64,000 nt of DNA from Bacillota bacterium. GTDB lineage: Bacteria > Bacillota > SHA-98 > Ch115 > JABLXJ01. The DNA is taken from positions 62,001-126,000 of the forward strand of contig JABLXJ010000006.1 of the NCBI GenBank assembly GCA_013178125.1. Reading direction: 5' to 3'. The notes beneath the pieces are model-generated. The model made no database searches. It worked only from the letters and a program-made list of their open reading frames with translations, and was not told where the DNA came from. A program made the translations under genes and the position numbers. The stretch's first letter is position 1, and the number at the start of each line of letters is the position of its first letter. Shown here piece by piece: positions 1 through 64,000 of the stretch.

Positions 1-1694
1 CGTTAGCCACGTTCGCTACGCCGGATTGTAACCCGCTTATGATATCATAGACCGACCCGCCCTCTTTGATGTTCTTCCCCCGCTCTATACAGTCATGAAC
101 GAGGCTCGAGCAAAAGGCATCGGGCACGAGTTCTTCAAGGGCGAGATCCGCGGCGGCGTCAAAGGCCACGTGGCAGCGTATATAGAAATCAAGTTGCCTC
201 TTGAAAGAGTCGTAAAGGTCATCGTAAGACTTAAAATTGGGAAGCCCCTGGGCCTGAGCCGCGGGGCAAAGCCGAACGCCGCTCTCGGGATCGGACCCGC
301 CGTTTAGCGCCAGTTCCAGAACCTTGGTCAGGTTCAAAAAAGTCATCCCTGTGTTGCGGTACCCCCACTTCCCGGGCACCGCAGCCTCGACGCAGCCTAC
401 GATCGCATAATCATATGCGTCTTCGAGCTCGACCCCTTTCTCCAGCAATGCAGGTATTATTATCTCGTCGTTCTTCATCGCTGGCATGCCGAACCCCAGC
501 CGGATTATCCTTGCACACTCCATTAAAAAACGCTCTGGCGTGCCCTTATGAAACCGGGCAGAGACGTTCGGCTGGGTTAGACGTATCCTGCCGATTGCTT
601 CAAGAACGAGATAGGACAATTCATTTGTTGCATCGCGTCATTCTCGTGTCTGCCCGCCAACGGTGACATTCTGGTAAGTCGGGTAACCTATACCGAAGCG
701 GGGGTGAGCCCAGGGCCTGATCTTATTGATCGCGAAGAGTTTGAGCCATAGACATTCCAATAGTTCCAGTGCCTTTTCCGGTTCCGGAGTGAGCCTCCCA
801 TGTTCAATATCCCTTTTATACGAGGGGGTATAGATACTGATCTAGCCTGCCGAGGGAAAACGAATGCCCGTTGCTCTCTATCTGGTTTATTACCTGTATG
901 AACCAGATGGCCGGAATGTCCTCATAGAAGGTCTCGCTGGGATAGGCGGGCACCTTTCTGCATATCCTCGCTATCTCCAGGAGTTCCTCTTTCCTGGAAG
1001 GGTTATCCTCCATTCGCGCCAATCGTTCTGTTTCGTTGGCATAGCGCTCCGCAAAGGCGATAGCGGCCTCGAGCACAACCTTAACCGCGTCAAGGAATAT
1101 GCGCTCTTTGATGGCAGTATGGCTGGAGAGGTCCAGATTTGCGATCCGCTCATTCACCCTATCGATTATGGATTTCAAACCCTTGTTGATCACCAGGGGG
1201 AAATCAACAATTATGTGCCCATCGCCGGAGGTGATGTTCCCTAAGCCAGAAATTACACTTATTTCTTGAACCTTTTTCGCCATTTCAGGCATTATCGCAA
1301 GTGCCCTATCATAAACCGTCTTCCCTTCCCAATACAGGAGTATCTCCTCAAGTAGCTCCTCTCTATCTTCATCATCAACCAGGAATACATCGGCCTTACG
1401 CCGGGGGAAATCATCTATTTCCTCTCTTATCCAATCAATTGAATACTCCGGGAAGATTGGGGCGCTGCGGGGTTTAGATGCCTGGTTTCCTACGATCAAT
1501 TCCCCATCAAGCATATAAATAGACATATTCATAAGGACATTGCGTAAGGCGTTTGCGCGCCTTAAAATCGCGGGTTTATCCTCGTGCTTTCTGTAAGAGT
1601 CCGTTACCAAACGAGCACGTTCTATACAAATCTGAGGAGTGGTGGTAAGTAGAGTATCGCATATCCTCCCAATCTTGACCCCCGATCCTTCCAC
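1..1694 (-). pseudogene. glycyl radical enzyme (PFL/dehydratase family), broken and cut by the window edge
   Basis: The first 292 codons read as the N-terminal half of a pyruvate formate-lyase-like glycyl radical enzyme and end at GRLDQYLYPLV followed by a stop. A one-base shift near position 822 reopens the frame as YKRDIEHGRLTPEPEKALEL, and it then runs to the window edge except for an in-frame TGA at 638-640. That TGA sits between GGQTRE and RDATNELSYL, where the family usually has glycine. Further on the motif AIVGCVEAAVPGKW is intact: the thiyl-radical Cys followed by x-Glu, typical of the dehydratase/C-N lyase branch and not of true PFL, which has Cys-Cys. The glycyl-radical C-terminus lies outside the window. 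Two independent lesions make a pseudogene likely; sequencing error is the alternative. The substrate cannot be read from this part. Confidence 0.85.
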
Positions 1695-1840
1695 TCGTTA
1701 ACGAAAGTTTTATAATTCTTCTATTGCATTTTTCCGTGTGTAGGTATATAAAAGGATAATAGGTCGAAGGACAAAATTTAGCCATAAGGGACATAATATG
1801 TCCCATTAGATTGCAGAACTTATTAAGCCCATAAAACGTT

Positions 1841-1994
1841 GCAGCGGTCTCTGAGGAGCGCTGCGACAGCAGAGGAGGTTTCGGCTTCCACAGAGGGAAT
1901 GAACGCCTCTATCCAGGAGATGTCCGCTTCTGCCGAATCCCTTGCGGAGATGGCGCAGCATATCCAGAATCTCGTTGCGCGATTTAAGATTTAA
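1841..1994 (+). pseudogene. C-terminal scrap of a methyl-accepting chemotaxis protein
   Basis: From position 1851 the plus strand reads SAATAEEVSASTEGMNAS, then IQEMSASAESLAEMAQHI and QNLVARFKI, then stop. This is the classic heptad-rich C-terminal tail of the chemoreceptor signalling domain. Just upstream the matching residues (AAVSEE) continue in a different frame, so there is also a frameshift. Nothing of the sensor or the rest of the signalling domain is left. It lies upstream of an HD-GYP gene and has no start of its own. The surrounding stretch between the glycyl radical gene and the HD-GYP gene otherwise shows only AT-rich spacer. Confidence 0.75.
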
Positions 1995-2081
1995 AGCCGT
2001 TTAGAGTTGAAGAGGTCACCTACTACACATATATAGAAGCAGGAATCCATTTCAATATTAGGTAAGGTAAAAATACCGCGT

Positions 2082-3104
2082 ATGTTAGAAATACTGATCT
2101 CAAGGTTAACTAATCTACAATCTAGGAAGGCACTAAAACTCTCCACATTCCTCATTTTAGGGGTCTTGGCCGTAATTAGTTACTGGACACGTGGACCCTA
2201 CTTAAACATTGCGATAGACTTCCTCTTCTTTATACCGATCATGCTTGCAAGCGTTATCTCGCAGCTCTTTGGACTTGGAGTAGCGGGCATAATTACCTTA
2301 TTAAGGTTTATAGCCAGCCCAATACTGGTCCACACCTTTGACATGCCATCGGATATGATAACTTTTAGGCATGTTATAGTTATATTGCTTGCATATGGCT
2401 CTTACTCCTTTGCGGTGCTTGTGATAAACCGACTTATACAACTGTACAGGATAGCGAGCCAACAAGAAGAGAAACTTGAGGATACTTTTTTGGCGGTGGT
2501 CATGGCCCTGAGCAAGGCCCTTGATGCCCGCGACCACTATACCGCAGAGCACTCGAGAAAGGTAGCTGAATATGCAAGGGCCATTGCGGAGACAATGAGG
2601 CTTTCCCCCTCTCAGCAAAAGGCCATCTACCTCGCAGGGCTCCTCCATGACGTGGGGAAGATCGGGATTCCTGGATCTTACCTCAACAAACCAGGCAAAC
2701 TTTCAAGCCAGGAGTGGGTGGAAATACAAAGGCATCCTCTCTTGGGTTATGAGATCATCCAGGACATTCCGGGGCTTCAGAGTATTGCCCGCATGGTTCT
2801 GCACCATCACGAGCGGTTTGACGGCCAGGGTTATCCTCACAAAATCACTGATGGGGACATACCGCTTGGGGCGAGGATCCTGTGCGTAGCCGACAGCTTT
2901 GACGCCATGACCTCGGAACGGATATACAAGCCAACTATGCCGAAGGAGGTGGCCATTATGGAACTTGAAAAATGCGCGGGCACTCAATTTGATCCTGAGG
3001 TTGTGGAGGCATTCTGCCGTTGCCTGAAAGAGCAGGCCCCAAAGGTCACCCCTCGGTCAACCAAGGTCTCTGAACCTATAGCGATGGGTTCCCTTGGGAG
3101 ATAG
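2082..3104 (+). CDS. membrane HD-GYP phosphodiesterase
   Basis: The first ~125 residues hold about four hydrophobic segments (membrane anchor, no recognised sensor domain). A short coiled linker (RIASQQEEKLEDTF) leads into a full HD-GYP domain. Visible signature residues are HYTAEHSRKVAEYA, the metal-binding LLHDVGKIGIP, and HHHERFDGQGYP, which contains the GYP motif. Family knowledge: such proteins hydrolyse cyclic di-GMP at the membrane face. The C-terminal ~35 residues are low-complexity. It is followed after 35 bp by a GGDEF gene on the same strand, so opposing c-di-GMP enzymes are paired. The Shine-Dalgarno before the ATG is weak and distant (AGGTAAGG), so the start is only probable. Confidence 0.9.
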   Translation: MLEILISRLTNLQSRKALKLSTFLILGVLAVISYWTRGPYLNIAIDFLFFIPIMLASVISQLFGLGVAGIITLLRFIASPILVHTFDMPSDMITFRHVIVILLAYGSYSFAVLVINRLIQLYRIASQQEEKLEDTFLAVVMALSKALDARDHYTAEHSRKVAEYARAIAETMRLSPSQQKAIYLAGLLHDVGKIGIPGSYLNKPGKLSSQEWVEIQRHPLLGYEIIQDIPGLQSIARMVLHHHERFDGQGYPHKITDGDIPLGARILCVADSFDAMTSERIYKPTMPKEVAIMELEKCAGTQFDPEVVEAFCRCLKEQAPKVTPRSTKVSEPIAMGSLGR

Positions 3105-3139
3105 GCAGTAGTAAATGATTTACAAAGAAGTGGCTTTCG

Positions 3140-4042
3140 ATGTTTATGCTTACGAAAATGGAAAACCAAGCTTCCGCCACTGGACATCTGGCGCGCCTTA
3201 CACGCGCTATGATCTGGCTTGTATGCCTTTGCCTTTATGTCATTCCTGTATGGAAGGAGCTTGTAGAGGTCGGCAAAGAGAACTTTGAAAATGCGGTCTG
3301 GTATGCCTACTTCCTACCCGCGATTCTCCTAGCCTATTACTATGGGTTTAAGGGCAGCGTACTCAACGCCATTATCAGCGCGGCTGTTGCCTTCCTTGCA
3401 GAGAATGAAAAGAGAAGACTCTCGATAAGTCTTGGAAGGGTTGGGGTTGAAGATACCTTCTTGATGATCGGGTTTACGATTTTAGCCTCGCTTTGCGTTG
3501 GGTTTATGGCAGAGAAATTAAGAAGGCGGGAACGGGAGCTGCGGATAACCTATGAGGGCGCTATAAAGGACAGCTTAACCGGTCTTTACAACCATGGATA
3601 CTTCAAAGAACGACTACAATTCGAACTTGAGAGGGCAAAAGCGGGCTCCCGATATCTCTCACTGCTTTTCATAGATGCGGATGACTTCAAGAATATAAAT
3701 GACACCTATGGCCATTCAGAGGGGGATCGGGTATTGCTTCTCCTAGTAGAGGCCATGAGGGCTAACCTGAGGGAGGAAGATCTCTTGGCCCGATACGGTG
3801 GGGATGAATTCGTGGTGATACTTCCCGATATGGATAAGGAAAGGGCGTGTGCTGTTGGTGAGAGGCTGAGATCCGCCGTGGCATCGACTCCATTTCCGTA
3901 CGAGAGGCTCAGCATATCGATTGGAGTGGCAACGTTTCCTGAAGATGCCGACAGCCCTTCCGGCCTGATACAAATGGCCGATGACGCGCTCAGGAGGGCA
4001 AAGCAGCAAGGTAAGGACAGGGTAGGGGTAGCCTCACGATAA
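3140..4042 (+). CDS. membrane diguanylate cyclase (GGDEF)
   Basis: The N-terminal ~130 residues carry several transmembrane helices. A GGDEF domain follows, opening with DSLTGLYNHGYF and carrying the active-site loop RYGGDEFVVILPD. The product-inhibition I-site RxxD (REED) sits exactly five residues upstream of GGDEF, so both catalysis and feedback binding of c-di-GMP look intact. The last codons (after GKDRVG) overlap, on the opposite strand, a scrap of histidine kinase, so the native C-terminus may have been replaced by a few foreign residues (VASR). It is likely co-transcribed with the HD-GYP gene upstream. Which of the in-frame ATGs is the start (3140 or 3158) is uncertain. Confidence 0.9.
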   Translation: MFMLTKMENQASATGHLARLTRAMIWLVCLCLYVIPVWKELVEVGKENFENAVWYAYFLPAILLAYYYGFKGSVLNAIISAAVAFLAENEKRRLSISLGRVGVEDTFLMIGFTILASLCVGFMAEKLRRRERELRITYEGAIKDSLTGLYNHGYFKERLQFELERAKAGSRYLSLLFIDADDFKNINDTYGHSEGDRVLLLLVEAMRANLREEDLLARYGGDEFVVILPDMDKERACAVGERLRSAVASTPFPYERLSISIGVATFPEDADSPSGLIQMADDALRRAKQQGKDRVGVASR

Positions 4043-4105
4043 AGGAGCTGCCCTTGCCAGGTTCGCTCTTCACCTCTATGTCTCTATGTGCCCGCCATGA
4101 AGTTC
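4023..4105 (-). pseudogene. C-terminal scrap of a sensor histidine kinase
   Basis: Read on the minus strand the sequence gives ELHGGHIE and then, in another frame, IEVKSEPGKGSSFIVRLP. This is the ATP-lid and last strands of a HATPase_c domain. The two frames are separated by an exact 8-bp tandem duplication (CTCTATGT twice at 4074-4081 and 4082-4089 on the plus strand). Removing one copy gives a continuous ELHGGHIEVKSEPGKGSS reading. The scrap is wedged between the tails of the GGDEF gene and the PadR gene, and both of those end abruptly at it. Confidence 0.8.
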
Positions 4106-4370
4106 ATTCAGATCGTACCATGCCTTCTTCCTCGAGCCTCCGCAAGTTGCGATAGACCATACCCGGGTCCTGATTCTCACCGTCGAAACCGAGTTCTTTC
4201 AGCCTCTCCATGAGATCATATCCATGAGCGGGTTTCTCCAGCAAAAGAAGTAGAAGACACGGCGCCATGAATCGTTCGATTCTTGAACCCGAGCAACTGC
4301 ATTTGTGAGGTGGCCGGCCATGGCAGGAGCTGTCGTGTACCTGTCCGCACATTTGGCAATGACACTCCAT
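4104..4370 (-). CDS. PadR-family regulator, Cys-rich N-terminus, truncated wing
   Basis: Residues ~31-88 (RIERFMAPCLLLLLLEKPAHGYDLMERL, continuing to GMVYRNLRRLEEEGMV) are a PadR winged-helix DNA-binding domain. The reading stops at VRSE, just where other PadR proteins continue with a Trp-containing wing and C-terminal helix; the DNA after that point is the histidine kinase scrap, so the gene has lost its end. The first 30 residues hold seven Cys and several His (MECHCQMCGQVHDSSC, KCSCSGSR), suggesting metal or redox sensing; this is inference. A dyad upstream may be its own operator. It may be non-functional. Confidence 0.7.
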   Translation of the reverse strand: MECHCQMCGQVHDSSCHGRPPHKCSCSGSRIERFMAPCLLLLLLEKPAHGYDLMERLKELGFDGENQDPGMVYRNLRRLEEEGMVRSE

Positions 4371-4375
4371 TCATC

Positions 4376-4394
4376 TATATGTTTTAAGCATATA
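4376..4394. promoter_or_regulatory. dyad upstream of the PadR gene
   Basis: TATATG and CATATA arms separated by seven bases lie just upstream of the PadR start. PadR proteins commonly bind short AT-rich dyads at their own promoters, so this is a candidate operator. The dyad is seen; the function is inferred. Confidence 0.35.
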
Positions 4395-4599
4395 TAAACC
4401 TTATGACTTTATAGTAATTGCTCCTGCACGAACTGTCAATACCTCTTTGCTTGAATTTCAAAAAACCTTCCCTCGGTTCGGGGCGCATCCAAGGCGGATA
4501 TATTGAAAAATTGGGCTGTAGTGGCTAAAAAGTAAAGACTACTAGCACCTGGAATTCTTTGGTACATTTAAATAGTTAAGAAATAGTTAAGAAGAAGAG

Positions 4600-4617
4600 G
4601 CCCGCCAATGGGCGGGC
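4600..4617 (-). terminator. probable terminator after the HyuA-type gene
   Basis: GCCCGCC-AAT-GGGCGGGC forms a tight GC hairpin; on the minus strand it is followed by CTCTTCTT. It lies about 150 bp past the stop of the minus-strand hydantoinase gene. The rest of the 395-bp spacer between the PadR and HyuA genes shows an 11-bp tandem duplication (AATAGTTAAGA twice) and no gene. Confidence 0.5.
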
Positions 4618-4765
4618 ACATAGTTTTAGTATGTTGGTCCGAAGAGAATCTCACCTCGTCAAATAGATTGGCTACCTCCACGTTTTTCCTTCGTAAGAAT
4701 CCGCCTGATAGATCTCACTTTGGAGTATCTATGGTGTAGGCCCCATTAAAGCAATTATAAGCATC

Positions 4766-6811
4766 CTAAATGTCCACCATACGGGGACGGCCAACTGCTG
4801 TAATTATCACGTGGCCTTCGAGAAAAAGCGGGGTTCCCTTTCCATTGCCGACCGTCCCCGTCTTATCTGCCAGGTCAACCTTGTATTCTATATCGCAGGC
4901 GCCGGCGCGCTGCATTTCCTCATTAGCTATAGCTATGCCCGCGCTCCTGGCATAAGAGTACGCCTCCTCCAGATGCCTGAACGACCTCTTCTCCCTGGGC
5001 GTATGTAAGGTATAGCACTCTATACCTGACGTAGTATAAACCGGCGAGATGAGAATCTCTACTGTCTTGAGCATGCACCCTGTAACCGCCCCCACCGCGT
5101 TTGCCACCCCGGCGTGATTTGGGATCACAAGCTGCGTATTCAACCGCTTAGCCACATCAGGCATGAAATTAGATACGGGTGCCCCGATCGCGACTATCGG
5201 AATCTCAGCTTTAAGACTGCAGGAGAGCACCCCATCTCCTGTATCCCCGCCCCTCCCTTCACCATGGCGGCTACCAGAAAGAGCCTTGCTGATGAAAAAC
5301 GAGCACACCCTATCATAGGAGGGTTCCTCAATGCCGGATTCATCGGAGACCAGCTTTGTAACGATCTCCTTAGATATATCGAAGGCAATACGATCGTGAA
5401 CCATTCGAACAAGCTCCTCCACGGTCACCCCGAGCTCCCTTGCGAAAATCCGGGCGCCCAGGAGCGAGGCCCGGCGGTTCCATGCTGTGTATTCACCCGA
5501 TACATGCAAGATATCCGTAGGCGTCAACCCTATACGGGTTATAACCCCCGCTGCCTCCAGGTTCTTTACCGGGACAAGGCAGGGATGCGATACGCCCAGC
5601 CTGCTGCTTAACTCAAATAGGGAGTGCGGCCGGGCTTTGAGGCAGCTAATCACCTCTTGTTCTCCCTGGCTCAAGGGCATATTAGAAGGCATCCTGGTGA
5701 ATGTCAGAAAATCCGTGACGTTTACGAGATCAGATGTCTCGCCAGAACTCAGGATCCGCTCCAGTTCCCTTTCGACTTCAGGAAACTCGCTCGCAGCCAC
5801 GCATAAAGGGATCACCCTCTGGGGACCGACCTTTACGGTGCCTTCCCTCGTCCTGCTTATATGGCTGTCACCGCCTATGCCCGACGTCCTTATGTCCGCC
5901 GCGGTTACGCTTGTAGACCACCCGCCGACCCGCGCCCCCGATGCGACAACCCTTGGGATTCCACCCTTGAGAACAGCTATATCCGTGGTGGTGCCGCCCA
6001 TATCTACGACTATTGCATCGTCAATCTTCGAGAGGTTATGCGCGCCGACCGCACTTGCGGCAGGACCTGAAAGGATTGTCTCGATAGGCCGCTCAAATGC
6101 AAGGTCGCATGATATGAGGGAGCCATCGCCTTTGACTATCATAAGGGGCGCAGATATATTCCTCTTTTGTAGGACCCCCTTAAGTGATGCGATCAGCTCC
6201 CGGATTATTGGGATCAGCCTGGCATTTAACATCGCTGTTGCGGCGCGCTTTAAGGAATTTAGCTCCCCTGTAAGCTCATGACCGCACACAACCGGGAGAT
6301 CGCTATGCTGTTTAATAATATCCCGAGCAAGAATCTCATACTCGGGATTGCGGACACCGAGGTACTCCGAGACAGCGAAGGCATCAACCCCATCAGCCTC
6401 CGCTTTTCGCACAACCTTTATAAGCTTCTTGGAATCAAGCTCTTCGACGATTTCCCCCTGTAAACCATGCCGGCCCCGTATGAGTTCGTAGCCCCTCGTG
6501 GGCAGGCCGACCTCCGGCCCATATTCAGCAAGGATGACAGGATCATAACCTATCAATATAAGACATACGCTTCCGCCCTTGCCCTCAACGAGGGCGTTTG
6601 TAGAAAGCGTTGTGGATACTGAGACCAGCTTGATCTGGGATGCATCCAAATATCCCGATATTAGTCTATCTATGGAATTCTCAATGCCTATAGCCAAATT
6701 CGAACGAGTGGTCAAAGCCTTGGCGCTTGCCACTATTTCGCTGGTTTCCAGATCAAGTATGACCGCATCTGTGTAAGTTCCGCCGGTATCTATTCCGAGT
6801 CCAAGCTGCAT
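4766..6811 (-). CDS. hydantoinase/oxoprolinase family protein (HyuA-like)
   Basis: It opens with LGIDTGGTYTDAVILDLETSEIV, the N-terminal ASKHA-type phosphate-binding motif of the hydantoinase A/5-oxoprolinase family. A second nucleotide-binding element reads DDAIVVDMGGTTTDIAVLKGG near residue 270. At 681 residues it matches single HyuA subunits and not the ~1,200-residue fused oxoprolinase. No HyuB partner is next to it, so the substrate (a hydantoin, 5-oxoproline or another cyclic amide) is open. The C-terminal ~120 residues (EKRSFRHLEEAYSYARSAG onward) form a regulatory-looking tail. Start is ATG with GGGAAGGTGG upstream. Confidence 0.85.
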   Translation of the reverse strand: MQLGLGIDTGGTYTDAVILDLETSEIVASAKALTTRSNLAIGIENSIDRLISGYLDASQIKLVSVSTTLSTNALVEGKGGSVCLILIGYDPVILAEYGPEVGLPTRGYELIRGRHGLQGEIVEELDSKKLIKVVRKAEADGVDAFAVSEYLGVRNPEYEILARDIIKQHSDLPVVCGHELTGELNSLKRAATAMLNARLIPIIRELIASLKGVLQKRNISAPLMIVKGDGSLISCDLAFERPIETILSGPAASAVGAHNLSKIDDAIVVDMGGTTTDIAVLKGGIPRVVASGARVGGWSTSVTAADIRTSGIGGDSHISRTREGTVKVGPQRVIPLCVAASEFPEVERELERILSSGETSDLVNVTDFLTFTRMPSNMPLSQGEQEVISCLKARPHSLFELSSRLGVSHPCLVPVKNLEAAGVITRIGLTPTDILHVSGEYTAWNRRASLLGARIFARELGVTVEELVRMVHDRIAFDISKEIVTKLVSDESGIEEPSYDRVCSFFISKALSGSRHGEGRGGDTGDGVLSCSLKAEIPIVAIGAPVSNFMPDVAKRLNTQLVIPNHAGVANAVGAVTGCMLKTVEILISPVYTTSGIECYTLHTPREKRSFRHLEEAYSYARSAGIAIANEEMQRAGACDIEYKVDLADKTGTVGNGKGTPLFLEGHVIITAVGRPRMVDI

Positions 6812-6938
6812 ATGTGTACTTTGCCACCTTCCCTTACGCGGCGCTATCCGCCCTCCGCAATGGCCAGGCCTTACCCGCTAGAAGCCATGTTCGAGGATGA
6901 CTCTTGACATACTCAAGCGACTTGGCAGCACACCTTGT

Positions 6939-7184
6939 TCACCGGTAGTCCTTTAATATGGATAGCGGTGGAAACATTATAGCCCCAGCAGGGCACTGGG
7001 GGGCGCACCCGCTACAACCCACAATACACTTAAACGGGTTTTTTACAACGGGCCTCTGGTTCTCCTCATCCCACCCGTACGTGCCGTGTGAACAGAATTC
7101 ATAGCAGGTACGGCAACCCGTACACTTCTCAGGATCGATTGTGGGATACCAGGGTATCTGTTCTCGGGGCACTCTATAGCTCAC
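6939..7184 (-). CDS. small two-cluster [4Fe-4S] ferredoxin-like protein
   Basis: An 81-residue protein with two cysteine groups: CTGCRTCYEFC near residues 21-31 and CIVGCSGCAPQC near 53-64. I place the start at GTG 7184 because GAGGAGG lies eight bases upstream of it; a longer upstream frame would bury that ribosome site inside coding sequence. A paralogue with the same WYP-ID-KC layout is at 13978. It follows the thioredoxin and permease genes on the same strand, which suggests an electron-transfer role in that redox/arsenic cluster. Confidence 0.8.
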   Translation of the reverse strand: MSYRVPREQIPWYPTIDPEKCTGCRTCYEFCSHGTYGWDEENQRPVVKNPFKCIVGCSGCAPQCPAGAIMFPPLSILKDYR

Positions 7185-7291
7185 TATTAACTCCTCCTCT
7201 CGCATGCCTTGCTGCAAAACGTCGTGAGGGACCCCTACCCCTTGCCCTTGCCCTTGGGGCAGGGGTCCTCTACTCACGGCTCAGAGGCCGT

Positions 7292-7525
7292 CTATTTCGA
7301 AAACCACTCTCGAATCTGCGCTTCTGTAGGTATCTTCCCCTCGGCCTTCTTTTCACCGTCCACAAACACGGCCGGAGTCATCATAACCCCTCTGTCGACA
7401 ATCTCGCCTATATCTGTTACATGCACTATTTCCGCCTGAATCCCGAGCTTCTGTATAGTCGCCGCGATCATCTCCTCGGTTTTCCGGCATTTCGGGCAAC
7501 CTACACCAAGTATCTCAACCTTCAT
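7292..7525 (-). CDS. small CPKC thioredoxin-like protein
   Basis: 77 residues beginning MKVEILGVGCPKCRKTEEM, with redox cysteines at 10 and 13 and the cis-proline segment MMTPAVFVDGE. This is the short glutaredoxin-like (redox-active disulfide protein 2) family. Genes of this family are often found next to YraQ/ArsP-type permeases, as here. It may reduce the permease cysteines or deliver a thiol-bound substrate, but that is inference. GGAGG lies 14 bases upstream of the ATG, a rather long spacing. Confidence 0.85.
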   Translation of the reverse strand: MKVEILGVGCPKCRKTEEMIAATIQKLGIQAEIVHVTDIGEIVDRGVMMTPAVFVDGEKKAEGKIPTEAQIREWFSK

Positions 7526-7647
7526 CTCTTGAATCTATACCTCCTTCGTTTATCCTGCCTTTACCAGCGTGATAATCCCGTCCTGGAAGAGTCAACGATC
7601 CATCAACCCCGACTGGTCAGGCCCGGTCTGGTCTAGCCCGGCCTGAC

Positions 7648-8823
7648 CTAGCCCACTATAGCTCCAAAGATCATGCCACTGATTGTTGCCATGATAACTA
7701 CCAGTGAAATATAGACAAATGTCTTTTTAAACCCCAGCATGCTATTTATAACAAGCATGCTTGGAAGGCTAAGCGCAGGTCCCGCAAGAAGGAGCGCCAG
7801 CGCCGGGCCCTGGCCCATTCCCGAGCCTAGCAGGCCCTGGATGATAGGTATCTCAGTAAGGGTCGCGAAGTACATGAACGCGCCAACAATGGAGGCAATG
7901 AAATTCGCGAGAAGCGAGTTTCCCCCCACTATCGAAGCAACGTAGCGCGAGGGTATAAGTCCTCCATCGATCCCTGGGCGCCCCATCAACAGGCCCGCGA
8001 CCATTACCCCTCCAAATAGAAGGGGTAGTATCTTCTTCGCAAAGTCCCACGTGGAATCCTTCCAGGCAACAAGCTCCCCTGGCTTAAACCAGGCCCTGAG
8101 CATGTAAGCAAGGTAGCCGAGAAGCACCGCTACAAGATACCATTTTATCCCGAAGACGAAATTCCAGAGACCCACGGGCTGGGATGGCTTACCCCACGCA
8201 GCGAACACCAGGATAAGTACCAGGGTCGCAAAATACATGGTCGTCTGCCCCAGGCTGCGGCCATCCTCCTCAATCGCCTGTGATGCGGCGGCGAACCCCT
8301 TCTGCCTCTCCGTCTCCTCCTCCCTGAAGATGAAGGCCATCAGAATTCCAATAACGACTGAGAATAGCACGGCCCCAACGGCCCTTGCAAGCCCGATCCG
8401 CCACCCCAGGACCCGTGCTGTCAATATGATCGCTAAGACGTTAATGGCTGGCCCTGAGTATAGAAACGCCGTTGCCGGGCCGAGGCCCGCCCCCCTCTTA
8501 TATATGCCCATGAAGAGCGGCAACACCGTGCATGAGCAGACAGCAAGTATCGCGCCAGATACCGAAGCTACAGCGTATGCCAGCCATTGTTTTGCGCCCC
8601 GGCCCAGATACCTCATGACCGACTGCTGCGAGATGAAGTTCTGCATGGCCCCTGCTATAAAGAAGGCAGGAACAAGGCAGAACAGCACATGCTCCCTTGC
8701 GTACCCCTGCAACATGCGAAACGCCTCGAGTATCGCCGTCTGGACTCGCGGGTTGCTCAAGGGAGCAAAGTACGCGGCAAGAAAGACCCCCACTATCAGT
8801 ATGAATGTTCTTAGTTCCTTCAT
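7648..8823 (-). CDS. YraQ/ArsP-type permease
   Basis: 391 residues, about ten hydrophobic segments, with the family signature AVCSCTVLPLFMGIYKRGAGLGPATAF near residue 90 and a second GPALSLPSMLVI repeat near the end. The paired cysteines (CSC) on a membrane segment are characteristic. ArsP members export trivalent organoarsenicals; other members have unknown cargo. The position between an ArsR regulator and a CPKC thioredoxin supports a metalloid or thiol-reactive substrate. AGGAG is nine bases before the ATG. A polar linker (FREEETERQKGFAAASQAIEEDG) separates the two halves. Confidence 0.85.
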   Translation of the reverse strand: MKELRTFILIVGVFLAAYFAPLSNPRVQTAILEAFRMLQGYAREHVLFCLVPAFFIAGAMQNFISQQSVMRYLGRGAKQWLAYAVASVSGAILAVCSCTVLPLFMGIYKRGAGLGPATAFLYSGPAINVLAIILTARVLGWRIGLARAVGAVLFSVVIGILMAFIFREEETERQKGFAAASQAIEEDGRSLGQTTMYFATLVLILVFAAWGKPSQPVGLWNFVFGIKWYLVAVLLGYLAYMLRAWFKPGELVAWKDSTWDFAKKILPLLFGGVMVAGLLMGRPGIDGGLIPSRYVASIVGGNSLLANFIASIVGAFMYFATLTEIPIIQGLLGSGMGQGPALALLLAGPALSLPSMLVINSMLGFKKTFVYISLVVIMATISGMIFGAIVG

Positions 8824-8838
8824 AATCGCTCACTCCTA

Positions 8839-9180
8839 CTATTCACTATGTTCAATCCCTTGTTCAATGGCCGGGCAGACGAGTACGCACTCTCTATCTT
8901 CATTAAGTTGATCTACACATCTCATGAACTGATAAACACAAGGCGTTCTGAGCCTATAAATCACATTAAGCCCTTCTTTTCTTGAAACGACCACACCTGC
9001 CGTCTTAAGTAGGCTTAGGTGTTTCGAAATCGTGGATTGATCGAATCCCACGCGGCTAACAAGGTCGCAGACACATTTTTCGCCCTCTTCAGCGAGGATT
9101 TCAACCAACCTGAGTCGAGTTTCATGAGCCAGGGCCTTGAAGACGGCTACCTGTCTTGAGATTGTATCCTCATGTTTCAT
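8839..9180 (-). CDS. ArsR-family metalloregulator (first copy)
   Basis: From the chosen ATG the protein has 113 residues with a winged helix-turn-helix and the sensing motif KCVCDL (Cys36, Cys38), the As(III)/Sb(III) site of classical ArsR. Extra cysteines at the C-terminus (CVYQFMRCVDQL, ECVLVCPAIEQ) could be further thiol ligands. A 35-residue upstream extension in the same frame is unlikely because it would cover the operator-like palindrome at 9196. The gene sits 15 bp before the permease and probably controls permease-thioredoxin-ferredoxin. Confidence 0.85.
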   Translation of the reverse strand: MKHEDTISRQVAVFKALAHETRLRLVEILAEEGEKCVCDLVSRVGFDQSTISKHLSLLKTAGVVVSRKEGLNVIYRLRTPCVYQFMRCVDQLNEDRECVLVCPAIEQGIEHSE

Positions 9181-9195
9181 TCGAATCACCACCAT

Positions 9196-9215
9196 GGCTA
9201 TATTACCATATAGCC
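9196..9215. promoter_or_regulatory. ArsR operator candidate
   Basis: GGCTATAT-TACC-ATATAGCC is a perfect 8-bp inverted repeat with a four-base centre, 16 bp upstream of the arsR start. ArsR/SmtB proteins bind such AT-rich dyads over their own promoters. The palindrome is seen; regulation is inferred. Confidence 0.65.
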
Positions 9216-9250
9216 AAATATGATGCAAGAGGTTTTTACACCATAAACAC

Positions 9251-9592
9251 TTAAACCCCCATATAAAACAGGTAGATTCCCGCAATAGCCACCAAAACCC
9301 CTAAGGCGAGCCTTACCGTCTGGCCTATCCTTTCCGTCGTTTCAGATTTTGCAAGTCTATCTACAAAAGCTACTGAGGTCCCGGCAACAAGCGCTAACGC
9401 AGAATGTCCAACCGCATATGCACCTAACAATGACACCCCAAAGACCAAATTACCTTTCCCGGCAACAATGTTGATTATCCCCATTAACCACAGGCCAAGG
9501 AGGATTGTAAAGGAACCCAAAACCAGATACCATCCCTTCCCGATGCCACCCATGATCCTTCCGAGGATTGCTGCCAGTTGAAGGTTCCATGC
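9251..9592 (-). pseudogene. remnant of a CcdA/ArsG-like membrane protein
   Basis: The stretch after arsC reads in the same frame as arsC: WNLQLAAILGRIMGGIGKGW, then three hydrophobic segments ending AIAGIYLFYMGV. The pattern matches the C-terminal part of CcdA-like thiol-disulfide transporters, but the N-terminal half and the conserved Pro-Cys segment between the first two helices are absent. At ~100 residues it is less than half of normal length. An ATG at 9553 exists but nothing suggests a functional protein. Confidence 0.55.
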
Positions 9593-10015
9593 CTATGACG
9601 GGTATTCTTTGAGTAATTCCTCAACTCGCTTTCTTATCTCATCCCTTACCCGGCGAAACTGAGCCATGATTTCTTCATCTGTGCCCTTTGCCTTGGCGGG
9701 GTCCGGTAGGGGCCAGTGGATGCGTCTCACCTTGGGAGGTGTCATAGGGCACCTCTCCTCTGCGTCACCACAAAGGGTCACAACCAGGTCCATCTTTTTG
9801 AGAAGCTCAGGTTCGATGGGGTCCGAGGTCTGCATTGAGATGTCAATCCCTACCTCACGCATAACCTCAATAGCCCTGCGATTGAGGCCGGCAGGCTCGA
9901 TCCCTGCGCTATAAATCTCCCAGTTATCCCCGGACAGTGCCCTGGCAAACCCCTCAGCCATCTGGCTTCGACAAGAGTTACCTGTGCACAAAAACATCAC
10001 CTTTTTCTTCTCCAC
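9593..10015 (-). CDS. arsC: arsenate reductase, thioredoxin-coupled
   Basis: 140 residues of the low-molecular-weight phosphatase fold. The P-loop is CTGNSCRS (Cys10, Arg16) and the relay cysteines are Cys82 and Cys89 in [15 protein letters not shown], the same positions as in the staphylococcal/Bacillus enzyme that reduces arsenate to arsenite with thioredoxin. All catalytic residues look intact. The start is GTG with GGGGG eight bases upstream. The arsenite pump it should feed (acr3 upstream) is broken, so arsenite export must come from elsewhere or is lost. Confidence 0.95.
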
Positions 10016-10312
10016 ATCTCATTCCCCCAAATGTACCGGTTTCTGCTTTCAGTTTGGACGCATAAACTAAGTGAGGGCAGTCCCTGCCGCATTGTTAGCC
10101 ACCACTCGACAGGGACCCCTGGATGCACACGTTAAAGCAGCCCGCTGCCTCATGTACCCCAAAGGAGCACAGGAGAAAACAGGACATCGTGTTCAATGTT
10201 TATAAGACCTTCCTGAACATTTTCCCTCACTTCTTACCATCTTAGAATTGGTCTTCCATATCAGTGGGTCGGTGCAACGAAAACAGCAAGGACCTTTTGA
10301 GAACCCCGATGG
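10016..10312. other. spacer between acr3 and arsC
   Basis: About 300 bp between the acr3 stop and the arsC start. I see no coding remnant that I can name on either strand and no clear hairpin; a protein lost between the two genes is possible but unsupported. Confidence 0.4.
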
Positions 10313-11102
10313 TTACCTGACCTCTTCCGGGGTTGTGCGGGGTGCAGGGAACCAGTGCCGTGTCCTGTTTGCGATAGTAACAAGACTTAGCATTATCGGG
10401 ACCTCTTCTAACACCCCAACTACAGTGGCCAGTGCTGCTCCCGAATTCAGGCCGAACAGGGATATGGCTACGGCTACAGCAAGCTCGAAGAAGTTGCTCG
10501 CCCCGATCATGGCCGCCGGAGCTGCAACGGTCCTGTCTACCCTCCACCATCGACACCACAGGTACCCTATGGCGAAGATCAGGTATGTTTGAATGGTAAG
10601 TGGAATCGCAATTAGAAGAATGTGGATGGGGTTACGTAATATTATCTCCCCCTGGAAGGAAAAGAGGATTATGAGTGTAAGCAGAAGACCTATGATCGTG
10701 AATGGTTTGATAACCCAATTGACCACCAACGTAACTATAAGCCCTTTGGGCTTTTTCCCCACCCTGACGATACTTCCGAAATCTATCTGGACCATCATTG
10801 GGTAGATCATGAACCAGATCAATATCGCGACTGGAACGGAGACGTGAGCGTATTCCCACTTGCTGAGGATGGTAGGTATACCTGGGAAGACCGATCCCAC
10901 CAGGATCCCGAGCACGATACAGATAGCTACCCAGACAGTTAAGTACTTCTCAAAGACCCCTAGGAATATGCTCGAAAACCCTATCTAAGGGGCTACATCC
11001 CACAATATATTGGGACAATTCCTAAGGATGGCTACAACATATGAAGGCTGTGAGGGTTTTCGAGCAATCTCCTAGCCCCTGTTGCTTTTGGACTCCTTGC
11101 AT
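10313..11102 (-). pseudogene. acr3: ACR3 arsenite efflux gene, split by a MITE and internally deleted
   Basis: The 3' part reads as ACR3: KWEYAHVSVPVAILIWFMIY, later GASNFFELAVAVAISLFG and GVLEEVPIMLSLV. It jumps in frame from VVNWVIKPFT straight to IIGLLLTLIILFSFQGE, so roughly 130 residues are missing, including the segment that carries the essential membrane cysteine (APCTAMVF in relatives). The 5' end is interrupted by the 108-bp element at 10964. Removing it and one CTAG gives MQGVQKQQGLGVFEKYLTVW, a normal ACR3 start, beginning at ATG 11102, 16 bases after the arsR stop and preceded by AAGGGGG. Two lesions make it non-functional. Confidence 0.85.
10964..11071 (-). mobile_element. 108-bp miniature inverted-repeat element, copy A
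   Basis: The ends are 19-bp imperfect inverted repeats: GAATATGCTCGAAAACCCT at one side and GAGATTGCTCGAAAACCCT read inward from the other (16 of 19 match). CTAG flanks both sides (10960-10963 and 11072-11075), so the target duplication is CTAG, or TA inside it. The interior has no transposase. A second copy of the same length with only a few differences lies at 22797 in the opposite orientation. Here it sits after codon 9 of acr3. Confidence 0.85.
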
Positions 11103-11118
11103 AGTGATATTGGCCCCC

Positions 11119-11493
11119 TTAATTAGCTCGTTTACAGAGAGTCCGCGGGTTTCTTTCAACCTCTCTGACCTTCTCCACGATTTCGCTCATTCCCGGCAGA
11201 TCTTGAATGGGCGCACTTAGGAATTGGTCTAGCATATGCCAGGATTCCTCGAGGCCCTCTTTATCTGCTTTATAGAATACCCATTGGCCTTCCCTGGAAC
11301 TCTCCACCAGACCTGCGTCCTTTAGAATGCCCAGGTGATGAGATATAGCAGGCTGGCTGATTCCAAAAATTTCTTCGAGTTCGCATACGCAAAAACTGTT
11401 GATGGATAGCACCTTAAGTATCTTGAGCCTGGTATCCTGTCCCAGAGCCTGTAGAACCCTAATGACTTGTTCAAGCGGGTCTATAACTCTCAC
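11119..11493 (-). CDS. ArsR-family metalloregulator (second copy)
   Basis: 124 residues: winged helix with the metalloid motif FCVCELEE (Cys35, Cys37) and recognition helix SQPAISHHLGILKDAGLV. The C-terminal ~30 residues add CKR at the end. The start is most likely the GTG at 11493, although the GGGG before it is very close. It precedes acr3 by 16 bp, the normal arsR-acr3 order. An AT-rich dyad just upstream probably is its operator. Confidence 0.85.
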   Translation of the reverse strand: MRVIDPLEQVIRVLQALGQDTRLKILKVLSINSFCVCELEEIFGISQPAISHHLGILKDAGLVESSREGQWVFYKADKEGLEESWHMLDQFLSAPIQDLPGMSEIVEKVREVERNPRTLCKRAN

Positions 11494-11502
11494 CCCTTTG
11501 AT

Positions 11503-11520
11503 AAAGATATATACATCTTT
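11503..11520. promoter_or_regulatory. operator-like dyad upstream of the second arsR
   Basis: AAAGAT-ATATAC-ATCTTT gives a 6-bp inverted repeat around a six-base centre, 10 bp upstream of the arsR start. Candidate autoregulatory site; not shown to bind anything. Confidence 0.45.
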
Positions 11521-11543
11521 TTATTTACCCTTATTCTATAAGA

Positions 11544-13077
11544 CTATACAAGGATAGTAAAGGGTTTGTACCAAATTCTTTCTTGCGGTGTAAAGCAGTA
11601 CCCAGTCTGAAGCATTAGAGGCCCACCTTTGGCCTGGAACGAACTGCCGAAAGTCTCTTGATCGAAGATGTCATGGAATCGTAATTCAACGGCCACTCGT
11701 TCGACGGCTTTCCGGTTCGCCTCAATACACTTCAATATCCACAGATAAAAGCTCCCCCCGGCTCAACAACCCATTATTATCGGGGAAAAGCACAAACCCG
11801 CTACCGTCTCTCACTAGACTTGTGGCATAACGGAACTTATACCTACCAAAGCATTCTGCAGCTACCACATGGCCAGCTTGGTGCTGGGATAAGCGTTCCA
11901 AAGCTTTGGGAGATGAGGTCAGTTTTCGCCTTGAATTTAAGGTCAACTTATGTAGCGCCCACCTGCAATGCGCTGCACTAATCTCCTTCCCGCCCGTCAT
12001 AGCAGCCCGGATAGCTGCTTCATTCAACAGATTAGCAAGATCGGCCCCACTGAAACCCGCCGTCATCTCCGCGAGTTTCTTAAAATTTACATCACTAGCA
12101 AATGGCCTTCCCTGAGCATGGGCTTCCAAAATTGCCTCTCTTTCCGCCGGTCCAGGTAGTTCCAGGAATATCTTACGATCAAACCGTCCTGGACGGGTTA
12201 AGGCGGGATCTAATATATCCGGCCGGTTGATGGCGGCTACCACTATGATATTACCTCTCGCTTCCATACCATCAAGTTCGACCAATAGTTGATTTAGGGT
12301 CTGTTCGTATTCCTCATGGCCCGGGTCAGCCAGGCCACTACGTATTCTACCGACCGCATCAATCTCATCAATGAACACCATACAGGGTGCCAACACTTTC
12401 GCTCGGTGAAAGAGTTTACGTACCCTTGCCGCACCTAGGCCACCGTAAGTTTCCACAAATTCAGGTCCACTCGTAGCCAAAAATGGTAAACGGGTTTCAC
12501 CAGCTAAAGCTCTGGCGATCAGGGTCTTGCCGACCCCGGGCGGCCCTATAAGCAGAATGCCCTTAGGAATTCTTGCCCCCACCTCGCGATAACGATAGGG
12601 GGATTTGAGAAAATCTACTATCTCCGCCAGTTCTTCTTTAGCTGAGCCTAAGCCTGCCACGTCGGCAAGGGTTATAAGAGGCACTCTATCGTTATGAGTG
12701 ACTACCCGTACCTCGTCACTGTCTTCTATTTTCATGATTAGATCACGATTGCTTCGCCTCATGTGGGTCTGGACACCCCAAATAGTTAGTGCCAAGGCAA
12801 AATACAATAATTTTGACATTACGAGTCCGGGCCACGAGGTTACTAAATTGGCCGTTTCAATCTCTGGATTTGTCGTCCTAGCAAGTTGCGGATTATATTC
12901 AGTTTTCGCTTGCAGAGAAGCTGCATAATAGCTTCCCTCCAAAACGCGACTTTCGTGAGGAAAGCGATGCGAGCTCCCTTGTGAACGCATGAAAAGATAA
13001 TCAGTGAATATCGATACTGCAAAAATAATAATCGCCCATAGGATTACTTTCCGTCTACCCCATTCTTTATGCCCCAT
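11544..13077 (-). pseudogene. FtsH-like AAA protein with a dead and truncated protease part
   Basis: Two N-terminal membrane segments flank a short extracytoplasmic region. A full AAA domain follows: Walker A GPPGVGKT at 178-185, Walker B MVFIDEID at 233-240, pore loop EFVET near 206 and the arginine-finger region RPGRFDR near 295. The zinc motif at 399-403 is HQAGH; FtsH needs HEAGH, so the catalytic Glu is Gln. Only ~50 residues of peptidase follow before the stop at DIEVY. The next frame continues with KCIEANRKAVERVAVELRF, the FtsH C-terminal helix, so most of the peptidase domain is deleted and the frame shifted. The AAA part could still make a protein. Confidence 0.75.
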
Positions 13078-13576
13078 TGCCCAGTCTCCCTCCCAACAGG
13101 AAAGACTTCAAGACAAGACGATCTTTTATCCCTTTTATCTATCTAGGGTTTATCTAGTTATCTAGGGTCTCGATCGAACTATCTTTGTAGGCTGTTGTTT
13201 TACTATTTCCACCACTTGCGTACCCTTGTAATCATTTTAAATAAAAGCCATCTGTTTAGGATTCGGCAGTAGTTAAATAAACAGTTAAGAATTTATTTAT
13301 ATCCTAATTCATATTATGTTCCTTCGTTATAGGTCTGTCAAGATATTGCCAATGGCTTCCTAGGGTTTCAATATAAGTTTATAAATATTGCCAACTGCCA
13401 ACCCATAACGAGCCGCTTTATTGGGCTCTCCCCCCCCATAATGCTATCCACAAAAGTACTGCATAGAATGCATAACCGCAGTGCCGCAGTGACAGAACAT
13501 TATTCTGGATAGCTATAGCGCACAGCTGAAGGTCAAGCCCCAATTTTGTGTGTAAATTCGCCACTGGACGTGTTGC
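13078..13576. other. AT-rich spacer between FtsH-like and acr3 remnants
   Basis: About 500 bp with AT-rich patches and a short duplication (TATCTAGGGT twice near 13140). It must hold the promoter of the FtsH-like gene. I see no coding remnant or strong hairpin, and nothing upstream of the acr3 scrap that looks like its lost 5' part. Confidence 0.4.
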
Positions 13577-13867
13577 GTGCTGCTATCCCCCCTCTACTTT
13601 GCCATTATGTTCATGGCGTCTTTTTCCCTCAGTGTGCGTATGGGAATAGGAGGAATAGGATACGGGCAGACGGCGAGCCTATCTTTTACGGCTAAAAGCG
13701 ACAACTTCGAACTCGCTATTGCGGTGGCTGTCGGCGTGTTTGACATCAGCTCGGGTCAGACTTTTGCCGCGGTTATCGGGCCGCTGATCGAGGTTCCTGT
13801 TATGATCGGCCTGGTGAAGGTCGCCCTGGCGCTTGGGCGTAAGTATTACCCCGGTAGAGTGGGATAG
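13577..13867 (+). pseudogene. acr3: C-terminal scrap of a second ACR3 arsenite transporter
   Basis: The frame reads [18 protein letters not shown], then [20 protein letters not shown] and [19 protein letters not shown]. These are the last three to four helices of ACR3 in their usual order. About 250 N-terminal residues are missing, and I found no ribosome site that would make this a designed short protein. Sequence differs clearly from the acr3 copy at 10313, so it is another paralogue. It lies 110 bp upstream of a ferredoxin gene on the same strand. A GTGGGATAGG duplication follows its stop. Confidence 0.8.
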
Positions 13868-13977
13868 GTAGTGGGATAGGTATTGACATAGATCCTGACG
13901 AGGAGTAATATTCTTGTAGAATATATAAATAAATTATTATATGTTTATGAATAGCTGGCAAGAAGGAGGTCTGGAGC

Positions 13978-14235
13978 TTGGCGAAAACATGGTACCCGGT
14001 AATAGACCGGGACAAGTGTACTGAATGCTTGGAATGCGTTAATTTCTGCCCACATGGAGTATACGCGGTTATCGATGGGAAGCCGGTAGTGGTAAATCCG
14101 GACAACTGCGTGGAATTCTGCAAGGGTTGCTCGAAAATATGCCCGTCGGAGGCGATTCATTATGAAGGCAGCTCCGCCGGTGCCAAAGAGCGGCCAGGAT
14201 CCTCAGGCGCGGCTGGCAAGAGCGCTGCAAGCTGA
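13978..14235 (+). CDS. small two-cluster [4Fe-4S] ferredoxin-like protein (paralogue)
   Basis: 85 residues: CTECLECVNFC near 15-25 and CVEFCKGCSKIC near 44-55, then an Ala/Gly/Ser-rich tail. The layout WYPVIDRDKC matches the ferredoxin at 6939, so the two are paralogues. The start is TTG, chosen because AAGGAGG is eight to nine bases upstream. It precedes the HdrA-like gene by 94 bp and probably shares its transcript. Role: electron transfer, partner unknown. Confidence 0.8.
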   Translation: MAKTWYPVIDRDKCTECLECVNFCPHGVYAVIDGKPVVVNPDNCVEFCKGCSKICPSEAIHYEGSSAGAKERPGSSGAAGKSAAS

Positions 14236-14329
14236 TGAGATGAATGAACGACACATGAGGATGGTTTGGGAGCCCATCTTAGCTGTCTAAGATGCGAAGG
14301 CTCCTGATATCACGAAAGGAGGATTTCCC

Positions 14330-14695
14330 ATGGAAGAAAAGAAGGGACTCTTACTCTGTAATTGTCAGGGGACATGCCCGTCGTTTGGGAAGATGGACAT
14401 ATTTGAGATCATGAATAGGCTCAGGCGGGAGAAAGTCGTAGATTTCGTCGCCATACACCCCCAGCTTTGTTCAGATGACGGAGAGGTATTCCTGGAGACT
14501 CTCTTGAACGGGGAGGACGTCGGGAAGCTCTACGTAGCGGCCTGCGATCCCGCGATGCAGAAGAAGATGTTCAGAGACGCTTTTGATGATTCGGGCTTTC
14601 CGAGGGAGGCACACAAGGGCGTAGACATCAGGAATATGACAACGGACGATGCCGTCTCGACAATAAAGAAGATGGTCTCTGAGGACAAAGATTGA
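14330..14695 (+). CDS. stand-alone HdrA N-terminal-like protein
   Basis: 121 residues. The pattern LLLCNCQGTCPSF, then HPQLCSDDGEVFLETLL, then YVAACDPAMQKKMF and GVDIRNMTTDDAV follows the N-terminal domain of heterodisulfide reductase subunit A, including the CxC...C, LCS and AACDPxM elements. No FAD or ferredoxin domain follows, so it is this domain alone. Cysteines at 10, 12, 16, 51 and 69 could hold a cluster or thiols. GAAAGGAGG is upstream of the ATG. With the ferredoxin just before it, a small electron-transfer unit is plausible; the reaction is unknown. Confidence 0.7.
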   Translation: MEEKKGLLLCNCQGTCPSFGKMDIFEIMNRLRREKVVDFVAIHPQLCSDDGEVFLETLLNGEDVGKLYVAACDPAMQKKMFRDAFDDSGFPREAHKGVDIRNMTTDDAVSTIKKMVSEDKD

Positions 14696-14710
14696 ATTTG
14701 GGAGGGCTCT

Positions 14711-14759
14711 GGGTCTCAAACCCGTGCCGCAAGCCCGGATCCGGTCGGGCGAGAGACCC
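14711..14759 (+). terminator. hairpin after the HdrA-like gene
   Basis: GGGTCTC (14711-14717) pairs with GAGACCC (14753-14759), with an inner GCCCG/CGGGC stem. It starts 16 bp past the stop. No long T-run follows, so the call as terminator is moderate. Confidence 0.45.
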
Positions 14760-14914
14760 GTCCTATTCTGCAATTTGAGGCGATGATAAGAATGCCGCCA
14801 TAATATAGTCCATCTGGTTCAACCGCAGCACATGCGCCCGATGGTATACTTGGTCTAAGGGTAATTACATTCACCACCTTCCATCAAAAACCAAAAACAT
14901 ACTAAAAAACAGAT

Positions 14915-14950
14915 AAGATCTTGGTGGAAAAACTAGTTCACCAAGATCTT
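14915..14950. other. perfect 12-bp inverted repeat in a gene-free stretch
   Basis: AAGATCTTGGTG and CACCAAGATCTT are separated by 12 bases and followed by AAAAAG. The 480-bp stretch from the HdrA-like gene to the HD-GYP gene otherwise holds the hairpin at 14711 and the tRNA-Gln fragment at 15053. The repeat could be a terminator or an end of a lost element. Confidence 0.5.
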
Positions 14951-15052
14951 AAAAAGTCCAGTGACTTCTCCATATAGCACCTTATGGAACATGATGGAGA
15001 AAATATTCCACCAATCACCTAATTTCTAGGGGGTATACCTGTCCTATGAAGT

Positions 15053-15110
15053 CCTCAAACCCTTGAAAATACTTGGCTGGGGAGGAAGGATTCGAACCCT
15101 CGCACTCAGA
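15053..15110 (-). repeat. left island boundary: 58-bp repeat with the 3' half of tRNA-Gln
   Basis: This 58-bp stretch matches 34021-34078 at 57 of 58 positions. On the minus strand it contains the T-arm, acceptor 3' strand and CCA of tRNA-Gln plus ~20 bp of downstream flank. The 5' half of the tRNA is absent here: past 15110 the sequence diverges completely. That is the signature of an integrase attachment-site duplication at a tRNA 3' end, with this copy as the displaced end. Confidence 0.85.
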
Positions 15111-15178
15111 AATCCAAAGTTATTTCCTGTAATTCCATAGACGTCCATCTTGTTGTGCCACAAGCATTTCAGCGTCCA

Positions 15179-16558
15179 TCAATTCCATCCAATACACCTG
15201 TTTTTACCCCGATTGCTGTCAGTTTTGCTGTCAAAATCCGCATGAGACATAGCTTCTGATTGCCTGGAGGTTGACAGCGTGTCTCGTCTCTCGGACGGTC
15301 CCTGCCGGGCCAGGACGGCAAGGAAAGCTTCTACCACCTGTGGGTCCAGTTGACTCCCCCGACACCGGCGCAAGATTTCTACCGCTTCAAATGCCGAAAG
15401 CCCACGGCGATACGGCCTTTCGCTGACGAGGGCATCGTAGGTATCCGCCACAGCCAGAATGCGAGATTCCAAGGGTGTATCTTCCCCTATCAACCTGTCA
15501 GGGTAGCCGTTTCCGTCATAATGTTCGTGGTGGTGCCGGATGATAAGAGCATGTTCCATCAATGTATCCGTAACACCGATGATTTGAGCGCCGATGATTG
15601 GGTGCTTTTTAATCTGCTCTAATTCCTGGGGACTGAGCTTGTCTGGCTTATTGAGGATATGCTCGGGAATTCCGATCTTACCTATGTCGTGAAATAGAGC
15701 TGCTTCCTCCAGCAGTTTCAGCCTATCTTCTGATAGGCCTAGTTCCTCGCCTATCTGTAAGGCAAAATCGGCTACCCGGATAGAATGGTCCGCTGTATAG
15801 TTATCTTTAGCATTGAGGGCTGCTAAGAGCGCCTTTATCGTGCCCAGGTAGATGTCTTGTTTTTCATTGTAAATTGCATCCAGGCGTATTTGTAGAACTT
15901 TCATGGATGCACTCTGTTGCTCGATCACCTGTGAGGCCGACTTGAAAAATCGATATAGTGAAACGTATACGAGGATGAAGCCACCGAAGAGGGTAAGCCC
16001 TACCATGTAATAGGCCCCGGAGATAGAACGGTATACCAATGGGGCATCCAAATAGAGTTCATAAGCCCCTAAGACCAGGTCCTGAGAGTTTTTCATGGGA
16101 ACATAGACCTTCACTGCTCTATCACCTCTGGGGCCCTTGGTGCCCGTTCCCCCTTTCTGCAGAGTGATCGCCTCGGTGATGAGCTGACCGTTCAATGCCT
16201 TTTTCAGCTTTTCGGTCAACGGAAACTGCCGTCCGATAATGCTTTCGTTATCGGAGAAGATAATCTTGCCAGAAGTATCCCAGACCCTGATTTCTAATAT
16301 CTTCATTCCCATTATCTTTTCACCAAGGACCCCCTGTTTGAATAGCCAGGCCATTTCAGCATAGTGTTCTTCCGGGGTGGTCTCTACCCGTACCTGGCTA
16401 TGCAGTAAGGCTTGCACGTGCTCGCCAGTAATCCGAGCCACGACGTCCAATATCCGGGCTTTTATGAAACCGGACATCACCAGCGAGAGGGCCATCGCAA
16501 GCAGAACGAACGTTATAAAACTGATGATCGAAAACCTATGAAGCAGTGAGCCTTTCAT
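15179..16558 (-). CDS. membrane sensor with HD-GYP phosphodiesterase domain
   Basis: Two transmembrane segments (about residues 8-32 and 185-205) enclose a ~150-residue extracytoplasmic domain (KILEIRVWDTSGKIIFSDNES, a Cache-like strand pattern). The cytoplasmic part is HD-GYP: NYTADHSIRVADFA, LFHDIGKIGIPEH, HHHEHYDGNGYP. All metal and GYP residues are present, so c-di-GMP hydrolysis is expected. The last ~40 residues (SHADFDSKTDSNRGKNRC) run through the paired TTGCTGTCA motif next to the island end, so the original C-terminus was probably replaced on integration. Confidence 0.88.
   Translation of the reverse strand: MKGSLLHRFSIISFITFVLLAMALSLVMSGFIKARILDVVARITGEHVQALLHSQVRVETTPEEHYAEMAWLFKQGVLGEKIMGMKILEIRVWDTSGKIIFSDNESIIGRQFPLTEKLKKALNGQLITEAITLQKGGTGTKGPRGDRAVKVYVPMKNSQDLVLGAYELYLDAPLVYRSISGAYYMVGLTLFGGFILVYVSLYRFFKSASQVIEQQSASMKVLQIRLDAIYNEKQDIYLGTIKALLAALNAKDNYTADHSIRVADFALQIGEELGLSEDRLKLLEEAALFHDIGKIGIPEHILNKPDKLSPQELEQIKKHPIIGAQIIGVTDTLMEHALIIRHHHEHYDGNGYPDRLIGEDTPLESRILAVADTYDALVSERPYRRGLSAFEAVEILRRCRGSQLDPQVVEAFLAVLARQGPSERRDTLSTSRQSEAMSHADFDSKTDSNRGKNRCIGWN
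15213..15233. repeat. paired TTGCTGTCA motif at the left inner end of the island
   Basis: TTGCTGTCA occurs at 15213-15221 and 15225-15233. The same doublet is found at 33973-33992 inside the right end. A repeated short motif near both attachment sites fits integrase arm-binding sites; binding is inferred. Confidence 0.5.
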
Positions 16559-16570
16559 ATTTCTTCACTT

Positions 16571-16759
16571 TCAGTGGCATCTTTTGCCAGACTTATCATA
16601 GGACTCATCATGGGCGTCCTTATCCTGCTCATAAGATTCTTGTGGCTTACGCCGGTAATGTTGGACGTGGCCGCCGCAACATCCGCCATGTCGGAACATC
16701 ATGTAGAAGAGCAGGCCGATCGCCAACAGCCCGATGATTGTGGAAGCATCGATTTTCAT
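16571..16759 (-). CDS. small membrane protein with CCGGH motif
   Basis: 62 residues from ATG 16759, chosen because AAAGGGG lies eight bases upstream. One transmembrane helix (STIIGLLAIGLLFYMMF) is followed by RHGGCCGGHVQHYRRK, a Cys/His-rich turn, and a charged tail. I do not recognise a named family. The cysteine-histidine motif and the neighbouring DUF2933-like and CsoR genes suggest a role in copper handling. Confidence 0.55.
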   Translation of the reverse strand: MKIDASTIIGLLAIGLLFYMMFRHGGCCGGHVQHYRRKPQESYEQDKDAHDESYDKSGKRCH

Positions 16760-16792
16760 CTGCCACACCCCTTTACCAGATTTATAGGTTAT

Positions 16793-17245
16793 TTAAGTAC
16801 TAACCGTGACCTTCCGGGAAAGGCCTCGAATCCCCTTATTCCTATCTTTAATCCTATATTTACCATCCAGCACGGTCGAAAGAACTCTTATGTTTCCTGA
16901 TGCCAGAATATAGGCTGCCGCCCTAGCAAAGGCTGCCCAGGTGAACCCCCATGAGATATCTATAGCTACTCCACCCATCAATCCCATCATGAGAAGATGT
17001 CCCAAGGGACATATCAGAAGTAAAAGCCAACTAGCCAGGCCCCTATAACCTACTAATGTAAGGGCTGCCAAACCTAAGATCGGGATGAGACAGCACAGAA
17101 TCATAATTGCCGAGTGGAGGAGGTGCCTTTGACCTCCTGGCTTATGCGCAGGAGGATTACCTTCACCCTCATTCTGAGGAGGTTGTTTTTCCTCTGTTAC
17201 ACTGTGAACTGTATGGTCTGGACACAGGATTCCAAGTTCCCTCAT
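16793..17245 (-). CDS. DUF2933-like membrane protein
   Basis: The core HSAIMILCCLIPILGLAALT followed by LLLLICPLGHLLMMGLMGG has two hydrophobic segments with the CC and CPLxHLxMM motifs of DUF2933, a short membrane family common in copper regions. The N-terminus (about 40 residues, polar) and the C-terminal ~60 residues (RVLSTVLDGKYRIKDRNKG) go beyond the usual family length. The tail may be a frameshift extension and the true start may be downstream. Confidence 0.6.
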   Translation of the reverse strand: MRELGILCPDHTVHSVTEEKQPPQNEGEGNPPAHKPGGQRHLLHSAIMILCCLIPILGLAALTLVGYRGLASWLLLLICPLGHLLMMGLMGGVAIDISWGFTWAAFARAAAYILASGNIRVLSTVLDGKYRIKDRNKGIRGLSRKVTVST

Positions 17246-17483
17246 GTGTTATTCATCCCAACTTGTAATAGGTATATAAGTATACTAATCAATTTAGTCA
17301 GGTTATTGGTCAATGATCACCTGTAATTAATTATCCAGACTGCTCTCACTTATTCATAACTACTCCCCTAAACATACAAACGCGTTTATATCTTTAGAAG
17401 TTCCGGCTAAGATAGGAGCATCAGGTATACCCTTGCGTTGCCTCATAACCTTACTGAGGGTAAATAGAACCTCCCTTACTAAG

Positions 17484-18113
17484 CTAGACGATGAGCTTCG
17501 GTAAAAACGCGGGTGTCCTCTTCGCATACTCTATATATGAACTCCCAAACCTCTCCAGGGCTTCCCTCTCTTCCCGCCTTGCAAGGCGCAGGTAAGCGAC
17601 GATTAAAACGGGCCACATTACTAGGGTCGGAAGGGTTGGCCACTGAACCAGCATGCCGAAGGTTAAGAGGAAAAGCCCAAAGTACTGCGGGTGTCGCATA
17701 TAAGCATAGAGACCGTTCGTGACAAGCTTCCCCTTTGCCCTGTGAATCTGCCACCAACCTATCCCCATTAGTATAAAACCTGCGAGCATTAGGGCACTGC
17801 CAGTCTGACAGATAAGGCCTGTAAATCTCTGGCCGAAGACTGCAGATGCCCACAGATGACCGCTTTCATGGGAGAACGGATTCGCGACTGGTAGCCTTAT
17901 CCCAAGGATTGAGGTAAGCACATAGATTGTCAACGGAAACCCGTACATTTCTGTAAAGAGGGCCACCACAAAGGCTGAGACCAGGCCGAGTGACCTCCAT
18001 TCCCTCTTTTTGATCGGCGCGAAGAACGCAAAGATAAAACTCAGGATAAAGGCCACGTTGATGGCCACCAGGGGCCAGAATCCGTAGGCGTATGTTATCG
18101 AATTGAACCCCAT
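17484..18113 (-). CDS. ICMT-like membrane methyltransferase
   Basis: 209 residues, about five membrane helices. The conserved C-terminal block reads LVTNGLYAYMRHPQYFGLFLL and then REEREALERFGSSYIEYAKRTPAFLP, the S-adenosylmethionine-binding signature of the isoprenylcysteine carboxyl methyltransferase/PEMT superfamily. The bacterial substrate is unknown. Members occur beside CsoR and copper ATPase genes, as here, so a link to copper tolerance is plausible but unproven. Confidence 0.8.
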   Translation of the reverse strand: MGFNSITYAYGFWPLVAINVAFILSFIFAFFAPIKKREWRSLGLVSAFVVALFTEMYGFPLTIYVLTSILGIRLPVANPFSHESGHLWASAVFGQRFTGLICQTGSALMLAGFILMGIGWWQIHRAKGKLVTNGLYAYMRHPQYFGLFLLTFGMLVQWPTLPTLVMWPVLIVAYLRLARREEREALERFGSSYIEYAKRTPAFLPKLIV

Positions 18114-18175
18114 AGTCTTCCCCCTCGTTCCCTTTCTAAGTAAAGGATGGAAAGCACTCGTAGCCAGGCATCATC

Positions 18176-18439
18176 TTACTTCACAAATTTCATAAGGATA
18201 TCCACGAGCTCGTCTATAGCTTCATCGCCCCGTTCTTCTTTGATTGCATCGGTTACACATCCCCTCGTGTGGCTTTCCAGGAGTGACATCCCGACCTTGC
18301 CGAGGGCCGCCCGAGCGGCAGCTATCTGGTGTAGGATATCAACGCAGTACTTGTCCTCCTCTATCATCCGATATATGCCGCGGACCTGGCCTTCGATGCG
18401 CCTGAGCCTCTTCAAGAGGTCTTCCTTATCTCGCCTCAC
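18176..18439 (-). CDS. csoR: CsoR-family copper-sensing repressor
   Basis: 87 residues, all helical. The metal ligands are in place: Cys32 (KYCVDILHQI), His57 and Cys61 (ESHTRGCV), the Cys-His-Cys set that binds Cu(I) and releases DNA. Start is GTG with GGAGG ten bases upstream. It is five bases after the LDCC gene stop, so the two are translated together, and it is divergent from the YHS/ATPase operon, which it probably controls. Confidence 0.9.
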   Translation of the reverse strand: MRRDKEDLLKRLRRIEGQVRGIYRMIEEDKYCVDILHQIAAARAALGKVGMSLLESHTRGCVTDAIKEERGDEAIDELVDILMKFVK

Positions 18440-18444
18440 CTACT

Positions 18445-18651
18445 TCATACCTCCTTCATGGGATCACTTTCAGAGGGTGGATTGCTTGCTGTGCTATAGG
18501 GAGAATGAGCATAATCCCCAGGCCCGGTTGATAATAATGGGCGCTTCCCGGGTAGATTGCAGCAATCCAGCCCCTTCCCCTCGCCGAATTGCTCCTTATT
18601 TGCTTCCTCAAGCCTCCTTAAAAAATTCTTCCACCATGTCAGGAGTCCCAT
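18445..18651 (-). CDS. LDCC-motif putative metal-binding small protein
   Basis: 68 residues starting MGLLTWWKNFLRRLEEANKE, with the hallmark GLDCCNLPG near residue 28. LDCC-motif proteins are normally ~40 residues; this one has ~25 extra residues (Pro/Ser-rich) to the stop. The family has no proven function; the vicinal cysteines and its place ahead of csoR suggest Cu(I) binding. Confidence 0.7.
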   Translation of the reverse strand: MGLLTWWKNFLRRLEEANKEQFGEGKGLDCCNLPGKRPLLSTGPGDYAHSPYSTASNPPSESDPMKEV

Positions 18652-18906
18652 ACCTTACACCCCCTATTACTTTATACATTACCATGGTATCCTATCACTC
18701 TTAATATATAGCTTGTTATTAAAAATGTCAATAGCCTTTTAAAATTAAATCGCTCATGCAAGGCATTTAGGGGGTCACCTGAGTCCATATTTTCTTCAAA
18801 GAGCCCCTTGACACGATGCTGATAAAGGGATATAGTTCTAGTAGATACTATAGGCTGGTAGGGTATATCCCGGACAGGGAGATATTGTCCCAACTTATGA
18901 AAGCAG
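18652..18906. promoter_or_regulatory. divergent promoter region, csoR side and YHS/ATPase side
   Basis: This 255-bp AT-rich gap separates two divergent copper-related gene sets. It contains the palindrome TACCATGGTA near 18678 and GGTAGGGTATATCCCGG near 18855. Either could bear on CsoR binding, but neither is a textbook CsoR box, so I only mark the region. Confidence 0.4.
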
Positions 18907-19125
18907 TTGAAAGGGGGTGAGCAGAGTGGCGGGGACAGGGCGTGCGAGATGGAGGTTAGCGAAGGAATCTGTTCAGTCTACCGTGGTGAGATTTATTGTT
19001 TTTGCTCTTCTGCATGTAAGGCAGAATTCGCCAGGAACCCGGAGGCCTATGTCGCCGAGGATTCCAGGCAGGAAAGCTCCTCGGAATCAGGCGGTTCTGA
19101 GAAGGACCATGGACACTCCTGTTAA
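18907..19125 (+). CDS. YHS-domain protein
   Basis: 72 residues: CEMEVSEGICSVYRGEIYCF followed by CSSACKAEFARNPEAYV is a YHS domain with the CxM and CxxxC metal-binding elements, then a Ser/Glu/His tail ending KDHGHSC. The frame opens at TTG 18907. A better ribosome site (GGGGGTGA before GTG 18924) leads into a different frame, so a one-base loss may separate the original start from the domain. It is likely the first gene of the copper ATPase transcript. Confidence 0.65.
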   Translation: MKGGEQSGGDRACEMEVSEGICSVYRGEIYCFCSSACKAEFARNPEAYVAEDSRQESSSESGGSEKDHGHSC

Positions 19126-19241
19126 TCTGTAGTAAACAGGAGATAGGGTACAAAGGTATCCTAAATGCTCCTGTGCCCAAGACTTTTTCAGGGAGGCCTC
19201 GACTTTAAGGAGGCCTCAAACCGGCAAGGAGGGATATTGAA

Positions 19242-19769
19242 ATGTCTCGATACCAGTTAAAACCTAAAGCAAGATTCGTTTCTATACTGATTTTAGCCAT
19301 AGCGTTATTCCTCGTCACAACAGTTGTAGTGATACTTATCACCAACCAACGTGTGCCTGCAAACCCCAACGAACGCGCTACCTTTTCACGTTCTGTCATT
19401 CAAGATGGAGTTACGATCCAGGTCATCTTCGAGAACCCAATAAGGGGCATTCCACTTAATAAGGGGGTTTCGTTCAATATTTCCGTAACGACACATAGCG
19501 GAGACCTTTCTGACTTGAATCCAGCGAATGGCGCCATCCTCCGGACGAGCAAAGGCCTTACTATCTCCGAGGGATTTCAATGGAAATGGTCGAGCCGGTC
19601 CCCTCACCATCCCGCGGGGACTTTAACTCTTCTTCCAGAAGGGGAGTCTAGCGGCAAGGGGGTCGATCTTGCTACGGTTGCAACAGCGGAGTGGATCGAG
19701 CTGGAGATTAAAAGCATAACGGGAAAAGAGCCTATGAGGTTTCGCTGGAGCCTCAAGAGTCTGGATTAA
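19242..19769 (+). CDS. membrane-anchored extracytoplasmic protein, unknown
   Basis: 175 residues. One N-terminal transmembrane segment (FVSILILAIALFLVTTVVVI) anchors a beta-rich domain (VTIQVIFENPIRGIPLNKGV, GTLTLLPEGESSG, WIELEIKSITGK, MRFRWSL) that resembles an immunoglobulin-like fold by strand pattern only. No cysteines or metal motif. It lies between the YHS gene and the P-type ATPase, 20 bp before the latter, so it probably belongs to the copper operon. Confidence 0.65.
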   Translation: MSRYQLKPKARFVSILILAIALFLVTTVVVILITNQRVPANPNERATFSRSVIQDGVTIQVIFENPIRGIPLNKGVSFNISVTTHSGDLSDLNPANGAILRTSKGLTISEGFQWKWSSRSPHHPAGTLTLLPEGESSGKGVDLATVATAEWIELEIKSITGKEPMRFRWSLKSLD

Positions 19770-19789
19770 ATTAAGGAGGAGGAAGAAAA

Positions 19790-22105
19790 ATGCAAGGGGA
19801 AAAGGGTTCTGCCATGGTTAAAGATCCTGTTTGCGGGATGACTATCGCGAAGAAGGATGCGTCGGCTATCTCTATATACAAAGGAGAGACCTATTATTTC
19901 TGCAACCATTCCTGCAAGGAAAAGTTTGATGAGGATCCAGACCGGTATCTCACTGGAGGGACCAAACCCGTCAAGGCTACGCAAATGGCCAAGGATCCTG
20001 TTTGTGGGATGGTAGTGGACAAGGAAAGAGCATTAAAGCTGGAAGTGGGCGGAAGGACGTACTATTTCTGCAGTGCCAGTTGTCTTAAGGCCTTTGAAGA
20101 CCCTGAGAAGGAACTGAGAGACATGAGAAGGCGCGTATCAATTGCCCTTACGGGTGTGGTAGCTTTGGCCGTCTTCCGGGTGGCTGTGCTTTTGGGCCTA
20201 GCCGCAGGTGCGACAATCCTTACCTGGGTTCCCATACCGTGGCTCCCATGGTTCACTTGGGGGGTATGGCTCTTCATAATCACCACTCCCGTGATGATAT
20301 TCGGCGGCAAGGGCTTCTTTATCGGAGCTTGGAACGCCATAAAAAAGCGTGTCGCTAACATGGACCTCTTGATTGCCCTCGGTACGTCTACGGCATATAT
20401 CTACAGTGCCTTTGTAGTCTTTTTCCCGAAGGTCTTGCCGGTTAAGGAGAAGAATGTGTACTTCGAGGTGGCAGCCATTATCATAGCCTTTGTCCTGCTG
20501 GGGAAGTACATGGAAGAGATAATCAAGAAACGAAGTTCTGCAGCAATCCGGAGACTTATGGATCTGAAACCTCAGATCGCAAGGGTGCTCAGAGGTGGTT
20601 CGGAAGTAGAGATCCCTGCCGAAGCCCTTATGGTCGGCGACGTTATTATAGTGAAACCAGGGGAAAAGATCCCTACGGACGGGGTCATCATAGAGGGCCA
20701 TTCTTCGGTGGATGAGAAAATGATAACCGGGGAAAGTGTGCCTGTAGAGAAAAACCCAGGCGACGAAGTAATCGGTGGAACCATTAATAAAGTGGGGTCT
20801 TTTAAGTTCAGGGCTACCAAAGTAGGCGCGGATACCGCCCTGATGCAGATAATAAAAATGGTGGAGGAAGCCCAGGCATCTTCTGCGCCGATCCAGAGGA
20901 TGGCAGACAAGGTGGCCTCCTATTTTGTCCCCATTGTGATCGCCGCGTCGTTGGTCGCCTTTGCCGGGTGGTGGATAAGTGGTGACTTCACCACAGGCCT
21001 CCTCAGCTTTATAGCCGTATTGATCATTGCCTGCCCCTGTGCCTTAGGTATTGCCACTCCCGCTGCACTAATGGTGGGAGTCGGGAAGGGGGCAGAGATG
21101 GGGATCCTCATCAGAGGGGCAGAATACCTGGAGAGAGCTGAAAGGCTCAAGGCAGTGATATTCGATAAAACCGGCACACTCACCAGGGGAGAGCCGGAGG
21201 TCAATGAGATAATCGCTTTTGAGGGTAGCGAAACCGATGTCCTACTTGCGGCTTCCATTGCCGAAAAGAGGTCAGAACACCCACTCGGGGAAGCCATACT
21301 GAGAAAGGCCCAGCAACTGGGCATTTCCATCCCAGATGCCGAGGCTTTTGAGGCCGTTCCCGGCCATGGGGTTAAGGTTGAGGTTGATGGAAGGAAAATA
21401 CTCGTAGGGAACCGCAGATTAATGAGGGAAAACGACATCGATATTGAAGGGAAAGAAAGCGTTATCTCTAACCTAGAGGAGAAGGGGAATACAGGCATAC
21501 TTGTGGCCAGCGAGGGCAAGCTCCTTGGCGTCATAGGAGTGGCAGATACCTTAAAAGAACATGTAAAGGATGTGATTCGGAGACTTCAGGATAACGGTAT
21601 AGAAGTGGCTATGCTCACAGGCGATAATGAAAAGACGGCCAGGGCTATCGCAGCCGAAATTGGAATCACGAGAGTCCTCGCCAATGTTCTCCCAGGGGAA
21701 AAGGCATCAGCGGTAAGAAGGTTCCAGGAAGAGGGTAAGATCACGGCTATGGTAGGAGATGGCATCAATGATGCCCCTGCGCTTGCCCAGGCGGATATAG
21801 GGATAGCTATTGGAAGTGGCTCAGATGTGGCGAAGGAGACAGGAGGGATTATCCTCGTGCGGGATGACTTAAGAGACGTAATAAGATCAATACATCTCTC
21901 CCGAGCTACCATGCGGAAGATCAAGCAGAACCTCTTCTGGGCCTTTTTCTACAACAGCGTTGCCATCCCGGTCGCGGCCTTTGGGTTGCTCAACCCCATT
22001 ATAGCAGCGGCAGCCATGGCTCTAAGCTCTCTTTCTGTGGTAATTAACTCGGCCATGTTGAAAAGGTTCAAATACGCTGGCCAAAAGGGGGTTGAATGTC
22101 TGTGA
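19790..22105 (+). CDS. P1B-type heavy-metal ATPase with two N-terminal YHS domains
   Basis: 771 residues. Instead of the usual HMA domains it starts with two YHS domains: [20 protein letters not shown] near 10-54 and [20 protein letters not shown] near 67-110. Eight-helix P1B core: TGES in the actuator, ACPCALG (CPC metal site) near 413, DKTGTLTRG near 458, [25 protein letters not shown] points to Cu(I)/Ag(I) export. AAGGAGGAGG precedes the ATG. The CsoR gene on the other strand is the likely regulator. The gene overlaps the next one by 10 bp. Confidence 0.92.
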
Positions 22106-22608
22106 ACCTATCATGCAGGGCCGGCCTCATCAGGGCCGATAGGACCAGGGTGGTCGCCCGTTCAACAGTTTGGGGTGTCGCCGGGGCCGCCCTGCTCCTT
22201 TCCTTCTATTTCGGAATCCTCATATGGGCTCAAGGAATCGGCCATACCCTGGAACAATTTAGCCAGGATCGATTGTATATCCTCCCAATTGTGGTTGGGT
22301 TTGGTTTACAGGTAGCACTCTATGCTTACTTGAGGGCTTTGCTTCGTCGTAATAGCCGTATGGGCGGCTCGGGCAGTTCGACTGCCCTTGTAGCAACGAG
22401 CACGGGGACCTCAACAGTCTCAATGATCGCCTGTTGTATACACCATCTTGGTGATATTTTGCCTCTGATGGGGCTCTCTGCCGCTGGCCTGTTTTTGGCC
22501 GAATACCGGATTCCCTCTTTGATTGTGGCGATGGCCAGTAATCTGATCGGTATCGTTGCCATGTCGAGGGCGATTGGCAAGGTTCGTATGAGCACGGGGC
22601 AAGCATGA
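22096..22608 (+). CDS. membrane protein with [15 protein letters not shown] motif
   Basis: 170 residues with about four hydrophobic segments. The most striking part is [20 protein letters not shown] near residues 112-131: two adjacent Cys and two adjacent His inside or at the edge of a helix. I do not recognise a named family. Its start overlaps the ATPase stop by 10 bp, which implies translational coupling; a copper-ligating membrane partner of the ATPase is a reasonable guess. Confidence 0.7.
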
Positions 22609-22628
22609 TGGGGCGAAAGATCGGCACT

Positions 22629-22651
22629 ACCGGGGCGCCCCTCGCCCCGGT
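22629..22651 (+). terminator. terminator of the copper ATPase operon
   Basis: ACCGGGGCG-CCCCT-CGCCCCGGT is a perfect 9-bp GC stem, followed by AACGATTCTTTGTT. It lies 21 bp after the last stop of the operon. Confidence 0.7.
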
Positions 22652-22654
22652 AAC

Positions 22655-22921
22655 GATTCTTTGTTACATCTGCTCGAGTAATCGTAGCCTGTGCTCTGGC
22701 CGAGGCCCGGGTGCTGAAAGGTGGCCGATTGGTAAATTGGAACACTAATAGCCCCGGTATGGAGGTCACATCGGACGCCAGTTTGCACCAACCTAGGAGA
22801 TTGCTCGAAAACCCTCACAGCCTTCATATGTTGTAGCCATCCTTAGGAATTATCCCAATATATTGTGGGATGTAGCCCCTTCGATAGGGTTTTCGAGCAT
22901 ATTCCTAGTAGCTATATGCAT
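22655..22921 (-). pseudogene. metB: 5' remnant of a metB-like (cystathionine gamma-synthase family) gene, split by a MITE
   Basis: Minus-strand reading: [20 protein letters not shown], then [19 protein letters not shown]. This is the N-terminus of PLP-dependent Met/Cys metabolism enzymes. It ends after ~55 residues where the copper operon terminator begins. The 108-bp element is inserted after codon 5 or 6. Deleting it plus one CTAG restores [14 protein letters not shown] from ATG 22921. The element also offers a new in-frame ATG ([17 protein letters not shown]), but the gene body is gone. Confidence 0.8.
22797..22904 (+). mobile_element. 108-bp miniature inverted-repeat element, copy B
   Basis: Same length and almost the same sequence as copy A at 10964, in opposite orientation. 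CTAG at 22793-22796 and 22905-22908. Visible differences from copy A are single bases (for example TTATCCC for TTGTCCC and CTTCGATAG for CTTAGATAG). No coding capacity for a transposase; it must be mobilised in trans. Confidence 0.85.
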
Positions 22922-23092
22922 GTTTCACTACCCCAATCGTATTCGTTGAGAGTTTTCCAGACTATTTTCGTTAACCCGATACCCTGTTCCGGCCGTATAG
23001 TCGGCTGGAGAGGAGCTCGACCTCGGCGACCAGACTCATACGTTCGCCCCCTTTGGGAACACCATAATAGATCTCGGTCAATACCGTCACGA

Positions 23093-23143
23093 TTCTCAAA
23101 AGGCTTAGGTCGAAAAGCAGTAGAGGCTAAATCCTTTTGAGAA
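23093..23143 (-). terminator. inverted repeat at the end of the nitroreductase operon
   Basis: TTCTCAAAAGG and CCTTTTGAGAA, an 11-bp perfect inverted repeat extended by CTTAG/CTAAA, overlap the last codons of the nitroreductase gene. It probably ends the six-gene minus-strand operon, although there is no T-run. Confidence 0.45.
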
Positions 23144-23945
23144 CAGCTTCTCTCAAATCTATCCGGTTTGGCGGAGCGGGCGTCTGGTCCGGAAAACCAA
23201 CATCAATGTAGGTTACGATCTTTGTCTCTTCCGGGAGCTCAAACCGTTTGTAAAGCCTCTCCAGCATCTGATCAGAAAAAGTCAGCCAGACTCCACCAAG
23301 TCCTAGAGCATGAGCAGTTAGCACCATATTCTGAACCGCAGCGCCACAGTCAAGGAGGCGGTTCCGCACAGGATTATGCGGGTTGGCACGATAGACCCGC
23401 TCATCCTGAACCACTGCGATATGGACAGGGCCTCCCGGAATATCACTTCCCTGGAATAGGCCGGGTTCGTTTTTCTCCCTCACCACTATAAATCTGATTG
23501 ATTGGAGATTGCACGAATGGGCCGCCCAAAGGCCAGATTCCATAATTCTGTCAAGCATCCAGTCGGGCACCTCTTCATCCGTCCAGTGCCTGACTGACCG
23601 CCGTTCAACCAGAATACGCTGGAATATCGCCAGATCTTCCCGGGTAATCTCATGAGGGGCAAACTCAGAAAGATCCACTTTTTGTCCTGATCGCAAGGTT
23701 TCGGCGAAACCCAGGATCCTTTGTCCCCAAAGGAAATCCGGCAAGTCAATGGGGAGGCCTTTTTCTACCCATATCTCCATCAGTCTCTTTACCGTTTCTG
23801 TCTGTTTCTCTGATAAACTTTTCCCCTCATGAATTGCCGTATATGTTTGTATCTCCAGGGTGTGGTGGACCCTCTCCCTGAACCGCGCCCGAAACTCTAC
23901 CGGATCCATAGCCAAATAGTCTTCTCTGGTCAACATGGCCATCAT
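23127..23945 (-). CDS. nitroreductase-family flavoprotein
   Basis: The FMN-binding signature RRSVRHWTDEEV is near residue 120 and GAAVQNMVLTAHALGLGGVW near 215. The N-terminal ~115 residues (AMDPVEFRARFRERVHHTLE) are an extra helical part not found in the minimal family. ATG 23945 is chosen because GGAGG is five bases before it. It is the last gene of the cluster with an ABC transporter, an ATC-hydrolase-like protein and an M20 hydrolase. It may reduce or dehydrogenate the imported compound; the substrate is unknown. Confidence 0.8.
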   Translation of the reverse strand: MMAMLTREDYLAMDPVEFRARFRERVHHTLEIQTYTAIHEGKSLSEKQTETVKRLMEIWVEKGLPIDLPDFLWGQRILGFAETLRSGQKVDLSEFAPHEITREDLAIFQRILVERRSVRHWTDEEVPDWMLDRIMESGLWAAHSCNLQSIRFIVVREKNEPGLFQGSDIPGGPVHIAVVQDERVYRANPHNPVRNRLLDCGAAVQNMVLTAHALGLGGVWLTFSDQMLERLYKRFELPEETKIVTYIDVGFPDQTPAPPNRIDLREAVLKRI

Positions 23946-23966
23946 CAAGACCTCCAATCCGTCTTT

Positions 23967-24740
23967 TTACAATATGTATTCCAAGTCCTCCTCACTCCGG
24001 ACACCATAAATCAACCGGTAAATCTTGTCTTGAATCGCCAGAAGCTCCGGATCACCCCGGCTTCGTGGCCTTTTGACCGGCACGGCAAAGATTTTTTGGA
24101 TCTGACCGGGCCGGGGTGTTAGAAGTACGACCCGATCCCCGAGAAAAACGGCCTCCGTGACATCGTGAGTTATAAATACTATTGTTTTCTTCTCTTTTCC
24201 CCATATCTCCAGCAGATCGTCCTGAAGTTGCAGACGAGTTAAATGGTCTACTGCCGCGAAGGGTTCATCCATCAACAGCACCCTCGGGTTGTTTGCGAGA
24301 CTCCTCGCAAGTCCAACCCGCTGGCGCATCCCTCCGGAGAGCTGATGAGGATACCTCTTTTCGAAACCCTTGAGTTTCACCATGTCGATATATTTTTCAA
24401 CGACTTCGCGCCGGGATCGCCGGGGTATTCCCCTTATTTCCGGACCTAGCTCGATGTTTTCAATTACGCTCCGCCATGGATAAAGCGAGGAATCCTGAAA
24501 CACAACACCGATGTCTGGGCTAGGTTCGTCAACAGATTTCCCATCCACCAGGACCTCTCCGCTCGACGCGAGTTGAAGGCCGGCAATTATCTCCAACAAC
24601 GTACTTTTCCCACACCCACTTGGGCCCAGAATACTCAAGAATTCCCCGTCCTTTACGGTCAGGTTTATATCCGCTAATGCCACAACCTCCTGCACTCCAG
24701 GGAAAACCTTGCTGATGTTGGAGAGTACTATCTCGGGCAT
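23967..24740 (-). CDS. ABC transporter ATPase, NitT/TauT type
   Basis: Walker A GPSGCGKS near 39-46, Q-loop VVFQDSSLYPWRS, ABC signature LSGGMRQRVGLARSLA, Walker B RVLLMDEPFAAVD, switch His in FITHDVTEAVFL. The ...RSVIENIELG pattern fits the SsuB/TauB group that powers uptake of sulfonates, nitrate or aromatic/pyrimidine compounds. With the binding protein and permease downstream it forms a complete importer. GGGGG is seven bases before ATG 24740. Confidence 0.92.
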   Translation of the reverse strand: MPEIVLSNISKVFPGVQEVVALADINLTVKDGEFLSILGPSGCGKSTLLEIIAGLQLASSGEVLVDGKSVDEPSPDIGVVFQDSSLYPWRSVIENIELGPEIRGIPRRSRREVVEKYIDMVKLKGFEKRYPHQLSGGMRQRVGLARSLANNPRVLLMDEPFAAVDHLTRLQLQDDLLEIWGKEKKTIVFITHDVTEAVFLGDRVVLLTPRPGQIQKIFAVPVKRPRSRGDPELLAIQDKIYRLIYGVRSEEDLEYIL

Positions 24741-24782
24741 ATCCATCCCCCCATTTGAAAGCCGCCTTATTCAAAATAACGC

Positions 24783-25781
24783 TCATCGTGGAATGAATCT
24801 CAAGTCCAAGATCTTGCCGACGTCAAAGCGCCTATCCTGGAACCCGAGGTCGATCTGTATCTTCTGGGTATCCTCCAACGCGTTGAGATCCACATCAGGG
24901 TTGTTTTCCCAGATCACCCTTTCTCGATCCAGCGCGGCCTTCAAGACTCCACGGTCAACTCTCAAATACCTGGTCCCGAAGTCTAAGAGCTCGTCGGGAT
25001 GGCTCTTGGCATAGATGTTCGACTTGAAATAGGTTGCGATCAGCTTCCGGACCAAGTCAGGATGCTTCTTGATAAACGCGTCGCTCGCCACCAAGACGCC
25101 AGTATGAAACGTCGGCAAATAATCCCATCCCCTGGCCAGAAGCCTCCCGGTTCCTTTCCTTTCAGCGAGTGACACGAAAGGCTCATGGATGATGGTAGCA
25201 GCGACCTGACCCGCCTCCAGACTGGCCATTGCCTGCTGATAAACCCCATTATTGATCAAAATCACGTCTCTTTCAGGGTCAAGTCCATGTTTTTTCAATA
25301 TCACCCTAGTATAAACATCCATACCACTGCCGATCGCGCCAACGCCTACCTTCTTACCCCTGAGATCCTCCACGCGCTTGATTTCCGGTCGAGCCAGGAG
25401 GTAGAACGGCCCTTTGGTCCGGAACATTGAAGCAACGATTTTAAGGGGAGCCCCGCGCCCAGCACCTATAATCGCGTTGGTGGTGGCCAAATCGGCGAAA
25501 TCGATCTCGCCCGCAGCAAAGGCTGAGACTTTGTCTCCGACCTCTACCATCTCAAGATTGAGCCCCGCTTCCTCAAAGAAGCCTTTCTCTTTGCCTAACC
25601 AAAACCCCAGTCCCGTCATGCCTATAAAGGCCGCATACCGAATCTTCACCGGTTTCTGCTCCGAGGCTTTTTTTGCTGCAGTCACCGGCACAGCTGCAAC
25701 GGACAGCCAGATTATCAAGAGGCCTGTTATGAGGAGAGTGACGGCCCTACCTAAACCATTCATTATTTGGAATCCTTTCAT
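24783..25781 (-). CDS. ABC transporter substrate-binding protein, SsuA/NMT1-like
   Basis: 332 residues with an N-terminal export signal (TLLITGLLIIWLSVAAVPVTAA). The mature part begins KPVKIRYAAFIGMTGLGFWL and follows the NMT1/THI5-like fold: GFFEEAGLNLEMVEV, GEIDFADLATTNAIIGAGRG, EDLRGKKVGVGAIGSG. These proteins bind small anionic or aromatic solutes outside the cell. No lipobox cysteine is seen. ATG 25781 is favoured because GGAGG lies eight bases upstream. Confidence 0.88.
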   Translation of the reverse strand: MKGFQIMNGLGRAVTLLITGLLIIWLSVAAVPVTAAKKASEQKPVKIRYAAFIGMTGLGFWLGKEKGFFEEAGLNLEMVEVGDKVSAFAAGEIDFADLATTNAIIGAGRGAPLKIVASMFRTKGPFYLLARPEIKRVEDLRGKKVGVGAIGSGMDVYTRVILKKHGLDPERDVILINNGVYQQAMASLEAGQVAATIIHEPFVSLAERKGTGRLLARGWDYLPTFHTGVLVASDAFIKKHPDLVRKLIATYFKSNIYAKSHPDELLDFGTRYLRVDRGVLKAALDRERVIWENNPDVDLNALEDTQKIQIDLGFQDRRFDVGKILDLRFIPR

Positions 25782-25835
25782 CGCTTTCGCCTCCATATTT
25801 CTATCTTCGCCATCGATATCTAGAGATCGATTGAC

Positions 25836-26612
25836 TCAGTAGTATTTCCAACGCAGAAATACGCTTTTTTCAAGCAAATCCAGGACTTGGATAATCAAAA
25901 CAGATAGTACAGTTACAACCGAAATAACCGCGAATAACTGTCCTGTGTTGTAGAGTTGGGAGGCCTTTGTGAGGAGGTTACCCAACCCTTCTTTAGAAGC
26001 CAGCATTTCACCAAAGAGAGCCCCGACAAGCCCGGACGCCGCAGCAACCCTAAATCCTGCAAAAATCGTAGGCATAGCCGACGGCAGAATGACCTTCGTG
26101 ATCACCTGAAGACGCGTGGCGCCGAAGACGCGGGCAACTTTGAGATAGTTATCAGGAGTCTGTTTGACTCCGGAAATCGTGTTGTAGAGTATGGGAAAGA
26201 AGCTGAACATGAATACAAGGATAGCCTTGCTGAAAAAGCCGATACCTAGCCAGATAGTCAAAAGGGGGATTATGGCGACCTTGGGTATCGCCATCAAACC
26301 GGACAGATACGGCTTAGTGAATTTCTCTACCACCGCGACCCGGGCGACGAGCAACCCGAGGCTTACCCCGAGAGCGGCCGAGCTTGCGAACCCCAGGAGA
26401 AATTCAAATAGCGTCACCTCCAAATGCCTGAAGAGATGAGATCTATTCAAAAGGCCGATGAATCCGGCAGCAACCTGGGACGGCGCTGCAAGATAGAGAT
26501 CGCCGACGATGTTATTATCGACCACGTATTCTGTGACTATAAGGATAAGAGATAGGAGCATGAGCTGACCGATCAAGATGGGCCACGACTCGATAAGCCT
26601 AGTCCGTCTCAT
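25836..26612 (-). CDS. ABC transporter permease, SsuC/TauC type
   Basis: 258 residues, six membrane helices, with the EAA-type loop VARVFGATRLQVITKVILPSA near residue 165 that contacts the ATPase. Gene order permease, binding protein, ATPase on one strand fits one transport unit. GAGGAG is nine bases before ATG. Confidence 0.9.
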   Translation of the reverse strand: MRRTRLIESWPILIGQLMLLSLILIVTEYVVDNNIVGDLYLAAPSQVAAGFIGLLNRSHLFRHLEVTLFEFLLGFASSAALGVSLGLLVARVAVVEKFTKPYLSGLMAIPKVAIIPLLTIWLGIGFFSKAILVFMFSFFPILYNTISGVKQTPDNYLKVARVFGATRLQVITKVILPSAMPTIFAGFRVAAASGLVGALFGEMLASKEGLGNLLTKASQLYNTGQLFAVISVVTVLSVLIIQVLDLLEKSVFLRWKYY

Positions 26613-26648
26613 TTCGCGTTTCTCCTCACTACTGAATTCCTGTTTATC

Positions 26649-27182
26649 TTAGGGCTTCCCCTGAGAATGCGCTTGCTGGCCCGAGCATGAGCCAGGGGCG
26701 GGAAAGTATTCACGCTCACAAGTTTCGTCTCCACGAAGGACGTTTCGCGTAATGCGCTGGGAAGTGTTGCCCGTAAAAGTCTCTGTGACTTGGGGGTCGT
26801 TCACATTACAGTAGAGCTCAGCAATCTCTCTAAACCATGGGTTTTCCTCAAACCGGGGAAGCCAGGCAGTCGCGTATGGGCAACACATCCGGCCAAGGGA
26901 CTTATCCCAACCTCGAAACGGGATATCCGTAATCTTAGCCCATGTTTCCAAAGTCAAGGGGAGGTTTTGCTCTATGGCTCGCTTGCGAAGCCTTTCACCC
27001 CTTTCGACTGCCCGGTTTCTGACTGCCTTTTCGATCAATGCTCTACCTTTTTCGTAACCCAGCTCATCAATCAGAACTCTGGAAAAATGGAAATATAAAT
27101 CTGCAAAATGAAAGCACGCCTGTCTTATCTCTGAAACTACATCTTTTTTCGCAGAGACTACTTGTCTCTCATCATCAGACAT
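26649..27182 (-). CDS. L-2-amino-thiazoline-4-carboxylate hydrolase-like protein
   Basis: 177 residues. GYEKGRALIEKAVRNRAVER followed by GERLRKR, and later CPYATAWLPRFEENPWFRE with AELYCNVNDPQV, match the ATC-hydrolase family, which includes enzymes opening aminothiazoline rings on the way to cysteine. Many members have no assay, so the exact reaction is open. It is first before the permease, 36 bp away, with GGAGG before ATG. With the M20 hydrolase upstream it suggests uptake and hydrolysis of an S/N heterocycle or amide. Confidence 0.7.
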   Translation of the reverse strand: MSDDERQVVSAKKDVVSEIRQACFHFADLYFHFSRVLIDELGYEKGRALIEKAVRNRAVERGERLRKRAIEQNLPLTLETWAKITDIPFRGWDKSLGRMCCPYATAWLPRFEENPWFREIAELYCNVNDPQVTETFTGNTSQRITRNVLRGDETCEREYFPAPGSCSGQQAHSQGKP

Positions 27183-27343
27183 ATTTCATTCCTCCAACAT
27201 AAGCCTGCGCTCACGACCCTATATATCCTACAAATATAGACGGCATCCAACCTGTCAAAGACAAAGCCCATGAGTTCTTACCACTTCTGAGGCCCACGCC
27301 GGGTGGTAACACGCCGGGTAGGTCGCCAGAAATCTATACCAAT

Positions 27344-28678
27344 TTAGGAACCTAATAGCGAATTCATGTATCGAATGTATTCAGCCTTGGTGAGTTTCGG
27401 GTGAAAACTTTCCCTGATTTGCCTTGCCTGCGCTGCCCTATTCCGCAAAAGTGAATAAACCGTTAAAGCCATGATTTTAGCCGGGAGTATGTAGGCTACC
27501 TCGGGATCGGTAACCATGAAATCCGCAGCATGGGCCCTCCCTGAGATACCGCCAGTGGAAAAGGATAGCACCGGTAAGAGGTGGCTCACATCCCCAGTGT
27601 CGGTTGAAAAGGCCTGATGTTCATCTGGATCTGTTACGCGAACTTGATGCGAATCAACTAATTGGCGGGCCACATCCGCAACTGGCGAATGGGGAGCCTC
27701 AGGGATTCGTGGCAGATACCCCGGTAGATCTATGATTTCTACCTCAGCACCGATAGCGGAGGCCCCCGCCGCGAAAGCGCGTGTGGCCTTAGCGTTGGCA
27801 TCCAGAATTGCCTCTAACGTGCGGGCCCTTACCAGTACCTCGATTTTGACCTCGCCTGGAACCACATTCACTAGGTCGCCTCCTTTCGTAATGATCGAGT
27901 TGATTCGAACCGTATCGCTGTCTTTGAAGGTTTCCCGTTGAGCATTGAGGGCAGAAAATCCGATTACTGCGGCATTCAACGCATTTATCCCTTCGTAAGG
28001 AGCCCCAGCAGCATGGGCCTCCTTTCCAGAGTAACGGATCAATTTAGAAATAAAGCCGTTTGTCGATCCTGAGCCGACAACCACCTTATGTTTTTCATCA
28101 CTGAAATGGACATGATGACTCAGAACAAGGTCAATCTCATCGAATTCCCCTAGTCGGATGAGTTCGGGCTTCCCACCCAGAAACTGAATGATCCCCTTTT
28201 CGCGCAGCGAGTTTTTAAACTCTATCTCACCGTATTCTTCCGCGGGTACCGCAAAAAAGATCACGTTCCCCTCGAGAACACTTGATACTTCAGGATCACT
28301 GAGAGCCATAGCCGCCCCGAAAAGGGCCGCCAGTTGGGCATGATGACCGCAGGTGTGCGCAGCCTTTGTCGTAGGATCGGCCTTTGGGTGAAGAGGCGAT
28401 CTGACCGCGTCAAGCTCACCGAGTATGGCTACCGTGGTCTCACCATCGTACTCAGGGCTACGAGTACCTCTCAGGTAGCCTTTCACACCCGTTACAGCTA
28501 AACCTCGCCTGACTAGTAGGCCGAGCCTTTCCAGGCTTTGTGCCAACCTTTCTGCCGTTCGTTCTTCCTTAAAGCCAAGTTCGGGGTGGGCAAAGATATC
28601 CTCGGCGAAAACTATAATCTCCTGGCGTCTCTCACTTATTATCCTTTGTATGCGGTTCTCCAGGCTATCCACTGCCAT
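27344..28678 (-). CDS. M20-family amidohydrolase (AbgB/IAA-amidohydrolase type)
   Basis: 444 residues from ATG 28678 (GAGGAAG upstream). Visible motifs: FAHPELGFKEERT; the metal region TKAAHTCGHHAQLAALFGA; AEEYGEIEF with the catalytic Glu; HHVHFSDE; and the dimerisation-domain motif GKEAHAAGAPYEGINALNA. This branch hydrolyses aminoacyl amides such as p-aminobenzoyl-glutamate. It is separated by 161 bp from the ATC-hydrolase-like gene but probably belongs to the same pathway. Confidence 0.85.
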   Translation of the reverse strand: MAVDSLENRIQRIISERRQEIIVFAEDIFAHPELGFKEERTAERLAQSLERLGLLVRRGLAVTGVKGYLRGTRSPEYDGETTVAILGELDAVRSPLHPKADPTTKAAHTCGHHAQLAALFGAAMALSDPEVSSVLEGNVIFFAVPAEEYGEIEFKNSLREKGIIQFLGGKPELIRLGEFDEIDLVLSHHVHFSDEKHKVVVGSGSTNGFISKLIRYSGKEAHAAGAPYEGINALNAAVIGFSALNAQRETFKDSDTVRINSIITKGGDLVNVVPGEVKIEVLVRARTLEAILDANAKATRAFAAGASAIGAEVEIIDLPGYLPRIPEAPHSPVADVARQLVDSHQVRVTDPDEHQAFSTDTGDVSHLLPVLSFSTGGISGRAHAADFMVTDPEVAYILPAKIMALTVYSLLRNRAAQARQIRESFHPKLTKAEYIRYMNSLLGS

Positions 28679-28974
28679 GAGTTCTTCCTCCTCATATAGA
28701 GCACCATTAAAGTACCGCAATTCCTATCGGAATGCTCGGGTATTTTGGTGCTATTTTACACCACATATTTAGCCATGTCAATACTACTCAATCCAAAATC
28801 TCCATTTTTATCACTGATAGTAACAGTCTGCCTTGAATTCTCTTCGATCTATAGAGTGCTCAATTCAAAAGATCGGACTCTGCTCCATCGATGAGGAGCC
28901 GCGTTCCATGGCTACACCTTTTCGCCTCGTCCAATCGATAGAATTATTGACTGAAGAAGATGTATATACGGAGT

Positions 28975-29925
28975 CTAACATATAAAAACTAGACCAATGA
29001 GCAAAATGATCAATAGCGCGCACGGCCATGAGGAATGTCTGTTATCCGTGTTGGACGCATCCAACAGGTGCTTCACACGGGCTACCCCCGGGTTGCCACC
29101 GGGCAAAAGTGAGGGAGCAAGAGATGCCAACGCGGTGCGATTTCCATGCCGCATGAACTTTACAATAGCTGAAGCGAGTTCGACGCCAAGCCTGGTTTGA
29201 GATGCTGCCAGGGCGTCGCAGATTTCCTCTTCATTATTACGGAGGGCAGCGTATGACCACAGGCTCGCGGGCGAAAAGAGAGTCAGGTCACGGCAAAGCA
29301 TAAAAAACCAGTTGAGGATATGTCCCATACGCCGTATGTGAACCAGTTCGTGAGCTAGAGCAGCCCGTAGCTCGTCATCTTCCAGTAATTCCAGTGTTCC
29401 GGTAGAGAGCACAAGCGCTCGGCGCCCGATCCCACCGATGAACATTAGAGGCTGGGGATAGTCCAGTACCTTCAGCACAGGTGGCTTCATGCCTACCTGT
29501 CTGCAGAGTTCATCTAAGATGGCTTTTGGCCGCATGCTGCCCTCCGAAGTTGACGGCAAGCATTTGAGCAACCAGTGGGTGCGGTACAAAGCAATACCAT
29601 ATATAGCTACCGACACGGCCAGCCATGTCAATGATGCGGGTGCGATCCAAGGGATGATTCGGTAATTGATCCGGCAAAAGAAGTGATATGATGGAAAACC
29701 CCTTAGGGCACCGATATAGCTATGACTAAACCCGCACGTCTTGCCGATGATGATGTAGTTAATGACATACGAGAGCACCGGCACCACGAGGGGAACCATA
29801 TACACCCACGTCCGATGCACACCTCTTGGGGACGCCAGCCGCAGCACTATTGCAGTAAGTACCGCCAGGGTTGATGACAGAACGAAGGTATATATGATAA
29901 AGGGATGCTGCAAGAGCGAATACAT
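28975..29925 (-). CDS. M56 (BlaR1-like) membrane metallopeptidase
   Basis: 316 residues from ATG 29925, four bases after the BlaI stop. Membrane helices at the N-terminus, then a gluzincin domain with ALAHELVHIRRMGH (zinc motif HELVH) and NNEEEICDALA with the third ligand. There is no extracellular penicillin-binding sensor domain after the last helix, so it is the short M56 form; what it senses is unknown. Family model: activated peptidase cleaves or triggers loss of the BlaI partner. Confidence 0.88.
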   Translation of the reverse strand: MYSLLQHPFIIYTFVLSSTLAVLTAIVLRLASPRGVHRTWVYMVPLVVPVLSYVINYIIIGKTCGFSHSYIGALRGFPSYHFFCRINYRIIPWIAPASLTWLAVSVAIYGIALYRTHWLLKCLPSTSEGSMRPKAILDELCRQVGMKPPVLKVLDYPQPLMFIGGIGRRALVLSTGTLELLEDDELRAALAHELVHIRRMGHILNWFFMLCRDLTLFSPASLWSYAALRNNEEEICDALAASQTRLGVELASAIVKFMRHGNRTALASLAPSLLPGGNPGVARVKHLLDASNTDNRHSSWPCALLIILLIGLVFIC

Positions 29926-29929
29926 GCCG

Positions 29930-30358
29930 TCATCTACTCCGTTTCTTGTGTTCCGCGATAGCATTTTCCAGCTCTACGAGGATTTCAGGATCCACTCGAC
30001 CGACCTCGTGTACCAACTGGGAAATAGCTTCTTTACCAAAGCCATCGAGGAGTCCGGTGATGACCTCAGATGCAATCCTCCGTCTGAACTCATCCTTTGA
30101 GACAGACGGGCGGTATACGAAGGCTGCCCCATCTCTGTCTTTGGTGAGCAATCCCTTGTTGGCAAGCCGTGACATGATGGTCATGACAGTAGTATAGGCG
30201 ATCTGTTTCTTAAGGCGCAACCCTTCATAGACGTCGCGTACCGTACAGGTACCCCTACCCCAGATCTCTTCCATGACCTCGACCTCCAGGTCGCCCAGCA
30301 CCTTGCCGAGCCCTTTTCTGCCCGGCTTAAAATCAAACCAACGAAACAAAGTCACCAC
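29930..30358 (-). CDS. BlaI/MecI-family repressor
   Basis: 142 residues with winged-helix sequence LGDLEVEVMEEIWGRGTCTV and TVMTIMSRLANKGLLTKDRDG, typical of BlaI/MecI/CopY. The first residues RWFDFKPGRKGLGKVLG extend the usual N-terminus. GTG 30358 opens the frame, but TTG four codons later has better spacing to GGAG. It is paired with the M56 peptidase, the standard repressor-protease couple, and probably controls the export cassette upstream. Confidence 0.9.
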   Translation of the reverse strand: MVTLFRWFDFKPGRKGLGKVLGDLEVEVMEEIWGRGTCTVRDVYEGLRLKKQIAYTTVMTIMSRLANKGLLTKDRDGAAFVYRPSVSKDEFRRRIASEVITGLLDGFGKEAISQLVHEVGRVDPEILVELENAIAEHKKRSR

Positions 30359-30418
30359 TCCTGATGTTGCATGGTTTCCCCGAGTGGGGAATGCTAGTGA
30401 ATTGCATTCCCGCCATTC

Positions 30419-30811
30419 CTATCTAATTATCTCCACCCCCTGCCCGACAAGGTATGGGGCGTTATTCTGAGTACGTACCTCACCCTGCACACGAACTCGG
30501 ATACCCGGCTTAAGTTTGACGGTGAAATCATAGAACTGCACGAACAATTGATTTGCACCATCGGTTACCGTGATCCAGCAACCCGATGCCTGGCATACCT
30601 GTCCCGCCTGGCCGTCCACGATCACCTTCTTTCCGGTATAGGCCTGCGTATTGGCAAACAGGGAAGCTAGTTCGACGATTTGAGCTTTAGTGGTATCGAT
30701 TGGCGCTCCATACTTTGATGAGCCTTCTATTCCATGAAAGGCAAAGGAAGTAACCAATCCAAGTATAACAATCGCAGCACCGCTAAGCAATAGAATTATC
30801 CTTCTTGACAT
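30419..30811 (-). CDS. exported OB-fold-like protein
   Basis: 130 residues: an N-terminal membrane segment (IILLLSGAAIVILGLVTSFAF) followed by a small beta-barrel pattern (GKKVIVDGQAGQVCQASGCW, LFVQFYDFTVKLKPGIRVRV, GVEIIR), as in short periplasmic OB-fold/DUF4920-type proteins. Two cysteines (VCQASGCW) may bind metal or form a disulfide. The gene overlaps the ABC ATPase end by 29 bp, so it is part of the same operon. Confidence 0.65.
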   Translation of the reverse strand: MSRRIILLLSGAAIVILGLVTSFAFHGIEGSSKYGAPIDTTKAQIVELASLFANTQAYTGKKVIVDGQAGQVCQASGCWITVTDGANQLFVQFYDFTVKLKPGIRVRVQGEVRTQNNAPYLVGQGVEIIR

Positions 30812-31466
30812 CTGCAATCACCCTTCCGTCCCGAATGGAAACTATTCGCGGTAACGACGCCGCCAACTCCGAATTGTGGGTGACCACAACGATGGTGGTA
30901 CCAGATCGGTTAATCTCGTGTAGCAGGTTAAATATATCTTCAGCAGCACGACTATCCAGATTGCCGGTCGGTTCATCAGCCAGGAGGATGGAGGGGCTTT
31001 TGGCGAGAGCTCTGGCCACTGCCACCCGCTGAATCTCGCCACCGCTCATCTGCGACGGCAGGTGTAGCAGGCGGTTGCCCAGCCCAACGCGAGATAATAG
31101 CTCGGTAGCCCTTTGACGTGCGGCAGAGACACCGGCAAAGTACATGGGCAGCATGACGTTTTGTAACGCCGTCATAGTAGGAATCAATAGAAATTGTTGA
31201 AAGATAAAACCAATGGTGTTCCGGCGGAGGGTCTCCATCTCCTTCGCGCCGAGCTTCCCGATAGGCCGGCCTGCAATGGAGATATGGCCGCTTGTCGGCT
31301 GATCCAATAACCCAACAATATTCATCAGAGTTGATTTCCCCGAGCCGGAAGGGCCGACCACTGCCAGAAACTCGCCTGCCTCGACCTGCAGTGAGACGTC
31401 AGCCAGTGCGTGGACTTCCTCTTGGCCTCGACGATATGTCTTATTGAGATTCTCGATATATATCAT
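30783..31466 (-). CDS. MacB/LolD-type ABC transporter ATPase
   Basis: 227 residues: Walker A GPSGSGKS, Q-loop FIFQQFLLIPTMTALQNV, signature MSGGEIQRVAVARALA, Walker B SILLADEPTGNLD, and VVTHNSELA. The PTGNLD and FQ.F.L motifs put it in the MacB/LolD/FtsE group, which works with FtsX-like permeases in mechanotransmission-type export. GAGGAGG precedes ATG. The permease partner is immediately upstream. Confidence 0.92.
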   Translation of the reverse strand: MIYIENLNKTYRRGQEEVHALADVSLQVEAGEFLAVVGPSGSGKSTLMNIVGLLDQPTSGHISIAGRPIGKLGAKEMETLRRNTIGFIFQQFLLIPTMTALQNVMLPMYFAGVSAARQRATELLSRVGLGNRLLHLPSQMSGGEIQRVAVARALAKSPSILLADEPTGNLDSRAAEDIFNLLHEINRSGTTIVVVTHNSELAASLPRIVSIRDGRVIADVKKDNSIA

Positions 31467-31481
31467 TAGTTAGATGCCTCC

Positions 31482-32660
31482 TCACTCGTTTCTCAAAGCT
31501 TCAATAGGGTTGAGTCGAGCCGCATGAAGGGCGGGATATAGGGTTGAGAGGATACCTACACCCACTGGGAACAGCACCGAAATAGCTGCAGCATACCAGG
31601 AGAACTGACCGACCGACTGGGTAGGCATTATAGAAACAAATTGTTTCAAAATAACATTCCCCATTAGAGTGGTTATGGAGCCAGCACCTGCCCCCAATAG
31701 TCCGCCCAAAAGGCACATAGATAGGCCTTCGAAGAGGAATAGCCTAAAAATCTGCCATCGCGAGGCACCGATGGCTTTCATGAGTCCGATCTCGCGAGTA
31801 CGCTCGAATACCGCCATTAGCATGGTATTCATAGTGCCGAGGCCACCGATGACGAGCGCCACCAACATCACGAGAAACAGCATGTTTTGCCCAGCTCGGA
31901 CGAGATTTTGGATGGTACCAAGCACTTGAGCGGCGGTAACGGCCTGGACATCAGGAACCTTTTCTATATTCTCGATAGCGGTCGGCACGCCGGAAATATC
32001 CTTAACACGGATGTTGATTGCCACGACACGGCCCTGTAAGTTCAACAGCTTCTGGGCAGTCTCAAGGGTAGTATATGTGGAGTAGTCGTCCTTGGAGCCG
32101 GTAGTCTCCAGAATACCAACAACCTTAAGGGGTACTGGCTTACCACTAACTGTCACGGTGATGGAATCACCAACCTTCTTATATTCGCCACTTTTGTCGG
32201 CGAATACTTTGGCCTCGACACTTCCGAGAACAACCTCGCCGTAATGCTGTGGGAATCGCCCCTGTATCTTCCACCAGGACTTGAGTTTGAGTTCCTCGGA
32301 GGTGATGCCGATCAACGGGTGCGAGAGCCCCAGATATTTATAGGCACCGTAGACGTTGGGAGATGCGCTCGCCACGTTAGGGAGATTGTGGATCTGCTCC
32401 ACGACATTTTCCGGCAAAGTGGCTGGCACTTGACCGCCGATCATGATGACGGCGAGAGCTTCGTACGGGCACCCCTTGGCCACGGCTACGATTTGTGCGC
32501 CCATATTTTCAAGCTCTGCTCGCATGCCTCGCTCATAACCCTGCTTCAAGGAGATCAGGCTGAATAAGGCTGTAGCGGCGATGGTGATACCGAGGATGGA
32601 AAGCAGAGACCGAATCTTGCGTCGCCTGATGCCGTCCCAGACGATGGTAAACATATTCAT
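31482..32660 (-). CDS. MacB/FtsX-like permease
   Basis: 392 residues. One N-terminal helix (SLLSILGITIAATALFSLIS), a ~220-residue extracytoplasmic domain, then three helices with TREIGLMKAIGASRWQIFRLFL, the signature of the FtsX/MacB permease family. No separate adaptor (MacA) gene is seen, which fits a single-membrane cell. Cargo is unknown: lipids, peptides or antimicrobial compounds are possible. Confidence 0.88.
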   Translation of the reverse strand: MNMFTIVWDGIRRRKIRSLLSILGITIAATALFSLISLKQGYERGMRAELENMGAQIVAVAKGCPYEALAVIMIGGQVPATLPENVVEQIHNLPNVASASPNVYGAYKYLGLSHPLIGITSEELKLKSWWKIQGRFPQHYGEVVLGSVEAKVFADKSGEYKKVGDSITVTVSGKPVPLKVVGILETTGSKDDYSTYTTLETAQKLLNLQGRVVAINIRVKDISGVPTAIENIEKVPDVQAVTAAQVLGTIQNLVRAGQNMLFLVMLVALVIGGLGTMNTMLMAVFERTREIGLMKAIGASRWQIFRLFLFEGLSMCLLGGLLGAGAGSITTLMGNVILKQFVSIMPTQSVGQFSWYAAAISVLFPVGVGILSTLYPALHAARLNPIEALRNE

Positions 32661-32716
32661 TTCGACGTTTCCTCCCTTCAGGAATGGGTACTATTACGGG
32701 GCCGCTATCACTAACT

Positions 32717-33085
32717 CTACTCGTAGAACTGGCCTTGGCCGAAATAGGCAAATGACTTGATGACTTTTCCGCCTTTGATAATATACACTTCCATGTGACA
32801 GCCATAGCTTACGACTTCTGCGGTCAGCCCTGGATCGTTGTCCTTATACTTCGAACGGTAATGTGAGAGGACTTCCTGCTTAATGCTATCATATGGGGCT
32901 TTAGTGTTTTGTTGGGCTGAGACTCCGGGACTTGCGTTGACTTTAGAGCTTTCTCTCGCGGACCGGGTGGGACTTTGGAGGTCAAAGTACAGCGCTCCTC
33001 CGGCTACTACGACTATAAAGGCAAGTATGTAAACCCGTCTTGGGCGAAGCCATTGAAGCAGCCCGGAATCATTTCTGGTGCTCAT
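32717..33085 (-). CDS. membrane-anchored small protein, unknown
   Basis: 122 residues; one N-terminal membrane helix (RVYILAFIVVVAGGALYF), a polar linker, and a C-terminal domain SYGCHMEVYIIKGGKVIKSF followed by AYFGQGQFYE with a single Cys. I do not recognise the family. As first gene of the BlaI-controlled operon with GGAGG before ATG, it probably supplies an extracytoplasmic partner for the exporter. Confidence 0.6.
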   Translation of the reverse strand: MSTRNDSGLLQWLRPRRVYILAFIVVVAGGALYFDLQSPTRSARESSKVNASPGVSAQQNTKAPYDSIKQEVLSHYRSKYKDNDPGLTAEVVSYGCHMEVYIIKGGKVIKSFAYFGQGQFYE

Positions 33086-33164
33086 TTTGCAGCCTCCGTT
33101 TCATTTACAAAGGTACCGACGGATTAGATAGTAGCTTGGCAAAATCAATTCTACTACCGACAAT

Positions 33165-33185
33165 AATACTATGTCAAGTAGTATT
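33165..33185. promoter_or_regulatory. inverted repeat upstream of the BlaI-controlled operon
   Basis: AATACTA-TGTCAAG-TAGTATT, a perfect 7-bp inverted repeat with a seven-base centre, lies 80 bp before the first gene of the operon. A related TAGTAG/CTACTA pair is at 33129-33156. Candidate BlaI operator; it is not the textbook TACA/TGTA box. Confidence 0.5.
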
Positions 33186-33384
33186 AGGCAATATAGTACA
33201 CTGAGTTTCACTACCTTACCCCAAAAAACTATTGGCCCAAATCAAGTAAAACCTTCTTGCCGCGCATAAGGTGCAGGATGGAGAGATGAATAGGGTAGAT
33301 ATACTCCAACATTTGTGGAGTAGACCCCCATGCCGCGCTGCGGCGCCACAGGTAATGAAAATGTCCCTGGGAATAACTGGGCAA

Positions 33385-33871
33385 TTTTCAGGATAGGAAC
33401 GGAGCGCTGCTCCGCCCCATGGCGGCCAGTTTCTCCGTTCCCCTCCCCAAACCGAACGTGCCAGTTGCTTGGCATTCGGCTCTCCATTGGGCCTCTCAGT
33501 CGGCTAACTGAGTCGTGAAGGTGATTCCCCTGTTATGTTCCAGTAATCCTGCCGAACACGAAACCCAACTGGCGGCCCTTCGCCATGTGGACGGCTTTCC
33601 CGTCCTCAGACTACTACGGCCCCTCCGCCCCCATCTCGCCACTTCAGACGCAGGTTGTCCCAGCCGCCCACGCGGCTGGCGCGATGGGTTCCCTGGTTCA
33701 CTGCTGCCACGACAATGGATAAGGATGTCAACCTATCACCCTTCCGACCTCTTTGGCCGGCCGGCATAGAAGGGAGCAGTTGAATGGACGTACTCCCTTG
33801 GTATCGATTATTCATCAAGCGGTACCGGGAAGCCACACCATGAAGTATGTTTCTTACTATGCGAGACGCAC
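33385..33871 (-). mobile_element. ORF-less group II intron remnant
   Basis: On the minus strand the stretch opens near 33871 with GUGCG, the conserved 5' end of group II introns. It ends with a textbook domain V at 33449-33482 and a domain VI-like stem (GGAACGGAG pairing with CUCCGUUCC). Between them about 350 bp hold no reverse transcriptase or maturase frame, so this is either an ORF-less intron or a deletion derivative. The exact splice sites are inferred. It lies inside the right end of the island, 80 bp from the paired TTGCTGTCA motif. Confidence 0.65.
33449..33482 (-). ncRNA. group II intron domain V
   Basis: 34 nucleotides fold as AGCCGAA pairing with UUCGGUU (with the G-U in the AGC triad), a two-base CG bulge on the 3' side, an upper UGCCA/UGGCA stem and a GCAA tetraloop. 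Length, catalytic AGC triad, bulge position and GNRA loop all fit domain V of a self-splicing group II intron. Confidence 0.85.
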
Positions 33872-33937
33872 CAGTACACCTGCGTCTCCGAAATGGTTAT
33901 CGCTGGGTAGGTAATAGGAGGATGGGAATTGATATAT

Positions 33938-33966
33938 AGAGGCCCGGTATGTGCCGGACCTCTTTT
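33938..33966. terminator. hairpin with T-run near the right island end
   Basis: AGAGG(C)CCGG and CCGG(A)CCTCT arms with a six-base loop, followed by TTTT on the plus strand. The closest genes are the intron remnant and the tRNA; it may belong to a lost neighbour. Confidence 0.45.
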
Positions 33967-33972
33967 CATGTT

Positions 33973-33992
33973 TTGCTGTCATTTTGCTGTCA
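33973..33992. repeat. paired TTGCTGTCA motif at the right inner end of the island
   Basis: TTGCTGTCA at 33973-33981 and 33984-33992, the same doublet as at 15213-15233. Together they would flank the attachment site in a circular form of the element. Confidence 0.5.
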
Positions 33993-34020
33993 AACTGCGT
34001 TTTGTGATAGCCTCTTGAAC

Positions 34021-34078
34021 CCTCAACCCCTTGAAAATACTTGGCTGGGGAGGAAGGATTCGAACCCTCGCACTCAGA
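34021..34078 (-). repeat. right island boundary: 58-bp repeat in tRNA-Gln
   Basis: Matches 15053-15110 at 57 of 58 bases; the one difference is AACCCC against AAACCC. Here the repeat lies within an intact tRNA-Gln plus its 3' flank, so this end rebuilt the tRNA gene on integration. Confidence 0.85.
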
Positions 34079-34115
34079 TCCAGAGTCTGATGTCCTACCA
34101 CTAGACGACTCCCCA
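34042..34115 (-). tRNA. tRNA-Gln (anticodon CUG)
   Basis: 74 nucleotides including an encoded CCA. Acceptor stem TGGGGAG/CTCCCCA with G discriminator, anticodon stem TCAGA/TCTGA with loop CTCTGGA (anticodon CTG, reads CAG), T-arm GAGGG-TTCGAAT-CCTTC. All four stems pair. It is the attachment gene for the island to its left. Confidence 0.93.
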
Positions 34116-34215
34116 GCGTTGACTGACCAAGCAATATTTAATTTTATCATCTAATATGATACTTTGCGCACCTAGAAATGTCAATAGACATACCCAGAAA
34201 ACTGACTGCCTTTAT

Positions 34216-34530
34216 TTAACTGGTTAATCTATCCAAATTTCTTTCCAAAATCAGTAAACGTGCGGAATTTTTCCGCACGTGCCTTCCGCTATCTCTTTTG
34301 GCAATCAAATTCCGCATAAGACTGATTGTCAATAGGAAACCCCCATTACCTTTGCCTTTATTCTTCCGCAAGCTGTTTTCGATTGCTGGCCCTTCCCTAA
34401 GATTTAACATCTCTTCAAATGCATCTGCTGCTTCCCTGTTCATTTCAGTAAAAACATGGGAATAGACATCCCCGGTGACCATAATTGAAGAATGTCCCAA
34501 TCTCGCGGAAACCGCCTTGATGGCGTAATC
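34216..34530 (-). pseudogene. C-terminal tail of a tyrosine integrase
   Basis: The frame reads LLLHTDYAIKAVSARLGHSSIM then VTGDVYSHVFTEMNREAADAFEEMLNL: the last catalytic block of phage-type integrases (the His of GH and the nucleophile Tyr in DVYSHV). Upstream of LLLHTDYA the sequence is that of the TnpB fragment on the other strand, so the gene is cut at about 34530. After EEMLNLREGPAIENS the reading is probably non-native. It lies just outside the island, on the 5' side of the tRNA. Confidence 0.85.
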
Positions 34531-34845
34531 CGTATGGAGAAGCTTGAGGGTATCAGGAATAGACGCAAGAGAGACCGCAAGGACCGGGGGCGAAGTCTGC
34601 ATTCTTGGAGCTTCCACAGGCTCCAGAAGTTCATAGCCTACAAGGCACAGCTGGCTGGGATAAAGGTAGAATGGGTTGTTCCCTCAAATACCAGCCGCAC
34701 CTGTCCGGTCTGCGGTACTATTGACAAGGATTCCCGTAATGGCATCAGGTTTAAGTGTAAGTCCTGCGGTTATAAAGGCCATGCGGATGTCATTGGAGCG
34801 CTGAATATCAGCAGAGCAATTAGCGGTCTGGCCAGGGCGGCGTAA
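34525..34845 (+). pseudogene. tnpB: 3' part of an IS200/IS605-type tnpB
   Basis: The frame from IRMEKLEGIRNRRKRDRK runs through LHSWSFHRLQKFIAYKAQLAG, TSRTCPVCGTIDKDS, FKCKSCGYKGHADVIGALNI. This gives the RuvC-II Glu, the zinc ribbon (CPVC, CKSC) and the RuvC-III Asp. The N-terminal wedge and RuvC-I Asp are missing, so it is inactive. The 5' break coincides with the break in the integrase gene, and the complete 3' end follows. Confidence 0.85.
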
Positions 34846-35030
34846 GCCGTCGTCCGAGGGCCGCCGCCCGGTGCAGCAACCGATAGGGAACGCAGCCGGG
34901 GTGGGCCACTGACTTGGCCCTTATGGTGCTGCGATGAGGCCGAAGCAGAAATGCATGGGGCTGAGTAAGCACTAACCAGCCTGAAGCTATACTTCAGGAA
35001 TCCCCGGAATTTATTCCGGGGAGGATGTCA
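34846..35030 (+). ncRNA. tnpB 3' RNA region and right end of the IS605-type element
   Basis: From the tnpB stop to position 35030 the GC-rich sequence contains several hairpins: GGCCACTGACTTGGCC, CTGAAGCTATACTTCAG, and CCCCGGAAT-TT-ATTCCGGGG at 35002-35021, ending in AGGATGTCA. In IS605-family elements this region makes the omega (reRNA) guide scaffold and forms the right end. The end hairpin and terminal GGATGTCA recur at 36804. RNA identity is by position and family knowledge. Confidence 0.6.
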
Positions 35031-35034
35031 AGGA

Positions 35035-35180
35035 GAAGATCCAAAATCATTTCTAGAATGGCTTCCCGTTTCCCTTCTGCTTTGCCTTGCTGGATTCCCT
35101 TTTCTATGATCCTCTGATATCCAACTGATTTTGTGAGGTCAAGCATATTCTCTGCCTCCCCGATCTGCCAATATTTCGGC
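35035..35180 (-). pseudogene. C-terminal scrap of a coiled-coil/PD-(D/E)XK-type protein
   Basis: KYWQIGEAENMLDLTKSVGY and then IIEKGIQQGKAEGKREAILEM resembles the charged repeat tail of Rpn-type transposases and related PD-(D/E)XK proteins. The reading runs directly into the right end of the IS605-type element, which therefore landed in this gene. The N-terminal part is gone. Family assignment is weak. Confidence 0.45.
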
Positions 35181-35207
35181 CTGGGGAAGCGCCCTCCTTT
35201 TGGGTAT

Positions 35208-35462
35208 TCATGCCCGGGCCTCGTAGTGAAGAAATGGTAAGACCGGCACACTTATCTGCCTCACTGGCCTGATATTGGACTCCAGCAGGATGTCGATATC
35301 CTTAGAGGTCTCTGCAGAAATCAGTTCTTCCCCGCAATTCCTGCAGACTTGTGCAGGCACTCCTTCAATTACGACCAGGTGGCCTTTGTATCGGAAATCG
35401 AGCTGGATCGTTTTCTCTTCTAGGGTTCCTCCGCATACCGGACAGGTATTTGCATCATTCAT
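35208..35462 (-). CDS. YgiT-type zinc-finger antitoxin
   Basis: 84 residues: CPVCGGTLEEKTIQLDFRYK, then VPAQVCRNCGEELISAE, the two CxxC pairs of the MqsA/YgiT-type zinc finger. The C-terminal part is short (~45 residues after the finger) and contains no complete helix-turn-helix, so it is the minimal form. It starts one base after the DUF4258 stop, the usual toxin-antitoxin coupling. Confidence 0.85.
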   Translation of the reverse strand: MNDANTCPVCGGTLEEKTIQLDFRYKGHLVVIEGVPAQVCRNCGEELISAETSKDIDILLESNIRPVRQISVPVLPFLHYEARA

Positions 35463-35463
35463 C

Positions 35464-35790
35464 TTATTTTCCCCCTTCTTTTCTTCGCCTCGTGCGGTAG
35501 CTTATCCATCGCTTTTCATCAGGAAAGTAAAGGGTTATAATATGGCTTATCGGTGCCAGGCTGCAGACTATGTGAAGCGGCAGACCATCAGGTGTATGAC
35601 CGAATATGAGACAGCTCGGGAAAGTCTTGTCGTCAGGATATTCCTCAATGATTTTGCCGTTAATAATGGCGGTTTCCATGTCTTTCGTGGTGATTCCTCG
35701 CTCCTTGCACCGGACTGTAGCGTGAGCGGTAAGGCGGTAACTGCCCCCTTTTATCCTTGCCCGGATTTCGTCAATGTCCAAGAGCCTCAC
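35464..35790 (-). CDS. DUF4258 toxin (MqsR/RelE-like fold)
   Basis: 108 residues: YRLTAHATVRCKERGITTKDME, then GKIIEEYPDDKTFPSCLIFG and PLHIVCSLAPISHIITLYFPD, the DUF4258 pattern (H-A-R-R-G start, EYP, G-PLH). These proteins are predicted ribonuclease-like toxins. Together with the YgiT finger it makes a complete type II pair. It is on the same strand as the neighbouring scraps. Confidence 0.8.
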   Translation of the reverse strand: MRLLDIDEIRARIKGGSYRLTAHATVRCKERGITTKDMETAIINGKIIEEYPDDKTFPSCLIFGHTPDGLPLHIVCSLAPISHIITLYFPDEKRWISYRTRRRKEGGK

Positions 35791-35847
35791 TCCCTGATTT
35801 GATTTTACCCCATCTTCTAGATTCTTGCAACTTCCAGGCCGTTTGAC

Positions 35848-36088
35848 TTAAATATCATTGATTGAGGCTTCAACGCCCTCTCCCTTCCTGAGCTTCCGAT
35901 CAAGCTCCAGGCACATGGGCTCAAACACTGTGTAGAACATGCGCGGTTGAACTTCAGCATTGCTGAAGTGAGGCAGGTATAGTCCGTTCTGCCCCTCGAG
36001 CGGGAAACCAACGAGGGTGAACATGCCCTCCTCTACGTGCACCACCCGTCTTTCCGTTCTTTGTTACGTTAACCCTGAAGCTGGACAT
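35848..36088 (-). pseudogene. small phage-like gene with a frameshift
   Basis: A strong ribosome site (GGAGGAGG) precedes ATG 36088, which reads MSSFRVNVTKNGKT. One base off, the frame then continues VVHVEEGMFTLVGFPLEGQN, GLYLPHFSNAEVQPRMFYTV, ending GEGVEASINDI. The shift is at the GGGTGGTG run near 36047. Product family is unknown to me; size and context with the next two small genes look phage-like. Confidence 0.55.
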
Positions 36089-36238
36089 CTTGCGTTCCTC
36101 CTCCGCCCGGCCCGGCCTATAGCCCGGGACTTATGGGCAAATGAAATAGAGCCTTTTAACGTCGTGCTCAGGACGAGATACCACATCGTCAGCCACTTGG
36201 CAGGCTTACCGCCGTTACGGGTTATGTGGCCGGGCCTC

Positions 36239-36421
36239 CTATGCTGTCCTGGAAACGCGCCCTGCCATGAGCGCCATCCTGGCCTTCTCAAGCCGGCACT
36301 TCTGGCAGGAGCTTGCGCACAGCCCCTTAGCTGCGCGTCGCTCACATGCTTTAGCGATTTTGGCTGCTGCAGCGAGGGCTTGTCCCGCTTTTAAGTAACC
36401 TAATGCCTTGTCTACCCACAT
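36239..36421 (-). CDS. small Ala/Cys-rich protein, phage-like context
   Basis: 60 residues: MWVDKALGYLKAGQALAAAA, KIAKACERRAAKGLCASSCQ, KCRLEKARMALMAGRVSRTA. AGGAGGG lies eight bases before ATG 36421, which decides the start. Four cysteines and basic residues in a helical protein; no family recognised. It follows the 52-residue membrane protein by 17 bp, and between it and the next gene a further very short frame is possible. Confidence 0.55.
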   Translation of the reverse strand: MWVDKALGYLKAGQALAAAAKIAKACERRAAKGLCASSCQKCRLEKARMALMAGRVSRTA

Positions 36422-36438
36422 TGCCTCTTCCCTCCTTT

Positions 36439-36597
36439 CTACACATGTCGCAATGACGAAATGGCTGTCACCAGGCCCAGGAAAATCAAGAGCCCCGTCA
36501 GGTTCGACGGGGCTACATCGTTGATTGCCGAGATCTTGAGCGAGAATAGCGCTCCGATCCCGCATGTTAGACAGATTAAATTGTCAAGATATCGCAT
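36439..36597 (-). CDS. 52-residue membrane protein
   Basis: Begins at ATG 36597 with AAGGAG seven bases upstream. The sequence MRYLDNLICLTCGIGALFSL, KISAINDVAPSNLTGLLIFL, GLVTAISSLRHV holds two membrane segments. It is 17 bp before the next small gene, so they are likely one transcript. No family recognised. Confidence 0.55.
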   Translation of the reverse strand: MRYLDNLICLTCGIGALFSLKISAINDVAPSNLTGLLIFLGLVTAISSLRHV

Positions 36598-36803
36598 ATC
36601 GAATCTCCTTCTCCTGTGCCTGCCAAATGGTCAGGGCTTATGAGGCGACCAACTTGTCCACACCCGGTGGGGGCATGGAACGAGATTGATCGGATCATTT
36701 AAGTTGGGATAGTCCCCTCGCAAAATCTCTCCTTTTCCTTTTTTACAACTTTCCATTATATCCCAAATTCTATTGATCTCCTACAGGAAACCGAGGGCGA
36801 AAG

Positions 36804-36832
36804 CCCCGGAATAAATTCCGGGGAGGATGTCA
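36804..36832. repeat. solo right end of the same IS605-type element family
   Basis: CCCCGGAAT-AA-ATTCCGGGG followed by AGGATGTCA, nearly identical to the tnpB element end at 35002-35030. No tnpB lies before it. The 320-bp stretch between the 52-residue gene and the GGDEF gene holds nothing else I can name. Confidence 0.65.
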
Positions 36833-36921
36833 ATAAAGTCAATTCTGCAAATATCAAGTCAGTAAAAAGGAGGAGGTTGGACGGAGTAGAATAATTAAAG
36901 ATAGCTCCATTCGAAGGGAGG

Positions 36922-37911
36922 ATGAAACGATTAAGTATGGAACCAAGAGAGTCCTTTCGGCGATCCATGGTAAGCGAGGTGCGTCTTGCGCGCATTTTGT
37001 TATGCATCGCCTTCACTCCTGCATATATAGTCCTGGCGCCTCCAATGCCTTATGCCCTTCTACCCCTGTTGTTTATTGCGGGGTTTATAGCTTCTCAATT
37101 TCTTGATCTGAAGCGCCTTTACCATCCATGGCTCAGCTATCTCTCACCGTTTTTCGGTTTCCTTCTGAATGCCTCCGTGATATTCACCACGGGATTTCAG
37201 AGGAGCCCCTTTCTTTTCTTCGTGCTGGTACCTATCGTAACGTATGGAATCGAGCGGCCCCCCGTTTGGGTCTTTCGCTCGGCAATGATGAACACATCAA
37301 TCCTGGCATTTCTCAGCCTGCGCGCGCTGATTCAAACGGACTGGTTTGGTTTGGCCTATACGCTGGGAATAACGATGACAAGCCACACTGCGTGCCGTCT
37401 TATGAGAAGAACTCAAGGGTTATCGAGCTCCTATATTCTCACCATGGAAGATGCTGCCGGCAAGGATCCGCTTACTGGCCTTTACAACCGCAGGGCGTTT
37501 GCAGAATATGTTGCAGAGCTTTCATCCAGAGAAACCCCTTTTGCTCTCACGATGTGTGACCTTGATGGTTTTAAGCGTTACAATGATAGATTTGGCCACC
37601 CGGCAGGTGACGAGGTGCTGAAGAAGGTTGGGGCGCTTCTTAGTGAATCCCTAAGATCCACGGATGCCGTGTTCAGGTATGGAGGCGATGAATTCGTGAT
37701 AATTATGCCAGACGTTAATGAATTCACTGTCAACGGTGTGTGTAATAGAATAAAGAAGCTGGTTTCGAAGGAGATAGGGGGAGTCGGGATATCATTCGGA
37801 AGCGCATTCTTCCCTGAGGATGGAGCCACCGTTCAAAAAGTGATAGAAATCGCCGATAAGAGATTGTATGAAGCAAAGCGAATGTCCCAGCCGGGACGTA
37901 CTACATTTTAG
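36922..37911 (+). CDS. membrane diguanylate cyclase (GGDEF)
   Basis: 329 residues. About five membrane helices in the first 150 residues, a short linker, then GGDEF: DPLTGLYNRRAFAEY, RYGGDEFVIIMPD near 254, SFGSAFFPEDG. The I-site RSTD stands five residues before GGDEF, so feedback control is expected. The start is ATG 36922 or 36937; GGGAGG touches the first ATG. A PAS-type gene began 11 bp after its stop and probably formed an operon with it, but is destroyed. Confidence 0.9.
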   Translation: MKRLSMEPRESFRRSMVSEVRLARILLCIAFTPAYIVLAPPMPYALLPLLFIAGFIASQFLDLKRLYHPWLSYLSPFFGFLLNASVIFTTGFQRSPFLFFVLVPIVTYGIERPPVWVFRSAMMNTSILAFLSLRALIQTDWFGLAYTLGITMTSHTACRLMRRTQGLSSSYILTMEDAAGKDPLTGLYNRRAFAEYVAELSSRETPFALTMCDLDGFKRYNDRFGHPAGDEVLKKVGALLSESLRSTDAVFRYGGDEFVIIMPDVNEFTVNGVCNRIKKLVSKEIGGVGISFGSAFFPEDGATVQKVIEIADKRLYEAKRMSQPGRTTF

Positions 37912-37922
37912 GAGGAAGTTGA

Positions 37923-38420
37923 GTGCAAGAAAGAAAGTTAGATTGGTGGGAAAAGATTCCCGTAGGGATAATGCAGTTGGGGACAAATCTTAATATCGTA
38001 TTGGTCAATGAGCAAGCAAGAAGGCTGTTATCGCTTTTTCAAGTTCCTCCGTTGGGGGAATCCCGGATGAACTCCATTCGCAATTGGAGATGGCCCTAAA
38101 CGAAGGAGTAATCAGAGAAGGAAGTGTATACTCATTACGATGAATGGTATGTGCGTTTCCTTGTCCAAAAGCTGGAGGATGATGCCTTAATCTTAACCGC
38201 AGAAGATGTGACTTTGAATGGGCAAAATCCGAGGAACGTACTATGCGCGAGGAGATCGACAGGGCCTTTACCTTCTCCCTTTTAGAGCCCTCAGTTGCTA
38301 GGAAGCTATCCTGCACACCGGAATACCAGGATGAACCAGCAACCCCTGGGCTAATCAAGATAGTCGGCGGGGGCTTAGCAGGAAAACACGATAATATTTT
38401 CAAATTTGGTATACCCTAGA
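37923..38420 (+). pseudogene. PAS-type sensor/regulator gene shattered by frameshifts
   Basis: GGAGG and GTG 37923 open a frame WWEKIPVGIMQLGTNLNIVL, then VNEQARRLLSLFQVPPLGES, PAS-like. It shifts to GIPDELHSQLEMALNEGVIR, then to HYDEWYVRFLVQKLEDDALI, then to FEWAKSEERTMREEIDRAFTF and SLLEPSVARKLSCTPEYQDE. At least three frame changes occur in about 350 bp while the protein sequence stays coherent, so decay is recent. The end of the gene is unclear. It was probably regulated with the GGDEF gene. Confidence 0.7.
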
Positions 38421-38854
38421 AGGAAGAATAGGGTTTACTATCGAATTACATTTTTTAGGTATAATGTGGGGAAGTTTACCCTCAGTAGTATAAGCCCGGG
38501 AACCTATGACCCTGCAATTCAGAAAAGCGGGTGGCCGTCTGTTAAAATTTATACATGGGGAGCCTTATATCCGCCTCTGAGGCGAGCACCTTTACTGTTC
38601 AATAATCAAAGAGCCAACCCCTTGCGTGATTCGTAGATCGATCAATGGGTATGAGGTTGTAGCGGGCAGCGGGTAAATATCGCCACGATGGAGAGCACTT
38701 CGTTCCTCTTATGTGCCAGGGTATATCACCTAGACGCACACATACATTGATAAATCGTCGCGTTGCTGTATTGACCTGCGGTCCCATGAAGGGTATTTCG
38801 CCGAAAAACCGCCACGGGGAACATCAAAAGCGAAGCTGGAAAGGAGGCTTCTTC
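38421..38854. other. gene-free stretch before the rubrerythrin gene
   Basis: About 430 bp. Short frames exist on both strands but none has a convincing start or recognisable content; it may hold the decayed 3' end of the PAS-type gene and the rubrerythrin promoter. I see no repeat or strong hairpin. Confidence 0.4.
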
Positions 38855-39388
38855 ATGAACCTCAAAGGTTCGAAGACGGAGAAGAATTTGTTGGTTGCTT
38901 TTGCCGGTGAGTCACAGGCACGTAATAAATATACCTATTTTGCTTCCATAGCCAAGAAAGAGGGATATGAGCAAATTGCTGGCATCTTCCTGGAGACGGC
39001 CGAGAATGAGAAGGAGCATGCCAAGGTGTGGGCTAAACTTCTGGACCTGATAGGCGACACGAAACAAAATTTGGAAGAGGCTGCTAAGGGTGAAAACTAT
39101 GAGTGGACATCTATGTATAAAGAGTTTGCTGCGACTGCGCGGGCAGAGGGTTTTGACGAGATAGCTAAGACTATGGACAAGATAGCCGAAGTAGAAGCTG
39201 CCCATGAAGCTCGCTACCGTCAACTCCTGGCACGCTTAGAGGAAGGCACCGTTTTCAAGCGCAGTGAGCCGATCAAATGGCGCTGCCGCAACTGCGGTTA
39301 CATTTACAAGGGAATGGAACCACCCGGGGTATGTCCGGCATGCTCCCATCCGAGGTCTTTCTATGAGCCGGCTGCGGATAACTACTAA
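38855..39388 (+). CDS. rubrerythrin
   Basis: 177 residues. Four-helix diiron domain: [34 protein letters not shown], and a second ExxH in [11 protein letters not shown]-terminal rubredoxin domain has [12 protein letters not shown] and [13 protein letters not shown]. It reduces hydrogen peroxide in anaerobes. ATG 38855 is chosen because AAGGAGG is seven bases upstream; the frame is open further up without a start signal. Confidence 0.95.
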
Positions 39389-39499
39389 AGTTAATGCACA
39401 AAAGTTTACCGAACTTTTTTATGCAGCAATTGGTAACTTGAAATTCACCCCGGACCCATGACTGAAGTATTCTTCAAGGCCAGTTAAGCTGTTTTTGGG

Positions 39500-39537
39500 C
39501 GTCCGGCTGGTAATCTATGGGCCGGGCGGTGTTTTTT
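39500..39537. terminator. bidirectional terminator between rubrerythrin and gltX
   Basis: CGTCCGGC and GCCGGGCG arms around a 13-base loop, with TTTTTT on the plus side and a T-run on the other strand. The genes converge here. Confidence 0.6.
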
Positions 39538-39652
39538 ATTGCGAGTCGGATGCCAGTTTGGAGGTTTTTTAAGATCGACTGATGCCCCATCTCCCACTCG
39601 TGCTTCAGCACTGCTATCGGGTCTATCGTTTGAGTCTATCGTTACTATCGTT

Positions 39653-41158
39653 CTATCGCTCCAGCTTATCTCGCGTGGCAGCAAGTCGCTTTAGGACTGT
39701 CTCCTTCCCGAGCACCTCCATTACCTCGAAGAGGCCAGGGCTCACAGCCCGGCCCGTAAGTGCAACCCTGGTCGGGTGAATCACATCCCCGGCCTTAAGG
39801 CCAAGCTCCGCCGCAAGCCCTCGCATGACAGCTTCAATGCCCTCTTGGGTAAAGGGCTCGAGACGTCCCAGCCTCTCAATCAGCTCACCGAAGATACCAG
39901 CAAGCCTTGGCCTGGCAAGAAACTTCTTCACCGCAGCCTCGTCGTAGCGTATGTTATCAGTAAAGAAGTAGTCCGCCAGCTCCACGATATCCTTTACAGT
40001 CTTCATCCTATCTTTAAAGAGCTGAATCACCCTGGAAACCCCGGAATCGACCTCTTCCTCATCCTTGGCGCCCCCGGCACTAGCTTTGCTGGCCTTCTCT
40101 GGCAACAACCCCCCAGACTGCAGAAAGGGAATGGCCAAGCGCATTATCCTGTCAGGATCGGCCATCCGGATATACTGCCCGTTCATCCACTCGAGCTTTT
40201 TAGGGTCGAATATAGCAGCATTTTTAGATACACCTTCCAGCGAGAACTTCTCTATGAGCTCCTCGGTGGAGAATATCTCATGCTCTGCATCGTATGCCCA
40301 GCCAAGTAGCGCCAGATAATTTACAAGCGCCTCCGGCAGGTAGCCCATGTCCCTGTACTGGGTCACCGAGGTCGCCCCGTGCCGCTTGCTCAATTTGCTG
40401 CGATCAGGCCCGAGGATCATGGGAACGTGGGCAAATTCCGGCAAGGGGTACCCGAGCGCCCGGTAGATCATCACCTGCTTGGGCGTGTTCGGGAGGTGCT
40501 CCTCAGCGCGAATAATATGCGTCATCCCCATCAGGCTGTCATCGACTACCGCCGCGAAGTTATAGGTAGGGAAACCATCTGATTTCATAATCACGAAGTC
40601 ATCAACGCTCGAGTTTGAGAACTTGACCTCGCCCCTTATCAGGTCATGTATGAGAGTCTCTCCCTCCGGGACCATGAAACGTACGGAAACCCTGCGTCCC
40701 TCATCTTGAAACCTCCGGATCTGAGATGGGCTCAGGTCGCGGCAGCGCCCATCATAACGGGGGACTTCCCCCCTGGCGACAGCCTCCTTGCGCCGCTCCT
40801 CGAGCTCCTCAGGGGTGCAGTAGCAGTAATAGGCGTTCCCGTTCTCGATAAGCCTATCCATATGCTCTCTATAGACCTGCAGGCGCTCCGACTGGAAGTA
40901 GGGGCCATAGTCGCCGCCGACCACGGGGCCTTCATCCCAGTCGAGCCCGAGCCACCTCATGCTTTCAATGATCGCCCCTGTCGAGGCCTCGGTGGAACGA
41001 GCAACGTCAGTATCTTCTATCCGAAGAATAAACCTACCACCATGGTGGCGCGCAAAAAGCCAGTTGAATAGGGCCGTTCTCGCCCCACCCACGTGAAGGT
41101 AACCGGTCGGACTCGGAGCGAACCTCACTCTAACGGGTTTCACTCTAACGGGTTTCAT
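39653..41158 (-). CDS. gltX: glutamyl-tRNA synthetase
   Basis: 501 residues, class I synthetase: PSPTGYLHVGGARTALFNWL (HIGH-type site), LRIEDTD, RAEEHLPNTPKQ, and LSKRHG (KMSKS-type). Length is normal for the bacterial non-discriminating or Glu-specific form. AGGAGG stands nine bases before ATG. The N-terminus is odd: MKPVRVKPVRVRFAPSPTG carries an exact 15-bp tandem duplication (41126-41155), giving five extra residues before the normal start of the fold. Confidence 0.95.
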   Translation of the reverse strand: MKPVRVKPVRVRFAPSPTGYLHVGGARTALFNWLFARHHGGRFILRIEDTDVARSTEASTGAIIESMRWLGLDWDEGPVVGGDYGPYFQSERLQVYREHMDRLIENGNAYYCYCTPEELEERRKEAVARGEVPRYDGRCRDLSPSQIRRFQDEGRRVSVRFMVPEGETLIHDLIRGEVKFSNSSVDDFVIMKSDGFPTYNFAAVVDDSLMGMTHIIRAEEHLPNTPKQVMIYRALGYPLPEFAHVPMILGPDRSKLSKRHGATSVTQYRDMGYLPEALVNYLALLGWAYDAEHEIFSTEELIEKFSLEGVSKNAAIFDPKKLEWMNGQYIRMADPDRIMRLAIPFLQSGGLLPEKASKASAGGAKDEEEVDSGVSRVIQLFKDRMKTVKDIVELADYFFTDNIRYDEAAVKKFLARPRLAGIFGELIERLGRLEPFTQEGIEAVMRGLAAELGLKAGDVIHPTRVALTGRAVSPGLFEVMEVLGKETVLKRLAATRDKLER

Positions 41159-41664
41159 CCAAATAAGCCTCCTACCTGTTAAAGGTGCCTGTTGAAAAAT
41201 CCCATTAAAATGCCATCACGACTCTATGGTTGGAAGAATTAAGTTGGAAGAATCAATACCAAAACAAGTATATATCGCGGGAGCCCTTACTTCAAGTCCC
41301 TACTGGCCTTGCTGGGCTCTACCACCCCCTACTGGCCCTTACCCGGCCCTTATCCCTACTGGTGCTCTACTTGTGCTCTGGACTGGTCCTCTAGTCCTTG
41401 CTGGCGACTGGGGGCTCGAGGTATAAACAAAACAAAATAAGTGACATAAATAAAATACATGAGGATATGGGAGGATGTGGGAAAGGCGGGCTGCGAGGCT
41501 CAGGGAATCCTGTGGCCGCGCCCGCCGGGCGTAACAGGGGCGCGCTGCCCAGCCAGCCAGTCAGCAATCAGCAGTTCTGGTCAGCCGGCACGTAGGCGCA
41601 GACCGGCTTGTGGCGCTGCCTGGGGGAGCGGAGCCTCGCCTGCATCTTGCATATATTATAATGC
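41159..41664. other. spacer upstream of gltX, rich in short duplications
   Basis: About 500 bp. It contains GTTGGAAGAAT twice near 41230, several degenerate CCCTACTGG units at 41300-41370 and a GC-rich part near the CBM gene. No coding signal and no clear hairpin; the gltX promoter must be here. Confidence 0.45.
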
Positions 41665-42171
41665 CTATACGTTCTCCCCGTTATGGATTTCATAGCTCCA
41701 GTTTACTCCATTATTGTTATCCCAGTTATTAGCGCTGTCACGGAAGCAGAAATTTAGCCGTGATGATTCCTCAATTCCGATTGGAACAATGGCCGTCCAC
41801 ATATCATCTATCGTCCTGGTCATCGGGACATCTCTTACATTGGCCCAGCTATCCGCAGGGCCGAAACCAGCGTGAAGATAGACAGCATCCGCCCCCGACC
41901 GGGCAAGAAGGCCGTTATATTTGACCGTCACATCTGTTCCCGAGGTTATGGGCGTTGGGCTTACATAGACGCCATCATCCCCCCTGAACTCAGCGCGTTT
42001 CTCCATTACACGACGGCCATAGCCCATACCGCCGCGGCCAGCGTGCGCTCCCCGCATCGGGCCGCAGCAACCGGAACCGGGCGCGAATTCGGTTGCAGCC
42101 TCGACATTAACATCAACCTTTTTTGGGTCATCTTTACGCTCATCTCTACGCCTGCCGAACCCAAGAAACAT
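41665..42171 (-). CDS. CBM25-type carbohydrate-binding protein
   Basis: 168 residues from ATG 42171 (GAAGGAGG upstream). The C-terminal ~95 residues (GTDVTVKYNGLLARSGADAV, YLHAGFGPADSWANVRDVPM, RLNFCFRDSANNWDNNNGVNW) form a starch-binding CBM25-like domain. The N-terminal ~70 residues are charged and Gly-rich with CCGP, and have no signal peptide, so it is intracellular. In Firmicutes such proteins may act on glycogen-like storage polymer or the spore; the role is unknown. Confidence 0.8.
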   Translation of the reverse strand: MFLGFGRRRDERKDDPKKVDVNVEAATEFAPGSGCCGPMRGAHAGRGGMGYGRRVMEKRAEFRGDDGVYVSPTPITSGTDVTVKYNGLLARSGADAVYLHAGFGPADSWANVRDVPMTRTIDDMWTAIVPIGIEESSRLNFCFRDSANNWDNNNGVNWSYEIHNGENV

Positions 42172-42276
42172 AGGAATGACCTCCTTCACCTGGGTAGTCT
42201 GGGTTTATCATCATATCGTCAACTATCACCAACACTCATAGTCTCCCCAATTCATCATGGGGGATATGAGATCGAA

Positions 42277-43488
42277 CTATTGCCGCGGTTGCCTGCTATC
42301 TTTCTGGTCTTCATTATCATGATCGCGGTGTTCTTTGGAGTCACTTTTGCCACGCATTCCTAACATATTCGCAAACTCAAAGTTTCTCAACCGCTCCAGC
42401 CGGTTCCTCAGACCCCTCAGGTTTCCCTCATTTACCAGTAAAAACACAAAACCCACAGCCACAACGGTCCCGATGATCCAGGCAATCGACGAAAAAGCAC
42501 CCCTCGACTCCCGCCCAGCCCTCACCCGCTGCTCCCGCACGGTGCCAGGCGTCCGCCCCACGGGCGGCGCCGTGATGCCATACAGCAAGGCCGGCAGGGC
42601 ATCGATGAATGTCGCCATCGAACGTTCCGCAGCATACCTGCTATTCTCCTGGCTTCCCACCTCGAAGAGAAGGGCCCGCGGGGAAAGATCCTGGTTATAG
42701 CCGCCTTTCCCGTAAAATATGCCCCGGACAAGCCCTGGAAAATTCCTGTCGGCATAATCCTTTATGGCGTACGCAAAGCCCTCGTTTGCGCGCATGTTGG
42801 GGTTCTCTCTGCCTACCACGATCATAACTCGAGCGCCCGGCCGCCCGTTGACGGTCGTGACATACTGCTCGAGGGGCGCTGCATCCCTATGAACATCGAA
42901 GATAGCGTCAGGTCCCTGGCGTATGAGGGCCATGGCGGTGCGCCGGGAGCGCTCATACGCCGCGCCATCGTGCGGGAGGTGGGATGCGTAGGAGTGGTTT
43001 ACATCCACGCCAAAACGCTCAAGCGAGGTCGTCATCGTCGCCCCGACTTTGTATATCCCGCCTCTCGGGGCTATGGACGCGGCGCCGTCGGTCGGCACGT
43101 ATGATTCATCACTGTGGGTATGGTAGGTGGCGATCAACCTCCGCCTCCCTGCCTCGCCTGCCTGTGCCTGTAGCTCCGCCTGCCTGGCAGCAATGAACCC
43201 CTGCGCCTTCGCCGCTAGATCAACCTTCTCTCTCGCCCTCACCCTCGCCTGGTTGCCCTTTATGCTCACCACCTCATAGAGCGTATTATCAGCATCCAGG
43301 AAGCGATCCCCAACGTAGACCACGTGGCCCGTTTGCATGATCACCTTCCCCGTTTTCACATCAATAAGGGAAAAGTAACCGTCTCTGACCTCTTCCTCAG
43401 CAAAAGCAACGGCGGATAGGCCCAAGACCGGCACCAGGAGCGGGACCAGGACCATAGCCAGGACCGGGAAGATAAGGAGCGAACCCAT
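42277..43488 (-). CDS. spoIIP: stage II sporulation protein P (SpoIIP)-like
   Basis: From ATG 43488 (AGGGGA six bases before) the protein has 403 residues with a signal-anchor (LLIFPVLAMVLVPLLVPVLG). The amidase/endopeptidase core reads IATYHTHSDESYVPTDG, then AIFDVHRDAAPLEQY and LLFEVGSQENSRYAAERSM. A C-terminal membrane segment follows (SSIAWIIGTVVAVGFVFLLV). SpoIIP cleaves peptidoglycan during engulfment in the forming endospore. A longer start at GTG 43551 is possible. Confidence 0.9.
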   Translation of the reverse strand: MGSLLIFPVLAMVLVPLLVPVLGLSAVAFAEEEVRDGYFSLIDVKTGKVIMQTGHVVYVGDRFLDADNTLYEVVSIKGNQARVRAREKVDLAAKAQGFIAARQAELQAQAGEAGRRRLIATYHTHSDESYVPTDGAASIAPRGGIYKVGATMTTSLERFGVDVNHSYASHLPHDGAAYERSRRTAMALIRQGPDAIFDVHRDAAPLEQYVTTVNGRPGARVMIVVGRENPNMRANEGFAYAIKDYADRNFPGLVRGIFYGKGGYNQDLSPRALLFEVGSQENSRYAAERSMATFIDALPALLYGITAPPVGRTPGTVREQRVRAGRESRGAFSSIAWIIGTVVAVGFVFLLVNEGNLRGLRNRLERLRNFEFANMLGMRGKSDSKEHRDHDNEDQKDSRQPRQ

Positions 43489-43644
43489 AAGGATTCCCCT
43501 GTGCGTCGTGCTTATAGCGCTTGTGACATTTGATTTTAGCACATTCCCCACCTCACATAACGTCGTCCTTTACATTGTCCCCGCGATTTTAGTATGCGGA
43601 GAAAAGCTTATAAATATATTGCATGTGGACCTCATGAGGCTTAT

Positions 43645-43675
43645 AAAAAAAACCCGCCGCAACCAAGCCGGCGGG
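43645..43675 (-). terminator. terminator after the MTA/SAH deaminase gene
   Basis: On the minus strand CCGCCGGC...GCGGCGGG is followed by seven T. It lies about 35 bp past the stop. A 10-bp tandem duplication (GCGGGGATTT twice) sits between stop and hairpin. Confidence 0.75.
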
Positions 43676-43709
43676 GATTTGCGGGGATTTCTCGCGGAAT
43701 CTGGGGACC

Positions 43710-45029
43710 CTATTTCCCCAGGAGTCGCTCGACGCATTGCTGGACCATATAGGTTGTCTCCTCGGCATCAATGGTGGTGAACTTGCCGTTATCCATGAGG
43801 ATCTTGCCGTCGACAATCACTGTGGCAACATCGCCTGCATGAGCGGCATATACCAGGTGAGAAATCACGTCGTGCTTTGGATAGAAATGCGGCTTGCCGA
43901 AGTCGACCAGGATAATATCCGCCCGCTTGCCAGCCTCAAGCGAACCTATCTCAGCAGAAAGCCCCAGCGCCTGTGCACCGCCCTTTGTGGCCATCTCGAG
44001 CGCCTGGCGAGCAGGCACAACAGTCGGATCCATGGTCTTGACCTTGTGAACCAGGGCTGCCAGCCTCATCTCCTCAAACATGTCAAGGTCGTTGTTACTT
44101 GCGGCGCCATCGGTGCCGATGGCAACGGTGATCCCCGCCTCGATCATTTCAGGGACAGGAGCTATCCCCGAGGCGAGTTTCATGTTGCTAGTGGGGTTAT
44201 GCGCGACAGACACGCCCCTCTCCCGTAGGAGAGCGATATCCTCCCTGGTGATATGCACGCAGTGCGCCGCCAGCACAGGAACCTCAAAGAGGCCTACCTC
44301 CTCAAGAAGCTGGACGGGGGACTTGCCAAAATCCCTTATGCAGTCTTCGACCTCGCCCCTGGTCTCCGCAACGTGGATATGAATGCCGACCCCCAGCGCA
44401 CTGGCGCTATTGGCGACCCTCCTGAGAAAAGATGGCGGGCATGTGTAAGGAGCGTGCGGGCCCAGCATGGTCAGTATCCTACCCTTCGCTGCGCCATTCC
44501 AGCGGGAACAGAATTGCTCACCCTCGGATAGGGCTTTCTCCCCGCCTGGCAACGTAGCCACCAGCCCCCTGGCCAGGACCCCGCGCAAGCCAGCCTCCTC
44601 TACAGCCTTGGCGACCTCATTCATGAAAAAATACATGTCCGCAAAGGTTGTAGTCCCCGACCTGAGCATTTCAAGGCAGCTCAGCATGGTGCCCCAGTAA
44701 ACGTCCTCAGCTGAGAGCCTGGCCTCCACAGGCCATATTTTCTCCTCAAGCCATTGCTTCAACGGGAGGTCATCGGCGTAGCCCCGGAACAACGTCATGG
44801 CTGCATGACAGTGAGCATTCACAAACCCGGGCATTGCTATCTTGCCGGCCGCATCGACCACCCGGACGGCAGGATTTGAACTGGGGTCATCGGAGATGAC
44901 TTCGCGTTCGATGTGAGGACCCACATAGATAATCCTACCGTCGGATACCTCTATATCCCCGTTGTGAATGATGCTGCCCTCATCATCCATGGTTACAATC
45001 GTCGCGCCCTTGATCACAAGATCGGGCAT
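43710..45029 (-). CDS. mtaD: 5-methylthioadenosine/S-adenosylhomocysteine deaminase
   Basis: 439 residues of the amidohydrolase superfamily. GFVNAHCHAAMTLFRGYADD gives the HxH metal pair, LAAHCVHITREDI and VAHNPTSNMKLASG the further ligands, TDGAASNNDLDMFEE the catalytic Asp. This pattern is typical of MTA/SAH/5'-deoxyadenosine deaminases. It heads a minus-strand block with mtnA and mtnP, so methylthioadenosine or 5'-deoxyadenosine salvage is its job. GGGGGG is seven bases before ATG. Confidence 0.92.
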   Translation of the reverse strand: MPDLVIKGATIVTMDDEGSIIHNGDIEVSDGRIIYVGPHIEREVISDDPSSNPAVRVVDAAGKIAMPGFVNAHCHAAMTLFRGYADDLPLKQWLEEKIWPVEARLSAEDVYWGTMLSCLEMLRSGTTTFADMYFFMNEVAKAVEEAGLRGVLARGLVATLPGGEKALSEGEQFCSRWNGAAKGRILTMLGPHAPYTCPPSFLRRVANSASALGVGIHIHVAETRGEVEDCIRDFGKSPVQLLEEVGLFEVPVLAAHCVHITREDIALLRERGVSVAHNPTSNMKLASGIAPVPEMIEAGITVAIGTDGAASNNDLDMFEEMRLAALVHKVKTMDPTVVPARQALEMATKGGAQALGLSAEIGSLEAGKRADIILVDFGKPHFYPKHDVISHLVYAAHAGDVATVIVDGKILMDNGKFTTIDAEETTYMVQQCVERLLGK

Positions 45030-45058
45030 CTCACGTCCCCCCTAACACTTTGAACCGG

Positions 45059-46174
45059 CTACGCGGCTACGATCTTCAGGTTGACCCCGTAAGGCTCTCG
45101 CACCAGGCCCCGTTCCGTGATGATGGCCGTAACGAATTCATGGGGCGTGACATCAAAAGCGGGATTCAGCACATCCACACCCTCAGGGGCGATCCGCTGG
45201 CACCCTATGGTCGTAACCTCATCGGCGCTCCTGAATTCTATCGGGATCTGGCTCCCGTCGGGCAATGAGAGATCTATCGTCGATATCGGGGCCGCCACAT
45301 AAAAGGGCACCTTGTTCTCCCTGGCCAGGACGGCAAGGGTATATGTCCCGATTTTATTCGCGACATCCCCGTTTGCAGCTACCCGGTCAGCGCCGACGAT
45401 AACCAGGTCCACCAGGCCCTCTTTCATCACGTAACCTGCCATGTTATCAGTTATCAGGGTAACCGGTATGTTATCCCTCGTAAGCTCCCAGCTTGTGAGC
45501 CGCGCCCCCTGGAGAAGTGGCCGGGTCTCGCACGCATACACGCGGACGTTTCTCCCTGCAGCCTGGGCGCATCTGATGACACCGAGCGCGGTGCCGTAAT
45601 CCACCGTGGCAAGGGCTCCAGCGTTGCAGTAGGTCATTATCCTGGCGCCAGGCGGGATCAGGTCACGGCCTACCTCCCCGATTGACCTGTTTACCGCGAT
45701 ATCCTCGGAGGAGATGCTGTTGGCTTCCTCCAGTAGTCTATGCTTTATATTCTCAATAATAGACCTGTCAACGCCCCCGCATCTACGCACGCCGCCATCT
45801 CCCTCGTGCGCACGCCGGATCTCATCGTCTGCACGCCTCATCATCCTGTCAACGGCCCAGCGCAAGTTCACAGCTGTGGGCCTCGCGACGCGTAGTGCAC
45901 CGGCCGCCGCCTCGAGGTGCGCTCGAAAGCTTTCAAGGTTTTCTTGACCTTCCTTGTCGCCACCGAATTCCAGGGCCGCCAGGACCACCCCGTAGGCTGC
46001 AGCCGCGCCGATCGCAGGGGCGCCGCGCACTATCATGCCCTTTATCCCCTGGATAACATCAGAGTGGGTCCTGCACTCCACATAGCGTTCCTCGGCCGGC
46101 AGCCTGGTCTGGTCGAGCAGGACCAGGCATCCCTTCCCCACCTCCCAGCGGAGCGACCTTGTAGCTGAGTTCAT
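45059..46174 (-). CDS. mtnA: S-methyl-5-thioribose-1-phosphate isomerase
   Basis: 371 residues from ATG 46174 (GGTGGAGG upstream). The eIF2B-like fold shows GMIVRGAPAIGAAAAYGV, NAGALATVDYGTALGVI with Cys in TYCNAG, and VIVGADRVAANGDVANKIG with the catalytic Asp. It isomerises methylthioribose-1-phosphate to the ribulose form. No mtnK, mtnB, mtnC or mtnD is near, so the sugar branch may continue by an aldolase route. Confidence 0.92.
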   Translation of the reverse strand: MNSATRSLRWEVGKGCLVLLDQTRLPAEERYVECRTHSDVIQGIKGMIVRGAPAIGAAAAYGVVLAALEFGGDKEGQENLESFRAHLEAAAGALRVARPTAVNLRWAVDRMMRRADDEIRRAHEGDGGVRRCGGVDRSIIENIKHRLLEEANSISSEDIAVNRSIGEVGRDLIPPGARIMTYCNAGALATVDYGTALGVIRCAQAAGRNVRVYACETRPLLQGARLTSWELTRDNIPVTLITDNMAGYVMKEGLVDLVIVGADRVAANGDVANKIGTYTLAVLARENKVPFYVAAPISTIDLSLPDGSQIPIEFRSADEVTTIGCQRIAPEGVDVLNPAFDVTPHEFVTAIITERGLVREPYGVNLKIVAA

Positions 46175-46204
46175 CTTCAATCCTCCACCGCCCCAATTGC
46201 GCTC

Positions 46205-46978
46205 CTATTTCCCTCTTGCATTCCCACACGAGCAATCTCGCTCCCGGGGCATGATATCGATCGCCCGCATGATGTAATCCCTGAGCCTCCTGGAGCTCTC
46301 ATTCATGGCATCCACAACCTCGGTATGGGTCAGGGGCGTCTTCGAGATGCCAGCCGCAAAATTCGTCACAATTCCTATAGCCCCGTAGCAGAGGCCCGCT
46401 TCCCGCGCCAGGACCACCTCGGGCACGCCGGTCATCCCCACGACGTCACCGCCCAGCATCTTGAACATGCGGATCTCAGCCGGTGTCTCAAACCTGGGCC
46501 CCTCAGTCGCGACGTAGCAGCCGCTCTCGTGGGGCGCGAAGCCTAGCTCGCATCCTGCCCTGATCAGGCACTCTCTCATCGAGGAGCAATAAGGCTGGGT
46601 GAAATCGGTGTGAACAACCCTCCCATCCTGGCCATCGAAGAATGTCGATTCCCTCCCCTTCGTGAAGTCCAGGAACTGGTCGAGGATGACGAAGTCTCCC
46701 GGCCTCATGGACGGATTCAGCGAACCCACGGCCGATGTTGCTATTACCTGATCAACTCCGATATCCTTGAGCGCGCGGATATGCGCCCGGTAGTTCACCT
46801 TATGAGGGGGGACGGAGTGGGTCCAACCGTGCCTCGCGATAAAGACTACGTCCGCGCCCCTGCAATGCCCGGCCCTGACCTCTACCTCGCCATAAGCTGT
46901 GGCCACCCTCACTGTCTGGATGTCCTCCAAAATGCCGGGATCATATACCCCGGTGCCGCCTATTATCCCTACCTTCAT
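46205..46978 (-). CDS. mtnP: S-methyl-5'-thioadenosine phosphorylase
   Basis: The core starts MKVGIIGGTGVYDPGILEDI and holds RHGWTHSVPPHKVNYRAHIR with the phosphate site, GMTGVPEVVLAREAGLCYG, and TNFAAGISKTPLTHTEVVD: PNP/MTA phosphorylase family 2. It splits MTA (or 5'-deoxyadenosine) into adenine and the sugar phosphate that mtnA uses 30 bp downstream. The exact start is uncertain: GTG nine bases earlier has a better-spaced GGGCGGG. Confidence 0.92.
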   Translation of the reverse strand: MKVGIIGGTGVYDPGILEDIQTVRVATAYGEVEVRAGHCRGADVVFIARHGWTHSVPPHKVNYRAHIRALKDIGVDQVIATSAVGSLNPSMRPGDFVILDQFLDFTKGRESTFFDGQDGRVVHTDFTQPYCSSMRECLIRAGCELGFAPHESGCYVATEGPRFETPAEIRMFKMLGGDVVGMTGVPEVVLAREAGLCYGAIGIVTNFAAGISKTPLTHTEVVDAMNESSRRLRDYIMRAIDIMPRERDCSCGNARGK

Positions 46979-47147
46979 CACCTTCACAGTATGACCCGCC
47001 CCATACAACACGATATAACCTGCCGCATATAGCCCGTCTCCACCTTATCGCCCACCCCGCTCCTCCACTCATCCAGTTTATTTTATTTAGGGCTCAAACT
47101 TAGGGCTCAAAATCTCCTTTGCTTTTGCTTTATTTTATCTACGGCCT

Positions 47148-47816
47148 TCATCTAAGGCTCAAAATCTCCCTGCGGGCGTTCGGGGCCTTTAAAAACTCCA
47201 CCGCCGCCGCAATGTACCAGCCCTTCTCTTTGTAAGCGAGGGCTAGCAGGAGATGTGTATATTCATTCCGGGGGTCCAGGTCGAGCGCCTTCTGCAGGGT
47301 TGAAATCGCATCATCAAGCCGGCCCACCCGGGCATAAGCCACAGCCAGATAATGTTTGACCCACACGTTCCTGCTATCAACATCCGCCAGGCTCTGGAAA
47401 CATGAGAGCGCTTCCGCATACCTGTCAAAGGCATAGTAGGTGAAGGCCAGGTAGTTGAGGGCGAAAATATCCCTGGGATTGCGCCTGAGCGAATCCTCGC
47501 CTTCGAGGGTTATCTGCCTGCAAAAGGTCTCGTAATCCGCCCTGGCGAGCAACTTGAATTCATTGTTGGCGTCGACTATCCTTCCCGTATTCGCATAAGC
47601 GATGGCGAGATTGAGATGCGCCCTGAGGTCAGTGTCGCTTGCGCACCTGTTGGCATCTATGATGCTCTGCCAGTTTACGGCGCTCGCAAGGCACGCAGAC
47701 CCGGGGCTGGTTGCCATCGCCGTGGAAATTAGAGTCAACAGGGCTATAACGAGCCCTGTCACGCGAACCAACGTCAGGAACCCGGCGTTCCACCTGGTGG
47801 ACCGGGCCTCCAGCAT
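47148..47816 (-). CDS. exported TPR-repeat protein
   Basis: 222 residues. An N-terminal signal/anchor segment (LVRVTGLVIALLTLISTAMA) is followed by tetratricopeptide repeats: LNLAIAYANTGRIVDANNEF, LNYLAFTYYAFDRYAEALSC, HYLAVAYARVGRLDDAISTL, LLLALAYKEKGWYIAAAVEF. Such repeats mediate protein contacts outside the membrane; the partner is not known. It follows aspartate aminotransferase by 26 bp. Confidence 0.8.
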   Translation of the reverse strand: MLEARSTRWNAGFLTLVRVTGLVIALLTLISTAMATSPGSACLASAVNWQSIIDANRCASDTDLRAHLNLAIAYANTGRIVDANNEFKLLARADYETFCRQITLEGEDSLRRNPRDIFALNYLAFTYYAFDRYAEALSCFQSLADVDSRNVWVKHYLAVAYARVGRLDDAISTLQKALDLDPRNEYTHLLLALAYKEKGWYIAAAVEFLKAPNARREILSLR

Positions 47817-47841
47817 GATCCACCCACCCCTTACAACTTAC

Positions 47842-49041
47842 TCACTCAGCCATGACTCGCCCGAGAGCAGCCTCGATCCGGTCCAGCCCGGCTTCAATCC
47901 GCTCCCTTGACGTAGCGTATGAAAAACGGACAAAATCATTCGCCCCGAAGGCCGATCCCGGGACCACGGCCACCCTGGCTTCCGCAAGGAGCGCCTCGGC
48001 GAACGTCTCGGAATCCTTGACCACCGTCCCGCCCAGTTTCTTGCCATAGAGGCCGGATATGTCAGGGAAGGCGTAGAACGCGCCCCTCGGAAGGACACAC
48101 CTCACCCCCGGGAGCTTATTCAGCCTCTCGACCATATAATCCCTTCGCTGTTTGAATTCCCTGACCATGTTGCGCCTCGGCTCACCGGGCCCGAGCAGGG
48201 CTGCGATCGCCGCTTTCTGGGATATGGAGGGAGGGTTTGATGTCTGGTGGCTCTGCAAGTTGCTCATGGCCTTGATTATAGCCTTGTCGCCGCACGCGTA
48301 GCCGATTCGCCAGCCCGTCATCGCATGGGCCTTTGACACGCCATTCACCACGATCGTGAGCGACTTGATATCCTCGCCGAAGGATGCGATGCTCACATGC
48401 CGGGCATCATCATACACGAAATCCTCATATATCTCATCCGAAAGCACATAGATGCCGTGCTTGATCGCGATCCGGGAGATCTCCTTCAACGTCCCGGAAT
48501 CCAGGACCGATCCTGTAGGGTTGCACGGGCTGTTCAGGATTATAAGCTTTGTCCGCGAGGTTATTGCCCCTTCAAGAGCCCCAGCCTTTAGGACAAAACC
48601 GTCATCCGGGGAGGTCTCTATGAAAACAGGCACCGCCCCGACCATCCTGACCATCTCGGGATAGCTAACCCAGTAAGGGCTCGGTATAATAACCTCGTCG
48701 CCCTCGTCGCAGAGGGCCTGAATCACGTTATAGACAGAGTGTTTTGCACCGCAGGAGACTATCACCTGAGACGGCTCGTAAACCAAACCGTTCTCCTTCC
48801 GGAGCTTCTCGCAAATGGCCTCCTTCAGGTCAGCCGCCCCTGATGCCGGGGTATATTTAGTATAGCCGTGGTTTATTGCGGCTATAGCCGCCGCCTTTAT
48901 GTGATCAGGTGTGTCGAAATCAGGCTCGCCGGCCCCAAAGCCTATGACATTCACACCGGCCTTTCGCAGCTCAGCGACGCGCGCGTCTACGCCGAGGGTC
49001 TTAGATGGGGCAATGCTCGATGCACGCTTTGCTAGCTTCAT
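47842..49041 (-). CDS. aspB: aspartate aminotransferase, class I fold type I
   Basis: 399 residues from ATG 49041. Motifs: GEPDFDTPDHIKAAAIAAI, TPASGAADLKEAI, ILNSPCNPTGSVLDS, SDEIYEDFVYDDARH, and the PLP-lysine segment NGVSKAHAMTGWRIGYACG; the substrate Arg is in FVRFSYATS. It matches Bacillus/Thermus AspB-type enzymes that move amino groups between aspartate and 2-oxoglutarate; wider specificity is possible. Confidence 0.9.
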   Translation of the reverse strand: MKLAKRASSIAPSKTLGVDARVAELRKAGVNVIGFGAGEPDFDTPDHIKAAAIAAINHGYTKYTPASGAADLKEAICEKLRKENGLVYEPSQVIVSCGAKHSVYNVIQALCDEGDEVIIPSPYWVSYPEMVRMVGAVPVFIETSPDDGFVLKAGALEGAITSRTKLIILNSPCNPTGSVLDSGTLKEISRIAIKHGIYVLSDEIYEDFVYDDARHVSIASFGEDIKSLTIVVNGVSKAHAMTGWRIGYACGDKAIIKAMSNLQSHQTSNPPSISQKAAIAALLGPGEPRRNMVREFKQRRDYMVERLNKLPGVRCVLPRGAFYAFPDISGLYGKKLGGTVVKDSETFAEALLAEARVAVVPGSAFGANDFVRFSYATSRERIEAGLDRIEAALGRVMAE

Positions 49042-49196
49042 TGTCAACTGCTCATCCCTTCCTCAAGATACTTCCTTAAAGATACCTCAAGATACCCCCT
49101 AAAATACCTGGCCATAGAATCCCTGGCCATAGTTATGTTATCCCCAACCTTATCCCTAACCGCGCAGCTATTCTTAACCCTTTCGGGGTAGCCGCC

Positions 49197-49592
49197 CTAT
49201 TTCCCCAGGACCTTGACCAGCACCTTTCGAAGCCTCGGCCCATCGAATTCGCAGAGGTATATCCCTTGCCAGGTTCCGAGGACGAGTCTCCCGTTCTCTA
49301 TCAGGATCGTTTCCGATGCGCCCACGATGCTGGATTTTATATGGGCCGCCGAATTCCCCTCCATGTGGCTATACCCGGCATCGAATGGCACCACCCTCGC
49401 GAATTGAGCCAGGATATCCTTTTGAACGTCAGGGTCAGCCCTCTCGTTAATAGTTACCCCTGCGGTCGTATGCGGGACGAACACGACGCATATGCCATCC
49501 TTGATGCCGGACTTTACCACAATATCGCTTACGAGAGATGTTATATCTCGAAGCTCTGTGCGCGCTCTCGTTTCGATAGTAAGCTCGCGCAT
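49197..49592 (-). CDS. YjbQ/UPF0047 family protein
   Basis: 131 residues: CVVFVPHTTAGVTINERADPDV near 35, GYSHMEGNSAAHIKSSIVGAS, and GTWQGIYLCEFDGPR are the family signatures, with His residues at a putative metal/phosphate site. Family members complement thiamin phosphate synthase defects but the physiological role is uncertain. AGGTGG precedes ATG. Confidence 0.88.
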   Translation of the reverse strand: MRELTIETRARTELRDITSLVSDIVVKSGIKDGICVVFVPHTTAGVTINERADPDVQKDILAQFARVVPFDAGYSHMEGNSAAHIKSSIVGASETILIENGRLVLGTWQGIYLCEFDGPRLRKVLVKVLGK

Positions 49593-50058
49593 GGCCAGCC
49601 ACCTGCCTTCGCCTCCGGGCCTCCGGATAGTCCCAAACCTGGTATTCTTGTATTATTCTACATACCCTGGCTAACTCCTTTATGATACATGATACATGTA
49701 TCACAATCACCTCATAATCATCATAATCATCTGTCCCATAAACAATAATCCCCTAAAATAATAGTCCTGTCCTCCAAATAATAGTCCTTATGAATAACTG
49801 CAATGAATAATAACACCGGAAACCCACCGGCAGGTATATCGTGAAATCATGCAGGAGTATCTAGCCGCCCGTCGAATAGAATGTCGGATAGAGTTTGGAA
49901 CGAGCCCTGTTGCACTACCCGCTCAGCCATAGTTGCATTATATAATATATAGTTGCATTATATTCAGCTACAACTGCATTATATAATGTCATAGTACTGA
50001 TGTTATGCATAGATATGGCAAAAATATGGCGGATGGCCAGATTTGGAGGGATTTAGTG
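49593..50058. other. AT-rich spacer with several duplications, transaldolase promoter
   Basis: CATAATCAT twice (about 49713), AATAATAGTCCT twice (about 49756), and TTGCATTATATA three times between 49933 and 49986. The third of these is within the palindrome CATTATATAATG at 49977-49988. No gene is visible. The repeated AT motif may bear on transaldolase transcription. Confidence 0.5.
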
Positions 50059-50703
50059 ATGAAGATATTTCTCGACACAGCAAATGTAACCGAAATCCGC
50101 ACAGCATACAGCTGGGGCGCGATCGACGGCGTGACCACAAACCCAACACTTGTGTCACGCGAGGGCCGGAAATTTGAAGACGCCATCAAGGAGATATGCA
50201 GCATCGTCCCAGGCCCTGTGAGCGCTGAGGCTACGAGCCTGGATGCCGAGGGAATGATCAAGGAGGGGGTCCAGCTCTCCGGCTGGGCGCCGAATGTTGT
50301 TGTAAAGATCCCCATAACTGCTGAGGGGCTCAAGGCCGTGAGAGAGCTCTCGGCGCGCGGCATCAAGACGAATGTAACCCTCGTCTTCTCGCCCACCCAG
50401 GCACTACTCGCCGCAAAGGCGGGGGCGACCTATGTGAGCCCATTCCTGGGCCGCATTGATGACATAGCCCAGACCGGCATGGATCTCGTCAGGGACATCG
50501 TTACTATATTCAAGAATTATGGCTTCACCACCCAGGTTATCGCCGCGAGCATCAGGTCGCCCCTCCACGTGGCCGATGCTGCAAAAGCCGGGGCGCATGT
50601 GGCCACGGTCCCATTTAAGGTGCTGGAACAGATGATAAAGCATCCTCTAACTGATATTGGTATCAAGCGCTTCCTTGATGATTGGAACAAGGTGCCGAAA
50701 TGA
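50059..50703 (+). CDS. tal: transaldolase, small (FSA/TalC) type
   Basis: 214 residues: [53 protein letters not shown] with the Schiff-base Lys, [48 protein letters not shown]. It is the short transaldolase/fructose-6-phosphate aldolase subfamily of the pentose phosphate pathway. ATG 50059 is chosen because GGAGG lies nine bases upstream. It converges on copA through a long palindrome. Confidence 0.93.
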
Positions 50704-50721
50704 GCTACCAAGTCGCGCCCT

Positions 50722-50819
50722 CACGCGTATCACGTAATAGGGCATCCCGTGGGGGAGGGTGAGCGAGCAGACTACTTGCTCACCCTCCCCATAGGACACT
50801 CTGCTACGTGATACGTGTG
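50722..50819. repeat. 98-bp imperfect palindrome between tal and copA
   Basis: Outer arms CACGCGTATCACGTA (50722-50736) and TACGTGATACGTGTG (50805-50819) pair at 14 of 15 positions. Inner arms GGGAGGGTGAGC and GCTCACCCTCCC pair perfectly at 12 bp, and the DNA between the arm sets is also partly complementary. It covers the copA stop codon. It can act as a terminator for both genes; its size and symmetry also resemble a small repeat element. Confidence 0.7.
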
Positions 50820-53236
50820 GGGCGGAAGCCGCGAAGCCGGAGGCTGTTTGTAACAACAGATACTGAGCTCAACGCCATCGCCGCAGCAGCGATCATTGGA
50901 TTCAACAGCAGACCGGTGAACGGGTAGAAGACGCCTGCGGCGATGGGTATCCCCAGGGTATTATAGATAAACGCCCAGAAGAGGTTCTGCCTTATCGTTG
51001 CCATCGTCCTCCTGCTCAGCTGGATCGCCATGACCACCCCGCGCAAGTCGCCGCTCATCAGGGTAACATCCGCGGCCTCCATTGCAATATCGGTGCCGGT
51101 GCCTATAGCTATCCCAACATCCGCCTGCGCCAGGGCCGGCGCATCGTTTATGCCATCCCCCACCATGGCGACCACCCTGCCTTCACGCTGGAGACTTTTT
51201 ACCTCCTCCGCCTTATCCTGCGGCAGCACCTCGGCCAGGACCCTCTCAATCCCGGCCTCCCTGGCGATGGCTTCAGCTGTGCGCCTGTTATCACCGGTTA
51301 TCATCACAACCTCGATACCCATCCTGCGAAGGGCTGCAACGGCTTCCCTGGAGCCAGGCTTAAGCGTGTCGGCAATGGCTATGACGGCGGCCAATTTCCC
51401 GTCAACAGCCACGAGGGTTGGAGTCTTGCCCCTGGACGATAAGGCATCCGCGGCGGGGCTCAGGCCTGAAAGATCAAGCTCCCGGGCGTCTATGCCGTTT
51501 TCCTGCAGGAATTTGATATTTCCAATGAGAACATCATGGCCCTCCACCTTCGCGCGAATGCCGCGCCCGGGCACGGCTTCAAAGTCATGAGGTTCCGCAA
51601 GTTTCAGGCCCTGCGCCCCAGCCTTCGCCACGATGGCCTGGCCAAGCGGGTGCTCGGAGGCCTTCTCGGCAGATGCTGCGAGCCTGAGGACCTCCCTGGC
51701 GTCCGGCTCCGGTTGGCCGCTTGAACCATCTGGATGCTCCCCCGGTCCGCTCCCCGGGCCGCCCCCTCGAGTATTTTCCAGGTCTTTCCCCAGGTCGACC
51801 GCTGGCGCCATGGCCGGCGCACCCGCGACTACGATATCCGTGACCTCCGGCTCGCCCCTGGTCAGGGTCCCAGTCTTATCAAAAATTACCGTCTGGGCCC
51901 TGTGGACCCGCTCGAGGTGCTCGCCCCCTTTAAACAACACGCCGTTTTCGGCGCCCTTTCCCGTCCCGACCATTATGGCCGTCGGGGTCGCGAGCCCAAG
52001 CGCGCAGGGACAGGCGATGATGAGGACGGATACGAAATTCAACAGGGCAAGGGTCAGGGGCGGCTCGGGCCCAAACAGCAACCACGCGAGGAAGGTAATT
52101 ACTGCTACCGCAATGACAGCGGGAACAAAGACGGCAGCCACCCTGTCAGCCAGTCGCTGTATGGGCGCCTTGGAGCCCTGGGCCTCCTCGACGAGCCTTA
52201 TGATCTGCCCAAGAACAGTATCCCTTCCGACCTTCGTCGCCTTGAACTTGAAGGTCCCTGTCTTATTGATCGTGGCGCCTACGACCTCATCCCCTGCATC
52301 CTTCTCCACTGGCAGGCTCTCGCCGGTCAGCATGGATTCATCAACGCTGGAGCGGCCCTCTATGACGACACCATCGACGGGTATTTTCTCTCCGGGCCTC
52401 ACGATGATGATATCCCCGACCCCAACCTCCTCAACGGGTATGTCCATTTCCTGGCCGTTTCGCAGGACGCGGGCGGTTTTCGCCGCGAGGCCCATGAGCC
52501 TCTTTATAGCCTCAGAGGTGTGGCTCCGCGCAACAGCCTCAAGGTAGCGCCCCAGGAGGATCAGGGTTATTATTACTGCAGAGGTGTCGAAATAGACGCT
52601 CGGAGCCAGGCCGTGGCGGGTGAAAAGGCCGGGCAGGAACGTAATGACAGCGCTATAGAAATAAGCTGCCGAGGTCCCGACGGCCACCAGGACATTCATA
52701 TCGGCCGACCCGTGCGACAGGGCGGCGATGGCGCCGCGATAAAAACGCATCCCCGACCAGAACTGCACTGGCGTGGCTAGAGCCAGAAGGACGAACCGGT
52801 CGGCGAGGAGCTTGGGAATCCACGGTGCCCATTCACGCATGGCCCCGGCCATGATCAGGGCGGCAAGGACGCCGCTCACGAGGAGCTTCCCCTTTATATC
52901 CTCTAGCTCCCGCTCGCGTGCAAGCCGCTCGGCGTCCGCGCCGGCTCCCGGCTCAGCCAGTATATCGACCTCGAGCGGTTCGTAGCCTGCATCCCGGACA
53001 GCCTGGGATATCTCGGCCACCGAAACCTCCCGGGGGCGATACTCCACGGTGGCCCTCTGGGTGGCGAAGTTCACCTGGGCTTTCGCGACGCCGGGGAGGT
53101 CTGAGAGGGCTCTCTCGATTCGCGTTGCACAAGAGGCGCAGCTCATGCCGGAGATGGGCAGGTCGATACGCGCCCGCGCCTCACTGGCGGCGCTACCGGC
53201 GCCCGCGCCGGAATTTATCTTGCGATCACGCGGCAT
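50804..53236 (-). CDS. copA: copper-translocating P1B-type ATPase with one HMA domain
   Basis: 810 residues. N-terminal heavy-metal-associated domain [20 protein letters not shown] (CxxC). Membrane core with [17 protein letters not shown] (CPC site), [39 protein letters not shown]. Cu(I) export is the family role. The nucleotide-binding domain carries an extra Gly/Pro-rich loop between [12 protein letters not shown] and DAREVLRL (about 45 residues). No regulator is next to it, unlike the YHS-type ATPase at 19790. Confidence 0.94.
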
Positions 53237-53611
53237 AGGTCAATCCCCCAATCCAGAAACTAAAGATGAGTGATAACCAAGGATAAGCGCAGTAAAGAAA
53301 AAATTCCAGTAAGAATGGTGATTTAAGGATGCTGATTTTTCAGAGAATCCAATTCTAGATTCAACCATAGCATATCCGAGTTATAAGATCAACTATATCT
53401 GGATATTAATGGAATATAGCCCGGCTTGATCTGGACATTCTTGATCTGGACATTAGTGAAATATGGCCTGGCTTGCGAAGGATAATCGCGCTGAAAGGCG
53501 AATACTAAAAGTCAAGCAGGGCTGGCAACCGTCCCGAGATCGCCAGGATCACCGGGATTACCAGGATTACGATGTTACATGTTAGCCCTGTATGCCTGTG
53601 AGGTGATAGCC
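53237..53611. other. spacer between copA and queT
   Basis: About 375 bp, divergent promoters expected. It contains the exact 15-bp tandem repeat CTTGATCTGGACATT twice near 53425. I looked for a preQ1 riboswitch before queT and could not see one. Confidence 0.45.
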
Positions 53612-54088
53612 TTGTTCCGGATTCAGATTAAAGCTCTAACGCGCGCCGCCACAATTGCAGGCCTGTATGTTGTGCTTTGTTACGCGCTGGCGCCGATAAG
53701 CTTCGGGCCGGTCCAGCTCAGGGTGGCTGAAGCCCTGACAGTCCTCCCCATACTCTATGTCGAGGCCGTGCCCGCGCTTTTCATCGGATGTCTGCTCGCC
53801 AATATCATCGGCGGGCTCGGGCCATGGGATATCTTTGGCGGGAGCCTTGTTACGCTCATCGCCGCGGCGGTCACATATAGATTCCGCCATAGCGTTATTG
53901 CTTACCTGTCGCCCATAGTCTTGAATGGCCTGCTCGTCAGCGCATATCTGAGCGCAATATTCAAGGTCCCCTACGTAATCACCGCACTCAGCATAAGCGC
54001 CAGCGAGGCCATTGTCGTGCTCCTGATAGGCGTTCCCCTTATCAGGTACCTTCGCCGCAGGGGGACTCCTTATAAACAAAACCCGTAA
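53612..54088 (+). CDS. queT: QueT-type queuosine precursor transporter
   Basis: About 158 residues from TTG 53612, chosen for GAGGTG just before it; an ATG at 53579 in frame has no ribosome site. Five or six membrane helices with the family core SFGPVQLRVAEALTVLPILY, IGCLLANIIGGLGPWDIFGG. QueT is the presumed membrane S-component of an ECF transporter for preQ0/preQ1-like precursors of the tRNA base queuosine. No ECF energising genes are near. Confidence 0.85.
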   Translation: MFRIQIKALTRAATIAGLYVVLCYALAPISFGPVQLRVAEALTVLPILYVEAVPALFIGCLLANIIGGLGPWDIFGGSLVTLIAAAVTYRFRHSVIAYLSPIVLNGLLVSAYLSAIFKVPYVITALSISASEAIVVLLIGVPLIRYLRRRGTPYKQNP

Positions 54089-54186
54089 GCAAAATAGAGA
54101 TCCCGGGAGCGAAATTAAGATACAAACAGAATTAGGAACAGAATTGGGAAAGACAGCAAGATATAAGGGTAAAGGAGGAATTCATA

Positions 54187-54375
54187 ATGCCTATAGTTCA
54201 AATCGAATTGTTTGAGGGGAGAACCACCGATCAGAAGCGCAGACTGGTAGAGAGGGTCACAAACGCGATAGTAGAGTCCGTCAATTGCCCGCCAGAGGCC
54301 GTCACGATAATCTTACGTGAAATGAAGCCGGAGAACTATGCGAGCGCGGGGAGGCTCTGGACCGATCGCTCATGA
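54187..54375 (+). CDS. 4-oxalocrotonate tautomerase-like protein
   Basis: 62 residues with the catalytic Pro at position 2 (MPIVQIELFEGRTTDQKRRL), Arg residues near 11 and 39, and the beta-hairpin VTIILREMKPENYASAG. The usual length of the family is 61-65. AAAGGAGG stands before ATG. Substrate unknown; many members are promiscuous tautomerases. Confidence 0.88.
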   Translation: MPIVQIELFEGRTTDQKRRLVERVTNAIVESVNCPPEAVTIILREMKPENYASAGRLWTDRS

Positions 54376-54731
54376 GCGAGGCATAAAATATCCAATCACG
54401 CATGACGCCCAACCACGCATGCCTCGCCCGGGACCTCACGGCCCCGGTTTTTTCTACTACTACTTCTTCTCTCCCCCGATTCCCTTGCCACTCCTCCCCT
54501 CTTCCCGAAACTCCCCGAGTCCCTGTCCATCCATTCCTACACCCCATGCCTGCATTACCAATATCCATATTAATATCCATTGATGCTCAATATTCAATGA
54601 AAGCCGGCGTACTGATAGTTTACGCGCAGATAGGTTATTGTAACTGCCCGCAGGTAAAAATAATTACATGCCGTGGTTATAATCCAGCTTTGCTTTTGGT
54701 GTAATAGTATATAATAATAAATATCAAGAGA
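54376..54731. other. pyrimidine-rich spacer before the PerR box
   Basis: About 350 bp, mostly C/T on the plus strand between 54440 and 54560. No coding signal is evident. The end turns AT-rich and leads into the perR promoter. Confidence 0.4.
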
Positions 54732-54746
54732 TAATAATTATTATAA
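54732..54746. promoter_or_regulatory. PerR box candidate
   Basis: TAATAATTATTATAA fits the PerR consensus TTATAATNATTATAA with one mismatch, 32 bp upstream of the perR start. Autoregulation by PerR is well known in Bacillota. Confidence 0.75.
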
Positions 54747-54778
54747 ACTTCCTAGCAGTCATACGGGGGAGATGTTAG

Positions 54779-55207
54779 GTGGACACCTCAATGATTCTCC
54801 GGGAGCACGGCTTGCGGGTGACGCCGCAACGCATAGCCATATACGAAGCCCTGGCGGGGACCAAAGAACACCCCAGCGTTGAGGCCCTTTACGACAGGCT
54901 TCGCCCGCATCACCCGGGTCTAAGTCTAAATACGATATATAAGACCCTGCAGGCGCTCGTATCCGCCGGCCTCGTGCGCAAGCTCGCCACCCACGAGGAT
55001 ATGCACCGCTACGACGCGAATCCGAAGCCCCACACCCATATGGTATGTCTCCAGTGCGAGCGCATCGATGATCTGGATGGCGATGCTGATGAAAAGATTG
55101 CCGGCATCAAGGACCTGATCTCAGAGGATACCGACTACGCCATCGTCGACCAGGACCTGTATTTCTATGGCTACTGCCCATCTTGCCGGGGGAAGCATCG
55201 CAAATGA
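54779..55207 (+). CDS. perR: Fur-family peroxide regulator (PerR-like)
   Basis: 142 residues. Winged helix [20 protein letters not shown] and [20 protein letters not shown]. Metal-binding part: [25 protein letters not shown] with His and Asp ligands, and CPSCRGKH, the second CxxC of the structural zinc site. The HxHMxC pattern and the PerR-like box favour PerR over Fur. The rubrerythrin-like gene downstream is a typical PerR target. GTG start with GGGGGAG upstream. Confidence 0.88.
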
Positions 55208-55319
55208 ATATAATACGATCTTAGCGTTGACCCGAAACCCGGGCCATCAAAATACAGCCCGACTTGCACTTGAATCAAATGAAGCCGGGCAAATCACAAA
55301 TCAAGGGGAGGAAAGAACC

Positions 55320-55742
55320 ATGTTGGAGCTCGTGAATGAAAACAAGGTAGGAGTGTGCAAGGGAACGAGCCTGGAGGAAGCCGTAGAGATGAATTTCAGG
55401 GGAGAGACCGGCGAGGTCGGCATCTATCTTGCCATGGCCAGGCAAGCGGAGCGCGAGGGCTACCCCGAGGCGGCAGTCGTGCTCGAGAAGATCGCCTGGG
55501 AGGAGGCCCAGCACGCAGCCCACTTTGCCGAGCTGAACGGCAAGATATCCACGAGCACAAAGGAGAATATCGAGAGGATGCTCAAGGGCGAGCAGGGAGC
55601 AAACAAGGCAAAGAGGGAGAGCGCGGTAAAGGCCAAGGAGGATGGGATCGACCCGGCTCACGACTTCTTCGATGAGTCCTCTCGCGACGAGGGGCGCCAC
55701 GCCCGCGCCCTGCAGGGCCTGCTTGACCGATACTTTAAATAG
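55320..55742 (+). CDS. rubrerythrin/ferritin-like diiron protein
   Basis: 140 residues from ATG 55320 (GGGGAGG upstream). Four-helix diiron motifs: [37 protein letters not shown], and [20 protein letters not shown]. There is no rubredoxin domain, so it needs another electron donor. Its place 112 bp after perR suggests peroxide defence under PerR control. Confidence 0.9.
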
Positions 55743-55926
55743 GCAGTAAAACAGAATGGTACTGATGGTACTTACAGACTGGCACTGGGATAGATGATAT
55801 AGAATAATGGAGGGGCGGCCGGGTGCTCAGGGCGAGGGCTCACCTGCCACCCGCCCGGCTCACCGGCTCAGCCCCCGCTTCCCATCTCCATCCCCGTCTC
55901 CATTTCCATCCTCGAAACCCTCGGAC

Positions 55927-57201
55927 CTATCCACGAATCTGCCCATTGCCATAGACTTTATATTTTATGGACGTAAGCTCCGGGAGCCCCATCGGTCCGC
56001 GCGCGTGCAGCTTCTGCGTGCTTATCCCTATCTCCGCACCAAAGCCGAATTCCCCGCCGTCCGTAAATCTGGTTGAGGCGTTGACGTATACCGCAGCGGC
56101 GTCAACCCTGTCAAGGAACTCCCTAGCATTTCCCTCGTCCCGGGTGACGATGGCCTCTGAGTGCCGCGTCCCATACCTTTGAATATGCTCGATGGCCTCG
56201 TCAAGAGACGACACCACCTTAACGGCGAGGACCAGGTCGAGGAACTCCGTGCCCCAGTCCTCCTCGGTTGCCGCCTTTGCGCCGGGCAGGTAGCTCATCG
56301 CCCGAGGACACGCCCGGAGCTCGACGCCTCGCGTGCTGAGGGCTTTGCCGGCCTCCGGCAGGAAGCTGGCGGCGATATCCTTGTGCACAAGCAGGGTCTC
56401 TGCGGCATTACACACCGCGGGCCTCTGCGTCTTCGCATTTACGATTATATCCCTCGCCATGTCTATATCAGCGCTTTCATCCACATACACGTGACAGTTC
56501 CCCGTGCCCGTCTCGATAACCGGGATGGTGGAATTCTCAACCACCATGTTTATGAGGCCCGCTCCGCCGCGCGGTATTACAACGTCGATATACTCACGCA
56601 GCTTAAGGAGCCTGTGGACCGAGTCCCTCTCCGTCGACTCAATGAAGTTTATCGCCCCCGCAGGTATGCCGCTCTCCCGGGCAGCCCTATCGAGGACCTC
56701 GACTATAGCTGCATTGGAGTTTATAGCGCTGCTGCCCCCCTTGAGGATGACGCTATTGCCGGACTTCAGGGTCAGCCCAACCGCATCCGATGTGACATTG
56801 GGCCTGGCCTCGTAGATGATGGCAACCACGCCCAGCGGCACCCTGACCTTTTCTATCCTCAGCCCATTGGGCCTTGTCCAGCTGGCTACCACCTCGCCCA
56901 CGGGGTCCGGCAGCTTCACGACATCCCGCAAGCCCTCTGCCATGCCCCTGATGCGCTTTTCATTGAGGGAGAGGCGATCGATGAAGGCAGGGTTTGCCCC
57001 CCCCGAGCGAGCGGCCTCGACATCCCGCCGGTTCGCATTCAGGATTTCGCCGGATGCATCGAGAAGCGCCTCGGCCATCGATTCCAGGGCTCTGTTTTTC
57101 GTTCCGGTGTCAATAAGCCCTAATTCATATGATGCAGCCCTGGCGAGCCTCGCCTTCTCGACTAGTTCACTACATTCAGCCACATGACTCGATTCAGGCA
57201 C
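55927..57201 (-). CDS. proA: gamma-glutamyl phosphate reductase
   Basis: 424 residues from GTG 57201 (AGAGGAGG seven bases upstream; the start overlaps the proB stop as GTGCCTGA). Motifs: PNGLRIEKVRVPLGVVAIIY, EARPNVTSDAVGLTLKSGNS, catalytic Cys in TQRPAVCNAAETLLVH, RFTDGGEFGFGAEIGISTQK. It catalyses the second step of proline synthesis. ATG 57225 is a possible longer start. Confidence 0.95.
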   Translation of the reverse strand: MPESSHVAECSELVEKARLARAASYELGLIDTGTKNRALESMAEALLDASGEILNANRRDVEAARSGGANPAFIDRLSLNEKRIRGMAEGLRDVVKLPDPVGEVVASWTRPNGLRIEKVRVPLGVVAIIYEARPNVTSDAVGLTLKSGNSVILKGGSSAINSNAAIVEVLDRAARESGIPAGAINFIESTERDSVHRLLKLREYIDVVIPRGGAGLINMVVENSTIPVIETGTGNCHVYVDESADIDMARDIIVNAKTQRPAVCNAAETLLVHKDIAASFLPEAGKALSTRGVELRACPRAMSYLPGAKAATEEDWGTEFLDLVLAVKVVSSLDEAIEHIQRYGTRHSEAIVTRDEGNAREFLDRVDAAAVYVNASTRFTDGGEFGFGAEIGISTQKLHARGPMGLPELTSIKYKVYGNGQIRG

Positions 57202-58036
57202 GACAACCCCTCCTCTGACTTGCATTATCCAGCTGCCGGGGGAGGAACAGCGTCCCCACCTCCGCACCATCAACTATCCTCTCGAGGATTTCCTCCTGTT
57301 CACTGCTGGCAACCACGACGTAGACTCCCCGGCCTGTAGCGATCCTCGCAGCCTCGATCTTTGTGGCCATACCCCCGACCGCAAGGTTGGAGCCGGTCCC
57401 TCCAGCGCAATGGCATATATTATCATCAATGTCGGAAACCAGGGGTATAAGTCTGGCATCCCTATCCTTCCTCGGGTCACCCGAATAAAGCCCATCCACA
57501 TCCGACAGCAGGATGAGGAGCTGGGCCCCGGTGATGGTCGCGACCAGTGCGGAGAGGGTATCATTATCGCCGAATTTTATCTCGTCGACTGCGACCGTAT
57601 CGTTCTCATTCACGATCGGCACAACGCCATAACGCAGGAGGGCCTCAAACGTGTTATGAACATTATGGTACCGCGCGGGGGAAGCAATATCCTCACGCGT
57701 TAAGAGGACCTGAGCCACAGGATGGCTATATTCCGAGAATAGTTTTTCGTACATATGCATGAGGATGCCCTGGCCTATGGCCGCAAGCGCCTGGGTCTCG
57801 GCGAGGTCGCTGGGCCGCTTCGCGAGGCCCATCCTCCCGACCCCGGCGGCAATGGCGCCGGATGTAACCAGGATCGCCTCGAGGCCCCGGTTTCTCAGAT
57901 CGGCAACCTGGCGGACTATCCTCTCCATACGCCGCACGTTCAAATTGCCGTTGGGGTAGGCCAAAGAACTTGTCCCGACCTTGACGACAAGCCGCTCTAT
58001 GCCCTGCATGATCACCTGACGCTCATTAGCTGTCAA
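57194..58036 (-). CDS. proB: glutamate 5-kinase, short form without PUA domain
   Basis: From TTG 58036, with AAGGAG nine bases before it, the protein has 280 residues: RLVVKVGTSSLAYPNGNLNV, ILVTSGAIAAGVGRMGL, VVPIVNENDTVAVDEIKFGD, LLSDVDGLYSGDPRKD, GGMATKIEAARIATGRG. The amino-acid kinase domain is complete and the C-terminal PUA domain is absent, as in several Firmicutes. It starts proline synthesis. A strong hairpin lies just before the ribosome site. Confidence 0.92.
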   Translation of the reverse strand: MTANERQVIMQGIERLVVKVGTSSLAYPNGNLNVRRMERIVRQVADLRNRGLEAILVTSGAIAAGVGRMGLAKRPSDLAETQALAAIGQGILMHMYEKLFSEYSHPVAQVLLTREDIASPARYHNVHNTFEALLRYGVVPIVNENDTVAVDEIKFGDNDTLSALVATITGAQLLILLSDVDGLYSGDPRKDRDARLIPLVSDIDDNICHCAGGTGSNLAVGGMATKIEAARIATGRGVYVVVASSEQEEILERIVDGAEVGTLFLPRQLDNASQRRGCRA

Positions 58037-58059
58037 TCCAATACACTCCTTAGAATCTA

Positions 58060-58096
58060 GAGAGCCCCGCCAGGCCGCGCGCCTGGCCGGGCTCTC
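58060..58096 (-). promoter_or_regulatory. strong hairpin in the proB leader
   Basis: 16-bp arms GAGAGCCCCGCCAGGC and GCCTGGCCGGGCTCTC (one mismatch) around a five-base loop, nine bases upstream of AAGGAG of proB. It has no T-run and I see no T-box motif nearby. It could attenuate or shield the ferredoxin-proB read-through. The 130 bp before it hold degenerate tandem units (GACTCTA, TACTTGA). Confidence 0.5.
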
Positions 58097-58231
58097 GTTC
58101 CGATGCTGGGCTCCATTTCCGCTACTCGACTCTAACTCGACTCTACTTGACTTACTTGAATCTACTTGACTCCACAGGCAGCCTCTCGAAATAGAACCCT
58201 TCAATGAGACCTTTCGAATAGAACCCTGCCT

Positions 58232-58420
58232 TCAAACCTCCCGGATGGCCTCCGTCGGGCAGCTCTCAACCGCCTCTTTCACGGTGTCCTCAAGCTCCTC
58301 CGGCACCTCGCCGGCCTTGGCCTGGGCCTTTTCATCATCGTTCCAGTCAAAGACCTCCGGGCACAAGTCAATGCATGTCCCGCAGCTAATACAAGCATCC
58401 TGATCCACTTCAACCTTCAC
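58232..58420 (-). CDS. single-cluster [4Fe-4S] ferredoxin
   Basis: 62 residues from GTG 58420 (GAGGGG eight bases before). DACISCGTCIDLCPEVFDWN holds CxxCxxCxxxC-P, and VESCPTEAIREV the distal Cys, as in Thermotoga-type and clostridial short ferredoxins with one cluster and possibly a disulfide. An upstream extension in frame lacks a start signal. Confidence 0.85.
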   Translation of the reverse strand: MKVEVDQDACISCGTCIDLCPEVFDWNDDEKAQAKAGEVPEELEDTVKEAVESCPTEAIREV

Positions 58421-58766
58421 AAGCTTCACCCCTCTGAGAAGATATGTTTCAGCGATTAACAGGCACCCCGGCCCCATGGATGGATGTGATGCCGTCAACT
58501 ATTGTATTGTATCATAACCTATTATATCCACCGTTATCTTAATATTCACCATCACCCGACGCCATCCATCGCCTATCGCTTACTATCATACTATCATCGG
58601 GCGATATAATCAACTTCATTTTCCAAATCTCCAAATTTCCTGCCCGGCGACCTCAACCTCCCGCCGGCTTCCGCCGGGGCCACCGGGCGTAGGGAAGGGT
58701 GCGTCAGCCCGGAGCCCGAGTAACAGAGCCCGAGTAACAGAGTTCAAACAACTAGCGTTTAAGCAA

Positions 58767-59570
58767 CTAAAGTTCAAGCAATATCCGGTCGTCGGCCAGG
58801 CGCTCGCCGCGGACACGTGCAAATTGATCAAGGAGGTCCTCAACCGACATCCTGGCCCTGGCGGGGTTCGCCACATCCAGGATTATCTCGCCCTCATGCA
58901 TCATAATGGTCCGCGTCCCCATAGTGAGCGAATACCTCAGGTTATGGGTGACCATCAAGGCCGTGAGGGTGTAATGGCGCACGATTCTGTCCGTGAGCGC
59001 CAATATCTGCTCGGCGGTCCTGGGGTCGAGCGATGCTGTGTGTTCATCGAGCAAGAGGAGCTTCGGCTTGGCCACTGTAGCCATCAACAGCGTGAGCGCC
59101 TGGCGCTCGCCGCCCGAGAGCAACCGTACAGGGTCTCCAAGCCTTGACTCGAGCCCCAGGCCCAGCACTTCGAGGTAGCTCTTGAAGGACTTCCTCTGAG
59201 CTGCTGTAACGCCGCGCCCGAGCCCACGGCTCATCCCCCTCTTGAACGCCATCGCAAGGTTCTCCTCTATCGTCATGCTGGCGGCCGTCCCCTGCAGGGG
59301 GTCCTGGAAGACCCGGCCCACCAGCGAGGCGCGCATGTATTCAGGCAGCCTCGTGACATCGCGCCCGTCGATCTCTATGCTCCCCATATCCACTGAAAAC
59401 GTCCCGGCGATCGCATTCAAAAGCGTCGATTTGCCCGCGCCATTGCTCCCTATAATTGTAACAAACTCCCCCGGGCGCAGGCTCAGGTTTATATTATTCA
59501 GGGCCACCCTATCACTCTTGGTGCCCGGGTTGAACACCTTGTGCAATCCCTTAATCTCCAGCATTGACAT
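58767..59570 (-). CDS. ABC transporter ATPase (TrpZ/branched-type group)
   Basis: Walker A GSNGAGKSTLLNAI, Q-loop GRVFQDPLQGTAASMTIEEN, signature LLSGGERQALTLLMAT, Walker B LLLLDEHTASLDP (His after DE is unusual but seen in this family), switch VTHNLRYSL. Start ATG 59570 has GGAGGTG upstream and overlaps the permease end by 20 bp. It powers the permease and DUF534-type binding protein upstream. 58421-58766 holds no gene but shows a 14-bp tandem repeat (GAGCCCGAGTAACA twice). Confidence 0.88.
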   Translation of the reverse strand: MSMLEIKGLHKVFNPGTKSDRVALNNINLSLRPGEFVTIIGSNGAGKSTLLNAIAGTFSVDMGSIEIDGRDVTRLPEYMRASLVGRVFQDPLQGTAASMTIEENLAMAFKRGMSRGLGRGVTAAQRKSFKSYLEVLGLGLESRLGDPVRLLSGGERQALTLLMATVAKPKLLLLDEHTASLDPRTAEQILALTDRIVRHYTLTALMVTHNLRYSLTMGTRTIMMHEGEIILDVANPARARMSVEDLLDQFARVRGERLADDRILLEL

Positions 59571-60480
59571 TTCCTGATCCACCTCCATTCAGGAGCGACC
59601 GGATGGCGACACGTGTATTTGCGCGTGACCGTAACGCAGGCGCCGCCAGGGCCACCACCACGAGGGCGGAGGTCACGATCTTCAGATCAGTCGGGGCGAA
59701 ACCGGCTCGCAGCGCGAAGAAGACCGCGAACCTGTATATGATCGACCCCAGGACCGCCCCCAGGGTAGCAGCGCCTATGTTCCGGGGCAAGAGAACAACC
59801 GTTCCTATTATAACGGAGGCAAGGCCCGTGACGATCATGCCCACGCCCATACCCACGTCGGCGAAGCCCTGATACTGTGCCACAAGCGCGCCGGATAGAG
59901 CCACAAGGCCGTTGGAGAGGGACAGGCCCAGCAACTTCATGGCGTCCGTATCCACGCCAAGGCTCCTTATCATGGCCTCATTGTCGCCCGTCGCCCTGAG
60001 GGCGAGCCCTATCTCCGTCATTAGAAACCAGTCGAGAAGAAGCTTTAGTATAATAGTCAATGCCAAAAATGTGATCAATGCTACAAACGCCTCCGGGAGA
60101 CCGGCGTCTTTCAGCATTGTTATCAATGTCTCGCGGCGAAGGAGCGGGATATTGGAGCGCCCCATGATCCGGAGATTTACAGAGTATAAGGCCGTCATCG
60201 TCAGTATGCCGGCGAGAAGCCCGGATATCTTTAATTTAGTATTTAGAAGGCCGGTTACACCCCCCGCAATAAGGCCAGCGAGGAGCGCCACGAGCGTGGC
60301 CAGGATGGGGTTATAACCGCCAACGATCATGGTGGCTGCAATGGCCCCCCCGAGTGGGAAGCTCCCGTCGACAGTCAGGTCTGGAAAATCCAGAATTCGA
60401 AAAGTGAGATACACACCCAGTGCCATTATGCCGAATGCAAGTCCCTGCTCGAGCGAGCCGGCCAGCGCAAACAATGACAT
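59551..60480 (-). CDS. ABC transporter permease (BPD_transp_2, TrpY-like)
   Basis: 309 residues from ATG 60480 (AAAGGGG eight bases before). Nine or ten helices: LEQGLAFGIMALGVYLTFRI, ILDFPDLTVDGSFPLGGAIA, GLRATGDNEAMIRSLGVDTD-type loop (ALRATGDNEAMIRSLGVDTD). This is the permease family of branched-chain amino acid, ribose and TrpXYZ importers. The FPDLTVDGSFPLG sequence fits the TrpY-like group. Confidence 0.88.
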   Translation of the reverse strand: MSLFALAGSLEQGLAFGIMALGVYLTFRILDFPDLTVDGSFPLGGAIAATMIVGGYNPILATLVALLAGLIAGGVTGLLNTKLKISGLLAGILTMTALYSVNLRIMGRSNIPLLRRETLITMLKDAGLPEAFVALITFLALTIILKLLLDWFLMTEIGLALRATGDNEAMIRSLGVDTDAMKLLGLSLSNGLVALSGALVAQYQGFADVGMGVGMIVTGLASVIIGTVVLLPRNIGAATLGAVLGSIIYRFAVFFALRAGFAPTDLKIVTSALVVVALAAPALRSRANTRVAIRSLLNGGGSGNVNAGD

Positions 60481-60595
60481 CAAGTCAACCCCTTTACACC
60501 CAAACAGGCCAGAGAGCACACACGTAGCGTGAACCGTGGTGCCCTCCAACCCCTTTCGAATTGGCTCTTCTTTATGTAGTCCAGTCCTCGATAAT

Positions 60596-60629
60596 ATGAT
60601 ACTTATAATGTAATCCTCATAAGTATCAT
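60596..60629. other. 11-bp inverted repeat between binding-protein and permease genes
   Basis: ATGATACTTAT and ATAAGTATCAT around a 12-base loop, in the 290-bp gap of the operon. It can fold in RNA and might lower read-through from the binding protein to the permease, or protect the upstream mRNA. The rest of the gap has nothing I can name. Confidence 0.5.
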
Positions 60630-60771
60630 AATACGTCCCCAGCGTCCGCCAGCCAGCAATCCTTAGCCAATAACCCCCCAGCCAGACTGCATACAACAGC
60701 AGGCTGACGCGCAACAGATACGCAGCAAACACGCAACAGCCTCGAGCCTTCGCTGCTACGAGTCCTTGCTC

Positions 60772-61794
60772 TTACTTGATAACCTCATCGGCCTCCTTGA
60801 GCAGGCTCTCCGGCACTTTCACGCCCATAGCCTTGGCGGCCTTGAGATTTATCATGAGCTCCGCCTTGCCGAGCAGGTATTCTATGGGCATGTCCGCGGG
60901 ATTCGCGCCCTTTATCACCTTCAACGCGATCCTGCCCGTCTGCTTGCCAAGCTCATAATAGTTGATGCCTACCGTAGCGAGCCCGCCCCTCTTGACCGAG
61001 TCACCCTCTCCCACTATCAGGGGGAGCTTGGCGCTCTCCGCAACTTTGACAACGGATTCGAGGGCCGACACCACCGTATTGTCGGTGGGGACATAGATGG
61101 CATCAACCCGCCCCACAAGGGACTGGGCAGCCTCATATACGCCGCTTGAATTGCTACATGAGGCTTTAACCAGGCTAAGCTTGAGCGCCTTTGTCGCCTT
61201 CTCCGCAAGGTCCACCTGGACCAGGGAGTTAGTCTCGCCAGCATTATAGACTATCCCCACCCTCTTCGCCTTTGGGGCGAATTTGAGGACCAGCTCTATC
61301 TGCTGGGCTACAGGGTTCAAGTCTGACGTGCCGGTGACGTTTGTCCCGGACTTTTCGATGCTCTTTACAAGCCCAGCAGCCTTGGGATCCGTGACCGCCG
61401 TAATCAGAATCGGGATCTTATCCGTCGCCTGGGCCGCGGCCTGCGCCGTCGGTGTCGCTATCGCCAGGATCATGTCAACCCTATCGTTCACAAACTTTTG
61501 CGCAATCGACTGGGCTACAGACATATCCCCCTGGGCATTCTGGAAGTCGTAAATCACATTCTTGCCCTCAAGATACCCGGCCTCTGCCAGGCTGTCAACA
61601 AAGCCCTTTCTCGCGGCATCAAGCGCCGGATGCTCGACAATCTGCATTACGCCGATCTTAATCTTCTTAGCCGCCTCTTTGGCCTGCACAGCCAGGGCAA
61701 GCGCCGCCACCAGCATTACAAGGGCAAGGGCGAGGGCGCACATCTTAGCGGCCACCCGCACATCTCCTGGCTTCCCCATTCTCAAAGCTCTCAT
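60772..61794 (-). CDS. ABC transporter substrate-binding protein (ABC_sub_bind/TrpX-like)
   Basis: 340 residues from ATG 61794 (GGAGGAGAG upstream). Signal peptide (ALALALVMLVAALALAVQAK), then KIKIGVMQIVEHPALDAARK, GFVDSLAEAGYLEGKNVIYD, SIAQKFVNDRVDMILAIATP, TDNTVVSALESVVKVAESAK. This is the DUF534 binding-protein family, which includes tryptophan- and tyrosine-binding members. No lipobox is seen. The ligand is not determined by sequence. Confidence 0.88.
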   Translation of the reverse strand: MRALRMGKPGDVRVAAKMCALALALVMLVAALALAVQAKEAAKKIKIGVMQIVEHPALDAARKGFVDSLAEAGYLEGKNVIYDFQNAQGDMSVAQSIAQKFVNDRVDMILAIATPTAQAAAQATDKIPILITAVTDPKAAGLVKSIEKSGTNVTGTSDLNPVAQQIELVLKFAPKAKRVGIVYNAGETNSLVQVDLAEKATKALKLSLVKASCSNSSGVYEAAQSLVGRVDAIYVPTDNTVVSALESVVKVAESAKLPLIVGEGDSVKRGGLATVGINYYELGKQTGRIALKVIKGANPADMPIEYLLGKAELMINLKAAKAMGVKVPESLLKEADEVIK

Positions 61795-62043
61795 AAAGCA
61801 ATCTCTCCTCCCCACTCATCATGGTGCCTGTCATAGTGCCTGTCATAAACACCCGCGGTGAATATCCCGACTCAAATACCCTGATCTCCCCATACCTACC
61901 CACGCTATGCTCAGAATCTATCCTCTACTCGCTCTACGCACTTTGCCCTATCCCCTCGCCCCCCTCTCATCCTCGCTCCTGGCGCACCTGTTCTGGCCCC
62001 CTCACCCATCTGTCACTCCTATTCTGGCGCCTTCACCCATCTG

Positions 62044-62577
62044 TCATTCTGTCACATCACTCGCCTCACTCGCCACGCCTGCGGCCTGCAACTCACCTTG
62101 CGGAGCGTGCCAGCCATCCCACGAGTAGCTGTGCTTGGGAACCTTCAATACGAGCGAGGTCTCAGAACCCGCTATCCCGGGTATCTTCCGGAGTTTCTCC
62201 GTCAAGAAGCCGAAGAGGTCCTCGTTTGTCCTGGCTACGACCTCGATAATCAGGTCGTAAGTGCCCGTACATACAGTTATCTCCCTGACCTCTGGCATTC
62301 CTGACAGCGTTTCGATAATCCGGCCCAGATCGCTGGTGCTGACATGGACACCGACTATTGCCATGAAATTCATCCCGAGCTTGGACGGGTCAGTCACCGC
62401 GACGATCTTCATTATGCCCTCTTCGACCAGGCGATTGACGCGTTTCCTGATCGTCCCCTCGGCAACACCGAGAACCCCGGCGATGGCGGTATACGTCTCG
62501 CGCCCATCCTTCTGGAGTATTTTCATGATAGCCCTGTCAAGCTCGTCTAGGATAAATGCAGCGCGTTCCGGAGGCAT
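62044..62577 (-). CDS. Lrp/AsnC-family regulator
   Basis: 177 residues: ILDELDRAIMKILQKDGRET, GTIRKRVNRLVEEGIMKIVA (helix-turn-helix), then the RAM sensory domain AIVGVHVSTSDLGRIIETLS and TVCTGTYDLIIEVVARTNED. It probably senses an amino acid. It lies upstream of the ABC importer genes on the same strand, 250 bp away, and may control them. GGAGG precedes ATG. Confidence 0.92.
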   Translation of the reverse strand: MPPERAAFILDELDRAIMKILQKDGRETYTAIAGVLGVAEGTIRKRVNRLVEEGIMKIVAVTDPSKLGMNFMAIVGVHVSTSDLGRIIETLSGMPEVREITVCTGTYDLIIEVVARTNEDLFGFLTEKLRKIPGIAGSETSLVLKVPKHSYSWDGWHAPQGELQAAGVASEASDVTE

Positions 62578-62775
62578 TTATCTTCCTCCTGTCCATCGAC
62601 CTACATCCATCTATCTACATCCATCTATCCCTGGATCATAGGATCATAACCCGGCCGCTCGCGTTTTCATGACAGCTGATTATATTGTAGTTCACTTTCC
62701 GTCATATAGCAAGCCATAGAGAACGAATTCTGTATCTAATATGCGCAGTAAATGCGAACTTTCACCGAAAACGGA

Positions 62776-64000
62776 CTATGCAAAACAGCTACCACCGATG
62801 AACTCTCTCAGGAGCGAGTTCGCAGGCACGTCCCCGGGGTCCACCTCGAGGAAGTAGTCCAGGAACTTGAGGAGCCGCTTGGCCTCGGAATACTCCGGCA
62901 CCGACCTGTCGATCGCCTCGAGGAGCGGCTCCGCGTATTTCTTCAAGACCGCAAGCTCATAGGCAAGCGCCGAGTTAAACATGATGTCGGCCTCCTCCTG
63001 GAACGGGAAGATGTTCCTCTCCTCCCCCCTGCGGACGTTTGGCCAGAGCCGGATCGTTTCAAGGGCGCTATGCGACCTGAACTGGCTATCCCTGACTATA
63101 CGCCTCAAGAGACGGACGTCCGTGGTTGGAATCCTATTATGATTGTCTATATTCAATTGCGTGAGGGCACTCACATATATCTTGAACTTACGGCTCTTGG
63201 GTATGGAGAGGGTGAGGCGGTCGTTCAGGCCGTGAATGCCCTCGATGATGACCGGCTGGTCTGGCCTTATCCTGAGCCTCCGCCCTGTAAATTCCCTCTT
63301 TCCTTTAAGGAAATTGAATGTTGGGAGCTCCACCTCCTCGCCCTGGATAAGCCTGGTCAGATGCTCGTTGAAAAGCTTGAGATCTATGGCTTCGAGGGCT
63401 TCGAAATCGTAACCCCCGGCACCATCCCGGGGGGTGTGCTCCCTGTCCACGAAATAATCGTCCAATGAGATCGACACAGGTCTGAGGCCGTTCACCCTCA
63501 ACTGGACGGCCAGCCGCTGGGCAAATGTGGTCTTTCCCGAGGATGAAGGCCCGGCTATGAGAACAAGCCTCAGCCTGTCCCTGTTTTCTGTAATCAGGTC
63601 CGCTATCTTCGCTATCTTCTTCTCGTGAAACGCCTCGGCCACCCTGATGATATCCCCGATATTGCCCTGTGACACGATATCATTCAGGGAGGCAACATCC
63701 GAGACATTGAGGACCTGGCCCCACCTCTCAGCCTCGAAGAAGACGCTTGCAAGCTTCCCCTGTTCCGCATACTCCGGTATTCTGGTGGGGTCGCTTCTCG
63801 ATGGAAACTCGAGGATGAATCCCGGCAGGTAGAACCTGAGGCGAAAGAGCTTCAGATAGCCCGTGCTCGGCACCATGTACCCGTAAGAATAGTCGCTAAA
63901 CCAATCGCAGGTGTATATATTGATCGTCGGGGATTTGCGATACTCGAGAAGCCTCACCTTGTCGTGCTGGCCGTCCTTCTCGAAGAGGGCAATAGCCTCC
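62776..64000 (-). CDS. uridine kinase-like P-loop protein, 5' end beyond the window
   Basis: The frame is open to the window edge (EAIALFEKDGQHDKVRLLEY before the first internal Met/Val), so the N-terminus is missing. Visible: VLIAGPSSSGKTTFAQRLAV (Walker A), PVSISLDDYFVDREHTPRDG, LPTFNFLKGKREFTG, VIIEGIHGLNDRLTLSIPKS. The family has an N-terminal ThrRS-like (TGS/SAD) part and a C-terminal phosphoribulokinase/uridine kinase domain. The nucleoside or sugar substrate is not proven. Confidence 0.9.
   Translation of the reverse strand, partial: EAIALFEKDGQHDKVRLLEYRKSPTINIYTCDWFSDYSYGYMVPSTGYLKLFRLRFYLPGFILEFPSRSDPTRIPEYAEQGKLASVFFEAERWGQVLNVSDVASLNDIVSQGNIGDIIRVAEAFHEKKIAKIADLITENRDRLRLVLIAGPSSSGKTTFAQRLAVQLRVNGLRPVSISLDDYFVDREHTPRDGAGGYDFEALEAIDLKLFNEHLTRLIQGEEVELPTFNFLKGKREFTGRRLRIRPDQPVIIEGIHGLNDRLTLSIPKSRKFKIYVSALTQLNIDNHNRIPTTDVRLLRRIVRDSQFRSHSALETIRLWPNVRRGEERNIFPFQEEADIMFNSALAYELAVLKKYAEPLLEAIDRSVPEYSEAKRLLKFLDYFLEVDPGDVPANSLLREFIGGSCFA

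Follow-up and report, generated by a model that had tools for sequence, protein, structure and literature searches.

A short CTAG-bordered repeat in acr3 of a Bacillota bacterium and its probable mobilization by an IS1182-family transposase

The acr3 gene of this Bacillota bacterium is interrupted after its ninth codon by a short non-coding sequence, which raises the questions of what the sequence is, how it arrived and what it has done to the gene. The window analysed is a stretch of 64,000 nucleotides (contig JABLXJ010000006.1, positions 62,001 to 126,000). We assign a probability of roughly 0.93 to the reading that the sequence is a MITE, that is, a non-autonomous element moved in trans by a DDE transposase of the IS1182 family that duplicates CTAG on insertion.

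The element and the interrupted acr3 gene

Features of the locus, in window coordinates:

10964-11071, no strand: MITE copy A, without an ORF; hairpin formed mainly from its terminal repeats
10960-10963, no strand: CTAG, one copy of the target duplication; the frame is restored only if exactly one CTAG is kept
11072-11075, no strand: CTAG, the other copy of the target duplication, on the same basis
10964-10982, plus strand: left terminal inverted repeat of copy A, GAATATGCTCGAAAACCCT, matching an IS1182 end in genome G003, CTAGGAATATGCTCGAGAACCC
11053-11071, minus strand: right terminal inverted repeat of copy A, GAGATTGCTCGAAAACCCT
22797-22904, no strand: MITE copy B, oriented opposite to copy A and situated between ORFs; its CTAGs are at 22793-22796 and 22905-22908
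11076-11102, minus strand: acr3 codons 1-9 (MQGVQKQQG), assigned from the joined translation; orthologous N-termini run into LGFFEKYLT
10313-10963, minus strand: rest of acr3, from LGVFEKYLT to the stop, ACR3-like but without about 123 model positions
10697-10708, minus strand: KPFT-coding repeat, junction of a 399-bp (133-codon) in-frame deletion; intact orthologues have two KPFT
11119-11493, minus strand: arsR, the upstream gene, in the same direction as acr3 (NF033788, 96.5 bits)

Copy A is 108 bp long and has CTAG at both borders; its imperfect 19-bp terminal inverted repeats, identical at 16 of 19 positions, are seen directly where the initial annotation had placed them, after codon 9 of acr3. 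The terminal pattern is matched without mismatch at four places in the window, the two ends of copy A and the two of copy B, where chance would give 0.27 even with up to three mismatches allowed. As a single DNA strand, copy A folds with a z of -6.81 relative to shuffles. These values, and the presence of multiple copies in unrelated flanks, mark copy A as more than a chance arrangement. It has no coding capacity, with stops in each of the three reading frames on the acr3 strand; a G-to-T change private to copy A at 10986 produces a TAG stop in the frame that enters the downstream part of acr3, where near-identical copies elsewhere read TCG.

Deleting 112 bp, the element and one CTAG, joins MQGVQKQQG to LGVFEKYLTVWVAICIV in frame, as the annotation had claimed. 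It had also placed a ribosome site 16 bp after the arsR stop: the Shine-Dalgarno-like AAGGGGG is present but overlaps that stop (TAA, 11121-11119), and it is the acr3 ATG (11102-11100) that follows the stop at a distance of 16 bp. In the interrupted gene, the frame from this ATG is open for 26 residues and closes 17 codons into the insert; the additional 112 bp shift the reading frame as well. Since copy A brings both a stop and a frame shift, the product from the gene's own start is predicted to be a peptide of no more than 26 residues. Promoter-like or terminator-like sites were looked for at the acr3 insertion and none was found.

The gene carries a second lesion. TIGR00832 matches acr3 only over positions 1-90 and 214-327. 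In intact orthologues, two KPFT sites lie at a distance of exactly 399 bp. The window has a single KPFT, preceded by the left context of the first site and followed by the right context of the second. The simplest reading of the loss of 133 codons is a deletion between two short KPFT-coding direct repeats, which is independent of the MITE. The claim that the pre-insertion allele can be read thus holds for the start of the gene but does not necessarily extend to a working gene: because of this second lesion, the allele may already have been non-functional.

At only a little under even odds, the 399-bp deletion came first and the MITE inserted, without consequence, into an acr3 that was already dead, a possibility that touches the effect of the insertion and leaves its identity unchanged. 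The removal of 133 residues between the KPFT repeats favours this order of events, as does the failure to find an intact acr3 elsewhere in the assembled genome, which holds a second, C-terminal acr3 fragment at about 13592-13825 of the window (plus strand; TIGR00832 positions 253-327). Against it, the remaining acr3 frame is free of stops over 216 codons, so that each lesion looks recent and the sequence does not reveal which came first. The frames of arsR, of an arsC-like gene of the LMW-phosphatase type and of an ArsP_1 permease are still open.

Copies of the element and a candidate IS1182 partner

A search for the 108-bp sequence, which the annotation had proposed, returned about ten copies plus a single isolated end in the same genome (3.48 Mb, 54 contigs), and the sequence is accordingly not confined to acr3 and copy B. 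These copies are mostly 82-99% identical; six differ from the consensus by one or two changes and others are 82-86% identical. Copies A and B share 98% identity over the element and its CTAGs. The left end of one copy (L007) is lost, and another (L010) has expanded internally; the latter, at L010:1501-1670 on contig C8, holds an internal run of repeats of about 16 bp resembling GGTGGCTACAACATAT. The flanks of the copies are unrelated to one another. Most copies are intergenic, for example in the spacer between secA and prfB (L002), and two lie inside coding frames. G003, a genome of another family in the same order, contributes about nine further copies, whose identity to the window copy reaches 83%. 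The MITE is absent from G001, of the same genus, and from G002, and a reduced first-pass search of 399 genomes of the phylum recovered no carrier besides the source genome and G003. Plasmids and phages gave no match to the MITE, and scans of viral contigs and of genome contigs, the latter for the terminal pattern and then for the transposase, gave nothing.

The annotation had also suggested looking for a full-length element that combines these ends with a transposase; G003 has one, an IS of the IS1182 family. The terminal pattern pairs there twice at a distance of about 1.95 kb, at C1:12520-14475 and C2:350624-352569. The first IS (L054:1021-2976) contains an intact transposase frame of 541 aa (L054:1201-2826, minus strand), which, when read from an internal ATG (517 aa), scores 296.9 bits against NCBIfam IS1182 NF033551 (cut-off 270) and carries the Pfam domains DDE_Tnp_1_6, DDE_Tnp_1 and DUF772. 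The second (L055:1025-2970) is 90% identical to it in DNA and broken by stops. The G003 IS resembles the MITE in its terminal repeats and in being bordered by CTAG, in one case CTAA. It differs in its length, its transposase and its interior, and also at its ends: GAATAT is found at both, whereas the right end of the MITE reads GAGATT, a difference of three bases. It is usual for a MITE to have nothing but its ends in common with the parent IS (PMC3852290). Relatives of this IS in four further genomes of the phylum, G128, G161, G092 and G246, have 34-56% protein identity, similar ends and CTAG borders, once TTAG.

In the assembly of the source genome, no full or intact IS with MITE ends was found. 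At C2:282263-282291, 29 bp are identical to the right end of the second G003 copy and are taken as a relic of an IS end. The ends of contigs C26, C14, C4 and C8 (L093, L096, L099, L102) hold fragments of a different IS1182 subgroup; these were set aside as the partner, no CTAGGA...TGCTCG end being seen nearby. As IS1182 fragments end several contigs, the gaps of the assembly may conceal a multi-copy IS. At L066:1381-1732 (contig C42), an IS1182-like N-terminal fragment is enclosed by a perfect inverted repeat longer than 20 bp, with arms about 340 bp apart, which is possibly another mini-element.

The repeat is thus short, multi-copy and non-coding, it has ends in common with an autonomous element, located in G003 with none found in its own genome, and it appears with target duplication at independent sites. 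An IS1182-family DDE transposase would recognise the MITE ends of about 19 bp and join the element into a CTAG target, duplicating the 4 bp; copy A would have landed in this way after codon 9 of acr3, causing the early stop and the frame shift. Ends and target together suggest that the G003 IS or a close relative moved the MITE, and, as the assembled genome has no intact partner, the mover was probably an IS now lost from this genome or unassembled. It is improbable that the MITE kept amplifying after its own IS was lost, cross-mobilised by the subgroup represented at the contig ends, the pieces of which are without terminal repeats of the MITE type. We regard it as very unlikely that the family represents a structural or regulatory RNA, or that it spread by another route in the manner of REP or ERIC repeats. 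Its hairpin is strong and most copies lie between genes, as in the secA-prfB spacer, but the ends are of IS1182 type and recur in a complete IS, the target is duplicated, two copies lie within coding frames, and neither an Rfam match nor a promoter- or terminator-like site at acr3 was found.

CTAG as target and its duplication

Nearly every copy is bordered by CTAG despite its unrelated flanks, and the borders of old copies have drifted, for example to CTAA, CTGG and CCAG. CTAG is rare in the window, with 72 occurrences against about 248 expected, and its presence around nearly all copies therefore indicates a strong target preference.

Three independent rulers agree in showing that CTAG is duplicated on insertion and that no target sequence is lost. 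The first is acr3, where the removal of 116 bp or 108 bp, in place of 112 bp, fails to give an ATG-started frame. The second is an IS3 orfA that contains copy L005: with the element and one CTAG removed, a frame of 112 aa with HTH_Tnp_1 (70.3 bits) is restored, and the best plasmid homologue of this OrfA aligns without a break from residue 6 to residue 95, spanning the joint at residue 78. No intact IS3 paralogue was found that could serve as an empty site for the L005 flanks, only a 78-bp piece in G003. The third is a CRISPR array of strict 61-nt period in G161 (L087:1-4464, contig C8), which contains a related IS1182 element; the period of 61 is regained only when 1841 bp, the IS and one CTAG, are removed, while removal of 1845 bp leaves 57 and of 1837 bp leaves 65. 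The G161 IS1182 element thus presents a 4-bp CTAG duplication without target loss. The argument for insertion with target duplication, made in the annotation from the closure of the acr3 frame, is borne out by these rulers.

Empty orthologous sites, which the annotation had also expected, were recovered in part. Class relatives have an uninterrupted acr3 at the site, G008 reading MPVEEGSRAQG followed directly by LGFFEKYLT, but the bases there are CTGG and an exact CTAG empty site was not found in acr3 of the relatives. The secA-prfB spacer of G001 is without insert and measures 46 bp, against about 49 bp left after removal of 112 bp from the spacer that holds L002, a comparison by position, as the stretch cannot be aligned base by base.

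The CTAG borders would also be expected if CTAG belonged to the ends of a 116-bp element and nothing were duplicated, or if a stem-loop were replaced as reported for IS1272 of staphylococci, a member of the same transposase family as the presumed partner, which deletes a target stem-loop without duplication (PMC5678879, PMC4923244). Either account has hardly any probability left. Removal of both CTAGs breaks the ATG frame of acr3 and the IS3 orfA frame alike and would set the G161 spacing at 57 instead of 61; the bases outside CTAG are not palindromic, and conserved acr3 residues are kept on both sides of the insertion site. A stem-loop loss of the IS1272 type is not seen here, the frame and CRISPR rulers and the flanks pointing to a duplicated CTAG with nothing lost. 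Plain 4-bp CTAG duplication is a feature of this IS1182 subgroup, not of the whole family.

Known systems and significance

IS1182-linked MITEs with 4-bp repeats are already described, and the family of copy A, though itself new, belongs to this known kind. MITEPye1 of Paracoccus yeei has IS1182-family ends and 4-bp direct repeats (PMC11578231). It resembles the present family in being short (159 bp) and without an ORF, in its 18-bp IS1182-like terminal repeats and long predicted hairpin, and in the length of its direct repeats; it differs in host, length and sequence, and is reported as intergenic, whereas the present family also interrupts acr3 and IS3 orfA.

A new IS1182-linked MITE family is documented here together with an IS that bears the same ends. 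Independent measures, including a CRISPR array, show that insertion by this IS1182 subgroup entails a simple 4-bp duplication of CTAG, in contrast to the replacement of a stem-loop reported for IS1272. For the organism itself, the locus presents an arsenite-export gene that decays by two separate accidents while arsR, the arsC-like gene and the ArsP-type permease stay open.
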